This document shows, piece by piece, positions 1 to 64,000 of a DNA stretch of 64,000 bases. Source of the DNA: Collinsella vaginalis (GTDB lineage: Bacteria; Actinomycetota; Coriobacteriia; Coriobacteriales; Coriobacteriaceae); the NCBI RefSeq assembly GCF_900176655.1, contig NZ_LT838844.1:134178-198177 (forward strand). Reading direction: 5' to 3'. Below the pieces are notes generated by a model that saw only the letters and a program-made list of their open reading frames with translations, was not told the origin of the DNA and did not search any database. Positions within the stretch are counted from its first letter, which is position 1, and each line of letters starts with the position of its first letter. A program made the translations under genes and the position numbers.

Positions 1-804
1 GCTGGCCGGCGTGCGGCCCACGGCCACGAGCACCGCGTCGCTCACGATCTTGTGCTCGCCGGCGGCAACCACCAGCTCGTCGCCATCGGCGGAGATGCTC
101 TCGACGCCCGCGCCGAGCATGAAGCGCACGCCCTGGCCCTCCATGGTGGCCTTGACCTCGCTCGCTACGTCCTCGTCCACGCGCGGCATGAGACGGGCAC
201 CGGGGTCGACGACGGTGACCTCGGAGCCGAACCCGTTCATCATCGTGGCAAACTCAAGGCCGATGAAGCTGCCGCCTATGATGGCCAGGCGCTTCGGGAA
301 CGGGTCAGCGTGCTGGATGGTCGTGGAGTTGTACACGTGCGGGAGGTCGATACCGGGGATCGGGGGGTGCGCCGGGAAGGTGCCCGTGTTGATGATGATG
401 GTCTCAGCCTCGATCGAGAGCTCGGGATCGGCTCCCTCAGCGGCCCCGGGGGCGAACACGGCGACGGTGTGCGGACCGGTGAACTGGGCGCGACCGTCGA
501 AGAGGGCGACCTTTCCTTCGAGCATGCCGTGGTTCGCGGCGCGGAGCTTGGCGATGAAGGCGTCGCGCTTCTCCACCGACTCCGCGAAGTAGGCCGCGGG
601 ATCGTCGCTGTCGCGGCGGCGCTCGGAGCTCACGATCAGCGTCTTCGTGGGAATGCACGCGACGTTGATACACGTGCCGCCGTACATCGTGGACGACTTC
701 TCAACCAGGGCGACCGATTTACCGGCGCCCGCGAGCTTGCCGGCGAGGGTCTTGCCTGCCTTGCCCCAGCCGATAACCAGGACATCGAACCGCAACTGCT
801 CCAT
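1..804 (-). CDS. rclA: RclA-like FAD-dependent pyridine nucleotide-disulfide oxidoreductase (3' end outside window)
   Basis: On the minus strand an ATG at 804, preceded by AGGAGGAGCC, opens a frame that runs off the left edge, so 268 codons are visible. The N-terminus MEQLRFDVLVIGWGKAGKTL is an FAD-binding Rossmann fold. It is followed by GGTCINVACIPTKTLI, the redox-active CxxxxC disulfide of this flavoprotein family. The spacing and wording match E. coli RclA, a hypothiocyanous acid reductase, better than lipoamide dehydrogenase or mercuric reductase. Near the edge DAVLVAVGRTPAS is the conserved strand that closes the second dinucleotide-binding domain. The enzyme is cytoplasmic and would use NAD(P)H to detoxify host-derived oxidants. 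The dimerisation domain lies outside the window. A generic dihydrolipoyl-dehydrogenase-like function remains possible. Confidence 0.85.
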   Translation of the reverse strand, partial: MEQLRFDVLVIGWGKAGKTLAGKLAGAGKSVALVEKSSTMYGGTCINVACIPTKTLIVSSERRRDSDDPAAYFAESVEKRDAFIAKLRAANHGMLEGKVALFDGRAQFTGPHTVAVFAPGAAEGADPELSIEAETIIINTGTFPAHPPIPGIDLPHVYNSTTIQHADPFPKRLAIIGGSFIGLEFATMMNGFGSEVTVVDPGARLMPRVDEDVASEVKATMEGQGVRFMLGAGVESISADGDELVVAAGEHKIVSDAVLVAVGRTPAS

Positions 805-1133
805 GGCTCCTCCTTTGAAGGGGATGCGCGGGAAAACCGCCCAACCTTCATACCCCGCCTCGGGCCTCCGATGTGCCGCGAACGAATTCCGCTGGTGCCG
901 CGGCGGCGCGACTGGCCAGGAGGGCGTGCGCTCATAGAGGAGGCCGCTTGATGCGAGAGGGCGGAAACGGTGTGCCTGCGCGAGCGCGTCTGCCCCGTCT
1001 GGCCCCTTGCCGAGGCCGTTGAGCGTGCGCGGGCGATGCTCCGTGGGGCGCACCGCAAGGGGTCCGCCCGCACGCCACGCTACAATGAGAGCACGCTTAG
1101 AACGCCACCGTCCCGCTATAGAAAGGCCCCGCC
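805..1133. other. Intergenic region between divergent genes
   Basis: This stretch separates the minus-strand reductase from the plus-strand epimerase and must carry both promoters. A TACAAT hexamer at 1081-1086 is a plausible -10 box for the plus-strand gene, but I see no good -35 at the right distance. I see no repeat or RNA gene. Confidence 0.5.
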
Positions 1134-2027
1134 ATGTCGCAGCGAACCACCATTGGCAACGGATCCCTCACCGCAACCATCGATGCCGCGGGCGCCCAGC
1201 TCGTGAGCCTTGCGCTCAACGGCGCCGAGTACCTCTGGCAGCAGGACCCCACCTGGTGGGACCGCTCGGCCCCCGTTCTCTTCCCGCTGGTGGGCGCCCC
1301 GGGCGTGGTGCCCCAGCAGTCGGCGGCGGGGGAGTGCCGCATCCCCAAGCACGGCTTCGCCCGTGATTTCGACCACCGGGTCATCGAGGTGTCTCCAGAC
1401 GGGGACGCCGTCACCTACGAGCTCACGGATACACCTGCCACGCGGGCCCTCTATCCCTACGCATTCAACCTACGCATGACCTACGCGATCACGGGCCCCG
1501 CCACGCTCACGCAGACCTTTCGCGTGGAGAACACGGGCACCGAGCCCATGCCCTTCTCAGTGGGCGGGCACCCGGCGTTCAACGTGCCCATGCCCGGAGC
1601 CGGTACTGAGGCTTTCGAGGATTACGAGCTGCGCTTCACCGAGCCTTGGACCGCCACGTCACCCAAGATTGTCGAGGGCGGGCTCATGTCCTACGACGAC
1701 CCTTTCGCGATCATCAACGACACGGACACCCTGCCGCTCACCCGCAGCTGCTTCGACTTCGACACCATCGTTCTGCGCGATGTGCCCGAGAGCACGGTTA
1801 CGCTGCGCGGCCGCACGAGCGGGCACGGCGTGCGCGTCGATTTCCCCGGGTTCGACTTCATCGGCATCTGGTCGGCCCAGCCCGATGCGCCTTTCGTCGC
1901 CCTCGAGCCCTGGACCGGTCATGCTGCCCGCAACACCGACGATGACATCCTCGAGCACCGCGACAACGTCACGATCCTCGTCCCGGGCGCGGTGGACGAG
2001 CGCTCGTTCTCGGTCACGGTGTTCTAG
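1134..2027 (+). CDS. Aldose 1-epimerase family protein (LacX-like)
   Basis: This 297-residue protein starts MSQRTTIGNGSLTATIDAAG and has the galactose mutarotase-like beta-sandwich pattern. GAQLVSLALNGAEYLWQ lies near residues 20-36, the substrate-contact segment SVGGHPAFNVP near 140-150, and ALEPWTGHA near 257-265 carries the conserved acidic region. The length fits the LacX/YeaD-like branch (about 290 residues) rather than classical GalM (about 340). It would interconvert alpha and beta anomers of a hexose or hexose phosphate in the cytoplasm. It stands alone between a divergent gene and a long 5' region of the next operon, so its sugar cannot be read from context. Confidence 0.85.
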   Translation: MSQRTTIGNGSLTATIDAAGAQLVSLALNGAEYLWQQDPTWWDRSAPVLFPLVGAPGVVPQQSAAGECRIPKHGFARDFDHRVIEVSPDGDAVTYELTDTPATRALYPYAFNLRMTYAITGPATLTQTFRVENTGTEPMPFSVGGHPAFNVPMPGAGTEAFEDYELRFTEPWTATSPKIVEGGLMSYDDPFAIINDTDTLPLTRSCFDFDTIVLRDVPESTVTLRGRTSGHGVRVDFPGFDFIGIWSAQPDAPFVALEPWTGHAARNTDDDILEHRDNVTILVPGAVDERSFSVTVF

Positions 2028-2161
2028 GGCAGGTGAGGCTGAGGCTCTCGGAGGCGGAAATTGCCTGGGTTACCGACGGCATAACATCTCCAACAGGTTA
2101 AATCGCGCGCCCGAAAGCAAAAATGGCACTTTATCTTGTTGCAGCGAGTATGATAGGTCAC

Positions 2162-2201
2162 CACGCCATCGAGGCGTGACCCGCGTGGCCTTTACACGCG
2201 G
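2162..2201 (+). promoter_or_regulatory. Two adjacent hairpins in the leader of the amino-acid ABC transporter operon
   Basis: CACGCC at 2162-2167 pairs with GGCGTG at 2173-2178. Immediately after, CCGCGTG at 2181-2187 pairs with CACGCGG at 2195-2201. They lie about 26 bases before the ATG of the binding protein. Neither is followed by a T run. They could be a structured leader or an end of the upstream transcript; the sequence does not match a riboswitch I recognise. Confidence 0.35.
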
Positions 2202-2227
2202 TTTCGCATAAGAAGAAGGGAGGCAGC

Positions 2228-3121
2228 ATGGACCACCAGAGCTTTTCCATGAGTCGCCGCATATTCGTGGGCGCAGGACTCACTGCGCTTGCGGGTGTCC
2301 TCACCGGATGCCAACGCCCCTCAACGCTCCCCATCGTCGATCCGGGGACCGGCGGGGCGCGCGCCGACGTGTCAGACGAGGTACTCTCGAAGAAGCAGAT
2401 CCGCATCGGCATGGAGGCGGCCTACGCCCCCTACAACTGGCAGGTTTCCGAGGCGAGTGAGTACACGATCCCCATCGACAACGTCGCCGGGGCCTATGCC
2501 GACGGCTACGATGTCCAGATCGCGAAGATCGTCTGCGATGCGTTCGGCGCGGAGCCCGTTGCCGTCAAGCAGAGCTTCTCGGGCCTCATCGATTCCCTCA
2601 ACAACGGCCAGATCGATCTCATCATCGCGGGCATGTCGGCCACCGACGAGCGCCGGCAGTCCGTCGACTTCTCCGATGCCTACTTCGTCGGGTGCTTCGG
2701 CCTGTTCGTGCGTGAGGGATCAAAGTACCAGAACGCCACGAAGCTCTCCGACTTCGCCGGCGCCACGGTCCTCGGGCAGAAGGACACCATGCTCGATACG
2801 GTGATCGACGAGATCCCCGGCGTCATCCACAAGAACCCGGTGGACTCCATCCCGGTCGTCTTCAGCAACCTGCTCCAGGGCACCTGCGATGCGGTCACCT
2901 ACAACACCGAGAACGAGGCCGGCTACATGGCTCAGAACCCGGGACTTGTGCCCATCAAGTTCGCCGAGGGCGAGGGCTTCAAGGAGGAGGTCACCTGCAA
3001 CGTCGGCATCCGCAAGGGTTCGGCCAAGCTGCTCAAGATCGTGAACGACGCGCTCGCCGATGTCAGCGAGGATGAGCGCATGCAGATCTGGGACGCTTGC
3101 CTCGAGCGTCAGCCGTCCTAA
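2228..3121 (+). CDS. Amino-acid ABC transporter substrate-binding lipoprotein
   Basis: The 297-residue product begins with a twin-arginine-type signal (SRRIFVGAG) that ends in a lipobox LTGC near residue 28, so the mature protein is probably a Tat-exported lipoprotein anchored on the outer face of the membrane. The body is a bacterial extracellular solute-binding family 3 protein. KQIRIGMEAAYAPYNW is the first strand, GYDVQIAKIVCDAFG follows, and LNNGQIDLIIAGMSATDERR is the conserved ligand-site loop. The ATG at 2228 follows AAGGGAGG. It is first in a four-gene operon with a permease, an ATPase and an M20 peptidase. The family takes up polar or basic amino acids; I cannot tell which one. Confidence 0.9.
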   Translation: MDHQSFSMSRRIFVGAGLTALAGVLTGCQRPSTLPIVDPGTGGARADVSDEVLSKKQIRIGMEAAYAPYNWQVSEASEYTIPIDNVAGAYADGYDVQIAKIVCDAFGAEPVAVKQSFSGLIDSLNNGQIDLIIAGMSATDERRQSVDFSDAYFVGCFGLFVREGSKYQNATKLSDFAGATVLGQKDTMLDTVIDEIPGVIHKNPVDSIPVVFSNLLQGTCDAVTYNTENEAGYMAQNPGLVPIKFAEGEGFKEEVTCNVGIRKGSAKLLKIVNDALADVSEDERMQIWDACLERQPS

Positions 3122-3133
3122 GGGAGTGTGACC

Positions 3134-4291
3134 ATGAACGCATTTTCGCGGCTCCGCGCATTTGAGCGGGCCGATCACCGCTACGTCTACCTCGGCACGA
3201 GCGCCATAGCCGCGGTGGGCCTCCTCGTCTCGCAGCAAAATCCCACGCAGCTCTCCGTGCTCGCGCGCACCGGCCTGTTCCAAGACGTGCTCTGGGCCGT
3301 GCTCTGGGCGTGGATCGCCCTCTCGGCGGCTGCGCTCGTGACAAAGCTCATGCACTGGCGCGATTACACGACGGCCTCGCCTTTCGCGGCGACCCCCGGC
3401 ACGCCCGCGGCCGCTTGGCTGCGCCGCGGTTCGCTCGCCGTCTCGTGCATCGCCCTCGTCTTCATCCTCGACCGCGTGGTCCTGGGCACCATCGCGCTCG
3501 CGCAGGTGAGCATCGCGTCGGACGCCAACCCCACCGACTTCCTCTCGAGCCTCATCTACATGACCTCCCGGAGCGGCGATCTCTTCCTGCACGGCATCGG
3601 GATCACCATCGCGCTGGCGACCTTCGGCACGATCATCGCCTTCTTCCTGGCGCTTGCCATGGTCTTCCTGCGCATCCAGCAGTTCGACCTCATCGACAAC
3701 GACGCCGTGCGCTTCCTCAAGTCCATCGGTCGAGGGTTCTCCAAGGTGTACAGCACCGTGGTCCGCGGCACGCCGATGATGGTCCAGGGCGCGCTGATCT
3801 TCTACGCGGGCTTCGGGGTGCTCCGCGCTTTCGGCCTCGACATCACCCAGGCGAACCAGATCTGGAGCGCCTTCACTGCGGGCCTTGTCACGATCTCGCT
3901 CAACTCGACGGCCTACATGATGGAGGTCCTGCGCGGCGGCATCGAGTCCATTGACCCCGGACAGGCCGAGGCCGCTCGCTCGCTCGGCCTCTCGCAGTGG
4001 CAGGCCATGCGCAAGGTCGTGTTCCCGCAGGGTGTGAAGAACGCCATCCCAGCGCTCACGAACGAGCTCATCATCAATATCAAGGACTCCTCGGTGCTCT
4101 CCATCATCGGCGTCTTCGACTTGATGTACGCCACCACCACGGTATCCGGCATGTACTACCGCCAGATGGAGGTCTACTGCGTGGCCATGGTGGTCTACCT
4201 GGTGCTCACGCTGGTGGCCGGGCGTCTGCTCGAGGCTTTCGGGCGCAAGCTCGGTGCCGAGCCCGCCGGCGAGCTCCCGAGTTCGAACTAA
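3134..4291 (+). CDS. Amino-acid ABC transporter permease (HisM/GlnP family) with long N-terminal extension
   Basis: I chose the ATG at 3134 because GGGAG at 3122-3126 sits seven bases before it; a GTG at 3128 is too close. The 385-residue product has about 150 extra N-terminal residues with likely three membrane segments. The usual permease core follows, with the EAA loop [20 protein letters not shown] and then [19 protein letters not shown]. Typical HisM/GlnP permeases are 220-240 residues, so the extension is unusual; a related arrangement occurs in some gut actinobacterial transporters. It is an inner-membrane subunit that would work with the adjacent ATPase and binding protein. No second permease gene is present, so it probably acts as a homodimer. 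Confidence 0.9.
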
Positions 4292-4301
4292 GGAGGCCAC
4301 G

Positions 4302-5078
4302 ATGGCTGATTCAAGAACCGCGGCCGCCGCGTCGGCCGGTGCTACCCCGCTCATCCGCGTCGAGGGCCTGCACAAGAGCTTCGGCGACCTCGAGGTGCTG
4401 AAGGGCATCGATCTCACGGTGCTGCCGGGCGAGGTCGTCACGATGATCGGCGCCTCGGGTTCGGGCAAGTCGACCCTGCTGCGCTGCCTGAACCTGCTCG
4501 AGCGGCCCGATCGCGGCCAGGTGTGGTTCCGCGACCAGGACCTCACGGCCGACCGCTGCGACGTGAACGCCCTGCGCGAGCACATCGGCATGGTGTTCCA
4601 GGGCTTCAACCTCTTCAACAACATGGACGTGCTCGATAACTGCACGCTCGCGCCGGTGACGCTCAAGAAGATGTCGAAGGCCGAGGCCGAGCAGGTGGCG
4701 CTCGGGCATCTGTCGAGCGTGGGGCTCGAGGAGTTCGCGCACGCGAACGTATCCCGGCTCTCCGGCGGCCAGAAGCAGCGCGTGGCCATCGCGCGGGCGC
4801 TCTGCATGAATCCCGAGATCATGCTCTTCGACGAGCCCACGTCAGCGCTCGACCCCGAGATCGTGGGCGAGGTTCTCGAGGTCATGCGCGGTCTCGCAGA
4901 CGACGGCATGACGATGGTCGTGGTCACGCATGAGATGGACTTCGCACGGACGGTGAGCGACCGCGTGGTCTTCATGGATCAGGGCGTGATCTGCGAGGAG
5001 GGCGATCCGGAGAAGATCTTCGGCGCGCCTGAGCACGAGCGCACGCGCGAGTTCCTGGCTCGCTACCTGGAGGACTAG
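4302..5078 (+). CDS. Amino-acid ABC transporter ATP-binding protein
   Basis: The ATG at 4302 follows AAGGAGG and gives 258 residues. All ABC ATPase motifs are intact: Walker [11 protein letters not shown]-loop [10 protein letters not shown], signature [15 protein letters not shown], Walker [15 protein letters not shown] and the switch histidine in VVTHEMDFA. It resembles GlnQ/HisP. The first 15 residues are Ala-rich and precede the first strand [12 protein letters not shown]. The gene starts ten bases after the permease stop and ends two bases before the M20 peptidase start, so the operon is tightly packed. The protein energises uptake on the cytoplasmic face. Confidence 0.95.
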
Positions 5079-5079
5079 C

Positions 5080-6705
5080 ATGGGCGCGGCGGACGGATCG
5101 GAGGCGTGCGCAGCGGCTTCAGGCGCAGCCGTAGAGGGGGGTGCGCACGGCGCCGAGATCGGGGTCCCTGGCGCAGCTGCATCCGCAGGCGCCTCCAGTG
5201 CGGATGCGTTGCGGAACTGCAGCGTTGCGGAGTCACCGAGTCCGCTGCCGCGGGGCGACGCGCCCACCCTGATCCCCGGCACTGCCGTCACGCGCTTCTT
5301 CGCGCATGAGGATGACTACCCAGATCTCCCTGCGGCAGCCGCCTGCGAGCGCTTGGGCCGGGTGCTCTCGTTCCCCACGGTGAGCAGCATGGACCCCGAA
5401 GCCGTTGACTGGACGCCGTTCGACGCGCTTCGGGCGTACATGCGCGAGGCCTGGTCCCGCGTCTTCACGGCGGGGGAGGTCTCCCTCATCGGCCACTCCC
5501 TGCTCATCTATATTCCCGGCTCCGACTCCAGCCTTGACCCGCTCATGCTCATGGGTCACATGGACGTGGTGCCCGTGGTCCCCGGCACCGAGGGCGATTG
5601 GACCCATGACGCCTTCTCAGGGCATGTGGATGCCGACTTCATCTGGGGTCGCGGCGCCATTGATATGAAAGATCAGGTCGCCGGCATCCTCGAAGCGGTC
5701 GAGTACGCGCTTGCCCACGGATGGGAGCTGCGCCGCGGCGTTGTGCTCGCGTTTGGCGAGGACGAGGAGGCGGCCCAGCACGGCGCCCGAGCCCTCGCGG
5801 CCGAGCTCGAGCGGCGGGGCATCCATCCGGCATTCCTCGTGGACGAGGGTGATTACCGGGTGGTCGACGGCGCCGAGTATGGGGCGCCGGGTCGCTGGCT
5901 CATGCACGCCGATCTCGCCGAGAAGGGTTACGCGGACGTGATCCTCACCGTGCGGAGCGCGGGCGGGCACTCCTCGAACCCGTTCGGGGGCTCCTCGCTC
6001 GCCGTGCTTGCGCAGGGGATCGCCGCGATCTCCGCGCTCACCTGGCCGGTCCGGTTAACGGAGCTCACCCGGGGCCTGCTGCGCGAGCTCGCGCCCTTTA
6101 TGACCGAGGGCCCGCTGGCGGCCCTCGGGATCGAGTGCCCTGAGGATGTCGACGCCCACGCCGACGAACTGGCCCACGCTTGCCTCGATGCGCGCGAGCT
6201 CTACCCGCTGGTGACCACCACCTGCGCACCCACGATGATCGAGGGCGGATCCAAGGGCGCCAACGTGCTTCCACAGGACATGTGGGCGAATATCAACTTC
6301 CGGATGCTCGAGGGAACCACGGTGGAAGATGTGCTCACACGCTGCCGCGAGGCGGTGGCGGGGCTTCCCATCGAGGTGTCGCTCGGACCGGGAAGCTCGG
6401 AGGCAACGCCGTCGCCGGTGCCCGGCGGGCCGGGGCTCACGGCTCTGCGGGAGGTCGCCGCGCGCTACTTCGCGTCGGATGGCGCGCCGGTGAGCGTGCT
6501 GCCCTCAACTGTTGTGGGCGCCACCGATGCGGCGAACTACGCACGTATCTGCCCCGAGTGCCTGCGGTTCTCTGCCTTCGTGGTGGACGACGACGAGTGC
6601 GTCCGCGGCGTTCACGGCACCGATGAGCGCATCAGCCGCCGTGCCTACCTGCAAGGTGTGCGCTTCATGATCAAGTTAATCGAGAGCGTGGCGGTGCGGG
6701 CCTAA
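5080..6705 (+). CDS. M20 family metallopeptidase (carboxypeptidase/deacylase-like)
   Basis: This 541-residue protein begins one base after the ATPase stop, with GGAGG just upstream. The M20 metal-site motifs are MLMGHMDVVPVV (first His and Asp), DFIWGRGAIDMK (bridging Asp) and LAFGEDEEA (catalytic Glu pair). The dimerisation domain starts near VILTVRSAGGHSSNPFGG, and the final metal ligand lies near the C-terminus in RGVHGTDE. It resembles PM20D1-like or carboxypeptidase S-like enzymes that cleave N-acyl amino acids or dipeptides. The first 60 or so residues are Ala/Gly/Ser-rich and have no counterpart in the family; the real start could be downstream, although the ribosome site favours 5080. 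Its place in the operon suggests it processes what the transporter brings in. Confidence 0.9.
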   Translation: MGAADGSEACAAASGAAVEGGAHGAEIGVPGAAASAGASSADALRNCSVAESPSPLPRGDAPTLIPGTAVTRFFAHEDDYPDLPAAAACERLGRVLSFPTVSSMDPEAVDWTPFDALRAYMREAWSRVFTAGEVSLIGHSLLIYIPGSDSSLDPLMLMGHMDVVPVVPGTEGDWTHDAFSGHVDADFIWGRGAIDMKDQVAGILEAVEYALAHGWELRRGVVLAFGEDEEAAQHGARALAAELERRGIHPAFLVDEGDYRVVDGAEYGAPGRWLMHADLAEKGYADVILTVRSAGGHSSNPFGGSSLAVLAQGIAAISALTWPVRLTELTRGLLRELAPFMTEGPLAALGIECPEDVDAHADELAHACLDARELYPLVTTTCAPTMIEGGSKGANVLPQDMWANINFRMLEGTTVEDVLTRCREAVAGLPIEVSLGPGSSEATPSPVPGGPGLTALREVAARYFASDGAPVSVLPSTVVGATDAANYARICPECLRFSAFVVDDDECVRGVHGTDERISRRAYLQGVRFMIKLIESVAVRA

Positions 6706-6763
6706 GCCGGATGCATTTGGTACGACGGTCCCAGTGCCCAAGCTGGCCAAAGCTGTTATCGAA

Positions 6764-6783
6764 GGCGGGCCCGGACGCCCGCC
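6764..6783 (+). terminator. GC-rich hairpin after the ABC transporter/M20 operon
   Basis: GGCGGGC at 6764-6770 pairs with GCCCGCC at 6777-6783, about 60 bases after the M20 stop. No U tract follows, so this is a weak or factor-assisted terminator candidate. Confidence 0.4.
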
Positions 6784-6947
6784 TCGTCTGCATGCGGCCC
6801 GGCTTGCTCAGAATCGGTATCAGAAGGGAGGTTAGGCAACAGCTTGGACAACAGGAAAATAGACAAATGATCTTTTATTCATTTAACTAAGTTTTATTTA
6901 GTATATTTCCGATAAAAATAATCTATGCTTTCTCTTGCTCAGGCTGG

Positions 6948-7142
6948 CTAGTAGAAAATGCCAGATCTGTATCACTGAGGGCCTGAAATCAGTCAGAGCG
7001 GCAGGCCCCGGCTCCCCAAATAGGCTGACAGAGTGTTAGATGCACATATTAATATATTCAATTACGTCAAGACTCTTGGAGCATGGGCGATATTTTTGAG
7101 AATCATGCCATGTATAGACTCAGATCTGACATTTTCTACTAG
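6948..7142. mobile_element. MITE-like element, copy A (inverted-repeat ends)
   Basis: The left end CTAGTAGAAAATGCCAGATC (6948-6967) recurs inverted at the right end (about 7121-7142, CAGATCTGAC then ATTTTCTACTAG). The left copy has one mismatch to the right. The element is about 195 bp and carries no transposase. Both ends finish in CTAG. It sits in an AT-rich patch (about 6860-7140), unlike the GC-rich genes around it. The same ends occur at 42002-42207 and 57407-57622, but the interiors are unrelated. Between 6784 and 6947 there is only AT-rich sequence with no gene. Confidence 0.7.
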
Positions 7143-7311
7143 CACCTCGCCAGGCAGGCCGAAATTCACGTGCGAGAGCGAGGAGCCCGCTGAGCATGAG
7201 AAGCCATCAATGTGCAGAACCTTTGGCGTTCCGCAGCACTGTCGTTATATAGCCTACGCTGCCCCCAACCGGGTATACTGGAACGTCAACCATATCGCAA
7301 AGGAGAACAGG

Positions 7312-7338
7312 ATGTCCGCGACGCTCGATAAGCTCTAG
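7312..7338 (+). CDS. Possible eight-codon leader peptide before prfA
   Basis: An ATG at 7312 preceded by AAAGGAGAACAGG encodes MSATLDKL and then stops, 60 bases before prfA. The strong ribosome site is the only support. A TATACT hexamer at 7274-7279 could be the -10 of the promoter for this leader and prfA. It may be a remnant or a translated leader; no attenuator hairpin is obvious. Confidence 0.3.
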   Translation: MSATLDKL

Positions 7339-7398
7339 CTACGTGAAGGCGCACCGCGCTGCCCTCACGCCTACCTATCGAACGAAAGGAACCCTCCC

Positions 7399-8469
7399 AT
7401 GCGAGATAAGCTCGAGAAACTCATCGCCGCCTACGCCGATCTGGAGAAGAAGCTCTCCGACCCGGCTGTCGTAGCCGATCAAAAGGAATACATGCGCCTC
7501 GCCAAGGAGCATGCGCACCAGGCCGATCTGGTGGCGCGCGCCCGTGAGTACATCCAGGCCCTCGATGACATCGAGGCCGCCAAGGAGATGCTCCACGAGA
7601 CCTCTGACGCCGACGAGAAGGAGATGCTCCAGATGGACATCTCCGAGAACGAGGACAAGCTCCCTCGCCTTGAGGACGACATCAAGTTCATGCTGATTCC
7701 GGGCGACCCCAACGACGAGAAGAACACCATCGTCGAGATCCGGTCCGCAGCCGGCGGCGACGAGGCCGCTATCTTCGCCGGCGACCTCTTTAAGATGTAC
7801 CAGCGCTTTTGTGAGAGCCGCAAGTGGAAGCTTGAGGTCTTGGACTCCAGCCCCAGCGAGGCGGGCGGCTTCAAGAGCATCGAGTTCAAGGTCACGGGAG
7901 ACAAGGTCTACTCCGTGATGAAGTACGAGAGCGGCGTGCACCGCGTGCAGCGCGTCCCGAAGACCGAGAGCCAGGGGCGCATCCAGACCTCCACGGCCAC
8001 GGTTGCCGTGCTGCCCGAGGCAGAGGACATCGACATCCACATCGAGCAGTCCGACCTGCGCATCGACACCTACTGCGCTTCCGGCCCCGGCGGCCAGTGC
8101 GTGAACACCACGTATTCGGCCGTGCGCATCACGCACCTGCCCACCAACACCGTCGTGCAGTCGCAGGAGCAGCGCAGCCAGATTCAGAACCGCGAGGTCT
8201 GCATGCAGATGCTCCGCGCGCGCCTGTACGAGATGGAGCTCGAGCGCCAGCAGGCCGAGCTTGGTGCCGAGCGTCAGAGCCAGATCGGGCACGGCAACCG
8301 CTCTGAGAAGATCCGCACGTACAACCAGCCGCAGGACCGCGTGACCGATCACCGCATCGGGTTCAACAGCACCTACAACAACGTGCTGCTGGGTGAGCAG
8401 CTGCCCACGGTGATCGATGCCCTCGCCGCCGCGGATCGCGCCGAGAAGCTGGCCGCTGCGGTCGACTAA
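7399..8469 (+). CDS. prfA: Peptide chain release factor 1
   Basis: The 356-residue product matches the length and layout of RF1. The helical N-terminal domain comes first, the class I release factor signature around [24 protein letters not shown] contains the GGQ tripeptide that triggers peptidyl-tRNA hydrolysis, and the C-terminal helices [21 protein letters not shown] follow. The ATG at 7399 is preceded by GAAAGGAACCC. It recognises UAA and UAG stop codons on the ribosome. The usual methyltransferase neighbour prmC is absent; ybaB and recR follow instead. Confidence 0.97.
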
Positions 8470-8576
8470 GGCCCCGGCGGTGGCAAAAAAGTTGTGTCCG
8501 CACCCCGTGGTACCATGCCAACGACAGCGAATCCGGGGTTGTCCGTCAGATCCCGCATGACAGCAAGGAGTCATCC

Positions 8577-8894
8577 ATGGCCGTGAACATGAACCAGATG
8601 ATGCAGCAGGCCCGCAAGATGCAGGAGCAGATGGCCAAGGTCGAGGAGGAGCTCAAGACCACCACGGTCGACGCCTCCGCCGGCGGCGGCATGGTGAAGG
8701 TCACCGTGAACGGCGCGATGATGCTCGAGTCCATCACCATCGATCCTGAGGCGCTTGACCCTGAGGACGTCGAGATGCTCCAGGACATGATCGTCGCTGC
8801 GGTCAATGAAGCTCAGCGCGGGGTCAGCGAGATCGCCAGCCGCCGGATGGGCGCCGTCACCGGTGGGCTGAACATCCCCGGGATGCCGTTCTAG
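8577..8894 (+). CDS. ybaB: YbaB/EbfC family nucleoid-associated protein
   Basis: This 105-residue protein opens with MAVNMNQMMQQARKMQEQMA, the amphipathic helix typical of YbaB. The glycine-rich turn GGGMVKVTVNG and DPEDVEMLQDMIVAAVNEA follow. YbaB proteins form dimers that bind DNA without strong sequence preference. It lies 19 bases before recR, the usual partner, although dnaX, which often precedes the pair, is missing here. Confidence 0.95.
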   Translation: MAVNMNQMMQQARKMQEQMAKVEEELKTTTVDASAGGGMVKVTVNGAMMLESITIDPEALDPEDVEMLQDMIVAAVNEAQRGVSEIASRRMGAVTGGLNIPGMPF

Positions 8895-8912
8895 GATCGG
8901 GACCGCACGAGC

Positions 8913-9509
8913 ATGTCCGCCAACCGCAGCCTGCAGATCCTCCTCGATGAGCTGGGCCGCCTTCCCGGTATCGGCCCCAAATCGGCCCAGCGCATCGCGT
9001 ATCACCTGCTTGAGGCCGACGCCGAGGAGGCCCGCCGCCTCTCCGATGCTATCCGCATGGTCAAAGAGCAGGTGCATTTCTGCAGCCGTTGCTTTAACTA
9101 CGCCACCGCCGATGAGTGCTCCATCTGCATGGACCCCTCGCGCGATGCCGAGCGCATCTGCGTGGTGGGGGAGCCGCGCGACGTGACGGCCATTGAGCGC
9201 ACGGGGAGCTATCACGGGCTCTACCATGTGCTCGGCGGCGTTATCTCGCCCATGGACAAGATCGGGCCCGAGCAGCTGCACGTTCGCGAGCTCTTGCAGC
9301 GCCTGGGTACCGAGGACGTGCACGAGGTGATCCTCGCCACCAACCCCAATATCGAGGGGGAGGCCACGGCGAGCTATCTGGCGCGCACGATAAAGCCGCT
9401 TGGCGTCGAGGTGAGTCGCCTGGCGAGCGGACTGCCGGTGGGCGGAGACCTCGAGTACGCCGACGAGCTCACGCTGGGTCGCGCGATCGAGGCACGGCGA
9501 GCGGTGTAG
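8913..9509 (+). CDS. recR: Recombination mediator RecR
   Basis: The 198-residue product has the helix-hairpin-helix [17 protein letters not shown] near residue 17. A Cys4 zinc finger [16 protein letters not shown] lies near 57-72, and a Toprim domain from [18 protein letters not shown] to [11 protein letters not shown] follows. RecR works with RecF/RecO in loading RecA on gapped DNA. It is co-transcribed with ybaB. The stop is followed within seven bases by a hexanucleotide repeat tract. Confidence 0.97.
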
Positions 9510-9515
9510 CGTTTT

Positions 9516-9568
9516 CCTGGCCCTGGCCCTGGCCCTGGCCCTGGCCCTGGCCCTGGCCCTGGCCCTGG
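9516..9568 (+). repeat. CCTGGC hexanucleotide tandem repeat (about 8.7 copies)
   Basis: Fifty-three bases consist of back-to-back CCTGGC units directly after the recR stop. The tract is perfect, so copy number is likely to vary between strains by slippage. It lies outside any gene I can support. Confidence 0.95.
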
Positions 9569-9643
9569 GTGTTGCTCGGATGGCGGGGCAGGGTCGGCCT
9601 GCTTTGCCACGTGTCACGACTGACCGGGCTGCCGGGATCTCTG

Positions 9644-9740
9644 AACCGGATGTATAGGGAGCCCTTTGGATGAATGATTTCTGAACCGGAATCTCACGAT
9701 GACCCCTGGATGCACGGTTTTTGAGCTGAATTTGCAGGAT
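9644..9740 (+). repeat. Degenerate 40-bp direct repeats before the CDF transporter
   Basis: A unit beginning AACCGGA occurs at 9644-9683 and again at 9684-9723. A third partial copy starts AGCTGAATTTGCAGG at 9724. The period is exactly 40. Shared words are AACCGGA, CCCYTTGGATG or CCCCTGGATG, and TTTYTG. The remaining sequence up to 9942 is non-coding and carries the AAGGAGG of the next gene. Confidence 0.65.
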
Positions 9741-9942
9741 GGGGGTGCGGACAAAAAGTTGGACCCACGCGGTCCGGACTTGGAGGCCCGCAACGGCCAT
9801 CTCGCAGCCTCAACACCACCGTATTCGATGGAGGCCTTCCCCGCCTCAGACACCCAGGGAGGCACCAACTCCAGCCTCACCGGCCGGTCTGCATGCCGCC
9901 ATCCATCAAGACGTGCTAAGGTCACTGCCCAAGGAGGTTTCC

Positions 9943-11118
9943 ATGGCGGATTGGCTCATCACAAAGATCCTGGGCGCAGACGCTGCCGATTCCGCGCCCG
10001 CCCGCACTCGGGTGGGTCAGGCCGCGAGCCTCATCAGCATCTTCCTGAATATCGCGCTCTGCCTTGGCAAGGGAGCCATCGGTCTCGCGGCGGGATCGGT
10101 CTCCATCGTGGCGGACGCACTCAACAACCTGTCCGACGCTTCAAGCAACATCGTGAGTCTCATCGGCTTCAAGCTTGCGAGCCGCCCGGCAGACCGGGGA
10201 CACCCCTATGGGCACGGCCGCTATGAGTACCTCGCGGGGATGGTTGTCGCGGTGCTCGTCGCCGCCGTGGGGATCGAGCTCATCCGCAGCTCGATCGACA
10301 AGATCCTGAGCCCCGAATCGGTTTCGGTGAGCCCCGTTCTCGTCATCGTGCTCCTGCTTTCCATCGCGACGAAGCTTTGGATGGCCGCTTTCAACCGGGC
10401 CGCCGGCCGTCGCATCGACTCCGAGACCCTCGCTGCCACGGCGACGGACTCGCGCAACGACGTCATAGCGACCACGGCGGTGCTCGTCTGCGCCGGCATC
10501 TCCGCGGCAACTGACCTCGACCTCGATGGGTGGGCCGGTGTCGCGGTGGGCGCATTCATCTTGGTGAGCGGCATCGGTCTCGTGCGCGACACCGTGGACC
10601 TCCTGCTCGGCAAGGCCCCCTCGCCGGAGATGGTGGACCATATCCGCGAGAAGATCCTGTCCTACCCCGGGGTGCTCGGCACGCACGACCTCATGATCCA
10701 CGATTACGGTCCCGGTCGGCAGTTCGCCTCGGCGCATGTCGAGATGGCGGCCGAGACCGACCCCCTCGAGAGCCACGATCTGCTCGACAACATCGAGCAG
10801 GATTTCCTCGCCGAGGAGAACCTGATCATGACGCTCCACTACGACCCCATCGTCACGAACGACCCCGGCCTGAGCGATCTGCGCAACTGGGTCGCGGATC
10901 AAGCGGCCGAGATCGATCCCGATCTCACCGTGCACGACGTCCGGCGCGTTATGGGGCCCACGCACACCAACATCATCTTCGACTGCGTGCGACCCGTGGG
11001 GCTCGCCATGGAGGCCGATGAGCTGCGCCGAGCCCTCACCGAGCGCGTGCGCCGGCGTTACCCGGACGCCATCTGCAAAATCACGATCGACGAGTCGTAC
11101 GTGAGCTCGGAGCAGTAG
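9943..11118 (+). CDS. Cation diffusion facilitator family metal exporter
   Basis: I placed the start at the ATG 9943 after AAGGAGG at 9931-9937, giving 391 residues. The N-terminal membrane domain has SIVADALNNLSDASSN, the first metal-site pair of aspartates in transmembrane helix 2. RPADRGHPYGHGRYEYLAG is the cytoplasmic loop and TATDSRNDVIATTAV the second pair in helix 5. A soluble dimerisation domain follows (residues about 210-290). After that comes an extra C-terminal segment of about 90 residues containing a second ferredoxin-like stretch (ITIDESY). It would export a divalent metal such as Mn, Fe or Zn; the sequence does not fix which. Confidence 0.93.
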   Translation: MADWLITKILGADAADSAPARTRVGQAASLISIFLNIALCLGKGAIGLAAGSVSIVADALNNLSDASSNIVSLIGFKLASRPADRGHPYGHGRYEYLAGMVVAVLVAAVGIELIRSSIDKILSPESVSVSPVLVIVLLLSIATKLWMAAFNRAAGRRIDSETLAATATDSRNDVIATTAVLVCAGISAATDLDLDGWAGVAVGAFILVSGIGLVRDTVDLLLGKAPSPEMVDHIREKILSYPGVLGTHDLMIHDYGPGRQFASAHVEMAAETDPLESHDLLDNIEQDFLAEENLIMTLHYDPIVTNDPGLSDLRNWVADQAAEIDPDLTVHDVRRVMGPTHTNIIFDCVRPVGLAMEADELRRALTERVRRRYPDAICKITIDESYVSSEQ

Positions 11119-11327
11119 CGGTGGGGGCGCCGGCGACGGTGCGCTGTTGGCGGGATGCCGCCGTGTGCTCCCACGCCCCCGAGCCCACACGTTTCAGATG
11201 CGTTTAGGCCCCGCACGTCCGTATGCGCTTGGGCTCCGCCGGCGGCTCCGGCCTCGCGCTCATCTGCTCCAACCGCCGCCCGCAGCGCTTGGGTGCCGTG
11301 CGCACCCACGCCCCCATGCGCCCACGC

Positions 11328-11387
11328 GCTGACAGTTCAAAACCCCGCCTTTCGCGCGGCTTTGAACCAGAATCTTGAACTGTCAGC
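11328..11387. repeat. Long inverted repeat in the intergenic region before nifJ
   Basis: GCTGACAGTTCAA at 11328-11340 pairs perfectly with TTGAACTGTCAGC at 11375-11387. Inside, CCGC and GCGG flank CTTTC, so the arms nest. A partial third copy of the half-site (GAGAGTTCAAGATTC) follows at about 11404. The whole stretch 11119-11721 has no gene. Besides this hairpin it holds low-complexity GC-rich sequence and the GAGAGGAGAGG ribosome site of nifJ. Confidence 0.7.
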
Positions 11388-11721
11388 ATCGGTGTCACTG
11401 CGCGAGAGTTCAAGATTCGCCCTTTGAAGCGTTTGAAAGCCTCAATTTCGACCTCTCAGCACCTACCTGCAAGAGCGGGTAGGTCGAACGTGCCCCTGCA
11501 CGGTTCCGGCACATTTCCACCACCCGGCCACCACCCGCACGGCCGTCCCCGCGTCCTTTTCGCCCGGTACGCGATCGGCTCAGTCGCACACCCCCGCTTG
11601 TGCGTATTTCCACACCGTCCCACGCGAGGGCGCGTTACAATATTTCAGATGGATACTTACATCCAAAAGGCGTCCTCGCCGGGGCGCCGTGCACGTACAC
11701 CCAACTTGAGAGGAGAGGGGT

Positions 11722-15288
<3,567 letters not shown>

Positions 15289-15308
15289 ACTCGGGTTCGC
15301 TTCCCATC

Positions 15309-15390
15309 GGAAGGCCCGGGAGGTCCTCCGGCGGATGTGTTCGGCGCTGCGCGCCTCAGAACATCCGCCTGGAGGCCTCCCGGGCCTTCC
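15309..15390 (+). terminator. Very long hairpin downstream of nifJ
   Basis: The arm 15309-15338 and the arm 15359-15390 are near-perfect reverse complements, about 30 bp, built on GGAAGGCCCGGGAGG and CCTCCCGGGCCTTCC with GCGGATGT/ACATCCGC inside. It lies 20 bases after the nifJ stop. There is no T run, so it may act as a transcript-end stabiliser as much as a terminator. Confidence 0.7.
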
Positions 15391-15450
15391 TGTGCTTACC
15401 CGGTTGGTACGGGGGAAGGGGGGCGTGGTTGGGGCTCGGCTTCGTCCCGG

Positions 15451-15720
15451 CGCTCGCCGCTGCGCGGCTTGCGGGACTTGGTTGAGTGCGGGGTCGTTGC
15501 CTTGTCGGGTCCCTGTCGCTCGCCGCTGCGCGGCTTGCGTTTTCTGGTCGAGGTCGTGGGTCGCGACCTTTCCTGGTCCCCTCTCGCTCGCCGTTGCGCG
15601 GCTTGCGGGACTTGGTTGGAGTTGTGGTCCGTGGCCCCTCCTTGTCTCGGCGCTTGCTGCTGCGCGCCGGAACCTGCCGTCTCGCAGCGTTGGTTCACAT
15701 GGGCCCCCGGAAGCCTACTT
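15451..15720. repeat. Four tandem copies of a ~67-bp GC-rich repeat
   Basis: The word CGCTCGCCGCTGCGCGGCTT starts at 15451 and recurs at 15517, at 15585 (one change) and at 15651 (degenerate), giving periods of 66-68. Between the words lie diverged spacers containing GGGACTTGGTTG. I see no gene across 15391-16472; the frames through this tract are low-complexity. Confidence 0.8.
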
Positions 15721-16175
15721 TCGAACGCCCTCTCATGCAAATCGCGTTCGGGGTCGCCTCGGGAAGACGTTTTGCTTCCATCCCGCGCGTGTCGCCGTGC
15801 CCCGGCACTCGATGCGTCTGTCCTTCGGCTCGCTGTCTCACAAGGGCTCGAAAACCTATTTCCCACTGCATTTCCTGGCAGAATGCCCTTGGGAGCTCCC
15901 CGAGATGACGTTATTCTCTCATCCCGTGCAGGTTGTCCTGGCAACCGCCTTAAGATGACGTTTTGCTCCCATCCCGTGCATGTGGTCGCGCTCTGGAACC
16001 TGATGCGCCAGTCCGCCTGTTCACTTTGGCCCGAAAACGTACTTTAGAACGTCTCTCCAGGCAAATTGCCCTTGGGAGCGCCTTGAGATGATGTTTTCCT
16101 CCCGGCCCGTGCAGATCGTCCTCGCAGCTGCCTCGGGAAGACGTTTTCTCCCATTAAACGCCTCTAGGCCAAGAG
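15705..16175. repeat. Cluster of dispersed imperfect-palindrome repeats (ACGTTTT family)
   Basis: Several diverged units share two words: CGAAAACGTACTTT (best at 16032-16045) and GATGACGTTTTGCTCCC (15954-15970, with variants near 15765, 15904, 16087 and 16138), followed by ATCCCGTGCA. AAAACGT and ACGTTTT are complementary, so each unit can fold with a spacer of about 50 bases. The same family recurs at 24284-24420 and 46559-46870. From 16176 to 16472 no gene is seen. Confidence 0.65.
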
Positions 16176-16472
16176 ACCCCACAACACACGGCCCACAGCT
16201 CATCCCTATGCACCCGCCCGATCTCGCCGCTCCCGTGCATCCGCGCCAGGCACCGCCCCCGCTCCCTGAGTCCACGCGGCGTCAGTAGGCGTGTCGTCCC
16301 TGCCCCTGAGCCTGCGTGGTGCCAGCGGGCACACTACGCCTGCCGCATTAAACAACCCTTGCCCCGTTGGATGAGCCATATTTCACAACCGCGGTCCGTG
16401 GGATTGGAAAAATAGCTCATAATAAGCTGCTCATTGCGTGGGGGCGCGGGTGTCGGTTGGGGAGGGGCTTTG

Positions 16473-17891
16473 ATGGGCCACGGTTCGCGAAGGCGTACGC
16501 TGCGGTTTCATGCGGCGTTGCTTGCTTCGAAGATGACGATGGCCGCCTTGCGGGTGGCTCGGCGTGCCGGTGGGCAGCTGCCAGGGGTGGTCGCTGAGAG
16601 CATCTGCCCGGGGTTCTTGGGGCAGCTTGAACAGCCGAAGCAGATGGTCATGGTGACGGGCACCAACGGCAAGACCACGACCACCAACCTCATCGCCGAC
16701 CTGCTGGTGGCGAATGGGCGCGAGGTGGTCACCAACCGGAAGGGCGGCAACGTCGCCGCGGGCATCGCGAGCACGTTGATCCGCAACGCCACGTTGACGG
16801 GGCGTCCCCGGTGCGAGACGGCGGTGCTCGAGCTCGACGAGCGGAGTGCCCGCCTCGTATTTCCGCATATCACCCCCGACGTGCTCACCATCACCAACCT
16901 GTATCGCGACACCTTCACGCGCAACGCGCATGTGTGGTACGTGTTCGACATCCTCTCGCAGGCCATTCCCGGCGAGTCGCGGCTCGTGCTCAACGCCGAC
17001 GACCTCATCAGCGCCCGGCTCGCCCCCGAGAACACCCATCGCTCGTATTACGCGATCGGCCGTCTGCCGGAGGATGGGGCCGAGCGAGAGGGCATCGTGA
17101 GCGATCTGCCGGCCTGCCCGGACTGCGGCGGGCATCTCACGTACGAGTACGTCCACCTCGGCCACATCGGGCGGGCGACCTGCGACTGCTGCGGGCGCAC
17201 CAACCCCGCTCCGCAGTTTGAGCTCGTGGACGTCGACCGGGAGGCCTCGATGATCACGGTTCGCGAGCAGGGGGACGTCCCGTCAGAGCAGCGCTACCGC
17301 ATTTCCGCCGGCTCCATCACCGACCTCTACAACCTGCTCGCGGCGATCGGCACCGCGCGCCTGCTCGGCCTTGAACCCGCTGAGATCGCCCGGGCGCTCG
17401 AGGGAGGCGTCGGCGTCGTGGCCTGCCGGTACAGCGAGGTGGAGGCGCGCGGCAGGCGGCTCGTGCGCATAGCCTCCAAAGGGGAGAACGGCATGGCCTG
17501 CTCGCGCGGCTTCGCGAACATCAAGCGCGAGCCCGGGAGCAAGGCGGTGGTCCTCATGCTCGAGGATTACTACCTGGCGAAAGACCCCACATCCACAGAG
17601 TTCATCGGCTGGCTCTACGAGACCGACTTCGAGTACCTGAACGACCCGAGCATCAAGCAGGTCGTTATCACGGGCGTCCGCTCGGAGGACATGCTGCTTC
17701 GCGTCCTGCTCGCCGGCGTCGATCCGCAGCGGGTCACCTGCGCGAGGGACGGGCTTGAGGCGGCGCGCGTCGTCGACTGGCGCGGGACCGACGCGGTGTT
17801 CTACTCCCACGCCATCCACAACGAGCATGTGGCCGAGGAGAGCCGCGAGGCGCTTCGCCGCCTCATCGAGGACGAGGGGGAGGTGGCGTAG
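16473..17891 (+). CDS. MurT-like Mur ligase family protein, copy 1 (divergent)
   Basis: The ATG at 16473 follows GGGAGGGG and gives 472 residues. The ATP-binding Mur ligase core is intact: GTNGKTTTT at 63-71, VLELDE at 118-123 and NADDL at 174-178. The MurT-specific zinc ribbon is present as Cys215/218 and Cys237/240. The C-terminal DUF1727 domain is divergent. Where typical MurT has an NDN-ADG-D-SW-WD segment, this protein has EDYYLAKDPTSTEFIGWLYE, with Glu383 where the conserved Asp would fall. The next gene starts directly after its stop and encodes a GatD-like partner. MurT/GatD normally amidate D-Glu of lipid II; here the glutaminase apparatus looks lost, so the true substrate is open. 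Confidence 0.85.
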   Translation: MGHGSRRRTLRFHAALLASKMTMAALRVARRAGGQLPGVVAESICPGFLGQLEQPKQMVMVTGTNGKTTTTNLIADLLVANGREVVTNRKGGNVAAGIASTLIRNATLTGRPRCETAVLELDERSARLVFPHITPDVLTITNLYRDTFTRNAHVWYVFDILSQAIPGESRLVLNADDLISARLAPENTHRSYYAIGRLPEDGAEREGIVSDLPACPDCGGHLTYEYVHLGHIGRATCDCCGRTNPAPQFELVDVDREASMITVREQGDVPSEQRYRISAGSITDLYNLLAAIGTARLLGLEPAEIARALEGGVGVVACRYSEVEARGRRLVRIASKGENGMACSRGFANIKREPGSKAVVLMLEDYYLAKDPTSTEFIGWLYETDFEYLNDPSIKQVVITGVRSEDMLLRVLLAGVDPQRVTCARDGLEAARVVDWRGTDAVFYSHAIHNEHVAEESREALRRLIEDEGEVA

Positions 17892-18629
17892 ATGGACCGC
17901 ATCGTGATCGAGAGCCTGTTCCCGGAGTTCAGCAGTCAGGGCGGCGACAATGGAAACATCATGTACCTGCGCGAGAGCCTGCCGGATGCGGAGATCATCG
18001 AGACGCGTTTCACGGACGAGCCGGCCTTCGCCAGCCGCGATGTGTCGATGATCTACCTCGGCTACATGACGGAGGCCGAGCAGGAGCAGGTCGCCGCGAA
18101 GCTCATGCCCTATCGTGACCGTCTCCGCACGCTCGCCGACACCGGCTGCGTGGTGCTCTTCACCGGAAACGCGGCGGAGATTCTCGGCCGTGCGATCGTG
18201 CGCGATGACGGCCGCACCATCGCGGGGCTCGGGCTTTTCGACTTCACGACACGTTTGAGCTATCGGCATCGGCGGACCGAGGTCTTCCTCGGCGAGCTGG
18301 TTGACGGACCGGGGGAGGAGCCCCTGGAGGTCGCAGGCTATCAGATACGGTTCACCGAGGTGGACGGCGACAACAGCGCGGAGCCGCTCTTCCGCACCGT
18401 GGTCGGTCGCGGCCTTGGCGCGGAGGGCGGATTCGAGGGTTTCCGTCGCGGGACCCTGTTCGCCACGTGGCTCGCAGGCCCCGTGCTCCCGCTGAACCCG
18501 CTTTTCACGGAGTACCTGATCGGCCTGCTCGGGTCGACCGCGCCGGCTGCGTATCGCGCCGTCGCCCTCGACGCGTACCGGAAGCGCCTGGAGGAGTTCC
18601 GCGTACCGGGCATCAGGATGCCCATCTGA
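17892..18629 (+). CDS. GatD-like glutamine amidotransferase-fold protein lacking catalytic Cys and His, copy 1
   Basis: The 245-residue product aligns along its length with GatD: LFPEFSSQGGDNGNIMYLRE at the N-terminus, AGLGLFDFTT in the middle and AGPVLPLNPLFTEYLI near 195-210. The nucleophile elbow, ICGGYQFLG in Staphylococcus aureus GatD, reads FTGNAAEILG here, so Thr91 replaces the Cys. The region equivalent to LHGPILPKN reads LAGPVLPLN, so Ala195 replaces the catalytic His. GFENHGGRT is replaced by GYQIRFTEVDGD. It cannot be a normal glutaminase. It is translationally coupled to the MurT-like gene (no gap), which argues they still form a complex. Confidence 0.85.
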   Translation: MDRIVIESLFPEFSSQGGDNGNIMYLRESLPDAEIIETRFTDEPAFASRDVSMIYLGYMTEAEQEQVAAKLMPYRDRLRTLADTGCVVLFTGNAAEILGRAIVRDDGRTIAGLGLFDFTTRLSYRHRRTEVFLGELVDGPGEEPLEVAGYQIRFTEVDGDNSAEPLFRTVVGRGLGAEGGFEGFRRGTLFATWLAGPVLPLNPLFTEYLIGLLGSTAPAAYRAVALDAYRKRLEEFRVPGIRMPI

Positions 18630-18941
18630 GCGCCCGCGGCCGCAGCTGTTGTGCCCGCGCCCGGCCCCCATCCCGCTCACCCGTGGCGCACGCGGAGGCG
18701 AGCGCCTGGTCGGCGGACCCGTCAACCGCGTTTCGGTCCATCCGCGGCGCGCGGCGGAGAGCCCCTGCGGTTCGCCGGCTCAGGATTTCACGCCCCTTCC
18801 AACCCGAACCATCCCGGTAAAACAGCTCGTGAGCGTGTGGGCCGCATGGTTGGCTTCTTACAGTTCTGACACCTTGCGGGGGCAATCCGTCTCTGGCCTG
18901 CAGGTTCTCCCCAGGCGCACAAAGCCCCAGTTCATCGGCGG

Positions 18942-18969
18942 TTGAACAATATGAACCATCCCGTATACT
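18942..18969 (+). promoter_or_regulatory. Promoter of the second MurT/GatD-like pair
   Basis: TTGAAC at 18942-18947 and TATACT at 18964-18969 are separated by 16 bases, a good housekeeping-sigma match in a short AT-rich patch. The ATG of the next gene lies 40 bases downstream, with AAAGGTGG as ribosome site. The rest of 18630-18941 is non-coding and shows no other feature. The promoter implies the two pairs are separate transcription units. Confidence 0.7.
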
Positions 18970-19008
18970 TATCTTGATTTACGGACCTATAAAGGTGGTT
19001 TTATAAAT

Positions 19009-20412
19009 ATGGGGACATCACCTCGCTTCCTCTTGGGGCTGGCCGCCGCCAAGGCGAGCATCGCGGCCCTGAGGGTCACGCGCCACTCCGGCGGGCAGGT
19101 GCCCGGTGTCGTTGCTGAGGCGATCGACCGCACGTTCCTCGCGGATATGCCCAAGCCCGCGCGCATTGCCTTCGTCTCCGGCACCAACGGCAAGACGACC
19201 ACCTGCAACCTGCTCGCCGACCTGCTGCTGGATAACGGGGTCGACCTGGTGACCAACCGTGCGGGCGGCAACATCGTCACCGGTATCGAGAGCACGCTCA
19301 TCAAGAACGCGACCATCACCGGGAAGCCGCGGGTGGATTGCGCCGTCATGGAGCTAGATGAGATCTCGTTCCGGACGGTCATGCCCCATGTCGATCCCGA
19401 GCTCCTGCTGGTCACGAACTTGTACGGGGACACCTTCACGCGCAGTGCCGATCCCGCCTACGTCTTCGACGTCATGTCCGCGCACATCCCGGCGCGCACG
19501 CGCCTCGTGCTCAACGCAGACGACCTGATCAGCTGCCGCCTGGCGCCGCACAATACCAACAAGGTGTTCTTCTCCATCGGGCGCATGCCCTTCGACACGG
19601 CGGAGCCCGAGGGCATCGTCTGCGACCTCACCGCGTGCCCAGACTGCGGCGGTCGCCTGGAATACGACTACTGCCATCTGCGCCATCTTGGTCGCGCCCA
19701 TTGCGCGGTCTGTGGGCTTGAGAGCCCCGCACCCGATTACGAGGTGGTCGAGATCGATCGGCAGGCCCGCACCTTCACCGTGAAGGAGCACCTGCATCCC
19801 GGCACCCCGCAGTTCACCTACCCGCTCTCGGTGCACTCGGTCGCCAACATCTACAACGTGCTCGCCGCCGTCGTCACCGCGCGAGAGATGGGTCTCACGG
19901 GTGAGCAGATCGTCGCCTCGCTCGCAGGCGGCGTGAGCGTCACGGCAGCACGGTTTCAGGCGCGTGAGGCGGGCGGCAAACGGATCCTCACGATTGCCTC
20001 CAAGGGCGAAAACGCCACTGCGGCATCGGTCGCCTTCAACACGATCCGCAAGGAGCCGGGAACCAAGGCCGTGGCCGTCATCATCTCCGATAGCCACATG
20101 GCCGAGGTTCCCGAGGACGTCGAGTACACGGGCTGGTACTACCAGGCCGATTTCGAGTACCTCAACGATCCCCAGATCAAGCAGGTTATCGTATACGGAG
20201 CCACGAGCGACGACATCATGCTGCGCCTCGCCACAGCGGGGGTGGACCCCGCGATCACCAAGGTCGCGCGCAGCGAGGCCGAGATCGCGGACCTGTTTGA
20301 CCTCGATGCGGTGGATGGCGCCTACATCGCGCACTGCGTGACGAACGTCGGGATCTCGCACCGCGTGGCGGACAAGCTGGTTGATCGAGCGAGGAGGACC
20401 GCGCATGTCTGA
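19009..20412 (+). CDS. MurT-like Mur ligase family protein, copy 2 (divergent)
   Basis: This 467-residue paralogue of the gene at 16473 keeps SGTNGKTTT at 58-66, VMELDE at 113-118, NADDL at 169-173 and the zinc ribbon Cys210/213 and Cys232/235. Like copy 1 it has SKGENATAAS in place of the usual KNP-type segment and DSHMAEVPEDVEYTGWYYQADFE in place of the NDN-ADG-D-SW-WD motif. Gln379 falls where the conserved Asp would be. The two copies share many segments (ADFEYLNDPQIKQV against TDFEYLNDPSIKQV) but are well diverged, so the duplication is old. It overlaps its GatD-like partner by eight bases. Confidence 0.85.
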   Translation: MGTSPRFLLGLAAAKASIAALRVTRHSGGQVPGVVAEAIDRTFLADMPKPARIAFVSGTNGKTTTCNLLADLLLDNGVDLVTNRAGGNIVTGIESTLIKNATITGKPRVDCAVMELDEISFRTVMPHVDPELLLVTNLYGDTFTRSADPAYVFDVMSAHIPARTRLVLNADDLISCRLAPHNTNKVFFSIGRMPFDTAEPEGIVCDLTACPDCGGRLEYDYCHLRHLGRAHCAVCGLESPAPDYEVVEIDRQARTFTVKEHLHPGTPQFTYPLSVHSVANIYNVLAAVVTAREMGLTGEQIVASLAGGVSVTAARFQAREAGGKRILTIASKGENATAASVAFNTIRKEPGTKAVAVIISDSHMAEVPEDVEYTGWYYQADFEYLNDPQIKQVIVYGATSDDIMLRLATAGVDPAITKVARSEAEIADLFDLDAVDGAYIAHCVTNVGISHRVADKLVDRARRTAHV

Positions 20413-21160
20413 GGTCGAGAGCACGCGCGCCGTGATCGAGGTGCTCTTTCCCGAGTACGGCAACCAAGGCGGCGACAACGGGAACGCCCTGCTGCTGCGC
20501 CAGAGCCTTCCCGGAGCCACCTTCATCGAGACGCGTTACGGGGACGAGCCCTACTTCGTGCGCAACGAGCCCTCGCTGATCATCATGAGCTCGATGCCCG
20601 AGATGCAGCAGGAAAACGCCCTCAAGGTGCTTCTGCCGCGCCGCGACCGCCTGGCCGCGCTCGTAGACGCGGGTGTGCCCATGCTCGTGACCGGCAGCGC
20701 CTGTGACCTGCTGTGCCAGCGGATCGTGAGTCCTGGCGGAACCGCCATCGAGGCCCTTGGGATCGTCGACGCCGTGTGCAGGCGCAGCGAGCCGCACCGT
20801 TACCTCGACGTGAACCTCGGCACCTTCGACCCGGCCGACGGCACGCCCCCCATCGAGCTCGTGGGCTTCAAGATCCAGTTCACCCAGATCGAGGGGGACA
20901 ACAGCACCTCGTACTTCAGCAGGAACGAGGTTGGCTTCGGCCTGCGGGAGGGCATGCAGCTCGAGGGTTTCCGCAAGCGGAACCTGCTCGCGACCTGGAT
21001 GCTCGGCCCGATCCTCCCGCTCAACCCCGATTTCACGGCTTGGCTGCTGCGCCTGGTCACCGGCCGGGACATCCGCCCGGCGCATGAGGCCCTGTCGCGC
21101 GCGAGCCACGCGGCGCGGGTGAAGGAGTTCCGCATCAAGGGCGCGGGCATCCACGTGTAG
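20405..21160 (+). CDS. GatD-like glutamine amidotransferase-fold protein lacking catalytic Cys and His, copy 2
   Basis: The ATG at 20405 lies inside the end of the MurT-like gene and follows GAGGACCGCGC; the product is 251 residues. EYGNQGGDNGNALLLRQSLP matches the GatD N-terminus. The nucleophile position is Thr96 in VTGSACDLL; Cys100 nearby is four residues off and not in the elbow. The His position is Leu200 in WMLGPILPLNP. VGFKIQFTQIEGDNS replaces the GFENHGGRT segment. Features kept in both copies (GGDNGN, TG-A, GDNS, GP-LPLNP) suggest selection for a structural or new role rather than decay. Confidence 0.85.
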   Translation: MSEVESTRAVIEVLFPEYGNQGGDNGNALLLRQSLPGATFIETRYGDEPYFVRNEPSLIIMSSMPEMQQENALKVLLPRRDRLAALVDAGVPMLVTGSACDLLCQRIVSPGGTAIEALGIVDAVCRRSEPHRYLDVNLGTFDPADGTPPIELVGFKIQFTQIEGDNSTSYFSRNEVGFGLREGMQLEGFRKRNLLATWMLGPILPLNPDFTAWLLRLVTGRDIRPAHEALSRASHAARVKEFRIKGAGIHV

Positions 21161-21331
21161 GGAGCGGGTCTGGCCTGACCTGGTCGTGGTACAGGGCCGT
21201 TACGGGCACCCCGCGCAATGCGGCCCCCGCGAACAGGCGCCCCTGTGCGGGAACCCTGCGCCGCTCGCTCGCCCGGCCCGCGTGGCCGACCACATGCGCC
21301 CCGATCATGTTGTAAGGAGGTGGCGGACCGC

Positions 21332-22729
21332 ATGGCCGCGAAGAAGTTCTCGCTCACCGGGGTGGTGCTGTCCGTCATCTGCGTGGTGCTCACCATCGAG
21401 GCTGCGGCACCCGCCGCTGCCATGGGGAACGTCCAGTTCTTCTGGTGGGGCCTCCTCATCATCACGTTCCTGATCCCGTACGGCCTGGTGGTGGCCGAGC
21501 TTGGAACCACCTACGACTCGGAGGGCGGTCTCTACGACTGGGTGCGCACGGCCCTGGGAGACACCTGGGCGGCGCGGTGCGCCTGGTGCTATTGGGTGAA
21601 CTTCCCCCTCTGGATGGCGAGCCTTGCCTGCATCTTTCCCGGCATCATCGGCCTGATCGTCGGCATGCCGGTGCCGTTGCCGCTGGCGCTCGCCATCGAG
21701 CTCGCTTTCGTGTGGATCGTCACGCTCCTGTCCTGCTCCCCGCTCTCCGAGGCCGAGTGGATCCTGAACGGCGGCGCCATCGTGAAGGTGGCCATCTCCC
21801 TGGTGGTGGGCGGACTCGGCATCTGGTTCGTCTGGACCCACGGGTTTGCCAACGACATGGCCCCCGCCACCTTCCTCCCCGACCTCACCGATCGGATGTC
21901 GCTCACCCGCCTCTCAGTCATCCTTTTCAACTTCATGGGCTTCGAGGTCGTGGCCACGTTCGCGGGTTCGATGAAGCGCCCCGCCCGCGACATCCCCCGG
22001 GCCATCGTGGCCGGTGGATTGGCGGTTGCTGCGATCTACCTTCTCTGCGGCGTTGGCATCGGGGCTGCCGTTCCGCGCCATCGGCTCTCGATGGACTCCG
22101 GCATCATGGATGCGGTCGGGGCCATCCTCGGCCCGGGGCATCCGGTCGCAGTCGCGGTCGGCGCGGCCTTCCTCCTCACGTTGTTCGCGAACATGGCGGG
22201 CTGGTCCTTCGGGGTCAACTCGGTGGCCTGCCGTGCGGCGGGTCACGGCAACATGCCGCGTGCCTTCGCGGTGCGCTCGCGGCGGACCGGCATGCCCAAC
22301 GGCTCCGCGCTGTTAAACGGCTCCGTCGCCAGCGCGGTGCTGCTTCTGCAGATCCCGCTGGGCCCGGGTTCCCGTGCGTTCTGGGCTCTGTTCTCGGCCA
22401 ATATCGTCTTTCTCCTGCTGAGCTACATCCCGATGTTCCCGGCGTTCTGGCGTCTGCGTCGCCATGACGCGCGGCTCCGCGTGTTCCGCGTCCCCGGCGG
22501 CGACAGGCTCCTCATGGCGATCCTGGCCGTTCCGGCTGCCGAGATTGTGCTCTCGGTCATCGCGACGACGGTGCCCCTGGGATCTGCCCCGGGGGAGCTT
22601 GCCAAGGTTCCGGTGCTCGTGGGGGTTGCGGCCCTGCTCGTCATCGGCGAGGCGGTGCGGATTGCCTCAAAGCACGGCCGCTCCGTTGATCATCCCGGTA
22701 TCGCGCGGCGCCCGCGCGCAGAGGGCTGA
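21332..22729 (+). CDS. APC family amino acid permease
   Basis: The ATG at 21332 has AAGGAGG at 21314-21320 and gives 465 residues. About twelve hydrophobic segments follow MAAKKFSLTGVVLSVICVVL. The helix-1 glycine motif of APC transporters is seen as EAAAPAAAMG, and GGLYDWVRTALGDTWAARCAW matches helix 2-3 of glutamate/GABA-antiporter-type members. FNFMGFEVVATFAGSMKRPARDIPRAI is the conserved helix 6 and loop. It is an inner-membrane amino-acid or amine transporter. It lies about 170 bases after the second GatD-like gene on the same strand and might supply a substrate to that system, but this is only proximity. Confidence 0.88.
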   Translation: MAAKKFSLTGVVLSVICVVLTIEAAAPAAAMGNVQFFWWGLLIITFLIPYGLVVAELGTTYDSEGGLYDWVRTALGDTWAARCAWCYWVNFPLWMASLACIFPGIIGLIVGMPVPLPLALAIELAFVWIVTLLSCSPLSEAEWILNGGAIVKVAISLVVGGLGIWFVWTHGFANDMAPATFLPDLTDRMSLTRLSVILFNFMGFEVVATFAGSMKRPARDIPRAIVAGGLAVAAIYLLCGVGIGAAVPRHRLSMDSGIMDAVGAILGPGHPVAVAVGAAFLLTLFANMAGWSFGVNSVACRAAGHGNMPRAFAVRSRRTGMPNGSALLNGSVASAVLLLQIPLGPGSRAFWALFSANIVFLLLSYIPMFPAFWRLRRHDARLRVFRVPGGDRLLMAILAVPAAEIVLSVIATTVPLGSAPGELAKVPVLVGVAALLVIGEAVRIASKHGRSVDHPGIARRPRAEG

Positions 22730-23185
22730 CCGGGCCCTACGCGCCGATGTGGTCGAGGAGCCCCTGCATCGCCCTTGCGCGGCAGCCGGCCACGGCCTTC
22801 CAGACGCTGATCGGCAGACAGTCCCTGTGTTGCCCCCGCACGGAGGGCTGACCGCCCCCGTCCTGTCGGCCACGTGTCGGTGACGTTCGGGTCGGGTTCT
22901 CCCATAGTTGCATAATAAGCACAATACGCCGAATGGGAAAAATCGTATCGACCTGTTTTACCACTTTGGTGCATCAAAGCGAAACTGCGCTGTTTGCCAG
23001 TCGCTTTAGTGAATCTACATAGTTTTTGCCCGTTGCCGGCTCAGTGCTACCGTTCGGCGGAACGTTGGCCTGGAGTGTATAGAAATCTCTCTAGGGAGAA
23101 TATACAATCAACTCGACTTGCGCGGCGCCGCCCGCAAGCGAACCAGGTTATGACGGGGATCCAATCAGTCAGAAAGGGGACTCCT
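22730..23185. other. Intergenic region before carbamate kinase
   Basis: This 456-base gap turns AT-richer toward its right end. TGTATA at 23076-23081 and TATACA at 23101-23106 form an inverted pair around TCTC-TCTAGG-GAGA, a possible operator or leader hairpin. The word GAGGGCTGACCG occurs twice (22722 and 22842). No gene is supported. Confidence 0.5.
23076..23106. promoter_or_regulatory. Imperfect palindrome upstream of arcC
   Basis: TGTATA and TATACA arms enclose an inner TCTC/GAGA pair. It lies about 80 bases before the arcC start and could be a repressor or activator site for arginine or fermentation control. No regulator gene is adjacent. Confidence 0.4.
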
Positions 23186-24148
23186 ATGTCCAAGCCCATC
23201 GGCAAGCCCGACCGCATCGTCGTCGCCCTCGGCGGTAACGCCCTCGGCGACACCCCGGCCGAGCAGATCGAGAAGGTCGGCGACGCCGCCCACGCGCTCC
23301 TCGGCCTCATCGAGCAGGGCAACGAGATCATCATCACCCACGGCAACGGCCCGCAGGTCGGCATGATCCAGAACGCGTTCGCCGCCGCCCACGACGCCAT
23401 CGGCACCCCGTCCATGGACCTGCCCGAGTGCGGAGCCATGAGCCAGGGCTACATTGGCTACCACCTGCAGCAGGGAATCGGCCGCGAGATGCACCGCCGC
23501 TACAAGCGCTGGCACGCCGCCACGGTCGTCACCCAGATCGAGTGCGATCCGGACGATCCGGCGTTCGCCAACCCCACCAAGCCCATCGGCCCGTTCTACA
23601 CCGAGGAGCAGGCCAAGCAGATCATGGCTGAGAACCCCGAGATGACCTTCGTCGAGGACTCCGGTCGCGGCTGGCGTCGTGTGGTCGCCTCCCCGCAGCC
23701 CAAGAAGATCGTCGAGGCCGACTCCATCCTGAACCTGCTCGACAACGAGTTCATCGTCATCGCCTGCGGCGGCGGCGGCATCCCCGTGGTGCGCGACTAC
23801 AACGACAAGGGCTGCTACAAGGGCGTGGCCGCCGTCATCGACAAGGACATGGGCGGCGAGCTTCTCGCTGAGGACTGCGGCGCCGACGTGCTCTTCCTCC
23901 TCACGGCCGTCGAGCATGTCGCCATCAACTTCGGCAAGCCCAACCAGCAGGAGCTCGAGGAGCTCACGGCTGACGAGGCCGAGAAGCTTGCTGACGAGGG
24001 CCAGTTCGGCAAGGGTTCCATGGAGCCCAAGGTCCGCGCCGCCATCAAGTTCGCACGCTCCCGCAAGGGCCGCACCTGCATCATCGGCGCCCTGGATAAG
24101 GCCGCCGAGACCATGGCCGGCCTCTCTGGCACGCGCATCGTCGGCTAA
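23186..24148 (+). CDS. arcC: Carbamate kinase
   Basis: I placed the start at ATG 23186 after AAAGGGGA, giving 320 residues; the upstream in-frame extension lacks a ribosome site. The family signatures are complete: VVALGGNALG at the N-terminus, ITHGNGPQVG, MSQGYIGY, IACGGGGIPV near residue 190 and VIDKDMGGELLAEDCGAD. The enzyme makes ATP from carbamoyl phosphate in the arginine deiminase or related pathways. The other arc genes are not in the window. A strong terminator follows, so it is monocistronic. Confidence 0.96.
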   Translation: MSKPIGKPDRIVVALGGNALGDTPAEQIEKVGDAAHALLGLIEQGNEIIITHGNGPQVGMIQNAFAAAHDAIGTPSMDLPECGAMSQGYIGYHLQQGIGREMHRRYKRWHAATVVTQIECDPDDPAFANPTKPIGPFYTEEQAKQIMAENPEMTFVEDSGRGWRRVVASPQPKKIVEADSILNLLDNEFIVIACGGGGIPVVRDYNDKGCYKGVAAVIDKDMGGELLAEDCGADVLFLLTAVEHVAINFGKPNQQELEELTADEAEKLADEGQFGKGSMEPKVRAAIKFARSRKGRTCIIGALDKAAETMAGLSGTRIVG

Positions 24149-24181
24149 ACCGAGACCGTAAACGCGCTCTCTCCTCTCAAG

Positions 24182-24215
24182 GCGCCCTGTCCCTTCCGGT
24201 GGCAGGGCGCTTTTT
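24182..24215 (+). terminator. Intrinsic terminator of arcC
   Basis: GCGCCCTG at 24182-24189 pairs with CAGGGCGC at 24203-24210, followed by TTTTT at 24211-24215. Confidence 0.92.
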
Positions 24216-24283
24216 CTATGAGCGGAGACCCATGGCCTACCTCCTGTGCCTGTCGTTTCGTTCCATCGGCCAGGATCTGCCGG

Positions 24284-24420
24284 AAACATACCTGCGACTG
24301 CAATCCCACGACTACGGATCCGCGTCATTGACTCATATGGGCCTGAAAACATACTTGCGGATTCGGTCTTATGCAGATTGCCTCTGCAACTGCTTTGAGA
24401 TGACGTTTTGCTCCCAGCCT
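24284..24420. repeat. ACGTTTT-family dispersed repeat, second locus
   Basis: CCTGAAAACATACTTG at 24342-24357 and GAGATGACGTTTTGCTCCC at 24397-24415 repeat the two words seen at 15705-16175, with the same spacing. A partial copy GGAAACATACCTGCGACTG lies at about 24283. The unit is non-coding. Confidence 0.65.
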
Positions 24421-24588
24421 GCGCATGCAGGCGCACTTTGGCGCTTGGAGCGTCTGCCAGATAAATGTCCCGAGGCGCACCCCGCCCCGGGGCGTCTCAC
24501 CGTCCGGATACAGCATTTGGGTTGCAGGGGCGTGAGCCGACGCCAACGCCCCGTGCGCAGCCTCGTCCCGTAGGCGATGATCAATCAC

Positions 24589-25160
24589 AATGGCCTTGGC
24601 GTAAAAAACCGCCGTGCTGGCCAAAAATGCCGCGAAACAGTGTTTGGTAACGCCGCGTGGCGTCCGCCGCCTCGGCATTGCACAAGTATAAATATTCAAC
24701 TCGGTTGCGTGGACGTGTCTGCAGAACGAAATCCCTTGTGGTTGGGCTATGCAAGGGGAGCCAATTACTTTTTCGCGGCATTTTTGGCCAGAGGTGGCAA
24801 ATGTTAGCCGTGCAGCACCCCTTATATGGGTCGGGTGAGTTCGGCGATGCAACCGGAGCGGACCATCGAGGTCACGAGATTGGCCCGAGCCAATGCGGCG
24901 GGCCGTCGGCATGCGCATGCAGCGGTGCCGAGGCCATATCGAGATGGCCTCGGCACGAAAAATCACCGTGCTGGCCAAAAAGCGCATTGAGGATGTACTT
25001 TGAGGACATGTGAGACTGCCGTATATGGCAAATTGAACACTTATACCTATGCAGTTTGGTCGTGTGACGATATACAAGGTGCCTAAATGGCCTAGAGCGG
25101 CCCAAGCGCTGCAGGTGAAATACAGCCTCAACCAGATTTTTGGCCACGAAGACAAAAAAG
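24589..25160. repeat. Repeats built on CTGGCCAAAAA in both orientations, in gene-free DNA
   Basis: A unit of about 40 bases (ATGGCCTYGGC, then an A run, then CCGTGCTGGCCAAAAA) occurs at 24589-24627 and 24943-24981. The 21-base stretch at 24617-24637 has a perfect inverted copy at 24771-24791. A further inverted, weaker copy (ATTTTTGGCCACGAAG) lies near 25135. A perfect 12-bp hairpin (24926-24937 with 24944-24955) precedes the second unit. The frames across 24219-25220 are not protein-like, so I call no gene here. Confidence 0.7.
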
Positions 25161-25220
25161 CGCCGATTCAGCCGGCCGTAAATCATTTGATCAACCGGGC
25201 CAGCAAAGGGAGCAGACAAG

Positions 25221-25252
25221 AAAAAGCGCGGCCAAACACCGTTTGGTCGCGC
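25221..25252 (-). terminator. Intrinsic terminator of the minus-strand phospholipase-like gene
   Basis: On the minus strand GCGCGACCAAAC pairs with GTTTGGCCGCGC (25226-25252) and is followed by TTTTT (25221-25225). It lies about 80 bases beyond the stop codon at 25330. Confidence 0.88.
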
Positions 25253-25329
25253 TTCGCAAGGTGGACGTGGGCCCTCATGTGTCATATCGGATCGCCGCGC
25301 CGACTGACAACGGCAAGCGTCACCGTCCG

Positions 25330-26274
25330 CTAATCCTCCTCGGTGCAGATCTCCGATTCATCGAGGGGGCGCCCCGAGTAGTTCAGCCGGCGGGTCATCT
25401 CCACCATGTCATCGCCGGCGATGAAGCGGGCCGCCGCCTGCTCGTAATCATCGAGCGCCCGATCGAAGACCTCGGGGAAGGACTCGGTCGACGGCTCCCC
25501 GGTGAAGGGGTTCTCCCAGGTGATATGTGAGAGGTTCCCGGCGCGGGCGGGTGTCTCGGTGGTGACGCGGTGCGCCAGCGCGCCGAGCAGTGAGTAATCG
25601 CTGAACAGGCCCTCGAACGCGGCGAGTCCGCTGCCGATGCGCGATCCCGCGGGTTCGAGCAGGCGGTACGCGAGCTTCATATCGGCGACGGCCCCGGCGT
25701 ACTCGCCGGCACCCACGGGGATCCCGTAGGTGCTCGCCGCGACGTGGCTCATCAGCACGCCGGCGATCTTGCCCACGCGCTCATTGGAGACGAGCTCGCC
25801 CTCGGGCGGATAGTTCGCCGTGGTCGCGCCGCCGCGTTTGCGCTGGAGCATCAGCACATCGAGGTCACCCTCGATGACCGCGTGCACCTTGCTGCCCGAG
25901 TCGGCGAGCGTGGGGTCCGTCTTCTGGATTCCCCATTGCTGGGCGTACACGTACGGGTGCGCGTTGCGGTCGAGCACGTAATGGGAGAGCAGGCCGAGTG
26001 CGAAGGCCCGTCCGGTGGACGCGTCGTGGGGGAGGAGGCGCTGCGTGCCGTCTCGCAGTGCGGCGAACTGCCGTGAGATCAGGGAGCGGTGCATCTCCTG
26101 CCCAAACCGGATACAGTCCCTGAGATGCGGTGTGCGCACGCGGAAGAAGAAGGGGTCGGGGCCCTGGTTGGCGATCAAAAAGGCGATCCGGTCATCCTCG
26201 GTGGCGATGAGGTCGGCGGGAAGGCGCTCCATGCTCTCCTCGCCGAAAAGGTGATGGGTTATCAGCGCTGGCAT
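25330..26274 (-). CDS. Zinc-dependent phospholipase C-like protein
   Basis: The start is the ATG ending at 26274, with AAAGGA upstream on the minus strand; the longer upstream frame has no ribosome site. The 314-residue protein begins MPALITHHLFGEESMERLP. It has histidine-rich segments typical of the zinc-dependent phospholipase C/S1-P1 fold: THHLFG, ALGLLSHYVLDRNAHPYVYA near residues 90-110 and KVHAVIEGDLD near 125-135. There is no signal peptide, so it acts inside the cell or is not a true toxin phospholipase. Proteins of this type are common and uncharacterised in Coriobacteriia and Clostridia; the substrate is unknown. Confidence 0.8.
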   Translation of the reverse strand: MPALITHHLFGEESMERLPADLIATEDDRIAFLIANQGPDPFFFRVRTPHLRDCIRFGQEMHRSLISRQFAALRDGTQRLLPHDASTGRAFALGLLSHYVLDRNAHPYVYAQQWGIQKTDPTLADSGSKVHAVIEGDLDVLMLQRKRGGATTANYPPEGELVSNERVGKIAGVLMSHVAASTYGIPVGAGEYAGAVADMKLAYRLLEPAGSRIGSGLAAFEGLFSDYSLLGALAHRVTTETPARAGNLSHITWENPFTGEPSTESFPEVFDRALDDYEQAAARFIAGDDMVEMTRRLNYSGRPLDESEICTEED

Positions 26275-26647
26275 GATGGTCCTTTCTGAGGGAACAGCTC
26301 TGCCCATTATTCCCGAACCGCAGGCAAACTTGCGGGGTGGAGCTGGGGATCTGTGCGAAAACCAGGGTTCGGAGATACCGTCAGGGCACGGGGCATGGGA
26401 CCACGGCCCGGCGCCGGTTTCGCCGGCAGCAACAGCTGCGCTCGGCCCTCGAACGCAAGGCATGGGGCCAGGCAAACACCAGATCCAAGGCACGGCCGCA
26501 GCCTGCCGAGCCGCAGCCTGCCGGGGGCGGCTCTTGCGCCAGGTGCCGACGACCCCGGGCGAGGCCCCGATCCTTGCCAGAACGTTTACACCTGTCCCGA
26601 GCAGTCCTGTCGTACCATAGAAAGGCCACCGCGACTGAGGGGAATGC
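26275..26647. other. Intergenic region between divergent genes
   Basis: The gap carries the promoters of the phospholipase-like gene (left) and the MFS gene (right). It is GC-rich and has no clear repeat, RNA or ORF with a ribosome site; TACCAT near 26613 might be a -10. Confidence 0.5.
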
Positions 26648-27898
26648 ATGAAGTACACCAAACTCGAGCGCAACTGGGTCATGTACGACGTCGGGAACTC
26701 GGCGCTCGTCCTGCTCAGCACCTCGGTCGTCCCGATCTACTTCAACGCGATCAACACCGGGGCATCCTCGGCGGAGCTCGTCGCCGCGTGGGCGAACGCC
26801 CAGACCGCGGCCTCGCTCGTCGTGGCCCTGCTCATGCCGATCCTGGGCTCGCTCGCCGACTTCGCGGGCAACAAGATCAAGTTCTTCATCGGCTTCTTCC
26901 TCACGGGCCTGGTCCTCTGCTTCGCGCAGGCCATTCCCATGAGCGCGTTCGCCTTCCTCATCGTCTACGTGCTCTGCACGATCGGGCTCAACTCGTCCAT
27001 GACCTTCTACGACGCGATGCTCTGCGACGTCACGGAGGATGACCGGATGGACGCCGTCTCAAGCTCCGGCTACGCCTGGGGTTACGTGGGCTCCACCATC
27101 CCGTTCATCATCTGCCTCGCCGTCATCTTCGGCGGCCCGGCACTCGGCCTCGACACCATGTTCTGCACGCGCCTCTCCTTCGTGATCACCGGCCTCTGGT
27201 GGCTCGCCTTCACCCTGCCGCTCATCCGGACCTACCGGCAGCGCTTCGCGAAGGAGCGCCAGCCGGGCGACACCCTGACTTTGATCGTCATAAGCTCCTT
27301 TCGCGGCCTCGGCACCACGATGCGCGCGATCGCCCACAACAGGGCCATCCTCATCTTCATGGTCGCGTTCTTCTTCTACATCGACGGCGTGCACACGGTC
27401 ATCTCCATGGCGACGAGCTACGGCTCGGCGCTCGGCATCGACTCCACGCAGCTCATCCTCGCGCTCCTCACCACGCAGTTCGTGGCCTTCCCGTCGGCCA
27501 TCGCCTACGGCCGCCTTGCCGGGCGCTTCGGGACGCTCCGCATGATCCTCGTCGCGGTCATCGCCTACGTCGTGATCGTGCTCTTCGCCTCCTTCTTCCT
27601 CCAGACGGCCACCGAGTTCTGGATCCTCGCCATCATGGTGGGCCTCTTCCAAGGTGGCATCCAGGCGCTTTCCCGCAGCTACTTCGGCCGGCTCATCCCC
27701 AAGGAGCGCTCGAACGAGTACTACGGCTTCTTCGACATCTTCGGCCGCTACGCCTCGGTCATGGGAACTCTGCTAGTATCTCTCGTGACGTCGCTCACCC
27801 GGAATCCTTCTTTAGGAGTGCTTTCCATCGGGATCCTGCTCATCGTGGGCCTCGTTATGCTAGTAAAGCTCTCCCGTGTCGAGGGCGCCGCCGTCTAG
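26648..27898 (+). CDS. UMF1/Atg22-like MFS transporter
   Basis: This 416-residue protein starts MKYTKLERNWVMYDVGNSAL, the sequence typical of the UMF1 family, whose yeast relative Atg22 exports amino acids from the vacuole. Twelve hydrophobic segments are visible. MPILGSLADFAGNKIKFFIGF is the helix 2-3 loop of major facilitators, and GLFQGGIQALSRSYFGRLIPKERSNEYYGFFDIFG is the conserved C-terminal half. It resides in the cytoplasmic membrane and probably exports small solutes. The start ATG lies eight bases after GAGGGGAA. Confidence 0.88.
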   Translation: MKYTKLERNWVMYDVGNSALVLLSTSVVPIYFNAINTGASSAELVAAWANAQTAASLVVALLMPILGSLADFAGNKIKFFIGFFLTGLVLCFAQAIPMSAFAFLIVYVLCTIGLNSSMTFYDAMLCDVTEDDRMDAVSSSGYAWGYVGSTIPFIICLAVIFGGPALGLDTMFCTRLSFVITGLWWLAFTLPLIRTYRQRFAKERQPGDTLTLIVISSFRGLGTTMRAIAHNRAILIFMVAFFFYIDGVHTVISMATSYGSALGIDSTQLILALLTTQFVAFPSAIAYGRLAGRFGTLRMILVAVIAYVVIVLFASFFLQTATEFWILAIMVGLFQGGIQALSRSYFGRLIPKERSNEYYGFFDIFGRYASVMGTLLVSLVTSLTRNPSLGVLSIGILLIVGLVMLVKLSRVEGAAV

Positions 27899-27965
27899 GG
27901 GCGCGCACCGACTCCCCGGGCCGTGCGCCCGGGCGCTCCTGCGGCATCGTGCCGCCGCGGGACGG

Positions 27966-27997
27966 ACGGGTTTTGCGAGCATGAAGCAAACCCTCGT
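27966..27997 (+). promoter_or_regulatory. Hairpin in the leader of the QueT-like gene
   Basis: ACGGGTTTTGC (27966-27976) pairs with GCAAACCCTCGT (27986-27997) with one bulged T and a nine-base loop, 18 bases before the ATG. QueT genes are often under preQ1 riboswitches; I could not fit either preQ1 consensus here, so I report only a leader stem. Confidence 0.35.
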
Positions 27998-28015
27998 CTC
28001 GAAAGGTACTCCCTG

Positions 28016-28594
28016 ATGAACGCTCATTACGTCGCCCGCGTGGGTGTCATCGCCGCCCTGTACGCGGCCTGCACCTTGGTGTCCCTGCTCTTCCTCGGCA
28101 GCCTCGCCTGGGGTCCCGTCCAGTTCCGCGTGTCGGAGGCCCTGTGCGCCCTCGCGCTCATCACCCCAGCCGCGATCCCCGGCCTGACCCTCGGCTGCGT
28201 GATCGCCAACGTCGCGAACATCGTGCTCTCGGGCACCGGCGCCCTCGGCCTCCTCGATGTCGTCTTCGGCTCGCTCGCGACCTTCATCGGCGCGACCATC
28301 ACCTGGCGGCTGCGCTCGCGCCCGGTCCTGGCCCTCGCTGGCCCCGTCATCGCGAACGCCCTCATCGTCCCCGCGTATCTGCCGATCCTCCTCGAGGGCA
28401 TCGGCTTCTACACGATTCCCTTCACGAGCGTGAGCCTCGACGGCGCCTGGGGCCCCATGTACCTGTTCGGCGTGGTGAGCACGGGAATCGGCGAAGCGGT
28501 TATCATGTACGTGCTGGGGCTCCCGCTCTTCCGCGCGCTCGCGCGGACCTCGTTCGCAGGGGAGAGGGACGCCTCCGGTCACGTGGGCGACTAG
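28016..28594 (+). CDS. queT: QueT family transporter
   Basis: The ATG at 28016 follows GAAAGG and gives 192 residues. Five to six hydrophobic segments are present. WGPVQFRVSEALCALALITPAAIPGLTLGC and GALGLLDVVFGSLATFIGA are the diagnostic QueT segments. The family is a putative S-component-like transporter for queuosine precursors such as preQ1 or queuine. It lies 118 bases after the MFS gene and may be co-transcribed with it; no queuosine biosynthesis gene is nearby. Confidence 0.88.
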   Translation: MNAHYVARVGVIAALYAACTLVSLLFLGSLAWGPVQFRVSEALCALALITPAAIPGLTLGCVIANVANIVLSGTGALGLLDVVFGSLATFIGATITWRLRSRPVLALAGPVIANALIVPAYLPILLEGIGFYTIPFTSVSLDGAWGPMYLFGVVSTGIGEAVIMYVLGLPLFRALARTSFAGERDASGHVGD

Positions 28595-28680
28595 CGGGCA
28601 CGCCCTTCAGGGCCGCTCACGGGGGGGGCACGGCGACATCGCCTGCCAGCTCAGACGGCCGCGTGATGGGAAGGTGCGAG

Positions 28681-29868
28681 ATGAGACCCACTCTGGTGAT
28701 ACCGTCCTATTGGGAGGGCGACGCGCACGATTCGCCCGCGACCGCCTCATACGATCACACCACGAGCCTGAACGCCCCCACCTATGAGCTCGACCGCTGC
28801 CTCGCCTCGCTCGAGCAGGTCCGCGGCATCTCACGCATCATCGTCCTCGTGGTCTGCCCGCTCTCGGTCACTGCGGCCGTCACCCAGCGCGTCGAGCGGA
28901 TCTGCGAGGTCCACCCATCGCTCAAGGTCACCCTGGTCACCAACGACGAGGCCACGCGCATCATGGACCGCGTCTCCCAGCTCGCCCCGCACGCGTCAGG
29001 CGAGGGCGTCTCGCTGCGCGGCTACGGGGCCATCCGCAACATGGGGCTCGCCGTGGCGAGCATCCTCGGGCACGACGCGGTGGTCTTCCTCGACGATGAC
29101 GAGGTGGCCCTCGGTCCGGACTTCATGGAGAAGGCCCTGTTCGGTCTCAACCAGGAGACCCGCCAGCGCCTGCCCATCATCGCGAAGTCGGGGTTCTTCT
29201 ACGACCGCGAGGGCTCACCCCTGGCCGACACGACGAAGGCCGGGATCACGCACCGCTGGTGGACGAAGCGCATCGAGTTCAACCGGTGGATGAAGCGGGC
29301 CCTCGCCGGCACGCGCATCTCGCGCTCCAACCACGTGTGCGGCGGCTGCCTGGCGCTCTCCGCGCGCGCCTCGATGCGGGCTGCCTTCGACCCGTTCATC
29401 ACGCGCGGCGAGGATCTCGACTACCTGTTCAACCTGCGTCTGCTTGGCTATGAGATGTGGTTCGACAACCAGTGGTCCGTGCGTCACCTCCCGCCGCGGT
29501 CGACCGAGCGGTCCGGGCGCTTCCTCCAAGATGTGCACCGTTGGTACTATGAGCGGGCGAAGCTCGCCTTCGCGGCGCGCCTGAAGGAGTACAACCAGGT
29601 CACGCCCGCCTCGCTCATGCCCTACCCGGGTCCGTGGCTCACCGGCCAGCTCGATGAGCGCGTGCGCAAGACCGCCCTGGTGCGCGCCGTGTTCACACAT
29701 GAGCACCGGGAGTACTGGGCCGTCTGGCGCCGTGGCCGCGCGGACGCGGAGCGCTACGCCCGCGAGAACGCGCACCGCTACTTGCAGTTCCAAAGCTTCT
29801 GGCCGAGTATCATGAACGGGCTGTGGGCCGATGCGGAGCTCGCCGCCATGCTTGAGAGGAGAACATGA
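28681..29868 (+). CDS. Glycosyltransferase-like protein (GT-A fold)
   Basis: I chose ATG 28681, with GGGAAGG upstream; the much longer frame that extends left overlaps queT in another frame and is not real. The 395-residue protein begins MRPTLVIPSYWEGDA, followed by CLASLEQVRGISRIIVLVV. It has a DxD-type metal site in VVFLDDDEVAL near residues 134-144, and SNHVCGGCLALSARASMRAAFDPFITRGEDLDYL resembles the acceptor region of family 2 enzymes. No membrane segment is seen, so it is cytoplasmic. It overlaps the sensor kinase gene by four bases (ATGA), so the two are coupled. The product and acceptor are unknown. Confidence 0.78.
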   Translation: MRPTLVIPSYWEGDAHDSPATASYDHTTSLNAPTYELDRCLASLEQVRGISRIIVLVVCPLSVTAAVTQRVERICEVHPSLKVTLVTNDEATRIMDRVSQLAPHASGEGVSLRGYGAIRNMGLAVASILGHDAVVFLDDDEVALGPDFMEKALFGLNQETRQRLPIIAKSGFFYDREGSPLADTTKAGITHRWWTKRIEFNRWMKRALAGTRISRSNHVCGGCLALSARASMRAAFDPFITRGEDLDYLFNLRLLGYEMWFDNQWSVRHLPPRSTERSGRFLQDVHRWYYERAKLAFAARLKEYNQVTPASLMPYPGPWLTGQLDERVRKTALVRAVFTHEHREYWAVWRRGRADAERYARENAHRYLQFQSFWPSIMNGLWADAELAAMLERRT

Positions 29869-31220
29869 GCGATCACACCTGGGATATGCACGACTCAGGG
29901 TCGGAGGGCGCCGAGATCCTGCGGGTCCTGGGCGCGATCTGCCTCGTGTGCGCCATCGGCCTCCTCATCTACCTCACTTACGGCTTCATCGCGAAGGTGG
30001 ACGCCGTCAGCCTGTTCGTGGGCTGCGCGCTCCTGGCGGTCTTCGTCGCCCTCTTCACCTACCTGCTAGTCAGTCCCGACCCGCTGCGGTCGGGCTACAC
30101 CGAGCGCTCGCTCGCCGTCGCGTCCGAGATGCTCGAGGACATCCGCGACGGCCTCACGTACGAGGGCGCCCTCTCCATCTGCCAGCGGCTCCTCTCCGAG
30201 ACCCACGCGATGACGGTGGCCGTGACCGACACCGAGAGCGTGCTCGCCAGCGCCGGCTCCCTCGCGTCCGACTTCCCGCCGGGCTCGCCCATCCACACCC
30301 CGGCGACGCATTACGCGATCGAGCACGGCATCGCCCAGTCCTTCACCCACGGCGTGTACGCGAGCCCGGAGACGGGGCGCACCAGCGAGATCCCCGCGGG
30401 CATCGTGGCGCCGCTGCGCGTGCGCGACACCTCCATCGGCGCCCTCAAGTTCTACTTCCACCACGCCCGCGACGTGGATCGCACGCAGTACGCCCTCGCC
30501 TCGGGGTACGCCGAGCTCATCTCCACGCAGCTCGCGATCCACGAGCTCGAGCGCCAGGACGAGCTCGTGGCCCGCGCCGAGCTCCGCGCCCTCCAGGCCC
30601 AGATCAACCCCCATTTCCTGTTCAACACCTTGAACACCATCGCCGCGCTCACGCGCACCGACCCGCTGCGCGCCCGCGGCCTGCTCCGCGAGTTCGCCAC
30701 CTTCTACCGCTCGACGCTCGACACCTCGGGGTCCCTGATCCCGGTCTCGCGCGAGATCGCGCAGACCAAGCGCTACCTCCTGTTCGAGCGGGCGCGGTTC
30801 GGGGATGATCGGATCATCGATGAGATGGACATCGCCGAGGGCGCCGAGGACGCGCTCGTGCCCGCCTTCGTGATACAGCCCCTGGTGGAGAACGCGGTGC
30901 GGCACGCCATGCGCGACGAGGGCCCCCTGCACATCCGGGTGTCCGTGCAGCTCACCGGCGACGACGTCATCGACATCGAGGTCGTCGACGACGGCGTGGG
31001 CATGGATGCGGGGACGGCCGACCGGCTCTTCGCGCGCACGCTCGGACCCGCCGAGGCCGACCAGTCGCAGAGCGGCGGCGCCGGCATCGCCATGCACAAC
31101 ATCCACGAGCGGATCAAGCGGTTCTACGGCCCGCGTTCCTCGGCCCGCGCGGTCTCGAAGCCCGGCTCCGGCACCACGGTGACGCTCCATCTGGATTTGC
31201 GGGGCAGTATCTTCGCTTAG
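29865..31220 (+). CDS. LytS/YehU-type sensor histidine kinase
   Basis: The 451-residue protein has two N-terminal membrane helices (ILRVLGAICLVCAIGLLIYL and SLFVGCALLAVFVALFTYLL). A GAF-like domain covers residues about 80-225. Then comes the His_kinase module LRALQAQINPHFLFNTLNTIAA with its phosphorylated His, and an HATPase domain with FVIQPLVENAVRHAM and DDGVGMD. The five-helix LytS sensor domain is replaced by two helices, so the signal may be read by the GAF domain. It sits directly before a LytTR response regulator, 72 bases apart, forming a two-component pair. Confidence 0.93.
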   Translation: MSDHTWDMHDSGSEGAEILRVLGAICLVCAIGLLIYLTYGFIAKVDAVSLFVGCALLAVFVALFTYLLVSPDPLRSGYTERSLAVASEMLEDIRDGLTYEGALSICQRLLSETHAMTVAVTDTESVLASAGSLASDFPPGSPIHTPATHYAIEHGIAQSFTHGVYASPETGRTSEIPAGIVAPLRVRDTSIGALKFYFHHARDVDRTQYALASGYAELISTQLAIHELERQDELVARAELRALQAQINPHFLFNTLNTIAALTRTDPLRARGLLREFATFYRSTLDTSGSLIPVSREIAQTKRYLLFERARFGDDRIIDEMDIAEGAEDALVPAFVIQPLVENAVRHAMRDEGPLHIRVSVQLTGDDVIDIEVVDDGVGMDAGTADRLFARTLGPAEADQSQSGGAGIAMHNIHERIKRFYGPRSSARAVSKPGSGTTVTLHLDLRGSIFA

Positions 31221-31292
31221 GGTAAAATAGGGTTGTGTGGAGCAGTCGCCCCTCCCCGTGAGATTCGTAGCCACTTCCGAAGGGATTTCTGT

Positions 31293-32012
31293 ATGCTGCG
31301 TGCGATGATCGTCGATGACGAAGCCCCAGCGCGGTCCGAACTCCGGTATCTGCTTGAGCAGACCGGGGAGATCGGGTCCGTCACAGAGGCGTCGAGCGTG
31401 CGCTCGGCCATCGAGACGCTCATGAACAGCCGCGTCGACGTCGCCTTCCTCGATATCTCGATGCCCGGTGCCTCGGGCATGCAGCTCGCCGAGGCGCTGC
31501 GCAAGCTCAAGACCCCGCCCGCCGTCGTCTTCGTGACGGCCTACAGCGACCACGCCCTCGAGGCCTTCGAGGTGGACGCCGTCGACTATCTCATGAAGCC
31601 CGTCGAGGAGGATCGCCTGGCCCGCGCCATCGAGAAGGTGCTCTCGCGTGTCAAGCCGCTGCCTGAGACCAAGGCCACCTCGGTCGAGCGCATCCCCGTC
31701 GAGAAGGGGGGCCGCAAGGTCCTGATCCCGGTGGAGCAGATCCGCTACATCATGGCCAAGGATGACTACTCCTGCATCTTCACGGACGACGACCGCTTCC
31801 TCTCCACCACCTCGTTGGCCCAGTTCGAGTCCAAGCTGTCCGAGTTCGGGTTTTTTCGGGTGCACCGCCGCTACATCGTGAACCTGGCGAACGTGGAGGA
31901 TGTCGAGACCACTCCGTCTGGGGCCATCCAGCTCGGTATCGCCGACATGGAGGACCGGGTTCCGGTGTCCCGCCGCCGCGTGGTGCCCCTGAAGAAGGCG
32001 TTGAGCCTCTGA
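31293..32012 (+). CDS. LytR/AlgR family (LytTR) response regulator
   Basis: The ATG at 31293 after GAAGGGA gives 239 residues. The receiver domain carries the acidic pair in MIVDDEAPARSE, the phosphorylated Asp in VDVAFLDISMPG and the switch Lys in VDYLMKPVEEDR. The LytTR DNA-binding domain spans residues about 135-235, with IRYIMAKDDYSCIFT and FFRVHRRYIVNLANVEDVE. It would bind direct-repeat sites in target promoters, often of cell-wall or virulence genes. Its partner is the kinase just upstream. The next gene overlaps its stop by one base. Confidence 0.95.
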   Translation: MLRAMIVDDEAPARSELRYLLEQTGEIGSVTEASSVRSAIETLMNSRVDVAFLDISMPGASGMQLAEALRKLKTPPAVVFVTAYSDHALEAFEVDAVDYLMKPVEEDRLARAIEKVLSRVKPLPETKATSVERIPVEKGGRKVLIPVEQIRYIMAKDDYSCIFTDDDRFLSTTSLAQFESKLSEFGFFRVHRRYIVNLANVEDVETTPSGAIQLGIADMEDRVPVSRRRVVPLKKALSL

Positions 32013-32491
32013 TGGCGGGCGCGGCCGATCCAACATCCGGGGCCAAGCGCGTCGACATCATCTCCGACACGCACGGGTACCTCGCGCCGGCGCTCCTCGA
32101 TGCGCTCGAGGGCGCCGACCTCATCATCCACGCCGGCGACATCACCTCCGAGGCGGATTGGGAGCATCTGCGCACGATCGCGCCGATCAAGGCGGTGCTC
32201 GGCAACAACGACCACTATTACGAGTACGGACCCGAGGTCGTCGCCCTGAACCGGTTCTCCTTCGAGGGCCTCGAGTTTGCCGTCGCGCACTACCGGGAGG
32301 ACTTGCCGGTGGGCTCCGTCGACATCGCGGTCTGCGGCCACACGCACCGGGCCCGCATCGTGGAGCTGGGGCGCACGACGGTGATCAACCCCGGTTCGGC
32401 CTCGTACCCACGCGGCATGCGCGGGCCGACGATCGCCCGCCTCCTCGTGGCGGACGGGCGGATCCGCTCGCTCGAGATCATCGACCTGTAA
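32012..32491 (+). CDS. YfcE/MJ0936 family metallophosphodiesterase
   Basis: This 159-residue protein has the calcineurin-like signature in order: VDIISDTHGYL, LIIHAGDIT, VLGNNDHYY, and ICGHTHR-type VAVCGHTHRARIV. All metal ligands are present. Family members hydrolyse phosphodiesters such as bis-pNPP in vitro and their physiological substrate is usually unknown. The ATG overlaps the regulator stop (TGATG), so it is the last gene of the two-component operon. A strong terminator follows. Confidence 0.9.
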   Translation: MAGAADPTSGAKRVDIISDTHGYLAPALLDALEGADLIIHAGDITSEADWEHLRTIAPIKAVLGNNDHYYEYGPEVVALNRFSFEGLEFAVAHYREDLPVGSVDIAVCGHTHRARIVELGRTTVINPGSASYPRGMRGPTIARLLVADGRIRSLEIIDL

Positions 32492-32547
32492 GCGGGCCGT
32501 ATGCCGGACGGGCACGCCGAGCGGTGCCGCCGGGGCGCAAAAAGCAG

Positions 32548-32607
32548 CCCTGCACTGCCAGACTGAACCGCCCATGGGCTCGTTGCGCAGTGCAGGGAGG
32601 GTTTTTT
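32548..32607 (+). terminator. Intrinsic terminator of the two-component operon
   Basis: CCCTGCACTGC (32548-32558) pairs with GCAGTGCAGGG (32587-32597), followed by AGGG and TTTTTT at 32602-32607. Confidence 0.9.
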
Positions 32608-32663
32608 CATATATAGTACCCACAGGGTATGTGAATATCGGATGCCGTACAATCGGAGAACTT

Positions 32664-32774
32664 ATGGGCAGCACAAAACGGTTTATCTCGGCTCTACTTG
32701 CAGCACTGCTTATGGTGCAGATGGCGTTTCCCGCGGCTTCTGCCATGGCAACTGAGCAGGGGGGGGGTATCTAA
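32664..32774 (+). CDS. Signal peptide of the LPXTG adhesin, currently out of frame with its body
   Basis: The ATG at 32664 follows ATCGGAGAACTT and encodes a classical Sec signal: MGSTKRF, hydrophobic ISALLAALLMVQMAFPAA, then SAMATEQ. The frame reads through a run of nine G (32759-32767) as GGG and stops at TAA 32772. The large downstream frame, which lacks any signal or ribosome site of its own, is in phase only if the G run is ten or seven long. I therefore read this as the 5' end of the adhesin gene in an OFF state, or a sequencing or assembly slip. Confidence 0.75.
   Translation: MGSTKRFISALLAALLMVQMAFPAASAMATEQGGGI
32759..32767 (+). repeat. Poly-G tract (9 G), candidate phase-variation switch
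   Basis: Nine consecutive G lie between the signal peptide and the mature part of the adhesin gene. Changing the run to ten or seven fuses MGSTKRF...ATEQ to the downstream frame as ATEQGGGYLSSPAPMEQPA. Homopolymer runs of this length are classical slippage switches. Confidence 0.85.
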
Positions 32775-32788
32775 GTTCCCCTGCTCCT

Positions 32789-35700
32789 ATGGAGCAGCCA
32801 GCGGATGACGCTGGCGATTCCGCCTCCGCACCAGCGTCTGAGACAGACGAGGCATCGCCCGAGTCTGCGACAGATGAGGCAACGTCCGATACGGTCCCGT
32901 CGCAACCCGCTGAATCCGACGCTCATGTTCTAGCCGCCGCAGCAGAAGATCGCGCTGCCACCCCGGCGAACCAGCCCGTCATAGAGGCGAGCCTGGTGTC
33001 CACAGATGGCAAAACCAACTACGGATCGTTGAGCGATCCCAAGACCCTCATCTCCCTTCCGAAGGGCCAGCAATTCAAGCTGCGCCTCCATGCGGTGTTC
33101 CCCTCCGCGTCCGATAAGTCCATCGACGTGGCCTTGCCCTACGGCATGGATTGGAACGACTCGAGCTTCAAATTCGATACGACGGCGGGCTGGTACGGAG
33201 AGCTTCAGAAAGACGGCATCATCATACCGAGCAAGCAGACCGAGGATTCCAAGAAGCCCGTTTCGGTGTACAACTGGAAATCCGCAGGCACGCTCACGAT
33301 GAAGTTCCAGGACACCACCCAGGAAGTCACCTTCGACGTGCCCATGGGCCTTCAGACCTACGATACGGGCCTTGCATCCATCTCCGATGCCATCACCGTC
33401 ACCCAGAACTACACCAAGGAGGGCGATGCTCCGACCGCATCCCGACTCGGCACCGATATCGAGGTTACCAAGCGGCCCGAGCTTACCAAAATCGGCTTCT
33501 GGGGGAATTACTCCGAGCTCTTGAACAAAAACGGCAATATCGAAGTGGGTTTGGATGACGCTCGGGGCACCGGCCACAATGTGTCCTGGATGGCCAACCT
33601 GGACGACGGCTGGGGCGTAAGGCGCGTGCTCGAAGACTACTTCTATGCGATGCTCGTCCCGGAGAAGGCGGAGTATCTCGGTCGTAATGCCCCCGATGAG
33701 TACGGGGGCGTACAAGAGAAAGATCTCAAGATTCTGAGCCCGGGCGAGAAGTTCACCATGAGCACCGGCGCCGAATATACCGTTCCTGCCGGCAAGAAAC
33801 TCTACGTGTGGGAGCGCAAAGAGAACATCACCACTGCGGTCATCGCCGATCAATACGAATTCAACCCCATGTGGCGCTTCCCCAAAGAGGACTTCCCCGT
33901 AGGGAGCATCGCGGAGATCAGCCAGTTCGATGTAGGGGTGAAGTACTACGATCCGACGGGCCAGAGTGCCTACCTGCCCTACGACGCAAGCCGTCTTAAG
34001 ACGATGAAGTACGAGATCGTCGAACCCAAGGAAGATGTGTATGCAAACAGCACGCTCGTCGCTAAGGATACCAATCTAGAGCGGTGGGAAGGCTATATCG
34101 CCGATAACGAGGTATACCTGGGAGCTCCTGGCTTCGAGCACACGCAAGAGCGCACCCTCGGTTACTTCACGGTTGGAAACCGCGGCTCGGGAAATAGCCG
34201 GAACAAGACCATCATCATCGATTACGACGTCAACGACACCAAGATCGCCGGCGTGACAGCACAGGCGCTCCCGCTCATCTCACGCCAGAAGAAGGATGGC
34301 ACCCCTGCCACCCAGGTGAGCGATTTCAAGGTCACCCTCTGGAACAGCAAAACCGACGAGACCACGGACTATACGATCGACGCCTCGAAGCTCAAACAGC
34401 GTTTCCGCGTGGAAGACGTATTGGGCAAGCACGTCGAGGGTATGTATATCAAGCATATCGAATACAAGATCGACACCATCCCTTCTAAAACTGCGCTGAC
34501 TGCTTGGGACAGGGGTCTGGCCGGCGAAGAAACCGAATTTGAGGACAGCTCCCTGTATTTCTTCGGCAACGTCCTTACCAACGACGTGCGTGAAAAGGGT
34601 CGCTGGGGAGACGATCCCTCCCTGTTCAAGACCGTCATCCGTATCGAGAACACGGGTGCGGAAGAGCCGGATTGGGCGTATCGCAATCAATACAAGTGGG
34701 ACTTCGGCGACGGCAGGGGTGAAGTTGTGTTCCAATATCCCAGCCGCTCGGCGGATCATGTGACCATCGGCCACACCTTCACCGCATTCACGGGCAAGAG
34801 CTTCATCCAGGGTCATGGCCCGACGACCGCTTTCCATGACGGAACGGCGTATCCGCTGAATTTCGTGGTGGGCGATACGGTTCGCGACAAGGGCTTCGAT
34901 TACTTCACGCCGACCTGGGACGGCAGCGCGAGGGGCATCGAGACGTTCAAGGTTATTTACTACATCAGCCCCTTGGGCGATGACCTGAGCTTCAATATGA
35001 CCTATCGTTCCGTCGGCTCCAAGGATGCGTGGTTGCAAAAGAGCGCCGATCCGAACAACATGAGCCTCAAGCAGCCCGACGTGTCGGAGGTGCCGGCATC
35101 AGACGCCCTGAAGGCGGTCTATCCCAAGGCGAAAGTTTATAAGCTCGATTTCTCCAAGCTCACGTCCGACCAAGACATATACGATACGCGCGCCTACGGT
35201 CCGTCGGTGTACTGGAAAGAGTCTGCCGAGGCGATCCCCTACGCCATCAACGCGGGGTACTGGGCGTATACCGCTGACTGCGCGTTGCATGTAAGCTTCG
35301 CCTCCGATCCGTCGAAGGACGTGCCGGGCGAGTACACCGAGCTTATGTGGTTCGAATACGACACCGATACCGACGAAGATCTCGTCTATGGTTCGGGCAT
35401 GGCCAAAGACAAGTGGGATCTGAACGGCAACGGCAGCACGGAAGACATGCTCGGCCGGCCCATGGGAAGGTGGGTCGTCAACGCCCCGACCGATCTGGTC
35501 GTGCGGTCTGCCGCCAAGATGGCGACGCAGCCCGATACGTCGTATGTCACCTACGACGGCATGTCCAAGACCTTGATCGGCGCCAACAGCACCGTCGACT
35601 ATCGTTTGGTCGCGAACAACCCCACGCCGTCGGACGCCAACGGCCTGATGATATACTGGCCGGTGCCGAAAAAAGACCAGAACTGGGGCAAGGCGCTCCA

Positions 35701-37834
35701 GCCCAACGGCGCCTTCCAGTTCGACCTGTTCCTCAACGGCGGGATCCAGAGCGAGCTGCCCGAGGGCTATACCGTCTCCTATGCGAGGAACGTGAAGCCG
35801 ACTTCGCAGGCGCTTGATTGGGATAGTTTCGCGTGGACCGAGGAGAGCGATACGGCTTCTTGGACGCAAGAAGACTGGGACGCCGTCAATTTCGTCCGCA
35901 TCTCTTCTCCTGAGGACCGCGCCTTCAAAGCCGGTGAGAGCCAAGAGTTCAAGTTCAATTTGACCCTTCGCGACGTTGCCCCAGAGGATTTCAAGAAGAA
36001 CCTCATCGACGTCTTCACTCCAGCCTATCTGCGTGACCTCGGCTCAGGCAAGGGCTACCGGTACGGCCAGCCCGTGGCGATGACCCCCACCCCTGGCATG
36101 CTCAAGGGCGTCGCCTGGATCGATGCGGATTTCGACGGCACGATGGACGAGGACGAGAAATCCCACGTCGTGCCTGGCTTGGAGCTCGAGCTGTACGATT
36201 CAGCCGGCAAGCTGGTGAACACCGCCGTCACGGACGAGACGGGAACCTATGAGTTCAAGGGTCTCAAGGACTGGCCCTCGACGGCATCTGGTGAGCTCGA
36301 GGCCTTTACCGTCAAGGTGAAAAACCCCACCGACCCTCAGTCTGCGGAGGCCGGCACCTTCGTGCGCTTCTCGCCCACCAAGGGCGACATGGTCATGACC
36401 GCTTCCGACGACCAGACTTCGGCCAGCGTGGAAGGGGTAGCCATAGATAATCCGAAGGCGCTGGCCCTCAACATCGGGCTCACGCGGGTTACCAAGGTTG
36501 ACGTGCAGAAGACCTGGGTCGAGGGCAAGAACGCGGACGGCACGGATGGTGCCGGGATTGCCCACGATCCGGTCGAGGTGGCGCTTCTCATGGATGACGC
36601 CGATGGCGAGAAGGTGGCCGCTCAAGACATCGATGGCAAGGCGGTTCCCGCAGCCAGCCTGTCGAATGAAAACGACGGCTCCTGGAAAGCCTCCTTCACC
36701 AATTTGCTGGTGAGCAATCCTGCCACCAATGCCGCTGCCGCGTACACGGTTAAGGAAGCATCTGTCCCTGAGGGGTACGTTGCTTCGTATGCATACGAGA
36801 CCAAGGAATCCAAGGATGCGCGCACGGGTGATACGCTGAGCTATACCGTGGCAACCGTTACGAACACGCGCATCCACGGCAGCATCGAGGTTTCCAAGAC
36901 GGACAAGGCGGATGCCAAGAAACTTCTGCCAAACACCAGCTTTGAGCTCAGGAAAGACGGTGTCAAGGTGCGCGGGGGCACTACTGACGAGAAGGGCGTG
37001 CTCACCTTTAGCGATATTCCGTATGGCACCTACGAGGTGGTGGAGACCGCCGCGCCCGAGGGCTATGTGCTCGTTTCAACGCCGCATGCCGTAAAGATCG
37101 AGACCCAGGATCAGGTTGTTAAGCTCGCCGTTGATAACGCGCAGGTCAAGGGCACGGTTGTGGTGACCAAGACCGATGCTGAGGACGGGGATAAGCCGCT
37201 TTCCGGTGCGAAGTTCGAGCTGCGTCGGGGCGATAAGGCTGTGGACACCCAGACCACGGGAGACGACGGCATGGCTACGTTCGAGGACGTGCTGTACGGC
37301 TCCTACACGGTGGTGGAGACCGAGGCCCCCGAGGGGTACGTGCTGGATAAAACGGCGCATGAGGCAAAGGTCGACACCCAAGACCAGGTGGTCAAGCTCG
37401 CCGTGGCCGACGCCAAGATCAAGGGAGCCATTCTCGTTTCTAAGGTCGATGCTCAAAACCAGAGCAAGAAGCTCCCCGGTGCCACCTTCGAGCTGCGCCA
37501 GGACGACAAGGTCATCGAGAAGGCCACCACGGGAGCCGACGGAACCTTGACCTTTGAGCATGTTCTCTACGGCTCCTACACGCTGGTGGAGACGAAGGCC
37601 CCCGAGGGCTACGAGCTTGATCAGAAGCCCCTTGCCGTCAAGGTTGTCGAAGACGGTGCACTGCTCACGTTTGAGGTGAAAAACACGGCTCTGCCAGCCA
37701 AACCGACACCGGTGGAGCGCGAGCTTCCCAAGACCGGCGATTCGGCTGCTCAGGCTGCTCCCGCGCTCTTCGTCGGCGTGGCGCTCAGCTCCCTCGCCCT
37801 GGCTCTTCATAGGAAGAGGAACCAGGTGAGGTAA
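32789..37834 (+). CDS. LPXTG cell-wall-anchored surface protein with SdrD-B, Cna-B and three SpaA-type repeats
   Basis: The 1681-residue frame starts at an internal ATG with no ribosome site; the real start is probably 32664 (see the poly-G entry). An acidic Ser/Ala/Glu/Asp-rich linker (1-60) leads into about 1040 residues of adhesin-like beta structure that I cannot assign. A SdrD-B-type domain (GMLKGVAWIDADFDGTMDED) begins near 1103. A Cna-B domain (VDVQKTWVEG) lies near 1234-1360. Three SpaA-type domains, each with a VSKTD or VTKTD lysine and a VVETxAPEGY glutamate for isopeptide bonds, span about 1363-1634. The sorting signal ELPKTGD near 1645, a hydrophobic stretch and RKRNQVR end the protein. 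Base composition is clearly less GC-rich than the neighbours, suggesting transfer. No sortase gene is in the window. Confidence 0.9.
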   Translation: MEQPADDAGDSASAPASETDEASPESATDEATSDTVPSQPAESDAHVLAAAAEDRAATPANQPVIEASLVSTDGKTNYGSLSDPKTLISLPKGQQFKLRLHAVFPSASDKSIDVALPYGMDWNDSSFKFDTTAGWYGELQKDGIIIPSKQTEDSKKPVSVYNWKSAGTLTMKFQDTTQEVTFDVPMGLQTYDTGLASISDAITVTQNYTKEGDAPTASRLGTDIEVTKRPELTKIGFWGNYSELLNKNGNIEVGLDDARGTGHNVSWMANLDDGWGVRRVLEDYFYAMLVPEKAEYLGRNAPDEYGGVQEKDLKILSPGEKFTMSTGAEYTVPAGKKLYVWERKENITTAVIADQYEFNPMWRFPKEDFPVGSIAEISQFDVGVKYYDPTGQSAYLPYDASRLKTMKYEIVEPKEDVYANSTLVAKDTNLERWEGYIADNEVYLGAPGFEHTQERTLGYFTVGNRGSGNSRNKTIIIDYDVNDTKIAGVTAQALPLISRQKKDGTPATQVSDFKVTLWNSKTDETTDYTIDASKLKQRFRVEDVLGKHVEGMYIKHIEYKIDTIPSKTALTAWDRGLAGEETEFEDSSLYFFGNVLTNDVREKGRWGDDPSLFKTVIRIENTGAEEPDWAYRNQYKWDFGDGRGEVVFQYPSRSADHVTIGHTFTAFTGKSFIQGHGPTTAFHDGTAYPLNFVVGDTVRDKGFDYFTPTWDGSARGIETFKVIYYISPLGDDLSFNMTYRSVGSKDAWLQKSADPNNMSLKQPDVSEVPASDALKAVYPKAKVYKLDFSKLTSDQDIYDTRAYGPSVYWKESAEAIPYAINAGYWAYTADCALHVSFASDPSKDVPGEYTELMWFEYDTDTDEDLVYGSGMAKDKWDLNGNGSTEDMLGRPMGRWVVNAPTDLVVRSAAKMATQPDTSYVTYDGMSKTLIGANSTVDYRLVANNPTPSDANGLMIYWPVPKKDQNWGKALQPNGAFQFDLFLNGGIQSELPEGYTVSYARNVKPTSQALDWDSFAWTEESDTASWTQEDWDAVNFVRISSPEDRAFKAGESQEFKFNLTLRDVAPEDFKKNLIDVFTPAYLRDLGSGKGYRYGQPVAMTPTPGMLKGVAWIDADFDGTMDEDEKSHVVPGLELELYDSAGKLVNTAVTDETGTYEFKGLKDWPSTASGELEAFTVKVKNPTDPQSAEAGTFVRFSPTKGDMVMTASDDQTSASVEGVAIDNPKALALNIGLTRVTKVDVQKTWVEGKNADGTDGAGIAHDPVEVALLMDDADGEKVAAQDIDGKAVPAASLSNENDGSWKASFTNLLVSNPATNAAAAYTVKEASVPEGYVASYAYETKESKDARTGDTLSYTVATVTNTRIHGSIEVSKTDKADAKKLLPNTSFELRKDGVKVRGGTTDEKGVLTFSDIPYGTYEVVETAAPEGYVLVSTPHAVKIETQDQVVKLAVDNAQVKGTVVVTKTDAEDGDKPLSGAKFELRRGDKAVDTQTTGDDGMATFEDVLYGSYTVVETEAPEGYVLDKTAHEAKVDTQDQVVKLAVADAKIKGAILVSKVDAQNQSKKLPGATFELRQDDKVIEKATTGADGTLTFEHVLYGSYTLVETKAPEGYELDQKPLAVKVVEDGALLTFEVKNTALPAKPTPVERELPKTGDSAAQAAPALFVGVALSSLALALHRKRNQVR

Positions 37835-37859
37835 GCGCAGCGGGCATATGCTGAGATGT

Positions 37860-37897
37860 GACGAGCCGTCGGAGTCGCATCCGACGGCTCGTCTTTT
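37860..37897 (+). terminator. Intrinsic terminator of the adhesin gene
   Basis: GACGAGCCGTCGGA (37860-37873) pairs with TCCGACGGCTCGTC (37880-37893), followed by TTTT. Confidence 0.92.
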
Positions 37898-38115
37898 GAT
37901 CCGTACGCGTTTGTATGGCCAGAGGGGGCCGTGATCCCCCTCCAGACGCCTTGGCCGCCGCCTGCACGCCTCGCGCACGCGCATACGGCGACGCAGCGGC
38001 TCCGCCCGCCCATGGTTCGGCTATACTCGGAAACGCATGCAAAGAAGTTGAACGTGTAGGTCTGTAGTTGTCCAGAGCTGGGCATACGTTGTCATTTCCG
38101 TATAAGGAGGCACAC

Positions 38116-38634
38116 ATGGGACTGTTCGATGCGTTTAAATCTTTTAGGAAGCCTGTTGAGGTTGATCAGGCAAAGAGCGATGACACCAAAGCCCGCATGC
38201 GTGCCCTTTTTGATGCGCAGGTTGAAGAAGGTCCCAGCTACCAGGTGGCCTATGGCTTCTCGGAGGATATACGCGGGGCAAACTTCGGCTTCGGCCGCAC
38301 GCTGTCGTATACGTATCAGAACTTCATCCTGGGCTTTCGCGATGCGGACACCGCCTTGGTGCTTTTGCCCGTCAGCCCCGACCTCTCTGAGTCCGGCGAG
38401 CTGATACGCTACACGCCCGAGACGGTGAAAAAGACCAACTACATCGCCATGACCGACCAGTATTACCTGCAGTACGGGAGCTCGTTCAAGAAGGAGTTCT
38501 TCAATCTGACGGTACCGAAGACGCTGGATGATATCGTCTCACTTGATTTCTATGACGAGGACAGCTTCTCCTATGTAGATCAGGAACAGGAAGCGGCGGC
38601 GTGGGCGGACTTCTGGCGGCAATTCAGCAAGTGA
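38116..38634 (+). CDS. Hypothetical protein, 172 residues
   Basis: The ATG at 38116 has a strong AAGGAGG six bases upstream. The product begins MGLFDAFKSFRKPVEVDQ and is soluble, acidic and without signal or membrane segment. A beta-rich centre (FILGFRDADTALVLLPVSPD, NYIAMTDQYYLQYG, FFNLTVPKTLDDIVSLDFYD) looks like a small sandwich or PH-like fold, but I do not recognise a family. It may form an operon with the small membrane protein that follows. Confidence 0.75.
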   Translation: MGLFDAFKSFRKPVEVDQAKSDDTKARMRALFDAQVEEGPSYQVAYGFSEDIRGANFGFGRTLSYTYQNFILGFRDADTALVLLPVSPDLSESGELIRYTPETVKKTNYIAMTDQYYLQYGSSFKKEFFNLTVPKTLDDIVSLDFYDEDSFSYVDQEQEAAAWADFWRQFSK

Positions 38635-38693
38635 CGCTCGGGGCGCACGGTGCCCAACAGCTCGGGAAGGGGACGGAACAGGAGATGACCAGC

Positions 38694-38921
38694 ATGCTTC
38701 CCACCTATGTGCTGGCCGCCATGTCCGGAGGGTTTCTCGTCTTCTGCTTCGTCCGCGTCTTCGTGCGGAAGGCGCAGGTGGCCCCGGTGGCTGGCGGCGC
38801 GTTCGCGCTTGGCATCCAGGTGCTTCTCGCACTCGTTGTGTTCGGGATGTCGCTGTGGAGCATGGTGAGCGGCACGCCCCTCCAGGAGATTCAGTACCGC
38901 GTCACGCAGCTCCTGCATTAG
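38694..38921 (+). CDS. Small hypothetical membrane protein
   Basis: The start is ATG 38694, nine bases after CAGGAG; ATG 38685 is an alternative but sits too close to that site. The 75-residue product has two hydrophobic helices, YVLAAMSGGFLVFCFVRVFV and FALGIQVLLALVVFGMSLWS, with a basic loop (RKAQVAP) between them. No family is recognised. It starts 59 bases after the preceding gene on the same strand. Confidence 0.6.
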   Translation: MLPTYVLAAMSGGFLVFCFVRVFVRKAQVAPVAGGAFALGIQVLLALVVFGMSLWSMVSGTPLQEIQYRVTQLLH

Positions 38922-39123
38922 CGGCCGTGCCCGTGGCGGACCGAGGCTCTTTTGCAGCGCGCCCCGCTCGTCACCGCCGCGTTTTTCACCCCTTCAAGGG
39001 TGGACGGCAGCCTGCTCAACCTGCCGTCCACCAGCCGCCATCCATCGCCGAAGTTTCTCGAAAAAACATCTTGCGCCCGTGTCAGGCATCTGTGTATACT
39101 AGCTCTCGCAGCACTGACTGCAT

Positions 39124-39200
<77 letters not shown>

Positions 39201-39209
39201 TCGCATTGA

Positions 39210-39240
39210 AATGCCTCACTTCGGTGGGGCATTCTATGTT
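39210..39240 (+). terminator. Hairpin terminator after tRNA-Asp
   Basis: AATGCCTCAC pairs with GTGGGGCATT (one G-T) around a TTCG loop, about ten bases after the tRNA; a T-rich CTATGTTTATT follows. Confidence 0.75.
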
Positions 39241-39393
39241 TATTGTCACCTCCGCGCCCACATATCTTGCATCCCAGTTCCGCGGTGTATAGTTGGGCGG
39301 CAAATGTCATTTCATTCGCATTCTTGTCGCCGGATGCGAACACCTGTCTGCGGTGGCGCACCGACGGGTGCGCCGGGCATGAAGGGGCTGTCC

Positions 39394-39888
39394 ATGGACA
39401 TCACGAGGAAGACCGACTACGCGCTCCGCATGCTCTCCATGCTCGCGACGGACGAGGCGGAGCTTCTCTCGGTGCGCACGGCCGCGGAACTCGGCGATGT
39501 GCCGTACTCCTTCGCTCGGTCCATCCAGCACAGACTGGCGCAAGCGGGGATCATCGAGAGCCTGCGCGGCGTGCACGGCGGCATGCGCCTCAAGCTGGAT
39601 CCCAAGCAGGTTAGCCTCTGCGAGATCGTCGAGGCCGTGCAGGGGCCCATCGTCGTGAACGAGTGCGCGGGCCCCGACGGGTTCTGCCCGCGCTCGGGAA
39701 GCTGCTGCTATCATCCCATCTGGATCGGCACGCAGGAGCTCGTCAAGAGCTACCTGAACTCCGTGACCCTGTACGACGTGGTGTACGGGCAGAAGTTCCC
39801 CTCGGTGGACGCCAAGTTCTCCGACCCCGACCGGTTCGTGGAGTACGTCGGCTGCGGGAGCCTGCCGGGCTGCTGCCCGAGCGCATAG
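39394..39888 (+). CDS. Rrf2 family transcriptional regulator
   Basis: The ATG at 39394 is preceded by AAGGGG; the longer frame runs back into the tRNA terminator. The 164-residue protein starts MDITRKTDYALRMLSMLA, the Rrf2 winged-helix signature. SFARSIQHRLAQAGIIESLRGVHGGMRL is the recognition helix and wing. A cysteine cluster (CAGPDGFCPRSGSCCYHP, residues about 91-108) resembles the Fe-S ligands of IscR and NsrR. A second CGSLPGCC cluster ends the protein. It probably senses iron-sulfur status, redox stress or nitric oxide. Rubrerythrin, 1.2 kb downstream, would be a natural target, but no operator is proven. Confidence 0.9.
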   Translation: MDITRKTDYALRMLSMLATDEAELLSVRTAAELGDVPYSFARSIQHRLAQAGIIESLRGVHGGMRLKLDPKQVSLCEIVEAVQGPIVVNECAGPDGFCPRSGSCCYHPIWIGTQELVKSYLNSVTLYDVVYGQKFPSVDAKFSDPDRFVEYVGCGSLPGCCPSA

Positions 39889-39940
39889 GGGGCGGGGCGG
39901 ACGCTCCGCGTTCTTACGGGATACAGAGGGGGAGGGCGCC

Positions 39941-40822
39941 ATGGTGGCGAATTCGTTTCGCATGCTGGTGAGAGCCGAGGGCGCTCGCCTCTACCGGGAC
40001 CTCCCGTGGCGCAACACGCGGGACCCCTACGCCATCTGGATATCGGAGGTCATGCTCCAGCAGACCCAGGTGCCCCGGGTGCTCACGCGCTGGGACGCCT
40101 GGCTCGAGCGCTTCCCGAGCGTCTTCTCCCTGGCCGAGGCCAGTGCGCACGACGTGCTGAGCGCGTGGCAGGGGATGGGCTACAACCGCCGCGCCCTCGC
40201 GCTCAAAGCGGCGGCGGAGACCGTGGCCTCCGCCTACGACGGCGTGTTCCCGCAGGATACCCGCGAGCTCTGCGCCCTGCCGGGCATCGGTCCGGCCACG
40301 GCCCAGGGCATCCGCTCCTTCGCCTTCAACCTCCCCGGAGTCTACCTCGAGACGAACGTGCGCACGGTCTTCCTCCACCACCTGTTCCCCGATGCTCCCG
40401 CCGTGCCCGATCGCGAGCTGATCCCCCTGGTCGAGGCGGCCTGCCCGGGGACCGAGGCGCCGTTCGCCGAGCCCCTCGACGAGGATGACACCCCGCGGGC
40501 CTGGTACTACGCCCTGCTCGACTACGGTGTCCTGCTCAAGAAGACCGTTCCCAACCCGTCGCGGCGGTCGAGCACGTACGCGCGGCAGTCGAAGTTCGAG
40601 GGGTCGCGCCGGCAGAAGCGCGCGGAGGTCGTGCGGATCCTGCTCGCCGCGCAGGCCGAGGGCGGCGGCCTGGATGCGGGGGAGATCCGCGGACGGCTCA
40701 CCGCGTTCGAGCGCGAGGCGGGGCGTGCGGCGGTCGATGCGGAGTTGGTGGACGGCATCCTCACGGACCTGGCAGGCGAGGGGTTCTGCGTGGAGCGGGA
40801 CGGGATCTGGGCGATCGCCTAG
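39941..40822 (+). CDS. MutY-like HhH-GPD DNA glycosylase without Fe-S cluster
   Basis: The 293-residue protein follows GGGGAGGG. MutY-type features are WISEVMLQQTQVPRVL with the catalytic Glu, WQGMGYNRRALALK, and the helix-hairpin-helix LPGIGPATAQGIRSFAF. The position of the conserved catalytic Asp (usually DGNVxRV) reads LETNVRTVF. The C-terminal Cys4 cluster is missing: YYALLDYGVLLKKTVPNPSRRSSTY replaces the usual cysteine segment. There is no NUDIX-like 8-oxoG recognition domain. It therefore belongs to a divergent HhH-GPD branch often annotated as adenine glycosylase; the lesion it removes is uncertain. Confidence 0.8.
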   Translation: MVANSFRMLVRAEGARLYRDLPWRNTRDPYAIWISEVMLQQTQVPRVLTRWDAWLERFPSVFSLAEASAHDVLSAWQGMGYNRRALALKAAAETVASAYDGVFPQDTRELCALPGIGPATAQGIRSFAFNLPGVYLETNVRTVFLHHLFPDAPAVPDRELIPLVEAACPGTEAPFAEPLDEDDTPRAWYYALLDYGVLLKKTVPNPSRRSSTYARQSKFEGSRRQKRAEVVRILLAAQAEGGGLDAGEIRGRLTAFEREAGRAAVDAELVDGILTDLAGEGFCVERDGIWAIA

Positions 40823-41099
40823 AGATCGCCTAGGCGCCCAAATGAATCGAACCAAGTGGACGTGCCTGTAAAAAAGTATGCCAAGGGTAATTTGCTGTAA
40901 ATATGTCGCATTTGTGCCGATTGCCTTCGGGTGGTTCATCCGATGACAAGATATGAGGAGGTACAGGCTTTGCAGCGCCCATAACAACCCGTTTTATCTG
41001 CGAGATTGCCCAGAAGATCCTTATTAGGAATGAGTTACAATAGGCATACCGGCGCAGAGGGGCGCCGAATGTACACCGTGTCGTCAGGAGGGAATCACT

Positions 41100-41639
41100 A
41101 TGGATTTCGAGAACTCTCAGACAAAGAAGAACCTCGAGACCGCTTTCGCCGGCGAGTCGCAGGCCCACACCAAGTATCGCTACTACTCTTCGCGCGCCAA
41201 GAAGGACGGCTACGTCCAGATCTCCAACATCTTCCTGGAGACGGCCATGAACGAGTCCGAGCATGCGAAGCTCTGGTTCAAGTACCTGCATGGCGGCGAG
41301 GTCCCCGGCACCCTCCAGAACCTGAAGGACGCTGCCGCTGGTGAGAACTACGAGTGGACCACCATGTACAAGGAGTTCGCCGAGACCGCCGATGAGGAGG
41401 GCTTCAAGGAGATCGCCGCGAAGTTCCGTGGCGTCGGCGCCGTCGAGAAGGCCCATGAGGAGCGCTACCTCAAGCTCGCTGAGCGCGTTGAGAAGGGCGA
41501 GGTCTTCAACCGCGAGGGCGTCAAGGTCTGGAAGTGCCTGAACTGCGGTCACCTGCATGTCGGCCCCACCGCTCCGCAGCTCTGCCCGGTGTGCATGCAC
41601 CCGCAGTCCTACTTCGAGGAGCATGTCGTCAACTACTAA
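41100..41639 (+). CDS. rbr: Rubrerythrin
   Basis: The 179-residue protein follows CAGGAGGGAATCACT. It has the four-helix diiron domain with ExxH motifs ([46 protein letters not shown]). A C-terminal rubredoxin-like site [20 protein letters not shown] binds one iron. The enzyme reduces hydrogen peroxide in anaerobes using NADH-linked rubredoxin. The strong codon bias and a good terminator fit high expression from a single gene. The preceding 277 bases (40823-41099) hold its promoter; TACAAT at 41036-41041 is a -10 candidate. Confidence 0.96.
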
Positions 41640-41661
41640 GGTTGATTCCCAGGGGGAGTGA

Positions 41662-41692
41662 GAGCGCCGACGTTCGCGTCGGCGCTCTTTTT
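41662..41692 (+). terminator. Intrinsic terminator of rubrerythrin
   Basis: GAGCGCCGACG pairs with CGTCGGCGCTC around a short loop, followed by a run of T at 41687-41692. Confidence 0.9.
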
Positions 41693-42001
41693 ATATGAGC
41701 TGAACATCGGCAAGCGGCAAAACCGGCCCGACCCCTCCGGCGCCACCGATGGGGACGGGCCTGCTTATTGGCGTAACATTATCGGAGGCCATAGAGCACG
41801 TTGGTCGTGCTCCCCATGGAGTGGTCTTATGGGGCGTCACCCTATATTTCTCGACGCCGCGTGCATTGCGTGTTCGGAAAGGAGTACGCCATGGGCCAGC
41901 ACTCCTTATCTTCCTTACGAATGTCGTAATATTCAGATTTATAGATATTCTTTTGACGATTTAGATATTTTCTGAGCGCAGTTTTCAAACGCGCGGTGGA
42001 G
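41693..42001. other. AT-rich gene-free region before the MITE-like element
   Basis: This stretch is clearly richer in A and T than the genome average toward its right end (TTTTGACGATTTAGATATTTTC). A 71-codon frame at 41749 has no ribosome site and no recognisable product, so I do not call it. Confidence 0.45.
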
Positions 42002-42207
42002 CTAGTAGAAAATGTCAGATCTGCGTCATCAGAGGATCGAGCGACCCCGTAAAGCCGCTATGCCGGAAGAAAATAGACTACGAAGCTATATAGATCGTAG
42101 TTTTTTCGGAGTACCACAACCGCATGAGGGACGATGCGCAAGCCAAAGAACCCAACCGGAGGGTTGAACACGCGATGAATAGACTCAGATCTGACATTTT
42201 CTACTAG
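42002..42207. mobile_element. MITE-like element, copy B (inverted-repeat ends)
   Basis: CTAGTAGAAAATGTCAGATC begins at 42002, and its exact inverse ends at 42207 (right arm 42186-42207, perfect over 22 bases). The interior of about 160 bp carries no ORF and is unrelated to copies A and C. The segment just inside the right end (ATGAATAGACT) does resemble copy A (ATGTATAGACT). From 42208 to 42529 there is only the 5' region of the hydrogenase operon. Confidence 0.75.
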
Positions 42208-42529
42208 GAGGGCAGCGCGGGCCGTCCACCATGCCCCCAAACCGACGCCCCGCGCGCCGTACCCTCAGTGACCCGCTGTCAAAATGGCCGTCCCCTCTTG
42301 TAGGTGACCTTGCAAACGATAGATCTACCAGCGTGAACGCGATCTGAAATCGCCGATCAATTCTTCTCGCTCGCGGGATCACGCCCAAAGTTCCCGCCCG
42401 AGGGCGCATAATAGATATGATTCACGCGGCCCCTCATACCTGCGATTCGCCGTTGCGAGGCGGGGCCGCGTCGTTGCTGTGGAGGCGCGGTGTGCCATGG
42501 GCCACCGCCGAAGAAGGGGAGGTGTTCGA

Positions 42530-43891
42530 ATGGCAGTGCAGGAAAAGACTGCGCGCGCATCGCTCGATGACCGCCTTGAGGCGCATGGCTTCACCCGCCG
42601 TGATTTCCTCAAGTATTGCGGGAGCCTTGCCGTGATGCTCGGTCTTTCCCAGGCCGCAGCGCCCCAGATCGCCGAGGCGCTCGTGACCGGTGCCGAGTCG
42701 GGCAAGCTGCTACCGGTCATCTGGATGGAAGGCGGCTCATGCTCGGGGTGCACGGAGGCCCTGGCTCAGACCAACACGCCCGACATCCCGGAGCTCGTGC
42801 TCGAGACGATCTCGCTCAACTACAGCGAGACCCTCTCCGCTGCGGTGGGCTTCTCGATGGAGCAGGCCCGTAAGGACACCATCGAGGCGGGGGGTTATGT
42901 CCTCGTCTACGAGGGCGCCGTCCCCACGGCATTCGATGGCAACGTGCTCCTCGTCGGCGGCGAGAAGGGCATCGACTCCCTCGCCGAGACCGCCGAGCAC
43001 GCCGACGCGGTCATCGCGCTCGGTTCCTGCGCGTGCGACGGCGGCTGGATGGCCTCCCGTCCCAACGACGCGCACGCCATGGGCGTCCAGAAGTACCTCG
43101 CCGACCGCGGTATCGTGACGCCGGTCGTGAACATCCCGTGCTGCCCCGCGAACCCCGAGTGGCTCGTGGCCGTCATCGTCGAGTACGCCCTCATGGGGCG
43201 CCTGCCCGAGCTGAACTCCAAGAACGAGCCGGTGCAGATGTTCAACCAGACGGTGCACGACAACTGCCCGCGCCGCGGTCATTTCGAGAATGGCGAGTTC
43301 GTCTACCGTTTCGGCAGCGCTGAGGAGGCCAAGGGCTACTGCCTCTACCCGCTCGGCTGCCGCGGACCGCAGACCTTCACCAACTGCCCCATCACCCGGT
43401 GGAACCGCTCAATATCCTGGTGTGTGGAAGCCGGTGCCCCCTGCATCGGCTGTGGCGCCATCAACCCGCTGCACCCGCAGCGCAACTGGGTCGATGAGAG
43501 CACGCCCTTCCTCAAGCGCCACCGCAACATCTCGCTCGGCGACTTCCACTTCCAGCCCCCGGTGGCGGCCCTCGCGCTCACTGGCCGCGTGGTGGCCGCC
43601 CTCGGGGTGCATGGCGTGGGGATGAAGGTCGCCGGCCGCGTGGACGGCGGCGCCGACTTCGAGCCCGAGCGCCGATGGGACGTCAAGCACGGTGACGAGG
43701 CCGCCCATGAGGCGGGTCGCCGCGCCGCGAAGCTGTACGAGGAGCTTGACGCCCGGGGCATCGAGCCCAAGAACGACCACCGTTTCCGCAAGATGCGCGA
43801 GGCCAAGCGAGCCCGTCAGCAGGAGGCCGACGCCCGCGCGGCGGCGGCGCGGAAGACGGACGACCCATCCGGGAAGGGAGGGGATGAGTGA
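42530..43891 (+). CDS. hyaA: NiFe hydrogenase small subunit (group 1, Tat-exported)
   Basis: The ATG at 42530 follows GGGGAGG and gives 453 residues. A Tat signal TRRDFLKYCGSLAVMLGLSQAA exports the folded dimer. The proximal 4Fe-4S site uses GGSCSGCTEAL, GSCACDGG and PCCPANP. The distal and medial sites follow in CLYPLGCRGPQTFTNCP and CVEAGAPCIGCGAINPLHP. A long charged C-terminal tail (about residues 370-453, EAKRARQQEADARAAAARK) replaces the usual membrane anchor helix, so attachment must rely on the cytochrome b subunit. It overlaps the large subunit by one base. Confidence 0.95.
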   Translation: MAVQEKTARASLDDRLEAHGFTRRDFLKYCGSLAVMLGLSQAAAPQIAEALVTGAESGKLLPVIWMEGGSCSGCTEALAQTNTPDIPELVLETISLNYSETLSAAVGFSMEQARKDTIEAGGYVLVYEGAVPTAFDGNVLLVGGEKGIDSLAETAEHADAVIALGSCACDGGWMASRPNDAHAMGVQKYLADRGIVTPVVNIPCCPANPEWLVAVIVEYALMGRLPELNSKNEPVQMFNQTVHDNCPRRGHFENGEFVYRFGSAEEAKGYCLYPLGCRGPQTFTNCPITRWNRSISWCVEAGAPCIGCGAINPLHPQRNWVDESTPFLKRHRNISLGDFHFQPPVAALALTGRVVAALGVHGVGMKVAGRVDGGADFEPERRWDVKHGDEAAHEAGRRAAKLYEELDARGIEPKNDHRFRKMREAKRARQQEADARAAAARKTDDPSGKGGDE

Positions 43892-45555
43892 TGGCGCGCT
43901 CCACCGTTGATCCCATCACCCGCATCGAGGGCCACCTCTCCATCGAGATGGAGGTCGAGGACGGCAAGGTCGTTCAGGCATGGTCCTCGGGCAACCTGTA
44001 CCGCGGCCTCGAGAATGCGCTCACCGGCCGCACGCCCTACGATGCGGCGCTCATCTCCGAGCGCATCTGCGGCGTGTGCCCCGTCTCGCACGTGCACACG
44101 TCCTGCCTAGCCGCCGAGGACGCCTACGGCATCAAGGCCCCTGAGGGCGCGCGCCTCGTGCGGAACCTCGCGGAGGGCGGGCAGATCCTGCACTCCACGA
44201 TCCTGTGGTTCTACAACCTCGCGGGACTGGATTACATCAACCCGCTGAACGCCGTCAACGCCAACGCGGCTGACGCCTATGACGTCTGCAAAACCTACGG
44301 CACCTCGGGTACGGATTTCGAGGCCCTGCTCACGCGCCTCAAGGCGTTCGCGGAGAACGGGCAGCTCTCCATCTTCTCCGGCAACTGGTTTGACGTGCTG
44401 GACACGGATGGCTCCTCGGCCTTCCACCTCACGCCCGCCGAGGACCTGGTGGGGACCGCCCACTACTTCGAGGGCATCGAGAACCAGGCCAAGGCCTCGC
44501 AGATCTGCGCCCTCATCGGCGGCAAGATGCCGCATATCATGACGTCCATCCCCGGCGGCACCTCGTTCGTGCCCACGCCCGAGAAGCTCGATGAGATCAT
44601 CTACCGGATCACCGAGCTCAAACAGTGGATCCACGGGACCATGATTCCCGATCTGTACATGATCGTGGCCAAATACCCCAACCTCGTCGGCATGGGCAAG
44701 GGCGACGGGCACTTCGTGTCCTTCGGCGTGCTCGACGCCGAGAGCCGGGAGATGAACGACCGCTACCTGCCCGCCGGTATCGTGACCCTCGATGCGGACG
44801 GCACGCTCCATATCGACAACGTGGACGCCGACCTCATCACCGAGGACGTCACGCACGCCTACTACCAGAACCACGCGCCGCTGAACCCGCAGGACGGCGT
44901 CACCGTGGCGCAGTGGCCAAAAGAGGGCAAGGACTTCAACAACAAGTACACCTGGTGCAAGGCGCCGCGCTACGACGGCAAGCCCCTCCAGGCCGGCGGC
45001 ATCTCGCGCATGCTCGCCGGGTACGCGCGCGGGGTGGAGCCCATCGTCAGGCTCATCGACGACGCCCTGGAGAAGACCGGCCTCGCCCTCACCGACCTCG
45101 ACTGCGTGGCCGGGCGCCTCTTGACTCGCGTACTCGAGGCAGCCTACGTGGTGGACAAGATGGAGGACGACTTCAACGAGCTCGTCGCCCTGATGAAGGA
45201 CGGCAAGGCTGAGTATTACACGCCGGCCGCCACCACGACGGGCAAGGGCCTCGGCCTCTGGGAGGCGCCGCGCGGCGCGCTGCTGCATACCGAGACGGTT
45301 GAGACCGATGTGATCACCCATTACCAGGAGATCATCCCATCCACCTGGAACCTGTCGCCCATCGACGGCGACGACCAGCCCGGACCGCTCGAGTCCATGC
45401 TGCTGAACACGGACGTCACCGATATCGAGAAGCCGCTCGACGCCGTGCGCATCGTGCACAGCGTCGACCCGTGCACGGCTTGTGCCTGCCATGTGAGCGA
45501 GCCCAAGACCGGCAAGACCTTCAGCGTGGTCACGTCTCCGTGGGGGGTGGAGTAG
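43891..45555 (+). CDS. hyaB: NiFe hydrogenase large subunit
   Basis: The 554-residue protein starts MARSTVDPITRIEGHLSIEME. The L1 motif ERICGVCPVSHVHTS and the C-terminal L2 motif SVDPCTACACHV supply the four cysteines that hold the Ni-Fe centre. A C-terminal tail after the L2 His (SEPKTGKTFSVVTSPWGVE) would be removed by a maturation endopeptidase. It oxidises periplasmic-side H2 together with the small subunit and passes electrons to the quinone pool through the cytochrome. No hyp or protease genes lie in the window. GGGAGGGG precedes the ATG, which overlaps the upstream stop (TGATG). Confidence 0.96.
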   Translation: MARSTVDPITRIEGHLSIEMEVEDGKVVQAWSSGNLYRGLENALTGRTPYDAALISERICGVCPVSHVHTSCLAAEDAYGIKAPEGARLVRNLAEGGQILHSTILWFYNLAGLDYINPLNAVNANAADAYDVCKTYGTSGTDFEALLTRLKAFAENGQLSIFSGNWFDVLDTDGSSAFHLTPAEDLVGTAHYFEGIENQAKASQICALIGGKMPHIMTSIPGGTSFVPTPEKLDEIIYRITELKQWIHGTMIPDLYMIVAKYPNLVGMGKGDGHFVSFGVLDAESREMNDRYLPAGIVTLDADGTLHIDNVDADLITEDVTHAYYQNHAPLNPQDGVTVAQWPKEGKDFNNKYTWCKAPRYDGKPLQAGGISRMLAGYARGVEPIVRLIDDALEKTGLALTDLDCVAGRLLTRVLEAAYVVDKMEDDFNELVALMKDGKAEYYTPAATTTGKGLGLWEAPRGALLHTETVETDVITHYQEIIPSTWNLSPIDGDDQPGPLESMLLNTDVTDIEKPLDAVRIVHSVDPCTACACHVSEPKTGKTFSVVTSPWGVE

Positions 45556-46284
45556 ATGGCGCATATGGCTCACTACCGCGAGGCGCATCCGCTGCCGTTC
45601 GTGGTGACGCACTGGGTCAACCTGATCGCGATGATCTTCTTGATCTGCACGGGGTTCTACATCCACTACCCGCTCTTCGGCGGCGTGATGTCCATCGCCC
45701 GCGGCCTGCACATCTTCTTCGGCATCGTTTTGATCTTGAACTGCCTGGTCCGTGTGATCCTCGCGTTCTTCATCAAGAGCGCCCCGGCCCCGGGCACGCG
45801 CGAGACGGTGCTCGACGTCAAGACCTGGCTGCCGCAGTGCGACAACCGCCATCAGCTGTGGGCGTGGATCAGCTACTACCTGTTCCTTAGGCGCGAGCAC
45901 CCCATCGCGGCGAAGCTCGGTGTGCCGCAGAAGATCGTGTACCTGCTGATCCCCGTGCTGATCCTCTTCACGGGGTACACCGGGTTCTGCCTGTGGGGGA
46001 CCACGGCGGGGATGCCGATCTTCGCTGCCGGTCTCGACTTCCTCGGCGGCCCGATGAAGGTGCGCATCCTGCACTACTTCATGATGTGGGTCTTCCTGGG
46101 CTTCATGTGCATCCACGTGTACCTATCGCTGATCGAGGGCGTGAGCCCGGCCAAGCTCATCTTCTTCTGGAAGGAGACGCCCGGCCTGGTGTACGACCCC
46201 GAGACGATGAACATCGTGGGCTTCGATGGCATGGGTGAGGAGCCCGACTGCGGGGAGACGTTCAAGGAGGAACGAGGGGAATAG
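45556..46284 (+). CDS. hyaC: NiFe hydrogenase cytochrome b subunit
   Basis: This 242-residue protein starts directly after the large-subunit stop. Four hydrophobic helices carry heme-ligand histidines in VVTHWVNLIAMI, ARGLHIFFGIVL and ILHYFMMWVFLGFMCIHVYL. The family anchors uptake hydrogenases and hands electrons to menaquinone. The C-terminal soluble tail (ETMNIVGFDGMGEEPDCGE) is longer than in E. coli HyaC. It completes the three-gene structural operon; a strong hairpin follows. Confidence 0.93.
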   Translation: MAHMAHYREAHPLPFVVTHWVNLIAMIFLICTGFYIHYPLFGGVMSIARGLHIFFGIVLILNCLVRVILAFFIKSAPAPGTRETVLDVKTWLPQCDNRHQLWAWISYYLFLRREHPIAAKLGVPQKIVYLLIPVLILFTGYTGFCLWGTTAGMPIFAAGLDFLGGPMKVRILHYFMMWVFLGFMCIHVYLSLIEGVSPAKLIFFWKETPGLVYDPETMNIVGFDGMGEEPDCGETFKEERGE

Positions 46285-46364
46285 GCGCTCGCGCGGCTGC
46301 TTGCTGTTGATTGCGGGCCCTGCGATCTCTGATCGCCCGCGGAGGTCATAGCATCGATCTTTCT

Positions 46365-46405
46365 GGAGGTCCCGGTATCCGTATGGTGCCGGGGCCTCCG
46401 CTTTT
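46365..46405 (+). terminator. Intrinsic terminator of the hydrogenase operon
   Basis: GGAGGTCCCGG (46365-46375) pairs with CCGGGGCCTCC (about 46389-46399), followed by GCTTTT. Confidence 0.88.
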
Positions 46406-46558
46406 ATGTGGAGGTCGGCTTGAGCGTGCGCTTTCGAGATCGGTTGCGCTGTGGTCGCCCCGCTCCGTCCGGACGCGCCTTGGTCGTCCCCTGCCCCGAC
46501 CGGGTACGCTGTGCCGACCCAGCCCCGATCGTGCACACCCCGCCCGTCCTGCTCCGCC

Positions 46559-46870
46559 CAGGTGCGCCGTGTTCGCCCCGCTTCGCGCGAAAATGCTTTG
46601 GAGTACGTTTTCCGATGCGTTCGTCTCACCCCGATCGGGTGCACCTCGCCTGTCCTACCCCGCCCCGCCTAGGTGCGCCGTGCCCGCCCCGACCAGGTGC
46701 ACCTCGCTCGCTCTGTCTTGCGCGAAAATGGTTTCAAAATACGTTTCCGATGCGTTCTCTTCGCGTCTGTAGCACCCCGCGTATGAAAGCGGCTCCAAAG
46801 TATGTTTCAGGCAGCGTCTCTCGGGCATTTTGCCTGGACGTAGCCTCTAAAGTACGTTTTTCTCGCCAAC
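46559..46870. repeat. Degenerate repeats including ACGTTTT-family units
   Basis: GGTGCGCCGTG with following CGCCCCG recurs at 46561 and 46671 (period about 110). Each copy is followed by GCGCGAAAATG, then TACGTTTTCCGATGCGTTC or TACGTTTCCGATGCGTTC. Two further pieces (CCAAAGTATGTTTCAGGCAG and CTAAAGTACGTTTTTCTCGCC) match the AACGTACTTT words at 15.7-16.2 kb and 24.3 kb. The whole interval 46406-47055 lacks a gene. Confidence 0.65.
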
Positions 46871-46969
46871 ACCCAGGCGTCCCTGCCTCACGCGTGGAGC
46901 ACGTCTAGCGCCGCCGACGGCCGTCATCAGACCGCTGAGCCGTCTTCCCCGTGAGCGTTGTCGAACGTA

Positions 46970-46979
46970 TGATATAAAC
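46970..46979 (+). promoter_or_regulatory. Promoter element TGATATAAAC upstream of the LacI gene
   Basis: TGATATAAAC matches an extended -10 (TGN then TATAAA). The same ten bases occur before the sugar isomerase gene (49051) and the second PTS gene (63295). AT-rich sequence with TATTTATACGATCGTTTA follows. Confidence 0.5.
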
Positions 46980-47055
46980 TAGCATATAAATATTTATACG
47001 ATCGTTTAATCTGCAGGTACAGAGCGACGATGAGCACATTGAGGAGCATGTAAGC

Positions 47056-48066
47056 ATGGCGAAGGTGAGCGTCCGCGAGATCAGCCGGGTCACGGGGTTT
47101 TCCCCGGCCACCGTCTCAAATGCCCTGAACCGCAAACGCAGCGTCAGCGAGGAGACGGCGCGCATCATCCTCGAGACCGCGCGGTCCATGGGCTACCAGC
47201 AGCCGCAGCAGCTCGACACCATCCACTTCGTCGTCGCACGTAAGAACGGCAAAATCGTGGATGAGAGCACCTTCCATCCGGCGGTCATCGAGGGGGTGGA
47301 GCGCCAGGCCCGTCGCTTCGGCATGAGCACCTCGTTCGTATCCATTGACTTTTCAGACCTTGAGACGGCCCGTGAGGAGGTCGCGCAGCTGACCTCGGAT
47401 CCCGCGGCGGCGATCGTGCTGCTTGGCACCGAGCTGGGGGAGGAGGACTACGAGTTGTTCGCCAATGCGGTGGCGCGGGTGATCGTCCTTGACGGATGGA
47501 GCGACCGCCTCGATTTCGACTCGGTGGTCATCTCAAATGCCGACGCCTCGCTTCGCGCGGTGAACTACCTCATCGATCAGGGGCATGAACGGATCTTCTA
47601 CCTCGCGGGGGATTTCCGCATCCAGAATTTCAAGGCGCGCGAGCGCGGGTATCGGCAGGCATTGGGCGAGGCCGGCATCGTGGCTGCGGACACCTGGTGC
47701 GTGCGCCTGGGAACCACGCTCGAGACCGCGTACGAGGATATGGCCGCCTGGCTCGATCGCACGCCGCGCGCCGAGCTCCCAACGGCCTTCTTCGCCGACA
47801 ACGACGTGCTCGCCGTCGGCTCGATGCGCGCTCTCACGGAGCACGGGCTCAAGGTGCCCGAGGATGTCTCGATCATCGGCTTCGACGACCTCTCCCTGGG
47901 TGCGTTCTCCAATCCGCCGCTCACGACCGTGCACGTGCTCAAGCACGAGGTGGGGGAGATCGCCGTGCGCCGCCTTGTTGGGAATATCCGCAATCCGAAG
48001 AGCTACACCTGCAAGACGCAGGTGAACACCTATTTTGTGGAGCGTGAGAGCGCGGTTGCGAGGTAG
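47056..48066 (+). CDS. LacI family transcriptional regulator
   Basis: This 336-residue protein has a LacI helix-turn-helix at the start (VSVREISRVTGFSPATVSNALN) and the hinge VSEETARIILETARSMGY. A periplasmic-binding-protein-like effector domain follows, with VVISNADASLRAVNYLIDQGHERIFYLAG and PTAFFADNDVLAVGSMRAL. It probably represses sugar genes until a sugar binds. Its likeliest targets are the isomerase/transketolase operon 1 kb downstream and perhaps the PTS at 63 kb, which share operator-like words. The ATG is preceded by GAGGAGCATGTAAGC. Confidence 0.93.
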   Translation: MAKVSVREISRVTGFSPATVSNALNRKRSVSEETARIILETARSMGYQQPQQLDTIHFVVARKNGKIVDESTFHPAVIEGVERQARRFGMSTSFVSIDFSDLETAREEVAQLTSDPAAAIVLLGTELGEEDYELFANAVARVIVLDGWSDRLDFDSVVISNADASLRAVNYLIDQGHERIFYLAGDFRIQNFKARERGYRQALGEAGIVAADTWCVRLGTTLETAYEDMAAWLDRTPRAELPTAFFADNDVLAVGSMRALTEHGLKVPEDVSIIGFDDLSLGAFSNPPLTTVHVLKHEVGEIAVRRLVGNIRNPKSYTCKTQVNTYFVERESAVAR

Positions 48067-48698
48067 CGGGGCTGCCGCCTCGTGGGGTATAAGTGCGTTC
48101 ATACAGGTCAAGAAGATGCTTACCGATTTTGATGCAGCTCAAAAAGATTGTTTCTGCTAACTTTGAGCGCTCGTGTGAAAACGCACGATCCGGAGCTGGC
48201 TGAGGTCCAGTGTGAGAGCACACGCGCGGAATCGACCGAGGGTCAACGCGAGGCGGCCTGAGAGCGAGGTTTTTCTGTTGCGGCGGGGCAGTGCGGCGGT
48301 GTTTTCGGCTGCTGCTCCAGCTCCGCCAGTCGTCTTCCTTGCACCCAAATGACGCCTGCTATCTGATATTCTATATTTCAAGATATTTAACAATAATATT
48401 TAAATATTTGAGTCAATTAGAAACGGGCGATTTCAAAACTTACAGAAGCGCGGCAGTGAATTCAGATTGGTCGAGTAGAGGCCGGATTTCGCAGCCGTTT
48501 CCGCAGGAAACACCCTGGCAAAAACGGGCCTACTCGCGGAATCGAAAATCACCGCCGCACTTCTGGAAGTTTTCAACATACGCGAATCGGAATCGGCGAG
48601 GGCCAGGTGGGCAAGCTGGGGCCTCGTTGTCTGAAGTACGTGTTACGGCTGCCCGAAATCGCCTGCACGGTAGAAGCAGGGAGCGTGCTTGCTTTGGA
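48067..48698. other. Gene-free region after the LacI gene
   Basis: The first part is ordinary GC-rich sequence. AT-rich stretches (TATTTCAAGATATTTAACAATAATATTTAAATATTTG) lie at 48377-48412. No ORF with a ribosome site is seen. GCGCTCGTGTGAAAACGCACGA near 48167 contains a short inverted pair. Confidence 0.4.
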
Positions 48699-48960
48699 GG
48701 GGTGCCCGCCTTGTGCCCAAGGGTCGATTCACCTGGCTCCAGGCGTGGGCCGACGCGGCGGGGTGCCCGCCTTGTGCCCAAGGGTCGATTTCACGGTGAT
48801 AACACCGGACACAGCGCGCACAGGTACCCGTCTTGTGTTCAAGGTCCGCAAGGTCCGGTTGCTGGCGTGAAGAACGTTCAGTCGTTCAAGGTTCGATTGC
48901 TGGCATGAAAAGCGCTCAGTCCGCCCGATGGAGCCCGCCTTGCGATTACGGGTCGGTTTC
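48699..48960. repeat. Degenerate direct repeats (GCCCGCCTTGTGCCCAAGGG)
   Basis: GGGGTGCCCGCCTTGTGCCC starts near 48699 and is repeated at 48760, a period of 61. Weaker copies are at about 48822 (GTACCCGTCTTGTGTTCAAGG) and 48932 (GAGCCCGCCTTGCG). A second short repeat (GGTTGCTGGCGTGAA against GATTGCTGGCATGAA) lies at 48855 and 48895. No protein is supported. Confidence 0.7.
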
Positions 48961-48990
48961 CCCCATCGCACAAAAGATAAACAAGTTCAA

Positions 48991-49072
48991 TTACGTTTAC
49001 AGACGATAATCTACCGTTTACGGCATCTTTTCCAAACAAACCCTAAACAATGATATAAACATTTAGTAAACA
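48991..49072 (+). promoter_or_regulatory. Promoter and LacI-type operators of the sugar isomerase operon
   Basis: TTACGTTTAC (48991) and CTACCGTTTACGG (49011-49023) are direct half-site-like words 23 bases apart. TGATATAAAC at 49051-49060 with AGTAAACA after it gives an extended -10 and a further TAAAC/GTTTA-type element. CTACCGTTTACGG and TGATATAAAC recur in the same order before the PTS gene at 63390. Confidence 0.6.
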
Positions 49073-49107
49073 TTGTCAGGCCCATGGAGCCATGGGGAAG
49101 GGGAGAT

Positions 49108-50508
49108 ATGGATACCGTCAAACTGGGTTTCGTGCCCACCCGGCGCAGCATCTTCAGTGCTCCGGACGCCATCAAGTACCGCAGACTCACCGTTGACCGC
49201 TTGCGCGAGCTCGGTGTCGACGTCGTTGACATCGACGACATCAACGACGAGGGCCTGCTCTTCGACGACGCCAACATCCAGCCGATTCTGGACAAGTTCC
49301 GCGCGGCTGAGGTGGACGGCATCATGCTCGCACACTGCAACTTCGGCACCGAGTACCTCTGCGCCCGACTCGCTCGCGAGCTCGGAAAACCCGTGCTCCT
49401 CTGGGGCCCACGCGACGAGCGCCCCGAGCCCGACGGCACCCGCCTGCGCGATTCGCAGTGCGGCCTCTTCGCCACGGGCAAGGTTCTGCGCCGCTTCCGC
49501 GTCCCCTTCACGTACATGACGAACTGCCGCATCACCGACCCTGAATTCGAGCGCGGCGTCTGGGACTTCCTCGCGGTGTGCAACGTCGTCCGCACGTTCA
49601 AACACACGCGCATCCTGCAGATGTCCACACGGCCCTTCGATTTCTGGTCGACGATGTGCAACGAAGGTGAGCTGCTCGAGCGGTTCAACATCCAGCTCGC
49701 GCCCATTCCGATGACCGAGCTCATCGAGGAGGTCCGGGCTGCCGAGCGCGATGAGCCCGCCCTCGCGGCGATGCTCGCCCACGTGCGCGAGAGCTTCGAG
49801 ATCAAGATGCCCGAGGAGAAGGTGCCCACCGTGGCCGCCCTCGCCCTCGCGATGCAGCGCCTCGTCGATCGCTATGGCTGCAACGCCGGGGCCATCCAGT
49901 GCTGGAACGCGCTGCAGGCGGAGCTCGGCATCATGCCCTGCGCGGCCAACGCGATCCTGAACGAGATGGGCATCCCGATCGTGTGCGAGACGGACATCCA
50001 CGGCGCCATCACGGCGCTCCTCGTGGAGGCGGCGGACCTGGGCCGGCACCGCGGCATGTTCGCCGATTGGACCGTGCGCCATCCCGATAATGAGAACGGC
50101 GAGCTCCTGCAGCACTGCGGCCCCTGGCCGTGCTCGGTCGCCTGCCAGAAACCGGTCCTCGGCTATCCGCTCGCGTTCGATCATCCCGGCTCCCTCACGG
50201 CCGAGGCGCGCCACGGCGAACTCACCCTCGCGCGCTTCGACGGCGACAACGGCGAGTACTCGATGCTGCTCGGCCGGGCCTGCGGCATCGACGGCCCCCG
50301 GGGCATGGGCACCTACCTGTGGGTTGAGGTTGAGAACCTCAAGCGCCTCGAGGCGAAGATCGTCGAGGGCCCCTACATCCACCACTGCGTGGCCATTCAC
50401 GCCGACGTGGTCCCCGTCCTCTACGAGGCCTGCAAGTACCTCGGTATCCAGCCTGATCTCTACGATCCGATCGAGGAGGAGGTCAAGGCCTACCTGCGGG
50501 GCGAGTAA
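49108..50508 (+). CDS. L-fucose/L-arabinose isomerase family protein
   Basis: The ATG at 49108 follows GAAGGGGAGAT and gives 466 residues. The N-terminal domain runs from MDTVKLGFVPTRRS through VDGIMLAHCNFGTEYL. The C-terminal half holds the metal ligands expected for the family, among them Glu and His residues in NEMGIPIVCETDIHGAIT and the His in YIHHCVAIHADVV. At 466 residues it is shorter than FucI (about 590) and close to the short branch of the family. It would convert an aldose to a ketose. It heads an operon with a split transketolase and, after a 106-base gap, an FGGY kinase. Confidence 0.88.
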   Translation: MDTVKLGFVPTRRSIFSAPDAIKYRRLTVDRLRELGVDVVDIDDINDEGLLFDDANIQPILDKFRAAEVDGIMLAHCNFGTEYLCARLARELGKPVLLWGPRDERPEPDGTRLRDSQCGLFATGKVLRRFRVPFTYMTNCRITDPEFERGVWDFLAVCNVVRTFKHTRILQMSTRPFDFWSTMCNEGELLERFNIQLAPIPMTELIEEVRAAERDEPALAAMLAHVRESFEIKMPEEKVPTVAALALAMQRLVDRYGCNAGAIQCWNALQAELGIMPCAANAILNEMGIPIVCETDIHGAITALLVEAADLGRHRGMFADWTVRHPDNENGELLQHCGPWPCSVACQKPVLGYPLAFDHPGSLTAEARHGELTLARFDGDNGEYSMLLGRACGIDGPRGMGTYLWVEVENLKRLEAKIVEGPYIHHCVAIHADVVPVLYEACKYLGIQPDLYDPIEEEVKAYLRGE

Positions 50509-50635
50509 CGGCGCACGGCAACGTCCCGCTCGATCGGCGGACGTCCGTTGATCGCCGGGCAGCCGCGTTCAGTTTGACCTGAGCTTGCACCCATCAAACT
50601 ACGGTTCGATCAGAAGCAACCCGAAAGGAGCTACC

Positions 50636-51472
50636 GTGCAGACACTCGAGGACCTTGACCGGTTGCGGTGGGATCTCCGCCGCGACTGCGTCGACATCAT
50701 CATGGCCGGGGGCGGCGGGCACATCGGTGGTGACATGAGCGTCATCGACGCGCTCATGGTGCTCTACGCGCGCCACCTCCGCATCTCGCCCGCAACGGCG
50801 AACGATCCCAATCGAGACCGGTTCGTCCTCTCCAAAGGGCACGCCATGGAAGCCTACTACGCGGTCCTCTGCCACGAGGGCTTCCTCGACCTCGCCGACG
50901 TGAAGGCCCGGTTCTCGAAGTTCGACAGCCCCTACATCGGCCATCCCAACAACAAGCTCCCGGGGATCGAGATGAACTCCGGTTCGCTTGGGCACGGGCT
51001 CCCGGTGGCCGTGGGCATGGCGCTCGCGGCGCGCATGGACGGACGTCCGACCCGGGTCTACACGATCATGGGCGACGGCGAGCTCGCTGAGGGATCCGTT
51101 TGGGAGGGCGCCATGAGCGGCGCGACCTACGGGCTGGACAACCTCTGCGCCCTCGTCGACCGCAACCGCCTGCAGATCTCGGGCTCGACGGAGGATGTCA
51201 TCAGACAGGATGACCAGGAGGCGCGTTGGGCTGCCTTCGGGTGGAATGTCATCTCCATCCCCGGCAACGATATCCGCGCCGTCGACGAGGCCCTGGGCCT
51301 CGCCGCGCGCACCGCGGGCAAGCCCACCGCCATCATCCTGAACACCACCAAGGGATACGGCTCCCCGCTCATGGAGGACAAGGCCGGATGGCACCATCAT
51401 CTGCCAAACCAGGAGGAGTACGAGCAGATCATCGCCGATTTCTCCGCGCGCAAGGAGGCCTGCCATGCCTAA
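50636..51472 (+). CDS. Transketolase, N-terminal (thiamine diphosphate-binding) subunit
   Basis: A GTG start at 50636 with GAAAGGAG upstream gives 278 residues; the in-frame codons before it have no ribosome site. GGHIGGDMSVIDALMVLYA, RFVLSKGHAMEAYYAVL and the thiamine diphosphate motif IMGDGELAEGSVWEGAMSGATYGLDNL are typical of the N-terminal half of transketolase. The C-terminal half is encoded by the next gene, which overlaps by eight bases. Split transketolases of this kind often act on unusual ketose phosphates rather than in the pentose phosphate pathway. Confidence 0.93.
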   Translation: MQTLEDLDRLRWDLRRDCVDIIMAGGGGHIGGDMSVIDALMVLYARHLRISPATANDPNRDRFVLSKGHAMEAYYAVLCHEGFLDLADVKARFSKFDSPYIGHPNNKLPGIEMNSGSLGHGLPVAVGMALAARMDGRPTRVYTIMGDGELAEGSVWEGAMSGATYGLDNLCALVDRNRLQISGSTEDVIRQDDQEARWAAFGWNVISIPGNDIRAVDEALGLAARTAGKPTAIILNTTKGYGSPLMEDKAGWHHHLPNQEEYEQIIADFSARKEACHA

Positions 51473-52400
51473 CACGATCGCGAACCGCGCCGTCATCTGC
51501 AAGTCACTGCTCGAGCGCGCGGCCACAGACGGGGACCTCGTCGTGCTCTGTTCCGATTCCCGTGGGTCGGCCTCCCTCACGCCGTTCTTCGAACAGTTCC
51601 CCGATCAGGCCGTCGAGGTGGGCATCGCCGAGCAGGATCTCGTGGGCATCGCCGCCGGCATGGCCGCCATGGGGAAGCGTCCCTTTGCAGCGAGCCCGGC
51701 GTGCTTCCTGACCACGCGCTCCTATGAGCAGTGCAAGGTCGACGTGGCCTATTCGAACACCAACGTGAAGCTCATCGGCATCTCGGGCGGCGTGAGCTAC
51801 GGGGCGCTCGGCATGAGCCACCACTCGGCCCAGGACATCGCGGCCATGAGCGCCATCCCGAACATGCGCGTCTACCTGCCGAGCGACCGACATCAGACGG
51901 CGCGGCTGATGGCGCCCCTGCTTGACGACGACAAGCCCGCCTACATTCGCGTGGGGCGCAACCCGGTGGAGGACGTGTACGCCGAGGACGACTGCCCGTT
52001 TGAGATGGACCGCGCCACCTGGGTGCGCCGGGGCACGGATGTGGCGATTGTGGCGACGGGCGAGATGGTCCGGCCCGCGCGCGACGCCGCCGACCTTCTG
52101 GCCGCGCAGGGTATCTCGGCCACGGTGCTCGACATGTACTGCGTGAAGCCGCTCGATGCCGAGGCCGTCGTTGAGGCGGCCGCCGGTGCCCGTGCCGTGG
52201 TGACGGTCGAGGAACACGCGCCCTTCGGTGGTCTCGGGTCGCGTGTGGCCCAGGTGGTGGGGGAGCGCTGCCCCCGGCCGGTGAAGTGCTTGAGCCTGCC
52301 GGATGCGCCGGTGGTCACGGGCACCTCGACCGAGGTCTTCGCCCACTATGGACTCGACGCGGCGGGCATCGCCGCATCCGTTCGCAGCCTGCTGGGGTAG
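51465..52400 (+). CDS. Transketolase, C-terminal subunit
   Basis: The 311-residue protein holds the pyrimidine-binding and C-terminal domains. VEVGIAEQDLVGIAAGMAAMGKRPF carries the Glu that activates thiamine diphosphate. GISGGVSYGALGMSHHSAQDIAAM and VYLPSDRHQTARLMAPLL follow, then the C-terminal domain TVLDMYCVKPLDAEAV. It pairs with the preceding subunit to form the active heterotetramer. Translational coupling (overlap ATGCCTAA) keeps the two in balance. Confidence 0.93.
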   Translation: MPNTIANRAVICKSLLERAATDGDLVVLCSDSRGSASLTPFFEQFPDQAVEVGIAEQDLVGIAAGMAAMGKRPFAASPACFLTTRSYEQCKVDVAYSNTNVKLIGISGGVSYGALGMSHHSAQDIAAMSAIPNMRVYLPSDRHQTARLMAPLLDDDKPAYIRVGRNPVEDVYAEDDCPFEMDRATWVRRGTDVAIVATGEMVRPARDAADLLAAQGISATVLDMYCVKPLDAEAVVEAAAGARAVVTVEEHAPFGGLGSRVAQVVGERCPRPVKCLSLPDAPVVTGTSTEVFAHYGLDAAGIAASVRSLLG

Positions 52401-52506
52401 TTCTGGGCAGAGGGGCCTCGAGCACGGTCCGATGCTTCCAGAATGTGCCGGCTGCTGTTCTCGCGCCGTTCTCTATGATCAGCTCCAATCTGTCCGGAGG
52501 TCCGCT

Positions 52507-53997
52507 ATGGCCCGCTACATCATCAGTATCGACCAGTCCACACAGGGCACCAAGGCGCTGCTCGTGGACGATGCTGGCCGCCTGGTCAACCGTGCGGACC
52601 GTTCGCATCGGCAGCTCGTGAACGAGGTGGGATGGGTGAGCCACGACCCGCGCGAGATCATGGAGAACGTGCTGGCGGTGGCCCGTGCGGTGGTTGAGGA
52701 GGCGGGGGTCGCGCCGGCGAGCGTCGCGGGCATTGGGATCTCGAACCAACGCGAGACCACCGTGGCCTGGGACGCGGAGACGGGCGAGCCAGTGTGCGAC
52801 GCCGTGGTCTGGCAGTGCGCTCGTGCACAGGATGTCTGCGAGCGCGTGGCGTTGATACCGGGTGCCGCCGAGCTGGTGCGCGAGCGGACGGGCCTGGTGC
52901 TCTCGCCGTACTATCCAGCCGCCAAGATGGCGTGGATCCTGGAGAATGTTCCCACTGCCCGCGCGGCGGCCTCGCGCGGGACGCTTCGCTTCGGCACTGT
53001 GGACGCCTGGTTGACCTGGTGTCTGACCGGTGGTGCAGCCTTCCGCTGCGATTACTCGAACGCCAGCCGCACCCAGCTCTTCAGCCTGCGCGATCTTGCG
53101 TGGGACGCCGAGGCCTGCGCGCCCTTCGGCATCGACCCTGCCTGGTTGCCCGAGGTCACCGATTCTGATGCGGACTTCGGCAGCACCGATCTCGCCGGCT
53201 TCCTGCCCGCGCCCGTCCCCATCCACGGGGTGCTTGGCGACTCGCATGCGGCCCTCTTCGCTCAGGGCTGCTTCGAGCGGGGTATGGCCAAGGCGACGCT
53301 CGGCACGGGGTCATCGGTGATGATGAACGTGGGCAAGGCCTACGTCTCCAGCGGGCACGGGCTCTCGAGCTCGCTCGCCTGGCGCTTGGAGGGCTGCACC
53401 GAATATGTGCTCGAGGGCAATGTGACCTACGCCGGGGCGGTCAAGACCTGGCTCCGCGACGACCTGGGTCTCGTCGCAGGCCCCGAGGAGGTCACCGAGC
53501 TCGCCCTCGCGGCGAACCCTGAGAGCCGCGTCTACCTGGTGCCGGCGTTCACCGGCCTCGGGGCCCCGTACTGGGAGGCCGATGCTCAGGCGGCCGTGTT
53601 CGGCATGACGCGGGCCACCGGGCGCGCGGAGCTTGCGCGGGCGGCCGAGGAGGCAATCGCCTTCCAGGTGTTCGATATCATCGATGCGATGCGCGAAGAC
53701 AGCGGAACGGCTCTCTCCGAGCTGCGCGTCGATGGCGGCCCCACGCGCGACGCCCTCCTGATGCAGTTCCTCAGCGACCTGATTGAAGCGCCGGTGCGCA
53801 TCGCGCGCAACGATGAGATGAGCGGTCTGGGGGCCGCGTGGGTTTGCGGGATCGCGTTAGGTCTGTTCGGTCGCGAGGTGGTCGATGGCTGTGGGATACG
53901 CGGTGTGGCACGGCCAGCGATGCCGGCTGCAGAGCGCGCCGAGCGCATTGCCGGCTGGCGCCATGCGGTCGAGGCGGCGATCGCGTACGCGGGGTAG
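52507..53997 (+). CDS. FGGY family carbohydrate kinase (glycerol kinase-like)
   Basis: The ATG at 52507 after CCGGAGG gives 496 residues. SIDQSTQGTKALLVD is the first phosphate-binding loop, EVGWVSHDP and ISNQRETTVAWD follow, and GVLGDSHAALFAQG keeps the catalytic Asp. KATLGTGSSVMMNVG and ELRVDGGPTRDALLMQF complete the ATPase core. It is closest in layout to GlpK. The usual WQDRRT segment at the glycerol site reads WQCARAQ, so the substrate is probably another polyol or ketose. Its position after the isomerase and transketolase genes suggests it phosphorylates the ketose made by the isomerase. Confidence 0.88.
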   Translation: MARYIISIDQSTQGTKALLVDDAGRLVNRADRSHRQLVNEVGWVSHDPREIMENVLAVARAVVEEAGVAPASVAGIGISNQRETTVAWDAETGEPVCDAVVWQCARAQDVCERVALIPGAAELVRERTGLVLSPYYPAAKMAWILENVPTARAAASRGTLRFGTVDAWLTWCLTGGAAFRCDYSNASRTQLFSLRDLAWDAEACAPFGIDPAWLPEVTDSDADFGSTDLAGFLPAPVPIHGVLGDSHAALFAQGCFERGMAKATLGTGSSVMMNVGKAYVSSGHGLSSSLAWRLEGCTEYVLEGNVTYAGAVKTWLRDDLGLVAGPEEVTELALAANPESRVYLVPAFTGLGAPYWEADAQAAVFGMTRATGRAELARAAEEAIAFQVFDIIDAMREDSGTALSELRVDGGPTRDALLMQFLSDLIEAPVRIARNDEMSGLGAAWVCGIALGLFGREVVDGCGIRGVARPAMPAAERAERIAGWRHAVEAAIAYAG

Positions 53998-54033
53998 GGC
54001 GTCGTCCCGCGGGTTGGCCCGCGGAACGACGCC
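53998..54033 (+). terminator. Hairpin directly after the kinase gene
   Basis: GGCGTCGTCCCGCGGG pairs with CCCGCGGAACGACGCC around TTGG, starting on the base after the stop codon. No T run follows. The rest of 54034-54393 is non-coding with no other feature. Confidence 0.7.
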
Positions 54034-54393
54034 AACTAGAGCGTGGCCCGCGGGTTGCTCGTAGCGCCACCGCCAACATGCTCTTTCCCCTGGCCGACCG
54101 CCGCAGTTTTGCATTTCTTGGAGCTATGAATAGTCCGTCGGGACGCCTCCATCTACGCGCTACAAACACGCAGGCAGACGGCGTGCATTTTTCGGATTAC
54201 CGGGGCGACATGTTCACAGCTCGAGGTCCGAGGCCCGAAATCTATGCATACCTCAAGAAAACGCAATAGAAGGCGGAGCGCTCTTCGGCGGTCATCGTGC
54301 GCGTGCGGAGCGTAGCGCGTGATGCTAGCCTCGCTTGCCGCGACGGGTGTGGTAGCGCGCGCGGAGCGTAGGGGGTTGCATCCCATCCGTGCT

Positions 54394-54468
54394 TCGCAAA
54401 GAAAACTAAAATTTGCAAAAGAATCTAAAACTTGCAAAGAAAACTAAAACTTGCAAAACTAACTAAAG
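54394..54468 (+). repeat. Four 19-bp A-rich direct repeats upstream of the AAA ATPase
   Basis: Units of the form TTGCAAAGAAAACTAAAAC occur four times in a row (about 54394, 54413, 54432, 54451), with one or two changes each. They end 30 bases before the ATPase start. One unit contains a TTG that opens the same frame, but the real ATG at 54498 has GAGGAGG. Confidence 0.8.
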
Positions 54469-54497
54469 AGGCGCGCGAAGGGACCGAGGAGGCACAC

Positions 54498-55601
54498 ATG
54501 GTCGAGCTACGAAATCCATTCACGCCAACGTTTGGCATCGTCCCACCCTTCATGGCGGGACGCAGCCACCTCATCGACGACATCCTTCGTGCTCTCGACA
54601 GCGGACCCGGAGACCCAAATCTCTCCACCATGTTCATCGGCGCACGTGGAACGGGAAAGACCGCATTGCTCTCGTATCTTGCCACCGAAGCGCTCGGGCA
54701 CGGTTGGATTGCGGTGAGTGTTGCTGCTACGCCGGGCATGTTGGAAGACATCTACGAGCAGACGTGCGAGGTGGCGGCCGAATATGTGGATCGCGAGGAC
54801 CTCCCGCGCATTAAGGGTATGAGCCTCGGCAGGATTCTCAGCGTCGAATGGGAGTCGCCCCGACCTGACGAGGGAAATTGGCGCACGCGCATGACAAGGC
54901 TACTCAAGGCGCTGGAGGCATACGAAATAGGCGTGCTGTTCACGGTCGACGAAGTCTCCGCCTCGTCGGATGAGATGATCGCATTCGCATCGACATATCA
55001 GATGCTCGTGCGTGAGGGGAGACGCGTCGGCTTGCTGATGGCAGGCCTACCTCATCAGGTTTCAGGGTTGCTCAGAAACGAGTCGGTCTCATTTCTCAGA
55101 CGCTCGGTTCAGCACAGCCTAGGCAACATCCCAGATCAGGAGATTGCTTTCGCGCTGCAGCGGACAGTGGAGGGCGGCGGACGCCATGTCGACGACGATG
55201 CGCTGAATATAATGGTGAGCGCTGTCGGAGGTTTTCCATACATGATGCAGCTTGTCGGCTTTCGCGCTTGGGGGATAGAACCGGACAGCCCGTCTATCAC
55301 CCCACGTGCGGCTCAACAAGGGGTCGAGCTTGCCCGCGGCGATATGGAGCAGCGCGTCTTCGCTCCAACATATTACGAGCTGTCCGAGGGGGACCTGCGT
55401 TATCTTCGGGCGATGCTGAAGGATGAAGGCGTCAGCCGCACATCCGATATCGCGCGCCGCATGGGCGTGACGAGTAATTATGCCTCGCAGTACCGGCTTC
55501 GTCTCGTGGAGCAGGGAGTGGTGGGGGAACGGGGCCGTGGTAAGGTAGCCATCGAGCTTCCGTATTTCAAAGAATACCTGAAGAAGCGATTGAACGACTA
55601 G
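54498..55601 (+). CDS. AAA/Orc1-Cdc6-like ATP-binding protein
   Basis: This 367-residue protein has MAGRSHLIDDILRAL, Walker A FIGARGTGKTALLSYL near residues 48-63 and Walker B GVLFTVDEVSAS near 154-165. A C-terminal winged-helix domain lies near 290-350 (DLRYLRAMLKDEGVSRTSDIARRMGVTSNYASQYRLRLVEQG). This layout is shared by the Orc1/Cdc6-like ATPases and by prokaryotic STAND/ATPase families common in Coriobacteriia; its role is unknown. Codon use is less biased than in the neighbours and the A-rich repeats upstream are unusual, which fits a mobile or accessory gene. Confidence 0.8.
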   Translation: MVELRNPFTPTFGIVPPFMAGRSHLIDDILRALDSGPGDPNLSTMFIGARGTGKTALLSYLATEALGHGWIAVSVAATPGMLEDIYEQTCEVAAEYVDREDLPRIKGMSLGRILSVEWESPRPDEGNWRTRMTRLLKALEAYEIGVLFTVDEVSASSDEMIAFASTYQMLVREGRRVGLLMAGLPHQVSGLLRNESVSFLRRSVQHSLGNIPDQEIAFALQRTVEGGGRHVDDDALNIMVSAVGGFPYMMQLVGFRAWGIEPDSPSITPRAAQQGVELARGDMEQRVFAPTYYELSEGDLRYLRAMLKDEGVSRTSDIARRMGVTSNYASQYRLRLVEQGVVGERGRGKVAIELPYFKEYLKKRLND

Positions 55602-55750
55602 GTGAGCCCCGCTCGCTCATCAGTGTGCGGAAATCAAAGGTCTCAAAAGGTCTCAGCTGCTGCAGCGTGCCATGGGCTGCCAGCGGAAAGATGTGTCGAA
55701 TCGCCCTCCACCGCTTGAGCGCGACCCCCGGGGTGCCCCATACTAATTGA

Positions 55751-57235
<1,485 letters not shown>

Positions 57236-57285
57236 GTTGCGGGGCAGTGTGCTGCTGCCCTCGTCCTTTTCGATAGGGAGTACGG

Positions 57286-57317
57286 CGCCCCTCAGCCTCA
57301 GGCACGAGGGGCGTTTT
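57286..57317 (+). terminator. Intrinsic terminator of bglA
   Basis: CGCCCCTC (57286-57293) pairs with GAGGGGCG (57306-57313), followed by TTTT. Confidence 0.9.
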
Positions 57318-57406
57318 GCTTGAAAGCCCATGTATGCATAATTTTAAATTTAATTGACTATTTTAGTCTGTGCATCATGAAACCAGGACCGAACGGCGAC
57401 AGGGGT

Positions 57407-57622
57407 CTAGTAGAAAATGTCAGATCTGAGTCAATTCAGGGGTGCTTCGCGATGTTTTCCCACCGACTCGACGTCCGCGACGGGAGGAGCACTTTTAAAA
57501 TGCCAGGATAATTGATCGAGCTTGGCCATAGAGGGCGGCTTGCAAGATTGTTCTCTGTCCGGAGGGCGCTTTACGGGCAGTGCATACCGGCCCCCCGGAC
57601 TCAGATCTGACATTTTCTACTA
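57407..57622. mobile_element. MITE-like element, copy C (inverted-repeat ends)
   Basis: CTAGTAGAAAATGTCAGATC starts at 57407. Its inverse lies at 57602-57622 and lacks only the final CTAG (ends CTACTAT). Including GAGTC/GACTC the arms pair over about 25 bases. The interior differs from copies A and B. The flanks 57330-57400 and 57623-57720 are strongly AT-rich and carry no gene. Confidence 0.75.
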
Positions 57623-57885
57623 TTACGATCCTCATAGTAAAATCAATGAAATAAAATATTGAAAATATAAACTAAAAAATAAAATATTTAAGTATATCTA
57701 ACCATGAGTCCTTAAAAGAGATTACTTTTAAGTAAACCAGGCGCGCCAATGCCGGAGCGCTTGATTACCAGGACAGGATTTACGGAGCTCTGGAGCGGCC
57801 AACATTGAAGCTGGCAGAGTACGCCATGCCAAATGAAACCCAGGTACCTGCCAAGATCCAGGAGCGGGCTCTTCCATACGAAGAA

Positions 57886-57915
57886 GGCCCTCTCCGCCAT
57901 CTGACGGAGAGGGCC
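57886..57915 (-). terminator. Intrinsic terminator of the MBL hydrolase (minus strand)
   Basis: On the minus strand GGCCCTCTCCG pairs with CGGAGAGGGCC, followed by TTCTTCG. It lies about 90 bases beyond the stop at 58009. Confidence 0.8.
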
Positions 57916-58008
57916 CGTGTTGAACTCATCCGGGCAGGCACCAATGAGGGGCTGACGCCAGCGATATGGGAATGTAACGAGCTTCGACCAGAACTGAACC
58001 GATCGCAG

Positions 58009-58836
58009 CTACCGAATCTTCTCCTCGATGTACATGATGTTGCCCTCGCCGCCATCGATGCGGGCGCGAGAGACCGGGTCGACGGCCTTGGCCATCAGCG
58101 TTTTCATGCCGGCGAACTCCGCCGGGAACGCATCATCCTCACATGCCATGATGAGTGAGCAGAGCTCGATGTTGGTGCTGAGAATACTCTTGGGCGACTC
58201 GCAGGTTCCGTGCTGCCGCAGGACCCGATCCCATAGCCCCTCGTGTTGCTTGAAGGCAAGCAGACTCTCGCGATATTCCGTGACGGTCGATGCCTCCTCA
58301 AACACGATGAGCGTCCCGACGCCGCAGGCATCGCCAAACAGGGCGACGCGCTCCTCGAGCACCACGGGAACCATCATGCCTTGCGTATGCCCAGGAACAT
58401 GAAAGAGGCAGACGGTTAGATCGCCGAGATTGAACGTTTGGCGATCTTCGAGTGGGAGGAAATCGCTTCGTGTTGGGACGAACGCGTCATCCGATATGTC
58501 TGCTATGAGTTCTGCCGAGGTGGTGGAGAGCATAGCACGGCGAAATTCGATGGTGGTATGCCGCACATTGAGTTCAAGATCAGCAGGATGCATATACGCG
58601 GTGTCAAATTCGGCCGCGCCTGCAGCATGGTCAACATGGCCGTGGGTGATGACCACGTCATACGGTTTGCCTTGCAGTAGCGATTCCACATAGGAGCGCA
58701 GGCCTCTAAATCCGTATCCCGTGTCTACGAGCAAGGCACGTTTATCGCCCACAACCAGATAAGTGCATACGTCGCTTCCGTCTGAGAGGCGCATTATTCG
58801 ATCGGTGATGGGTGTTGATGCATATGCGATGGTCAT
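58009..58836 (-). CDS. MBL fold metallo-hydrolase
   Basis: The start is the ATG ending at 58836, with GGAAAGGAA upstream; the longer frame to 58887 lacks a ribosome site. The 275-residue protein has the beta-lactamase-fold signature VVITHGHVDHAAG (HxHxDH) near 58-70. FHVPGHTQGMMV and LFGDACGVG follow. It is a hydrolase of the glyoxalase II/lactonase-like superfamily; the substrate is not evident. It lies in the beta-glucoside locus, 123 bases downstream of the EIIBC gene on the same strand, and may be co-expressed. Confidence 0.85.
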   Translation of the reverse strand: MTIAYASTPITDRIMRLSDGSDVCTYLVVGDKRALLVDTGYGFRGLRSYVESLLQGKPYDVVITHGHVDHAAGAAEFDTAYMHPADLELNVRHTTIEFRRAMLSTTSAELIADISDDAFVPTRSDFLPLEDRQTFNLGDLTVCLFHVPGHTQGMMVPVVLEERVALFGDACGVGTLIVFEEASTVTEYRESLLAFKQHEGLWDRVLRQHGTCESPKSILSTNIELCSLIMACEDDAFPAEFAGMKTLMAKAVDPVSRARIDGGEGNIMYIEEKIR

Positions 58837-58959
58837 AAGGTTCCTTTCCTGGGGCGCCCGATGTCGTCCATTTTGCAAGGGCCGCACTTGTTGTCAGATT
58901 TAGTGAACCGTGCTGTCTCACTGCAGCGAACGTATATAACGTTCTTTTTGTTGTAAAAA

Positions 58960-60387
58960 TCAGGGGCGCTCACCCACCGGGCCATGTTCAATCTCATCCT
59001 TGGTGAACCCGAAGAACCAGGTCACGATGAATCCGGCGACAAACCCGGCGGCGGCAGCGATGCACGCGTTGACCAGGTTGGCCGTGCCGCCCCCCACGTA
59101 GATCAAAATATTCAGGACGTTTGCAGCTCCGCCAGGGATATAGCAGGTGAGGCCGAGCGCTCCGCCTACAAGCCCGGCAACCGCGGCGCCCAGGATGCTG
59201 CAGACGATAAGGCGACGATAGCGGAACATCATACCGTAGATGAAGGGCTCGCCCACGCCGCCGATCCACTGCGCGACAATGTATCCGAGAGTCATCTCCT
59301 TCTCGTGCGGGTCTTTCAGCTTAAGCACCGTGGCGAGTTGTACACCATATGCAGCCCAGAGGCCAATTGTTGTATTGGCGAGCACAAAGTTGTCGTAGCC
59401 CACCGCAGCGAAATTTGCGATGGCGATCATGATGATCGCAACATGCATTCCGGTGATCACAAGAGGTAGCCAGACTGCCGCAAGGAGCGCAGCGCCGATC
59501 ACCGTCACGATGCCGCCTTCTGAACCAAGGAAGCCGAATACGACGGAGAGTCCTGTGCCTGCCCAGTATCCGAGGGGCCCGAGGAGGCAGAGGGCGAGCG
59601 GCACCGCGATGGCCATCGTGAGGAACGGCGTGAAGACCGTCGACAGCGCATCAGGCATGATCTTCTTCAGTCCACCCTCAATGAAACGCATAGTGAAGAC
59701 GGACAGGAGAATCGGGATGGCCGTCTGCGCATATAAGCCCGGCGTGGCGGGAATGCCGTAGACCGAGAACGAGGCCCCTTCGGTCGCCATGGAGACAAAG
59801 GAGGGCTCGATCATGATCCCGCCCATGAAGGCTCCGAGGATGGGCGTCACGCCGAGGCACTTCGCAGCATTGAATCCAAGGTAGATAGGCAGGAAATAGA
59901 AAGCAGCGTTGTACAGCATGTTCATGAGCACAACGAGATCGCTCTCGTCGCTCATGAGGTTCAGCATGGTTGGGCCAACGACGACCCCGATCGTCTTGAA
60001 CAGGCCGGCGCACATGAGCAGGGGGATCAAGGGGGTCATGGATCCGGAAAGGTAGTTCAGGATGTTGTTTCCGATGACCGCCGGCGTGAGCTTTCGCCTC
60101 TCGCCATCAAGATTCTCATCGATGGCGTCTTGCTTGGCAAAGCCGCCGAGGGTGCACAGCTCGTCGTACACCTTCAGGACGTTCTGCCCGATGATGACCT
60201 GCAGCTGCCCGCCGCTTTCCTGAACGCCGATCACCCCGTTGATTGTCTTGACGCGGTTAAGGTCAACCACGGACCGGTCTTTCAGGTTGAAGCGAAGCCG
60301 GGTCATGCAGTGGGTTACGAAGGTGACGTTGGCGCTTCCACCCACGGCATTGAGCACGTCGGACGCGATCTGCTTGTTGTTCGCCAC
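58960..60387 (-). CDS. PTS beta-glucoside-type transporter subunit EIIBC
   Basis: A GTG start at 60387 with AAAAGGAG upstream gives 475 residues. The EIIB domain has the phosphorylated Cys27 in THCMTRLRF. The EIIC domain begins near ILNYLSGSMTPLIPLL and carries GGVGEPFIYG, the substrate-site motif of the glucose/glucoside superfamily. No EIIA domain is attached, so a separate EIIA must serve it. It imports and phosphorylates a beta-glucoside for the GH1 enzyme. It follows the LicT gene on the same strand by 115 bases; a GCTGCCTG/CAGGCAGC hairpin (about 60405-60433) lies in that gap. Confidence 0.94.
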   Translation of the reverse strand: MANNKQIASDVLNAVGGSANVTFVTHCMTRLRFNLKDRSVVDLNRVKTINGVIGVQESGGQLQVIIGQNVLKVYDELCTLGGFAKQDAIDENLDGERRKLTPAVIGNNILNYLSGSMTPLIPLLMCAGLFKTIGVVVGPTMLNLMSDESDLVVLMNMLYNAAFYFLPIYLGFNAAKCLGVTPILGAFMGGIMIEPSFVSMATEGASFSVYGIPATPGLYAQTAIPILLSVFTMRFIEGGLKKIMPDALSTVFTPFLTMAIAVPLALCLLGPLGYWAGTGLSVVFGFLGSEGGIVTVIGAALLAAVWLPLVITGMHVAIIMIAIANFAAVGYDNFVLANTTIGLWAAYGVQLATVLKLKDPHEKEMTLGYIVAQWIGGVGEPFIYGMMFRYRRLIVCSILGAAVAGLVGGALGLTCYIPGGAANVLNILIYVGGGTANLVNACIAAAAGFVAGFIVTWFFGFTKDEIEHGPVGERP

Positions 60388-60502
60388 GACTACTCCTTTT
60401 CTCGATTTGCTGCCTGGAGATAGCAGGCAGCCTACGGATATGCCTATGCCCTGGACGACGTGCGCGCGGTGCCGCCCCCGGATAGCTGCTGGCCTACATG
60501 GC

Positions 60503-61342
60503 TCACGTGGTTGTGGATGCTGAGCACATGCGGTTGATATGGAGGATCAGGTAGAGCCTCTCCTCCTCAGTGAGGTCCTGTCCGTATGCCTCTTCAATGA
60601 GCGCGGCGATGCCGTCGACGCATTGGGCGGCGAGCGGGTTATCTGTAGAAGCTGAGCGGTACAGCTCCAAGTTGGCGCTCTCAAGGTGCTCGCCCGATGC
60701 CACCCGGCGCAGAAGATACTGCATGTGCGTTGCGAACCGGGCGAATCCGAAGCCGTCGCGGTCAACGGAGCTCTCCGTGACTCGCTCGATAATTCTGACG
60801 GCCTGATCGATCATGTTCTCATCGTTGACGGCGCCTTCAGTCCGGGCGGCACCGGCGCTGGCGTATGCTCCGTTGATGATGCACATGGCGATCCCCGCCA
60901 TCTCGCTGGTAGGAAGGGCGATGCCGAGCTGCGTCTTGATCCGCTTCAAAGCAAAATCGGCGATCTTGCATTCGACCGGGTAGTTCTGCTGAAGGTCGTA
61001 GGCGAGCGGGGCCTGTACGTAGAGGCCCTTTTTCGACCGCACGATGGCGAACGCGACGTGATCGGCCAAGGCGATATCAAGGTTGGGGCTGAGCTCGTAG
61101 GGAAGCAGGCTGCGGGCTGCATCCGCCACGGAGGCGGCGAGCTCGAGGCAGTCCTCGGGGAGATCGCGTATAAGCTCGACATAGCGGGGATCGATGTCGT
61201 AGAAGGTTCGATCGACGAGATCGAGATCGAGCTCGCTCCCCACGGGCACCGCGCTGATGCCGCAGCCGAGGGCGACGACCTGGTTGCCGCCTCCATCAAT
61301 GCAGAGCACCGCGTTGTTGTTGATACGCTTGATCACGTTCAT
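60503..61342 (-). CDS. licT: BglG/LicT family transcription antiterminator
   Basis: The start at 61342 has GAGGGGAG upstream and gives 279 residues. The N-terminal CAT RNA-binding domain is MNVIKRINNNAVLCIDGGGNQVVALG. PRD1 (about 65-170) keeps DHVAFAIVR, but its second regulatory site reads GIAMCIING where the family has IALHIVN, so that His is replaced by Cys. PRD2 (about 172-279) keeps both, in RFATHMQYLL and YLILHINRM. Without PRD1-His2 the sugar-specific control by EIIB could be altered. It binds a ribonucleic antiterminator in the leader RNA and prevents the leader terminator from forming. Confidence 0.94.
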   Translation of the reverse strand: MNVIKRINNNAVLCIDGGGNQVVALGCGISAVPVGSELDLDLVDRTFYDIDPRYVELIRDLPEDCLELAASVADAARSLLPYELSPNLDIALADHVAFAIVRSKKGLYVQAPLAYDLQQNYPVECKIADFALKRIKTQLGIALPTSEMAGIAMCIINGAYASAGAARTEGAVNDENMIDQAVRIIERVTESSVDRDGFGFARFATHMQYLLRRVASGEHLESANLELYRSASTDNPLAAQCVDGIAALIEEAYGQDLTEEERLYLILHINRMCSASTTT

Positions 61343-61361
61343 GCGGGCTCCCCTCGGCAAG

Positions 61362-61427
61362 AAAAAACTCTCGGACAGACATACTACGGCCGATAATGGC
61401 GCGGCCGCGTTCAGTCTGCCTCGAGAG
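61362..61427 (-). promoter_or_regulatory. Leader terminator (attenuator) controlled by LicT
   Basis: On the minus strand CTCTCGAGGCAGAC (ending at 61414) pairs with GTCTGTCCGAGAG (61368-61380), followed by a T run (TTTTTT, 61362-61367) just before the licT start at 61342. This is the terminator that BglG-type proteins overcome. The matching RAT sequence should lie just upstream; I could not align it confidently. Confidence 0.75.
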
Positions 61428-61503
61428 CTCAGCTCGAGTTACACCCTGAAGGTGGTTGGAATCGTAGTCCAATCGAAAAACAGCGTCAACAGATGCGGGG
61501 CAC

Positions 61504-61516
61504 CTACCGTTTACGG
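61504..61516. promoter_or_regulatory. Operator-like word CTACCGTTTACGG upstream of licT
   Basis: The same 13 bases occur at 49011-49023 and 63242-63254, in each case upstream of a sugar gene. Here it lies about 160 bases before licT. Confidence 0.5.
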
Positions 61517-61590
61517 TGAATTTCAGGCCGTTTGAGGAGCAGGGTCGAATGCCGTGCTCGGCAACCTCCTAGGAATTTTTATTCCATCCG

Positions 61591-61629
61591 AACCGTACCG
61601 TACGCAAATCAGTTTCGTACGGTACGGTT
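61591..61629. repeat. Perfect 14-bp inverted repeat
   Basis: AACCGTACCGTACG (61591-61604) pairs exactly with CGTACGGTACGGTT (61616-61629), loop of 11. It lies between licT and the convergent end of the serine hydrolase gene. It lacks a T run; it may be an operator (CCGTA is repeated within the arm) or a transcript-end structure. Confidence 0.65.
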
Positions 61630-61697
61630 CAGACGCAAACGGGGATCATGCTCTATGATGTGCGCACCAACCGCTGTGACCAGCGAAAACCCGCCGT

Positions 61698-63014
61698 TTA
61701 TCGCCGCTGATGCGCGGTCCACTCCCACAGCCCAACGGGCTCGCCGTCGAGCATCACGTTCGTGCCGTCGAGCTCCGTGCGGCAGAAGTCGTTATACACG
61801 TGGATCCAGACCCCGTGGCTGAACACCTGCTTGGGTGCTCCGTCTGCCTCGCGGTAACGGCCGGTGAGATCCTCCACATGGTCGAAGTAGGTGAGGTGCA
61901 CCGGTGCCTCAACTTCGTGCAGGCGATGATAAAGGGGAAGCACGGTCTCAGCGGGGTTCACGGCCTCGTCTCCCTTGGCGTGCACGAACCATAGCGGCGT
62001 CTTGGCGAGCGCCCCTATCACCTTGGGCGTCTGGTTCTCGTCGAAGAACGGCGCGCAGACCGGGACGCCCGCGGCGAAGAAATCCGGGTGGTCGGCGCAC
62101 ATGCGAACGGTCATGAACCCGCCGTTTGAGAGTCCGCCGATGATGATGCGGCTGGTGTCGACGCGATCCGCATGCGCGGTGATGAACTCATCGATGAGCG
62201 CCTTCAACGGTTCGCTGTAGATGCTCACGTTGGATCGGCCGAGCTGCTCCACGCCGTCGTCCATCCAGAACGTCGGGCACTGCGGCACAACCACCCAGGC
62301 GGCCCCACCAAAGTACCCCTGGATCTTCTCCTGCGAGAGCGCGGTCACGCGGTTGCCGGTGTAGGCCCGCTCAACTTCGTCCCCGCCCTCGCCAGCGCCG
62401 TGCAGCCAGACGATGAGGGCGGCGCGCTCGGGTTTTTGCACCTGCCGCTTAAACGGTCCCGCAGGCGCCTCCCCCTGGCTGAAATCGGGTTCAAAGAAGC
62501 CGTACGAGAGCTGGATCCCGTTGACCGCCTGCGCCATGCGCGCCTCATGCCAGCCCGTAAGCGCGGGGCAGAGGCGCTCCGTGCGCTCTGTGTACACGAG
62601 CCCGCAGGTGGGATCGGGCTCGCCGGGGAGGGGAGCCGTCTGGGTGATCCGGAAGCGGTGCTCAACGAAACGGCCCTGCATGACGGTGCCCTCGATCGTC
62701 TTCGTCAGGCGGCATTCGGGAAGGACGAGGGCCACATGCCCCCCCTCGGGGAGTCGGTGCCCTGCGGCATCGCAGGGATAGGCGTTAAGGACAGGGAGGT
62801 AGCCGCGGGAGGGAACCGCGCGGTCAGCCCCGCGCTCCGTGCGCATCAGGATGCCCCCGGACGTCTCATGCCGCTCGACGTACACGTTGAACGGGACGGG
62901 GTCGAGATCGGCATCGCGTACGGGCGCAGGGAGCTCGAGCACCGCAGTTGAGATCCACGGACCAAAGTCTCCCAATTCGGTGACGGTCGCGAATGTTGGA
63001 TGGAAGGAGCCCAT
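61698..63014 (-). CDS. Alpha/beta-fold serine hydrolase (esterase/prolyl oligopeptidase-like)
   Basis: I chose the ATG ending at 63014 (MGSFHPTFATV), with AGGTGA six bases upstream; the frame extends to 63203, but the ATG at 63050 falls inside an operator palindrome and has no ribosome site. The 438-residue protein has an N-terminal beta domain (1-165). The hydrolase core follows, with LHGAGEGG oxyanion loop at 204-211, nucleophile Ser296 in GLSNGGF, Asp in HAKGDEAV and a His near HVYNDF. There is no signal peptide. Such proteins are often carbohydrate or xylan esterases; its place among beta-glucoside genes suggests de-esterification of glycosides. Confidence 0.85.
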   Translation of the reverse strand: MGSFHPTFATVTELGDFGPWISTAVLELPAPVRDADLDPVPFNVYVERHETSGGILMRTERGADRAVPSRGYLPVLNAYPCDAAGHRLPEGGHVALVLPECRLTKTIEGTVMQGRFVEHRFRITQTAPLPGEPDPTCGLVYTERTERLCPALTGWHEARMAQAVNGIQLSYGFFEPDFSQGEAPAGPFKRQVQKPERAALIVWLHGAGEGGDEVERAYTGNRVTALSQEKIQGYFGGAAWVVVPQCPTFWMDDGVEQLGRSNVSIYSEPLKALIDEFITAHADRVDTSRIIIGGLSNGGFMTVRMCADHPDFFAAGVPVCAPFFDENQTPKVIGALAKTPLWFVHAKGDEAVNPAETVLPLYHRLHEVEAPVHLTYFDHVEDLTGRYREADGAPKQVFSHGVWIHVYNDFCRTELDGTNVMLDGEPVGLWEWTAHQRR

Positions 63015-63043
63015 GCAGATCACCTGATTCTCTTGAAGGTGGT

Positions 63044-63060
63044 TAAACATGTTTAGTATA
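63044..63060 (-). promoter_or_regulatory. Promoter and operator of the serine hydrolase gene
   Basis: On the minus strand TATACT (63055-63060) is a good -10. The palindrome TAAACATGTTTA (63044-63055) lies just downstream over the expected transcription start, a classical LacI-family repressor position. Confidence 0.65.
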
Positions 63061-63205
63061 CCGAAATCAAGGAGAAGAGGAGGATTCAGCAGAGTGCGAC
63101 GGAGAGCCGCGAAACAGCAAAAGAGGTTCAAGATGCGGTAAATCGCGAGGTAAAGGCAACAATACGGGATACTAGCCAGCTGCAGCATCCTCGGTTCCCG
63201 CATAT

Positions 63206-63317
63206 GTAAACACGCGTTTAGTAACGTTCACCGCTGCTTTCCTACCGTTTACGGGGAAACCCTTAGGAATCTGTTCACTCTGACGTAGGATACATGATAT
63301 AAACGTTCAGTAAACAC
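63206..63317 (+). promoter_or_regulatory. Promoter and LacI-type operators of the second PTS gene
   Basis: TAAACACGCGTTTA (63207-63220) is an imperfect palindrome. CTACCGTTTACGG (63242-63254) and TGATATAAACGTTCAGTAAAC (63295-63315) match the order and wording of the region before the isomerase gene at 49 kb. TATAAA with upstream TTCACT (63274) may be the core promoter. The interval 63015-63389 holds no other feature. Confidence 0.6.
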
Positions 63318-63389
63318 ATATGAGGTTTGCTGAAAAGACGCGGACGGGCAGAAAACCGCCCGGCACCGCGGATACGAAAGGGAGGGCCC

Positions 63390-64000
63390 ATGGCCGACAA
63401 CAAACAGATCGCCACCGATGTCCTCGCGTTGGTGGGCGGCTCCGGCAACGTGAGCACCGCGACACATTGCATGACCCGTCTCCGCCTGACGCTGCGCGAC
63501 TGCTCCCAGGCCGATGCCGATGAGATCAAGAAGGTCAAGGGTGTCCTCGGCGCGCAGTGGTCGGGGTCGCAGCTCCAGGTCATCGTGGGCCAGAACGTGC
63601 CAAAGGTCCTCGACGAGTTCGTGGCCATCTCAGGTGTCACGCGCGGCGAGGCCGTGGACGAGAACCTCGACGCCCCGAAGGAGAAGCTGACGCCGGCCGT
63701 CATCGGCAACCGGATCCTCGACTACCTCTCCGGCTCCATGACCCAGCTGATCCCCCTGCTCATGGCCGGCGGCCTCTTCCGCACCTTCGCGGTCGTCCTC
63801 GGCCCGCAGATGTTCAACCTCATCTCCGAGACCGACCCGACCTATACCTTCTTCTACACGACCCTCTACGAGGCGACCTTCTACTTCCTGCCGATCTACC
63901 TCGGGTATGCGGCGGCGAAGAAGCTCGGCGCCAGCCCCGTGCTCGGCATGCTGACCGGCGGCCTGCTCATCGCGCCGAGCATCGTGGCGGCGGCGTCTGA
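63390..64000 (+). CDS. PTS beta-glucoside-type transporter subunit EIIBC, second copy (3' end outside window)
   Basis: The ATG at 63390 follows AAAGGGAGGG, and 203 codons are visible. The sequence (MADNKQIATDVLALVGGSGN, then THCMTRLRLTL with the EIIB Cys, then LDYLSGSMTQLIPLLMAGGLF) closely follows the EIIBC at 58960-60387, so the two are paralogues. The EIIC domain is cut by the window end. It is divergent from the serine hydrolase gene and shares its operator-rich region with it, so both are probably induced together. Confidence 0.92.
   Translation, partial: MADNKQIATDVLALVGGSGNVSTATHCMTRLRLTLRDCSQADADEIKKVKGVLGAQWSGSQLQVIVGQNVPKVLDEFVAISGVTRGEAVDENLDAPKEKLTPAVIGNRILDYLSGSMTQLIPLLMAGGLFRTFAVVLGPQMFNLISETDPTYTFFYTTLYEATFYFLPIYLGYAAAKKLGASPVLGMLTGGLLIAPSIVAAAS

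Follow-up and report, generated by a model that had tools for sequence, protein, structure and literature searches.

Lipid II carries a D-Glu residue whose alpha-carboxyl is amidated by canonical MurT, and in several Gram-positive bacteria this amidation is important, or even essential, for cross-linking. In Collinsella vaginalis, four intact and consecutive genes on the + strand encode two MurT-like ligases, each followed by a GatD-like partner, and neither pair keeps the glutaminase residues of the known enzymes. What would such a ligase attach, and to which acceptor? In the window (by which we mean the whole stretch of 64,000 nucleotides analysed), murT1 (about 16473..17891, in an open reading frame that opens at 16434, with a purine-rich stretch preceding the start at 16473) is followed by gatD1 (17892..18629), and murT2 (19009..20412) by gatD2 (20405..21160), which overlaps the murT2 stop. 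Two landmarks on the same strand frame the group: the pyruvate:ferredoxin oxidoreductase gene (PFOR, 11722..15288) upstream and the carbamate kinase gene arcC (22994..24148) downstream. The same two genes bracket similar pairs, hereafter termed dead with reference to the glutaminase, in several Collinsella and Atopobiaceae, and the PFOR-arcC interval is a common insertion site for them. An APC amino-acid permease gene (21218..22729, + strand) completes the neighbourhood, and a reading made from the sequence alone had suggested its product as a possible supplier of the amine. We rejected this candidate: a homologue occurs near just one of 49 named dead loci, hence the permease is not conserved beside dead pairs and probably stands outside the MurT/GatD system.

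Matches to Pfam, NCBIfam and PDB entries confirm the homology of the window proteins with MurT and GatD. Scores against the NCBIfam equivalogs, 151.5 and 146.2 bits for the MurTs and 39.6 and 22.7 bits for the GatDs, are far under the cut-offs for lipid II isoglutaminyl synthase (800 bits for NF045635 and 400 bits for NF045636). The ligase core is intact. It comprises GTNGKT, E108, D110/E111, R298, K315, N316 and the zinc cysteines, all common to dead and canonical MurT, and both window MurTs have the ATP motif, E108, K315, N316 and all four zinc cysteines, which bears out the ATP site and zinc ribbon recognized in the sequence-only reading. Dead pairs share with canonical MurT/GatD the zinc ribbon, GTNGKT, E108, the GatD fold and R128, and with the complexes of S. 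aureus, S. pneumoniae, S. pyogenes and M. tuberculosis the adjacent or fused genes and a Mur ligase fold with truncated N-terminus; they differ from canonical pairs by the absence of Cys94, His189 and MurT Asp349, by an altered MurT loop 135-141, and by their low equivalog scores.

Regarding the fold, the model of a fused dead homologue from C. tanakaei An791 (L048, mean pLDDT 90.3) matches S. pyogenes MurT with a Z of 27.0 (396 residues, 3.6 A) and S. aureus GatD with a Z of 24.2 (230 residues, 2.6 A); as modelled for this homologue, and not for the window proteins themselves, the fold of both subunits is predicted to be kept in the dead form. The positions that separate dead from canonical sequences (29, 61, 63, 94, 98, 147, 149, 151, 161, 169, 189 and 201 in GatD; 135, 137, 141, 261, 297, 319, 341, 346, 347, 349 and 385 in MurT) cluster at the active sites, namely at GatD 61, 94, 98, 147, 149 and 189, and at the loop 135-141 and the segment 341-349 of MurT. 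A loop within the 135-141 region has been described as an active-site loop in S. pneumoniae (PMC6085368), and the DNAAD segment within 341-349 as a proposed contact with the stem peptide (PMC6113224).

In S. aureus, MurT D349 is the putative third member of a triad with GatD C94 and H189: C94 and D349 mutants are inactive, C94S included (PMC6113224), and the GatD variants C94A, H189A and R128A have zero glutaminase activity (PMC5871853). The Cys and His of GatD and the Asp of MurT are absent from both window pairs, and the coordinated loss across subunits, first noticed from the sequence alone, is thereby upheld. Two of the replacing residues need correction. Counting back from the conserved LG, C94 aligns with Gly92 in GatD1 and Gly97 in GatD2; the Thr formerly placed at the nucleophile position (91 or 96) comes one residue earlier, as the equivalent of S. 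aureus I93. H189 aligns, as initially assigned, with Ala195 and Leu200. MurT D349, which lies just before TSW, aligns with Phe377 in MurT1 and Tyr373 in MurT2, each preceded by a Glu (376 and 372, respectively); Glu383 and Gln379, earlier taken to occupy the place of the Asp, align with D355, a non-triad residue, so the Asp is indeed lost, at another position than supposed. No substitute Cys or His was seen in either GatD-like protein in the alignment with S. aureus GatD. R128, the residue that S. aureus uses to sequester glutamine, is kept in both window GatDs and in 78 of 80 dead GatDs, an assignment traced via intermediate sequences such as DRYTGD. Around it, Q98 is replaced by Glu in GatD1, by Asp in GatD2 and by an acidic residue in all dead GatDs, E147 has become Lys in most of them, and most members of the clade have another residue in place of the oxyanion glycine G60. 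Gly stands at the nucleophile position in most dead sequences, and the Thr93 equivalent is nearly invariant.

The idea of losses peculiar to this strain finds no support. The window pairs instead belong, from their sequences, to a widespread and deep clade of presumptively glutaminase-dead proteins in Coriobacteriia and Clostridia. Among 147 GatD sequences scored, 58 have both Cys and His and 89 are without both, with no clear mixed case; wherever both sites are readable in the 89, neither residue is kept, which amounts to joint loss of C94 and H189 in 88-89 sequences and joint retention in 58. On the MurT side, D349 is found in all canonical partners vs 7 of 78 dead ones, D346 in all canonical partners vs 1 of 78, and residue 348 is Glu in 65 of the 78. 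Trees built without the catalytic columns still split dead from canonical sequences free of error and with one parsimony change (values of 0.999 for GatD and 0.981 for MurT, and 0.939 and 0.984 after sequences were added), these trees being unrooted and giving no direction of change. Close dead orthologues have dN/dS values of 0.05-0.34, and the clade is under purifying selection. Strain-specific degradation is ruled out by the clade-wide trees and the low dN/dS.

A scan of named genomes returned the 49 dead loci mentioned above, in Collinsella (tanakaei, massiliensis, phocaeensis, bouchesdurhonensis, ihumii and provencensis), in Lancefieldella rimae and other Atopobiaceae, and in Eubacterium ruminantium, Lachnospiraceae, Clostridiaceae and Oscillospiraceae. 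A plasmid collection added Vescimonas fastidiosa, in whose annotated record the dead GatD is labelled hypothetical protein, and our literature searches found no published description of the clade. At least 28 of 391 Clostridia genomes have a dead GatD (GatD*), every one of them adjoining a MurT, and some members encode MurT and GatD* as a single protein. In a sample of 296 Actinomycetota genomes, the clade is confined to Coriobacteriaceae and Atopobiaceae: among 42 GatDs whose residues were read, all those from outside these two families have Cys and His, and a search of this sample for the clade in actinobacteria outside Coriobacteriales found none. Two dead GatDs on long branches (L137 and L144) have INN replacing TGN.

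How the dead and canonical forms are distributed can be seen in the family to which the window genome belongs. Of its 67 genomes, 36 have canonical pairs only, 16 dead pairs only, one both and 11 none; the other three have divergent MurT types only, as a third-type pair in Collinsella G035 and as an orphan MurT in the two others. Canonical and dead pairs are mutually exclusive (Fisher p 1.6e-6 over the 67 genomes, their relatedness being ignored), and the dead form replaces the canonical form in this family. The only member with both is the window genome itself. A search of this genome for canonical MurT/GatD, suggested along with the sequence-only reading, found one pair on a separate contig (C2 of G000, about 400300-402828, where the sequence is partly masked), with the motifs CGGFQLLG and YLHGPILAKNP in GatD and WLWD in MurT. 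Elsewhere in the family, a C. aerofaciens-like group (L021-L033) has canonical MurT and GatD in one frame of about 740 residues, and two genomes (G059 and G066) have MurT-like genes (L164 and L165) that lack a detectable adjoining GatD, fall on a canonical-side branch and keep Asp349. FemAB, present in 6 of the 67 genomes, five of them dead-type, is too sparse for use.

From these data we infer the acceptor, the reaction and the identity of the amine. Given triad loss with an intact ligase core, a glutamine-independent ligase appears to be the most economical reading; this part of the original proposal stands, and its permease-borne amine does not. Each pair would consist of a complete MurT ligase and a catalytically dead GatD. 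Our preferred reading, to which we give a little less than even confidence, is that dead pairs are ATP-dependent ligases that join to the D-Glu alpha-carboxyl of lipid II some amine that is not ammonia released from glutamine. This amine would be bound, with an amino acid or diamino acid the likeliest candidate, and GatD* would stay as an obligatory structural partner whose former glutamine pocket, with R128 kept and residue 98 acidic, may now accommodate it. A dead GatD can be regarded as a workable partner because the S. aureus GatD C94G mutant sustains ammonia-dependent amidation of lipid II at pH 8.5, with GatD still required (PMC3266927). This mutant resembles the dead pairs in its Gly at the nucleophile site, its intact MurT and its retained GatD, whereas the natural proteins lack His189 and Asp349 as well, and their pocket is remodelled. 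Weighing against the preferred reading is the canonical pair kept in the window genome, which mutual exclusion does not predict.

The main rival is free ammonia. The product of the dead pairs would then be the usual D-iso-glutamine of lipid II, obtained more cheaply in anaerobic habitats that are rich in ammonia. The C94G complex at pH 8.5 provides a precedent for this, and the substitution of dead and canonical pairs for each other in Collinsella also speaks for it. However, at pH 7.5 neither the canonical nor the C94G complex makes use of ammonia (PMC3266927), a tandem duplication would be superfluous where a canonical pair exists, and there would be no need for a uniform pocket change that makes residue 98 acidic in all members, turns E147 to Lys in most and alters MurT loop 135-141. 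We favour a bound amine over ammonia because both pockets are uniformly remodelled while Arg128 is kept with an acidic residue 98, and we rate ammonia alone as a serious but less likely alternative.

A change of acceptor, with the ligase acting, for instance, on another stem carboxyl or on a different polymer in place of D-Glu, would account for the alteration of both the active-site loop and the 341-349 segment with its DNAAD motif, and for the retention of a canonical pair in the window genome. We consider it unlikely, as mutual exclusion in relatives suggests that both forms serve the same step, the MurT fold and its truncated N-terminus are kept, and wall genes adjoin some dead members (GH25-like muramidase and transglycosylase-like protein by eye, murE by profile). 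Continued glutamine hydrolysis with the conserved Thr beside the lost Cys as nucleophile would agree with the near invariance of this Thr and with the kept R128, but is highly improbable with His189 and MurT Asp349 gone, the oxyanion Gly60 mostly replaced, and C94S inactive in S. aureus (PMC6113224). Equally improbable are decaying or regulatory pseudoenzymes devoid of ligase function, which the lost GatD residues might evoke but which are at odds with the intact ATP site of every member, with the dN/dS of close pairs (well below 1) and with deep conservation across two phyla.

If dead pairs do attach a bound amine to D-Glu, as we prefer, gene neighbours provide some clues to its nature. Where it can be guessed, in other members of the clade, the amine would be D-Orn or 2,4-diaminobutyrate, both diamino acids and both known from type B peptidoglycan: typical bridge residues of type B2 include D-Orn and D-diaminobutyrate, borne by the D-Glu alpha-carboxyl. 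At the PFOR-arcC site of Collinsella G035, murT and a divergent dead gatD are followed directly by an ornithine racemase homologue (orr), the sole match in the 67 family genomes, with 423 bits against NF040742, under the cut-off of 480. This MurT/GatD (locus L163, 1998-5221 of contig C10) is very divergent, with the TGN motif missing, and is weakly tied to the window pairs by its position and a weak tree placement. Its glutaminase residues were lost in a different way (VVGTTVCAFAE; NCLGP). In Clostridia, a diaminobutyrate transaminase gene (ectB) lies 119 bp after fused murT-gatD* in three Lachnospiraceae/Eubacterium loci, and one lies 20 bp after murE in two dead-type genomes, both with an Orr-like racemase. 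The succession of murE and an EctB-type transaminase at L258 and L259 suggests that these Clostridia have diaminobutyrate as the third stem residue. Orr itself is found in 7 of 28 dead-type Clostridia vs 1 of 28 canonical or presumed canonical ones (p 0.026). Such co-occurrences make a weak link because several of the Clostridia Orr genes sit in ornithine degradation loci and the E. ruminantium ectB adjoins an NRPS-like gene and an ABC transporter. Besides these transaminase and racemase links, inspection by eye of the 28 Clostridia dead pairs revealed no common partner. Since neither orr nor ectB was found in the window genome, we do not name its amine.

In its widest form, the proposal would make the dead clade a lipid II ligase that adds a bridge amino acid or other amine to the D-Glu alpha-carboxyl and so gives Clostridia and Coriobacteriia walls of type B or a related type, with the two tandem window pairs adding two different amines or acting in sequence; we regard this as possible, though on balance doubtful. 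We know of no enzyme that attaches the type B bridge, and dead MurT/GatD would be a concrete candidate if the amine is a diamino acid. The two would share the same carboxyl, and in some members orr or ectB lies beside dead MurT/GatD or murE. Our literature searches found no peptidoglycan structure for member species of the clade. As judged from the 296-genome sample, and if Microbacteriaceae were in it, the clade is no explanation for the type B walls of that group.

Two other systems offer partial parallels. In Selenomonas and Veillonella, polyamines are carried by peptidoglycan D-Glu, again an amine on the alpha-carboxyl, and the ligase gene is not named in that literature (PMC10628300). Archaeal MurT-like proteins are likewise MurT-type ligases without a working glutaminase (PMC11915815), but they have no GatD, whereas dead pairs have retained and conserved theirs. 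A clade this widespread that has given up glutamine but not the ligase would imply a different modification at D-Glu in gut and rumen anaerobes, with possible consequences for the cross-linking of the wall, for how cells respond to wall-active drugs and for their recognition by host receptors. Elsewhere in the window, positions 32789-37834 encode a protein of 1681 residues whose C-terminus has a weak match to the SpaH/EbpB family of LPXTG pilins (79.9 bits, for a cut-off of 95).
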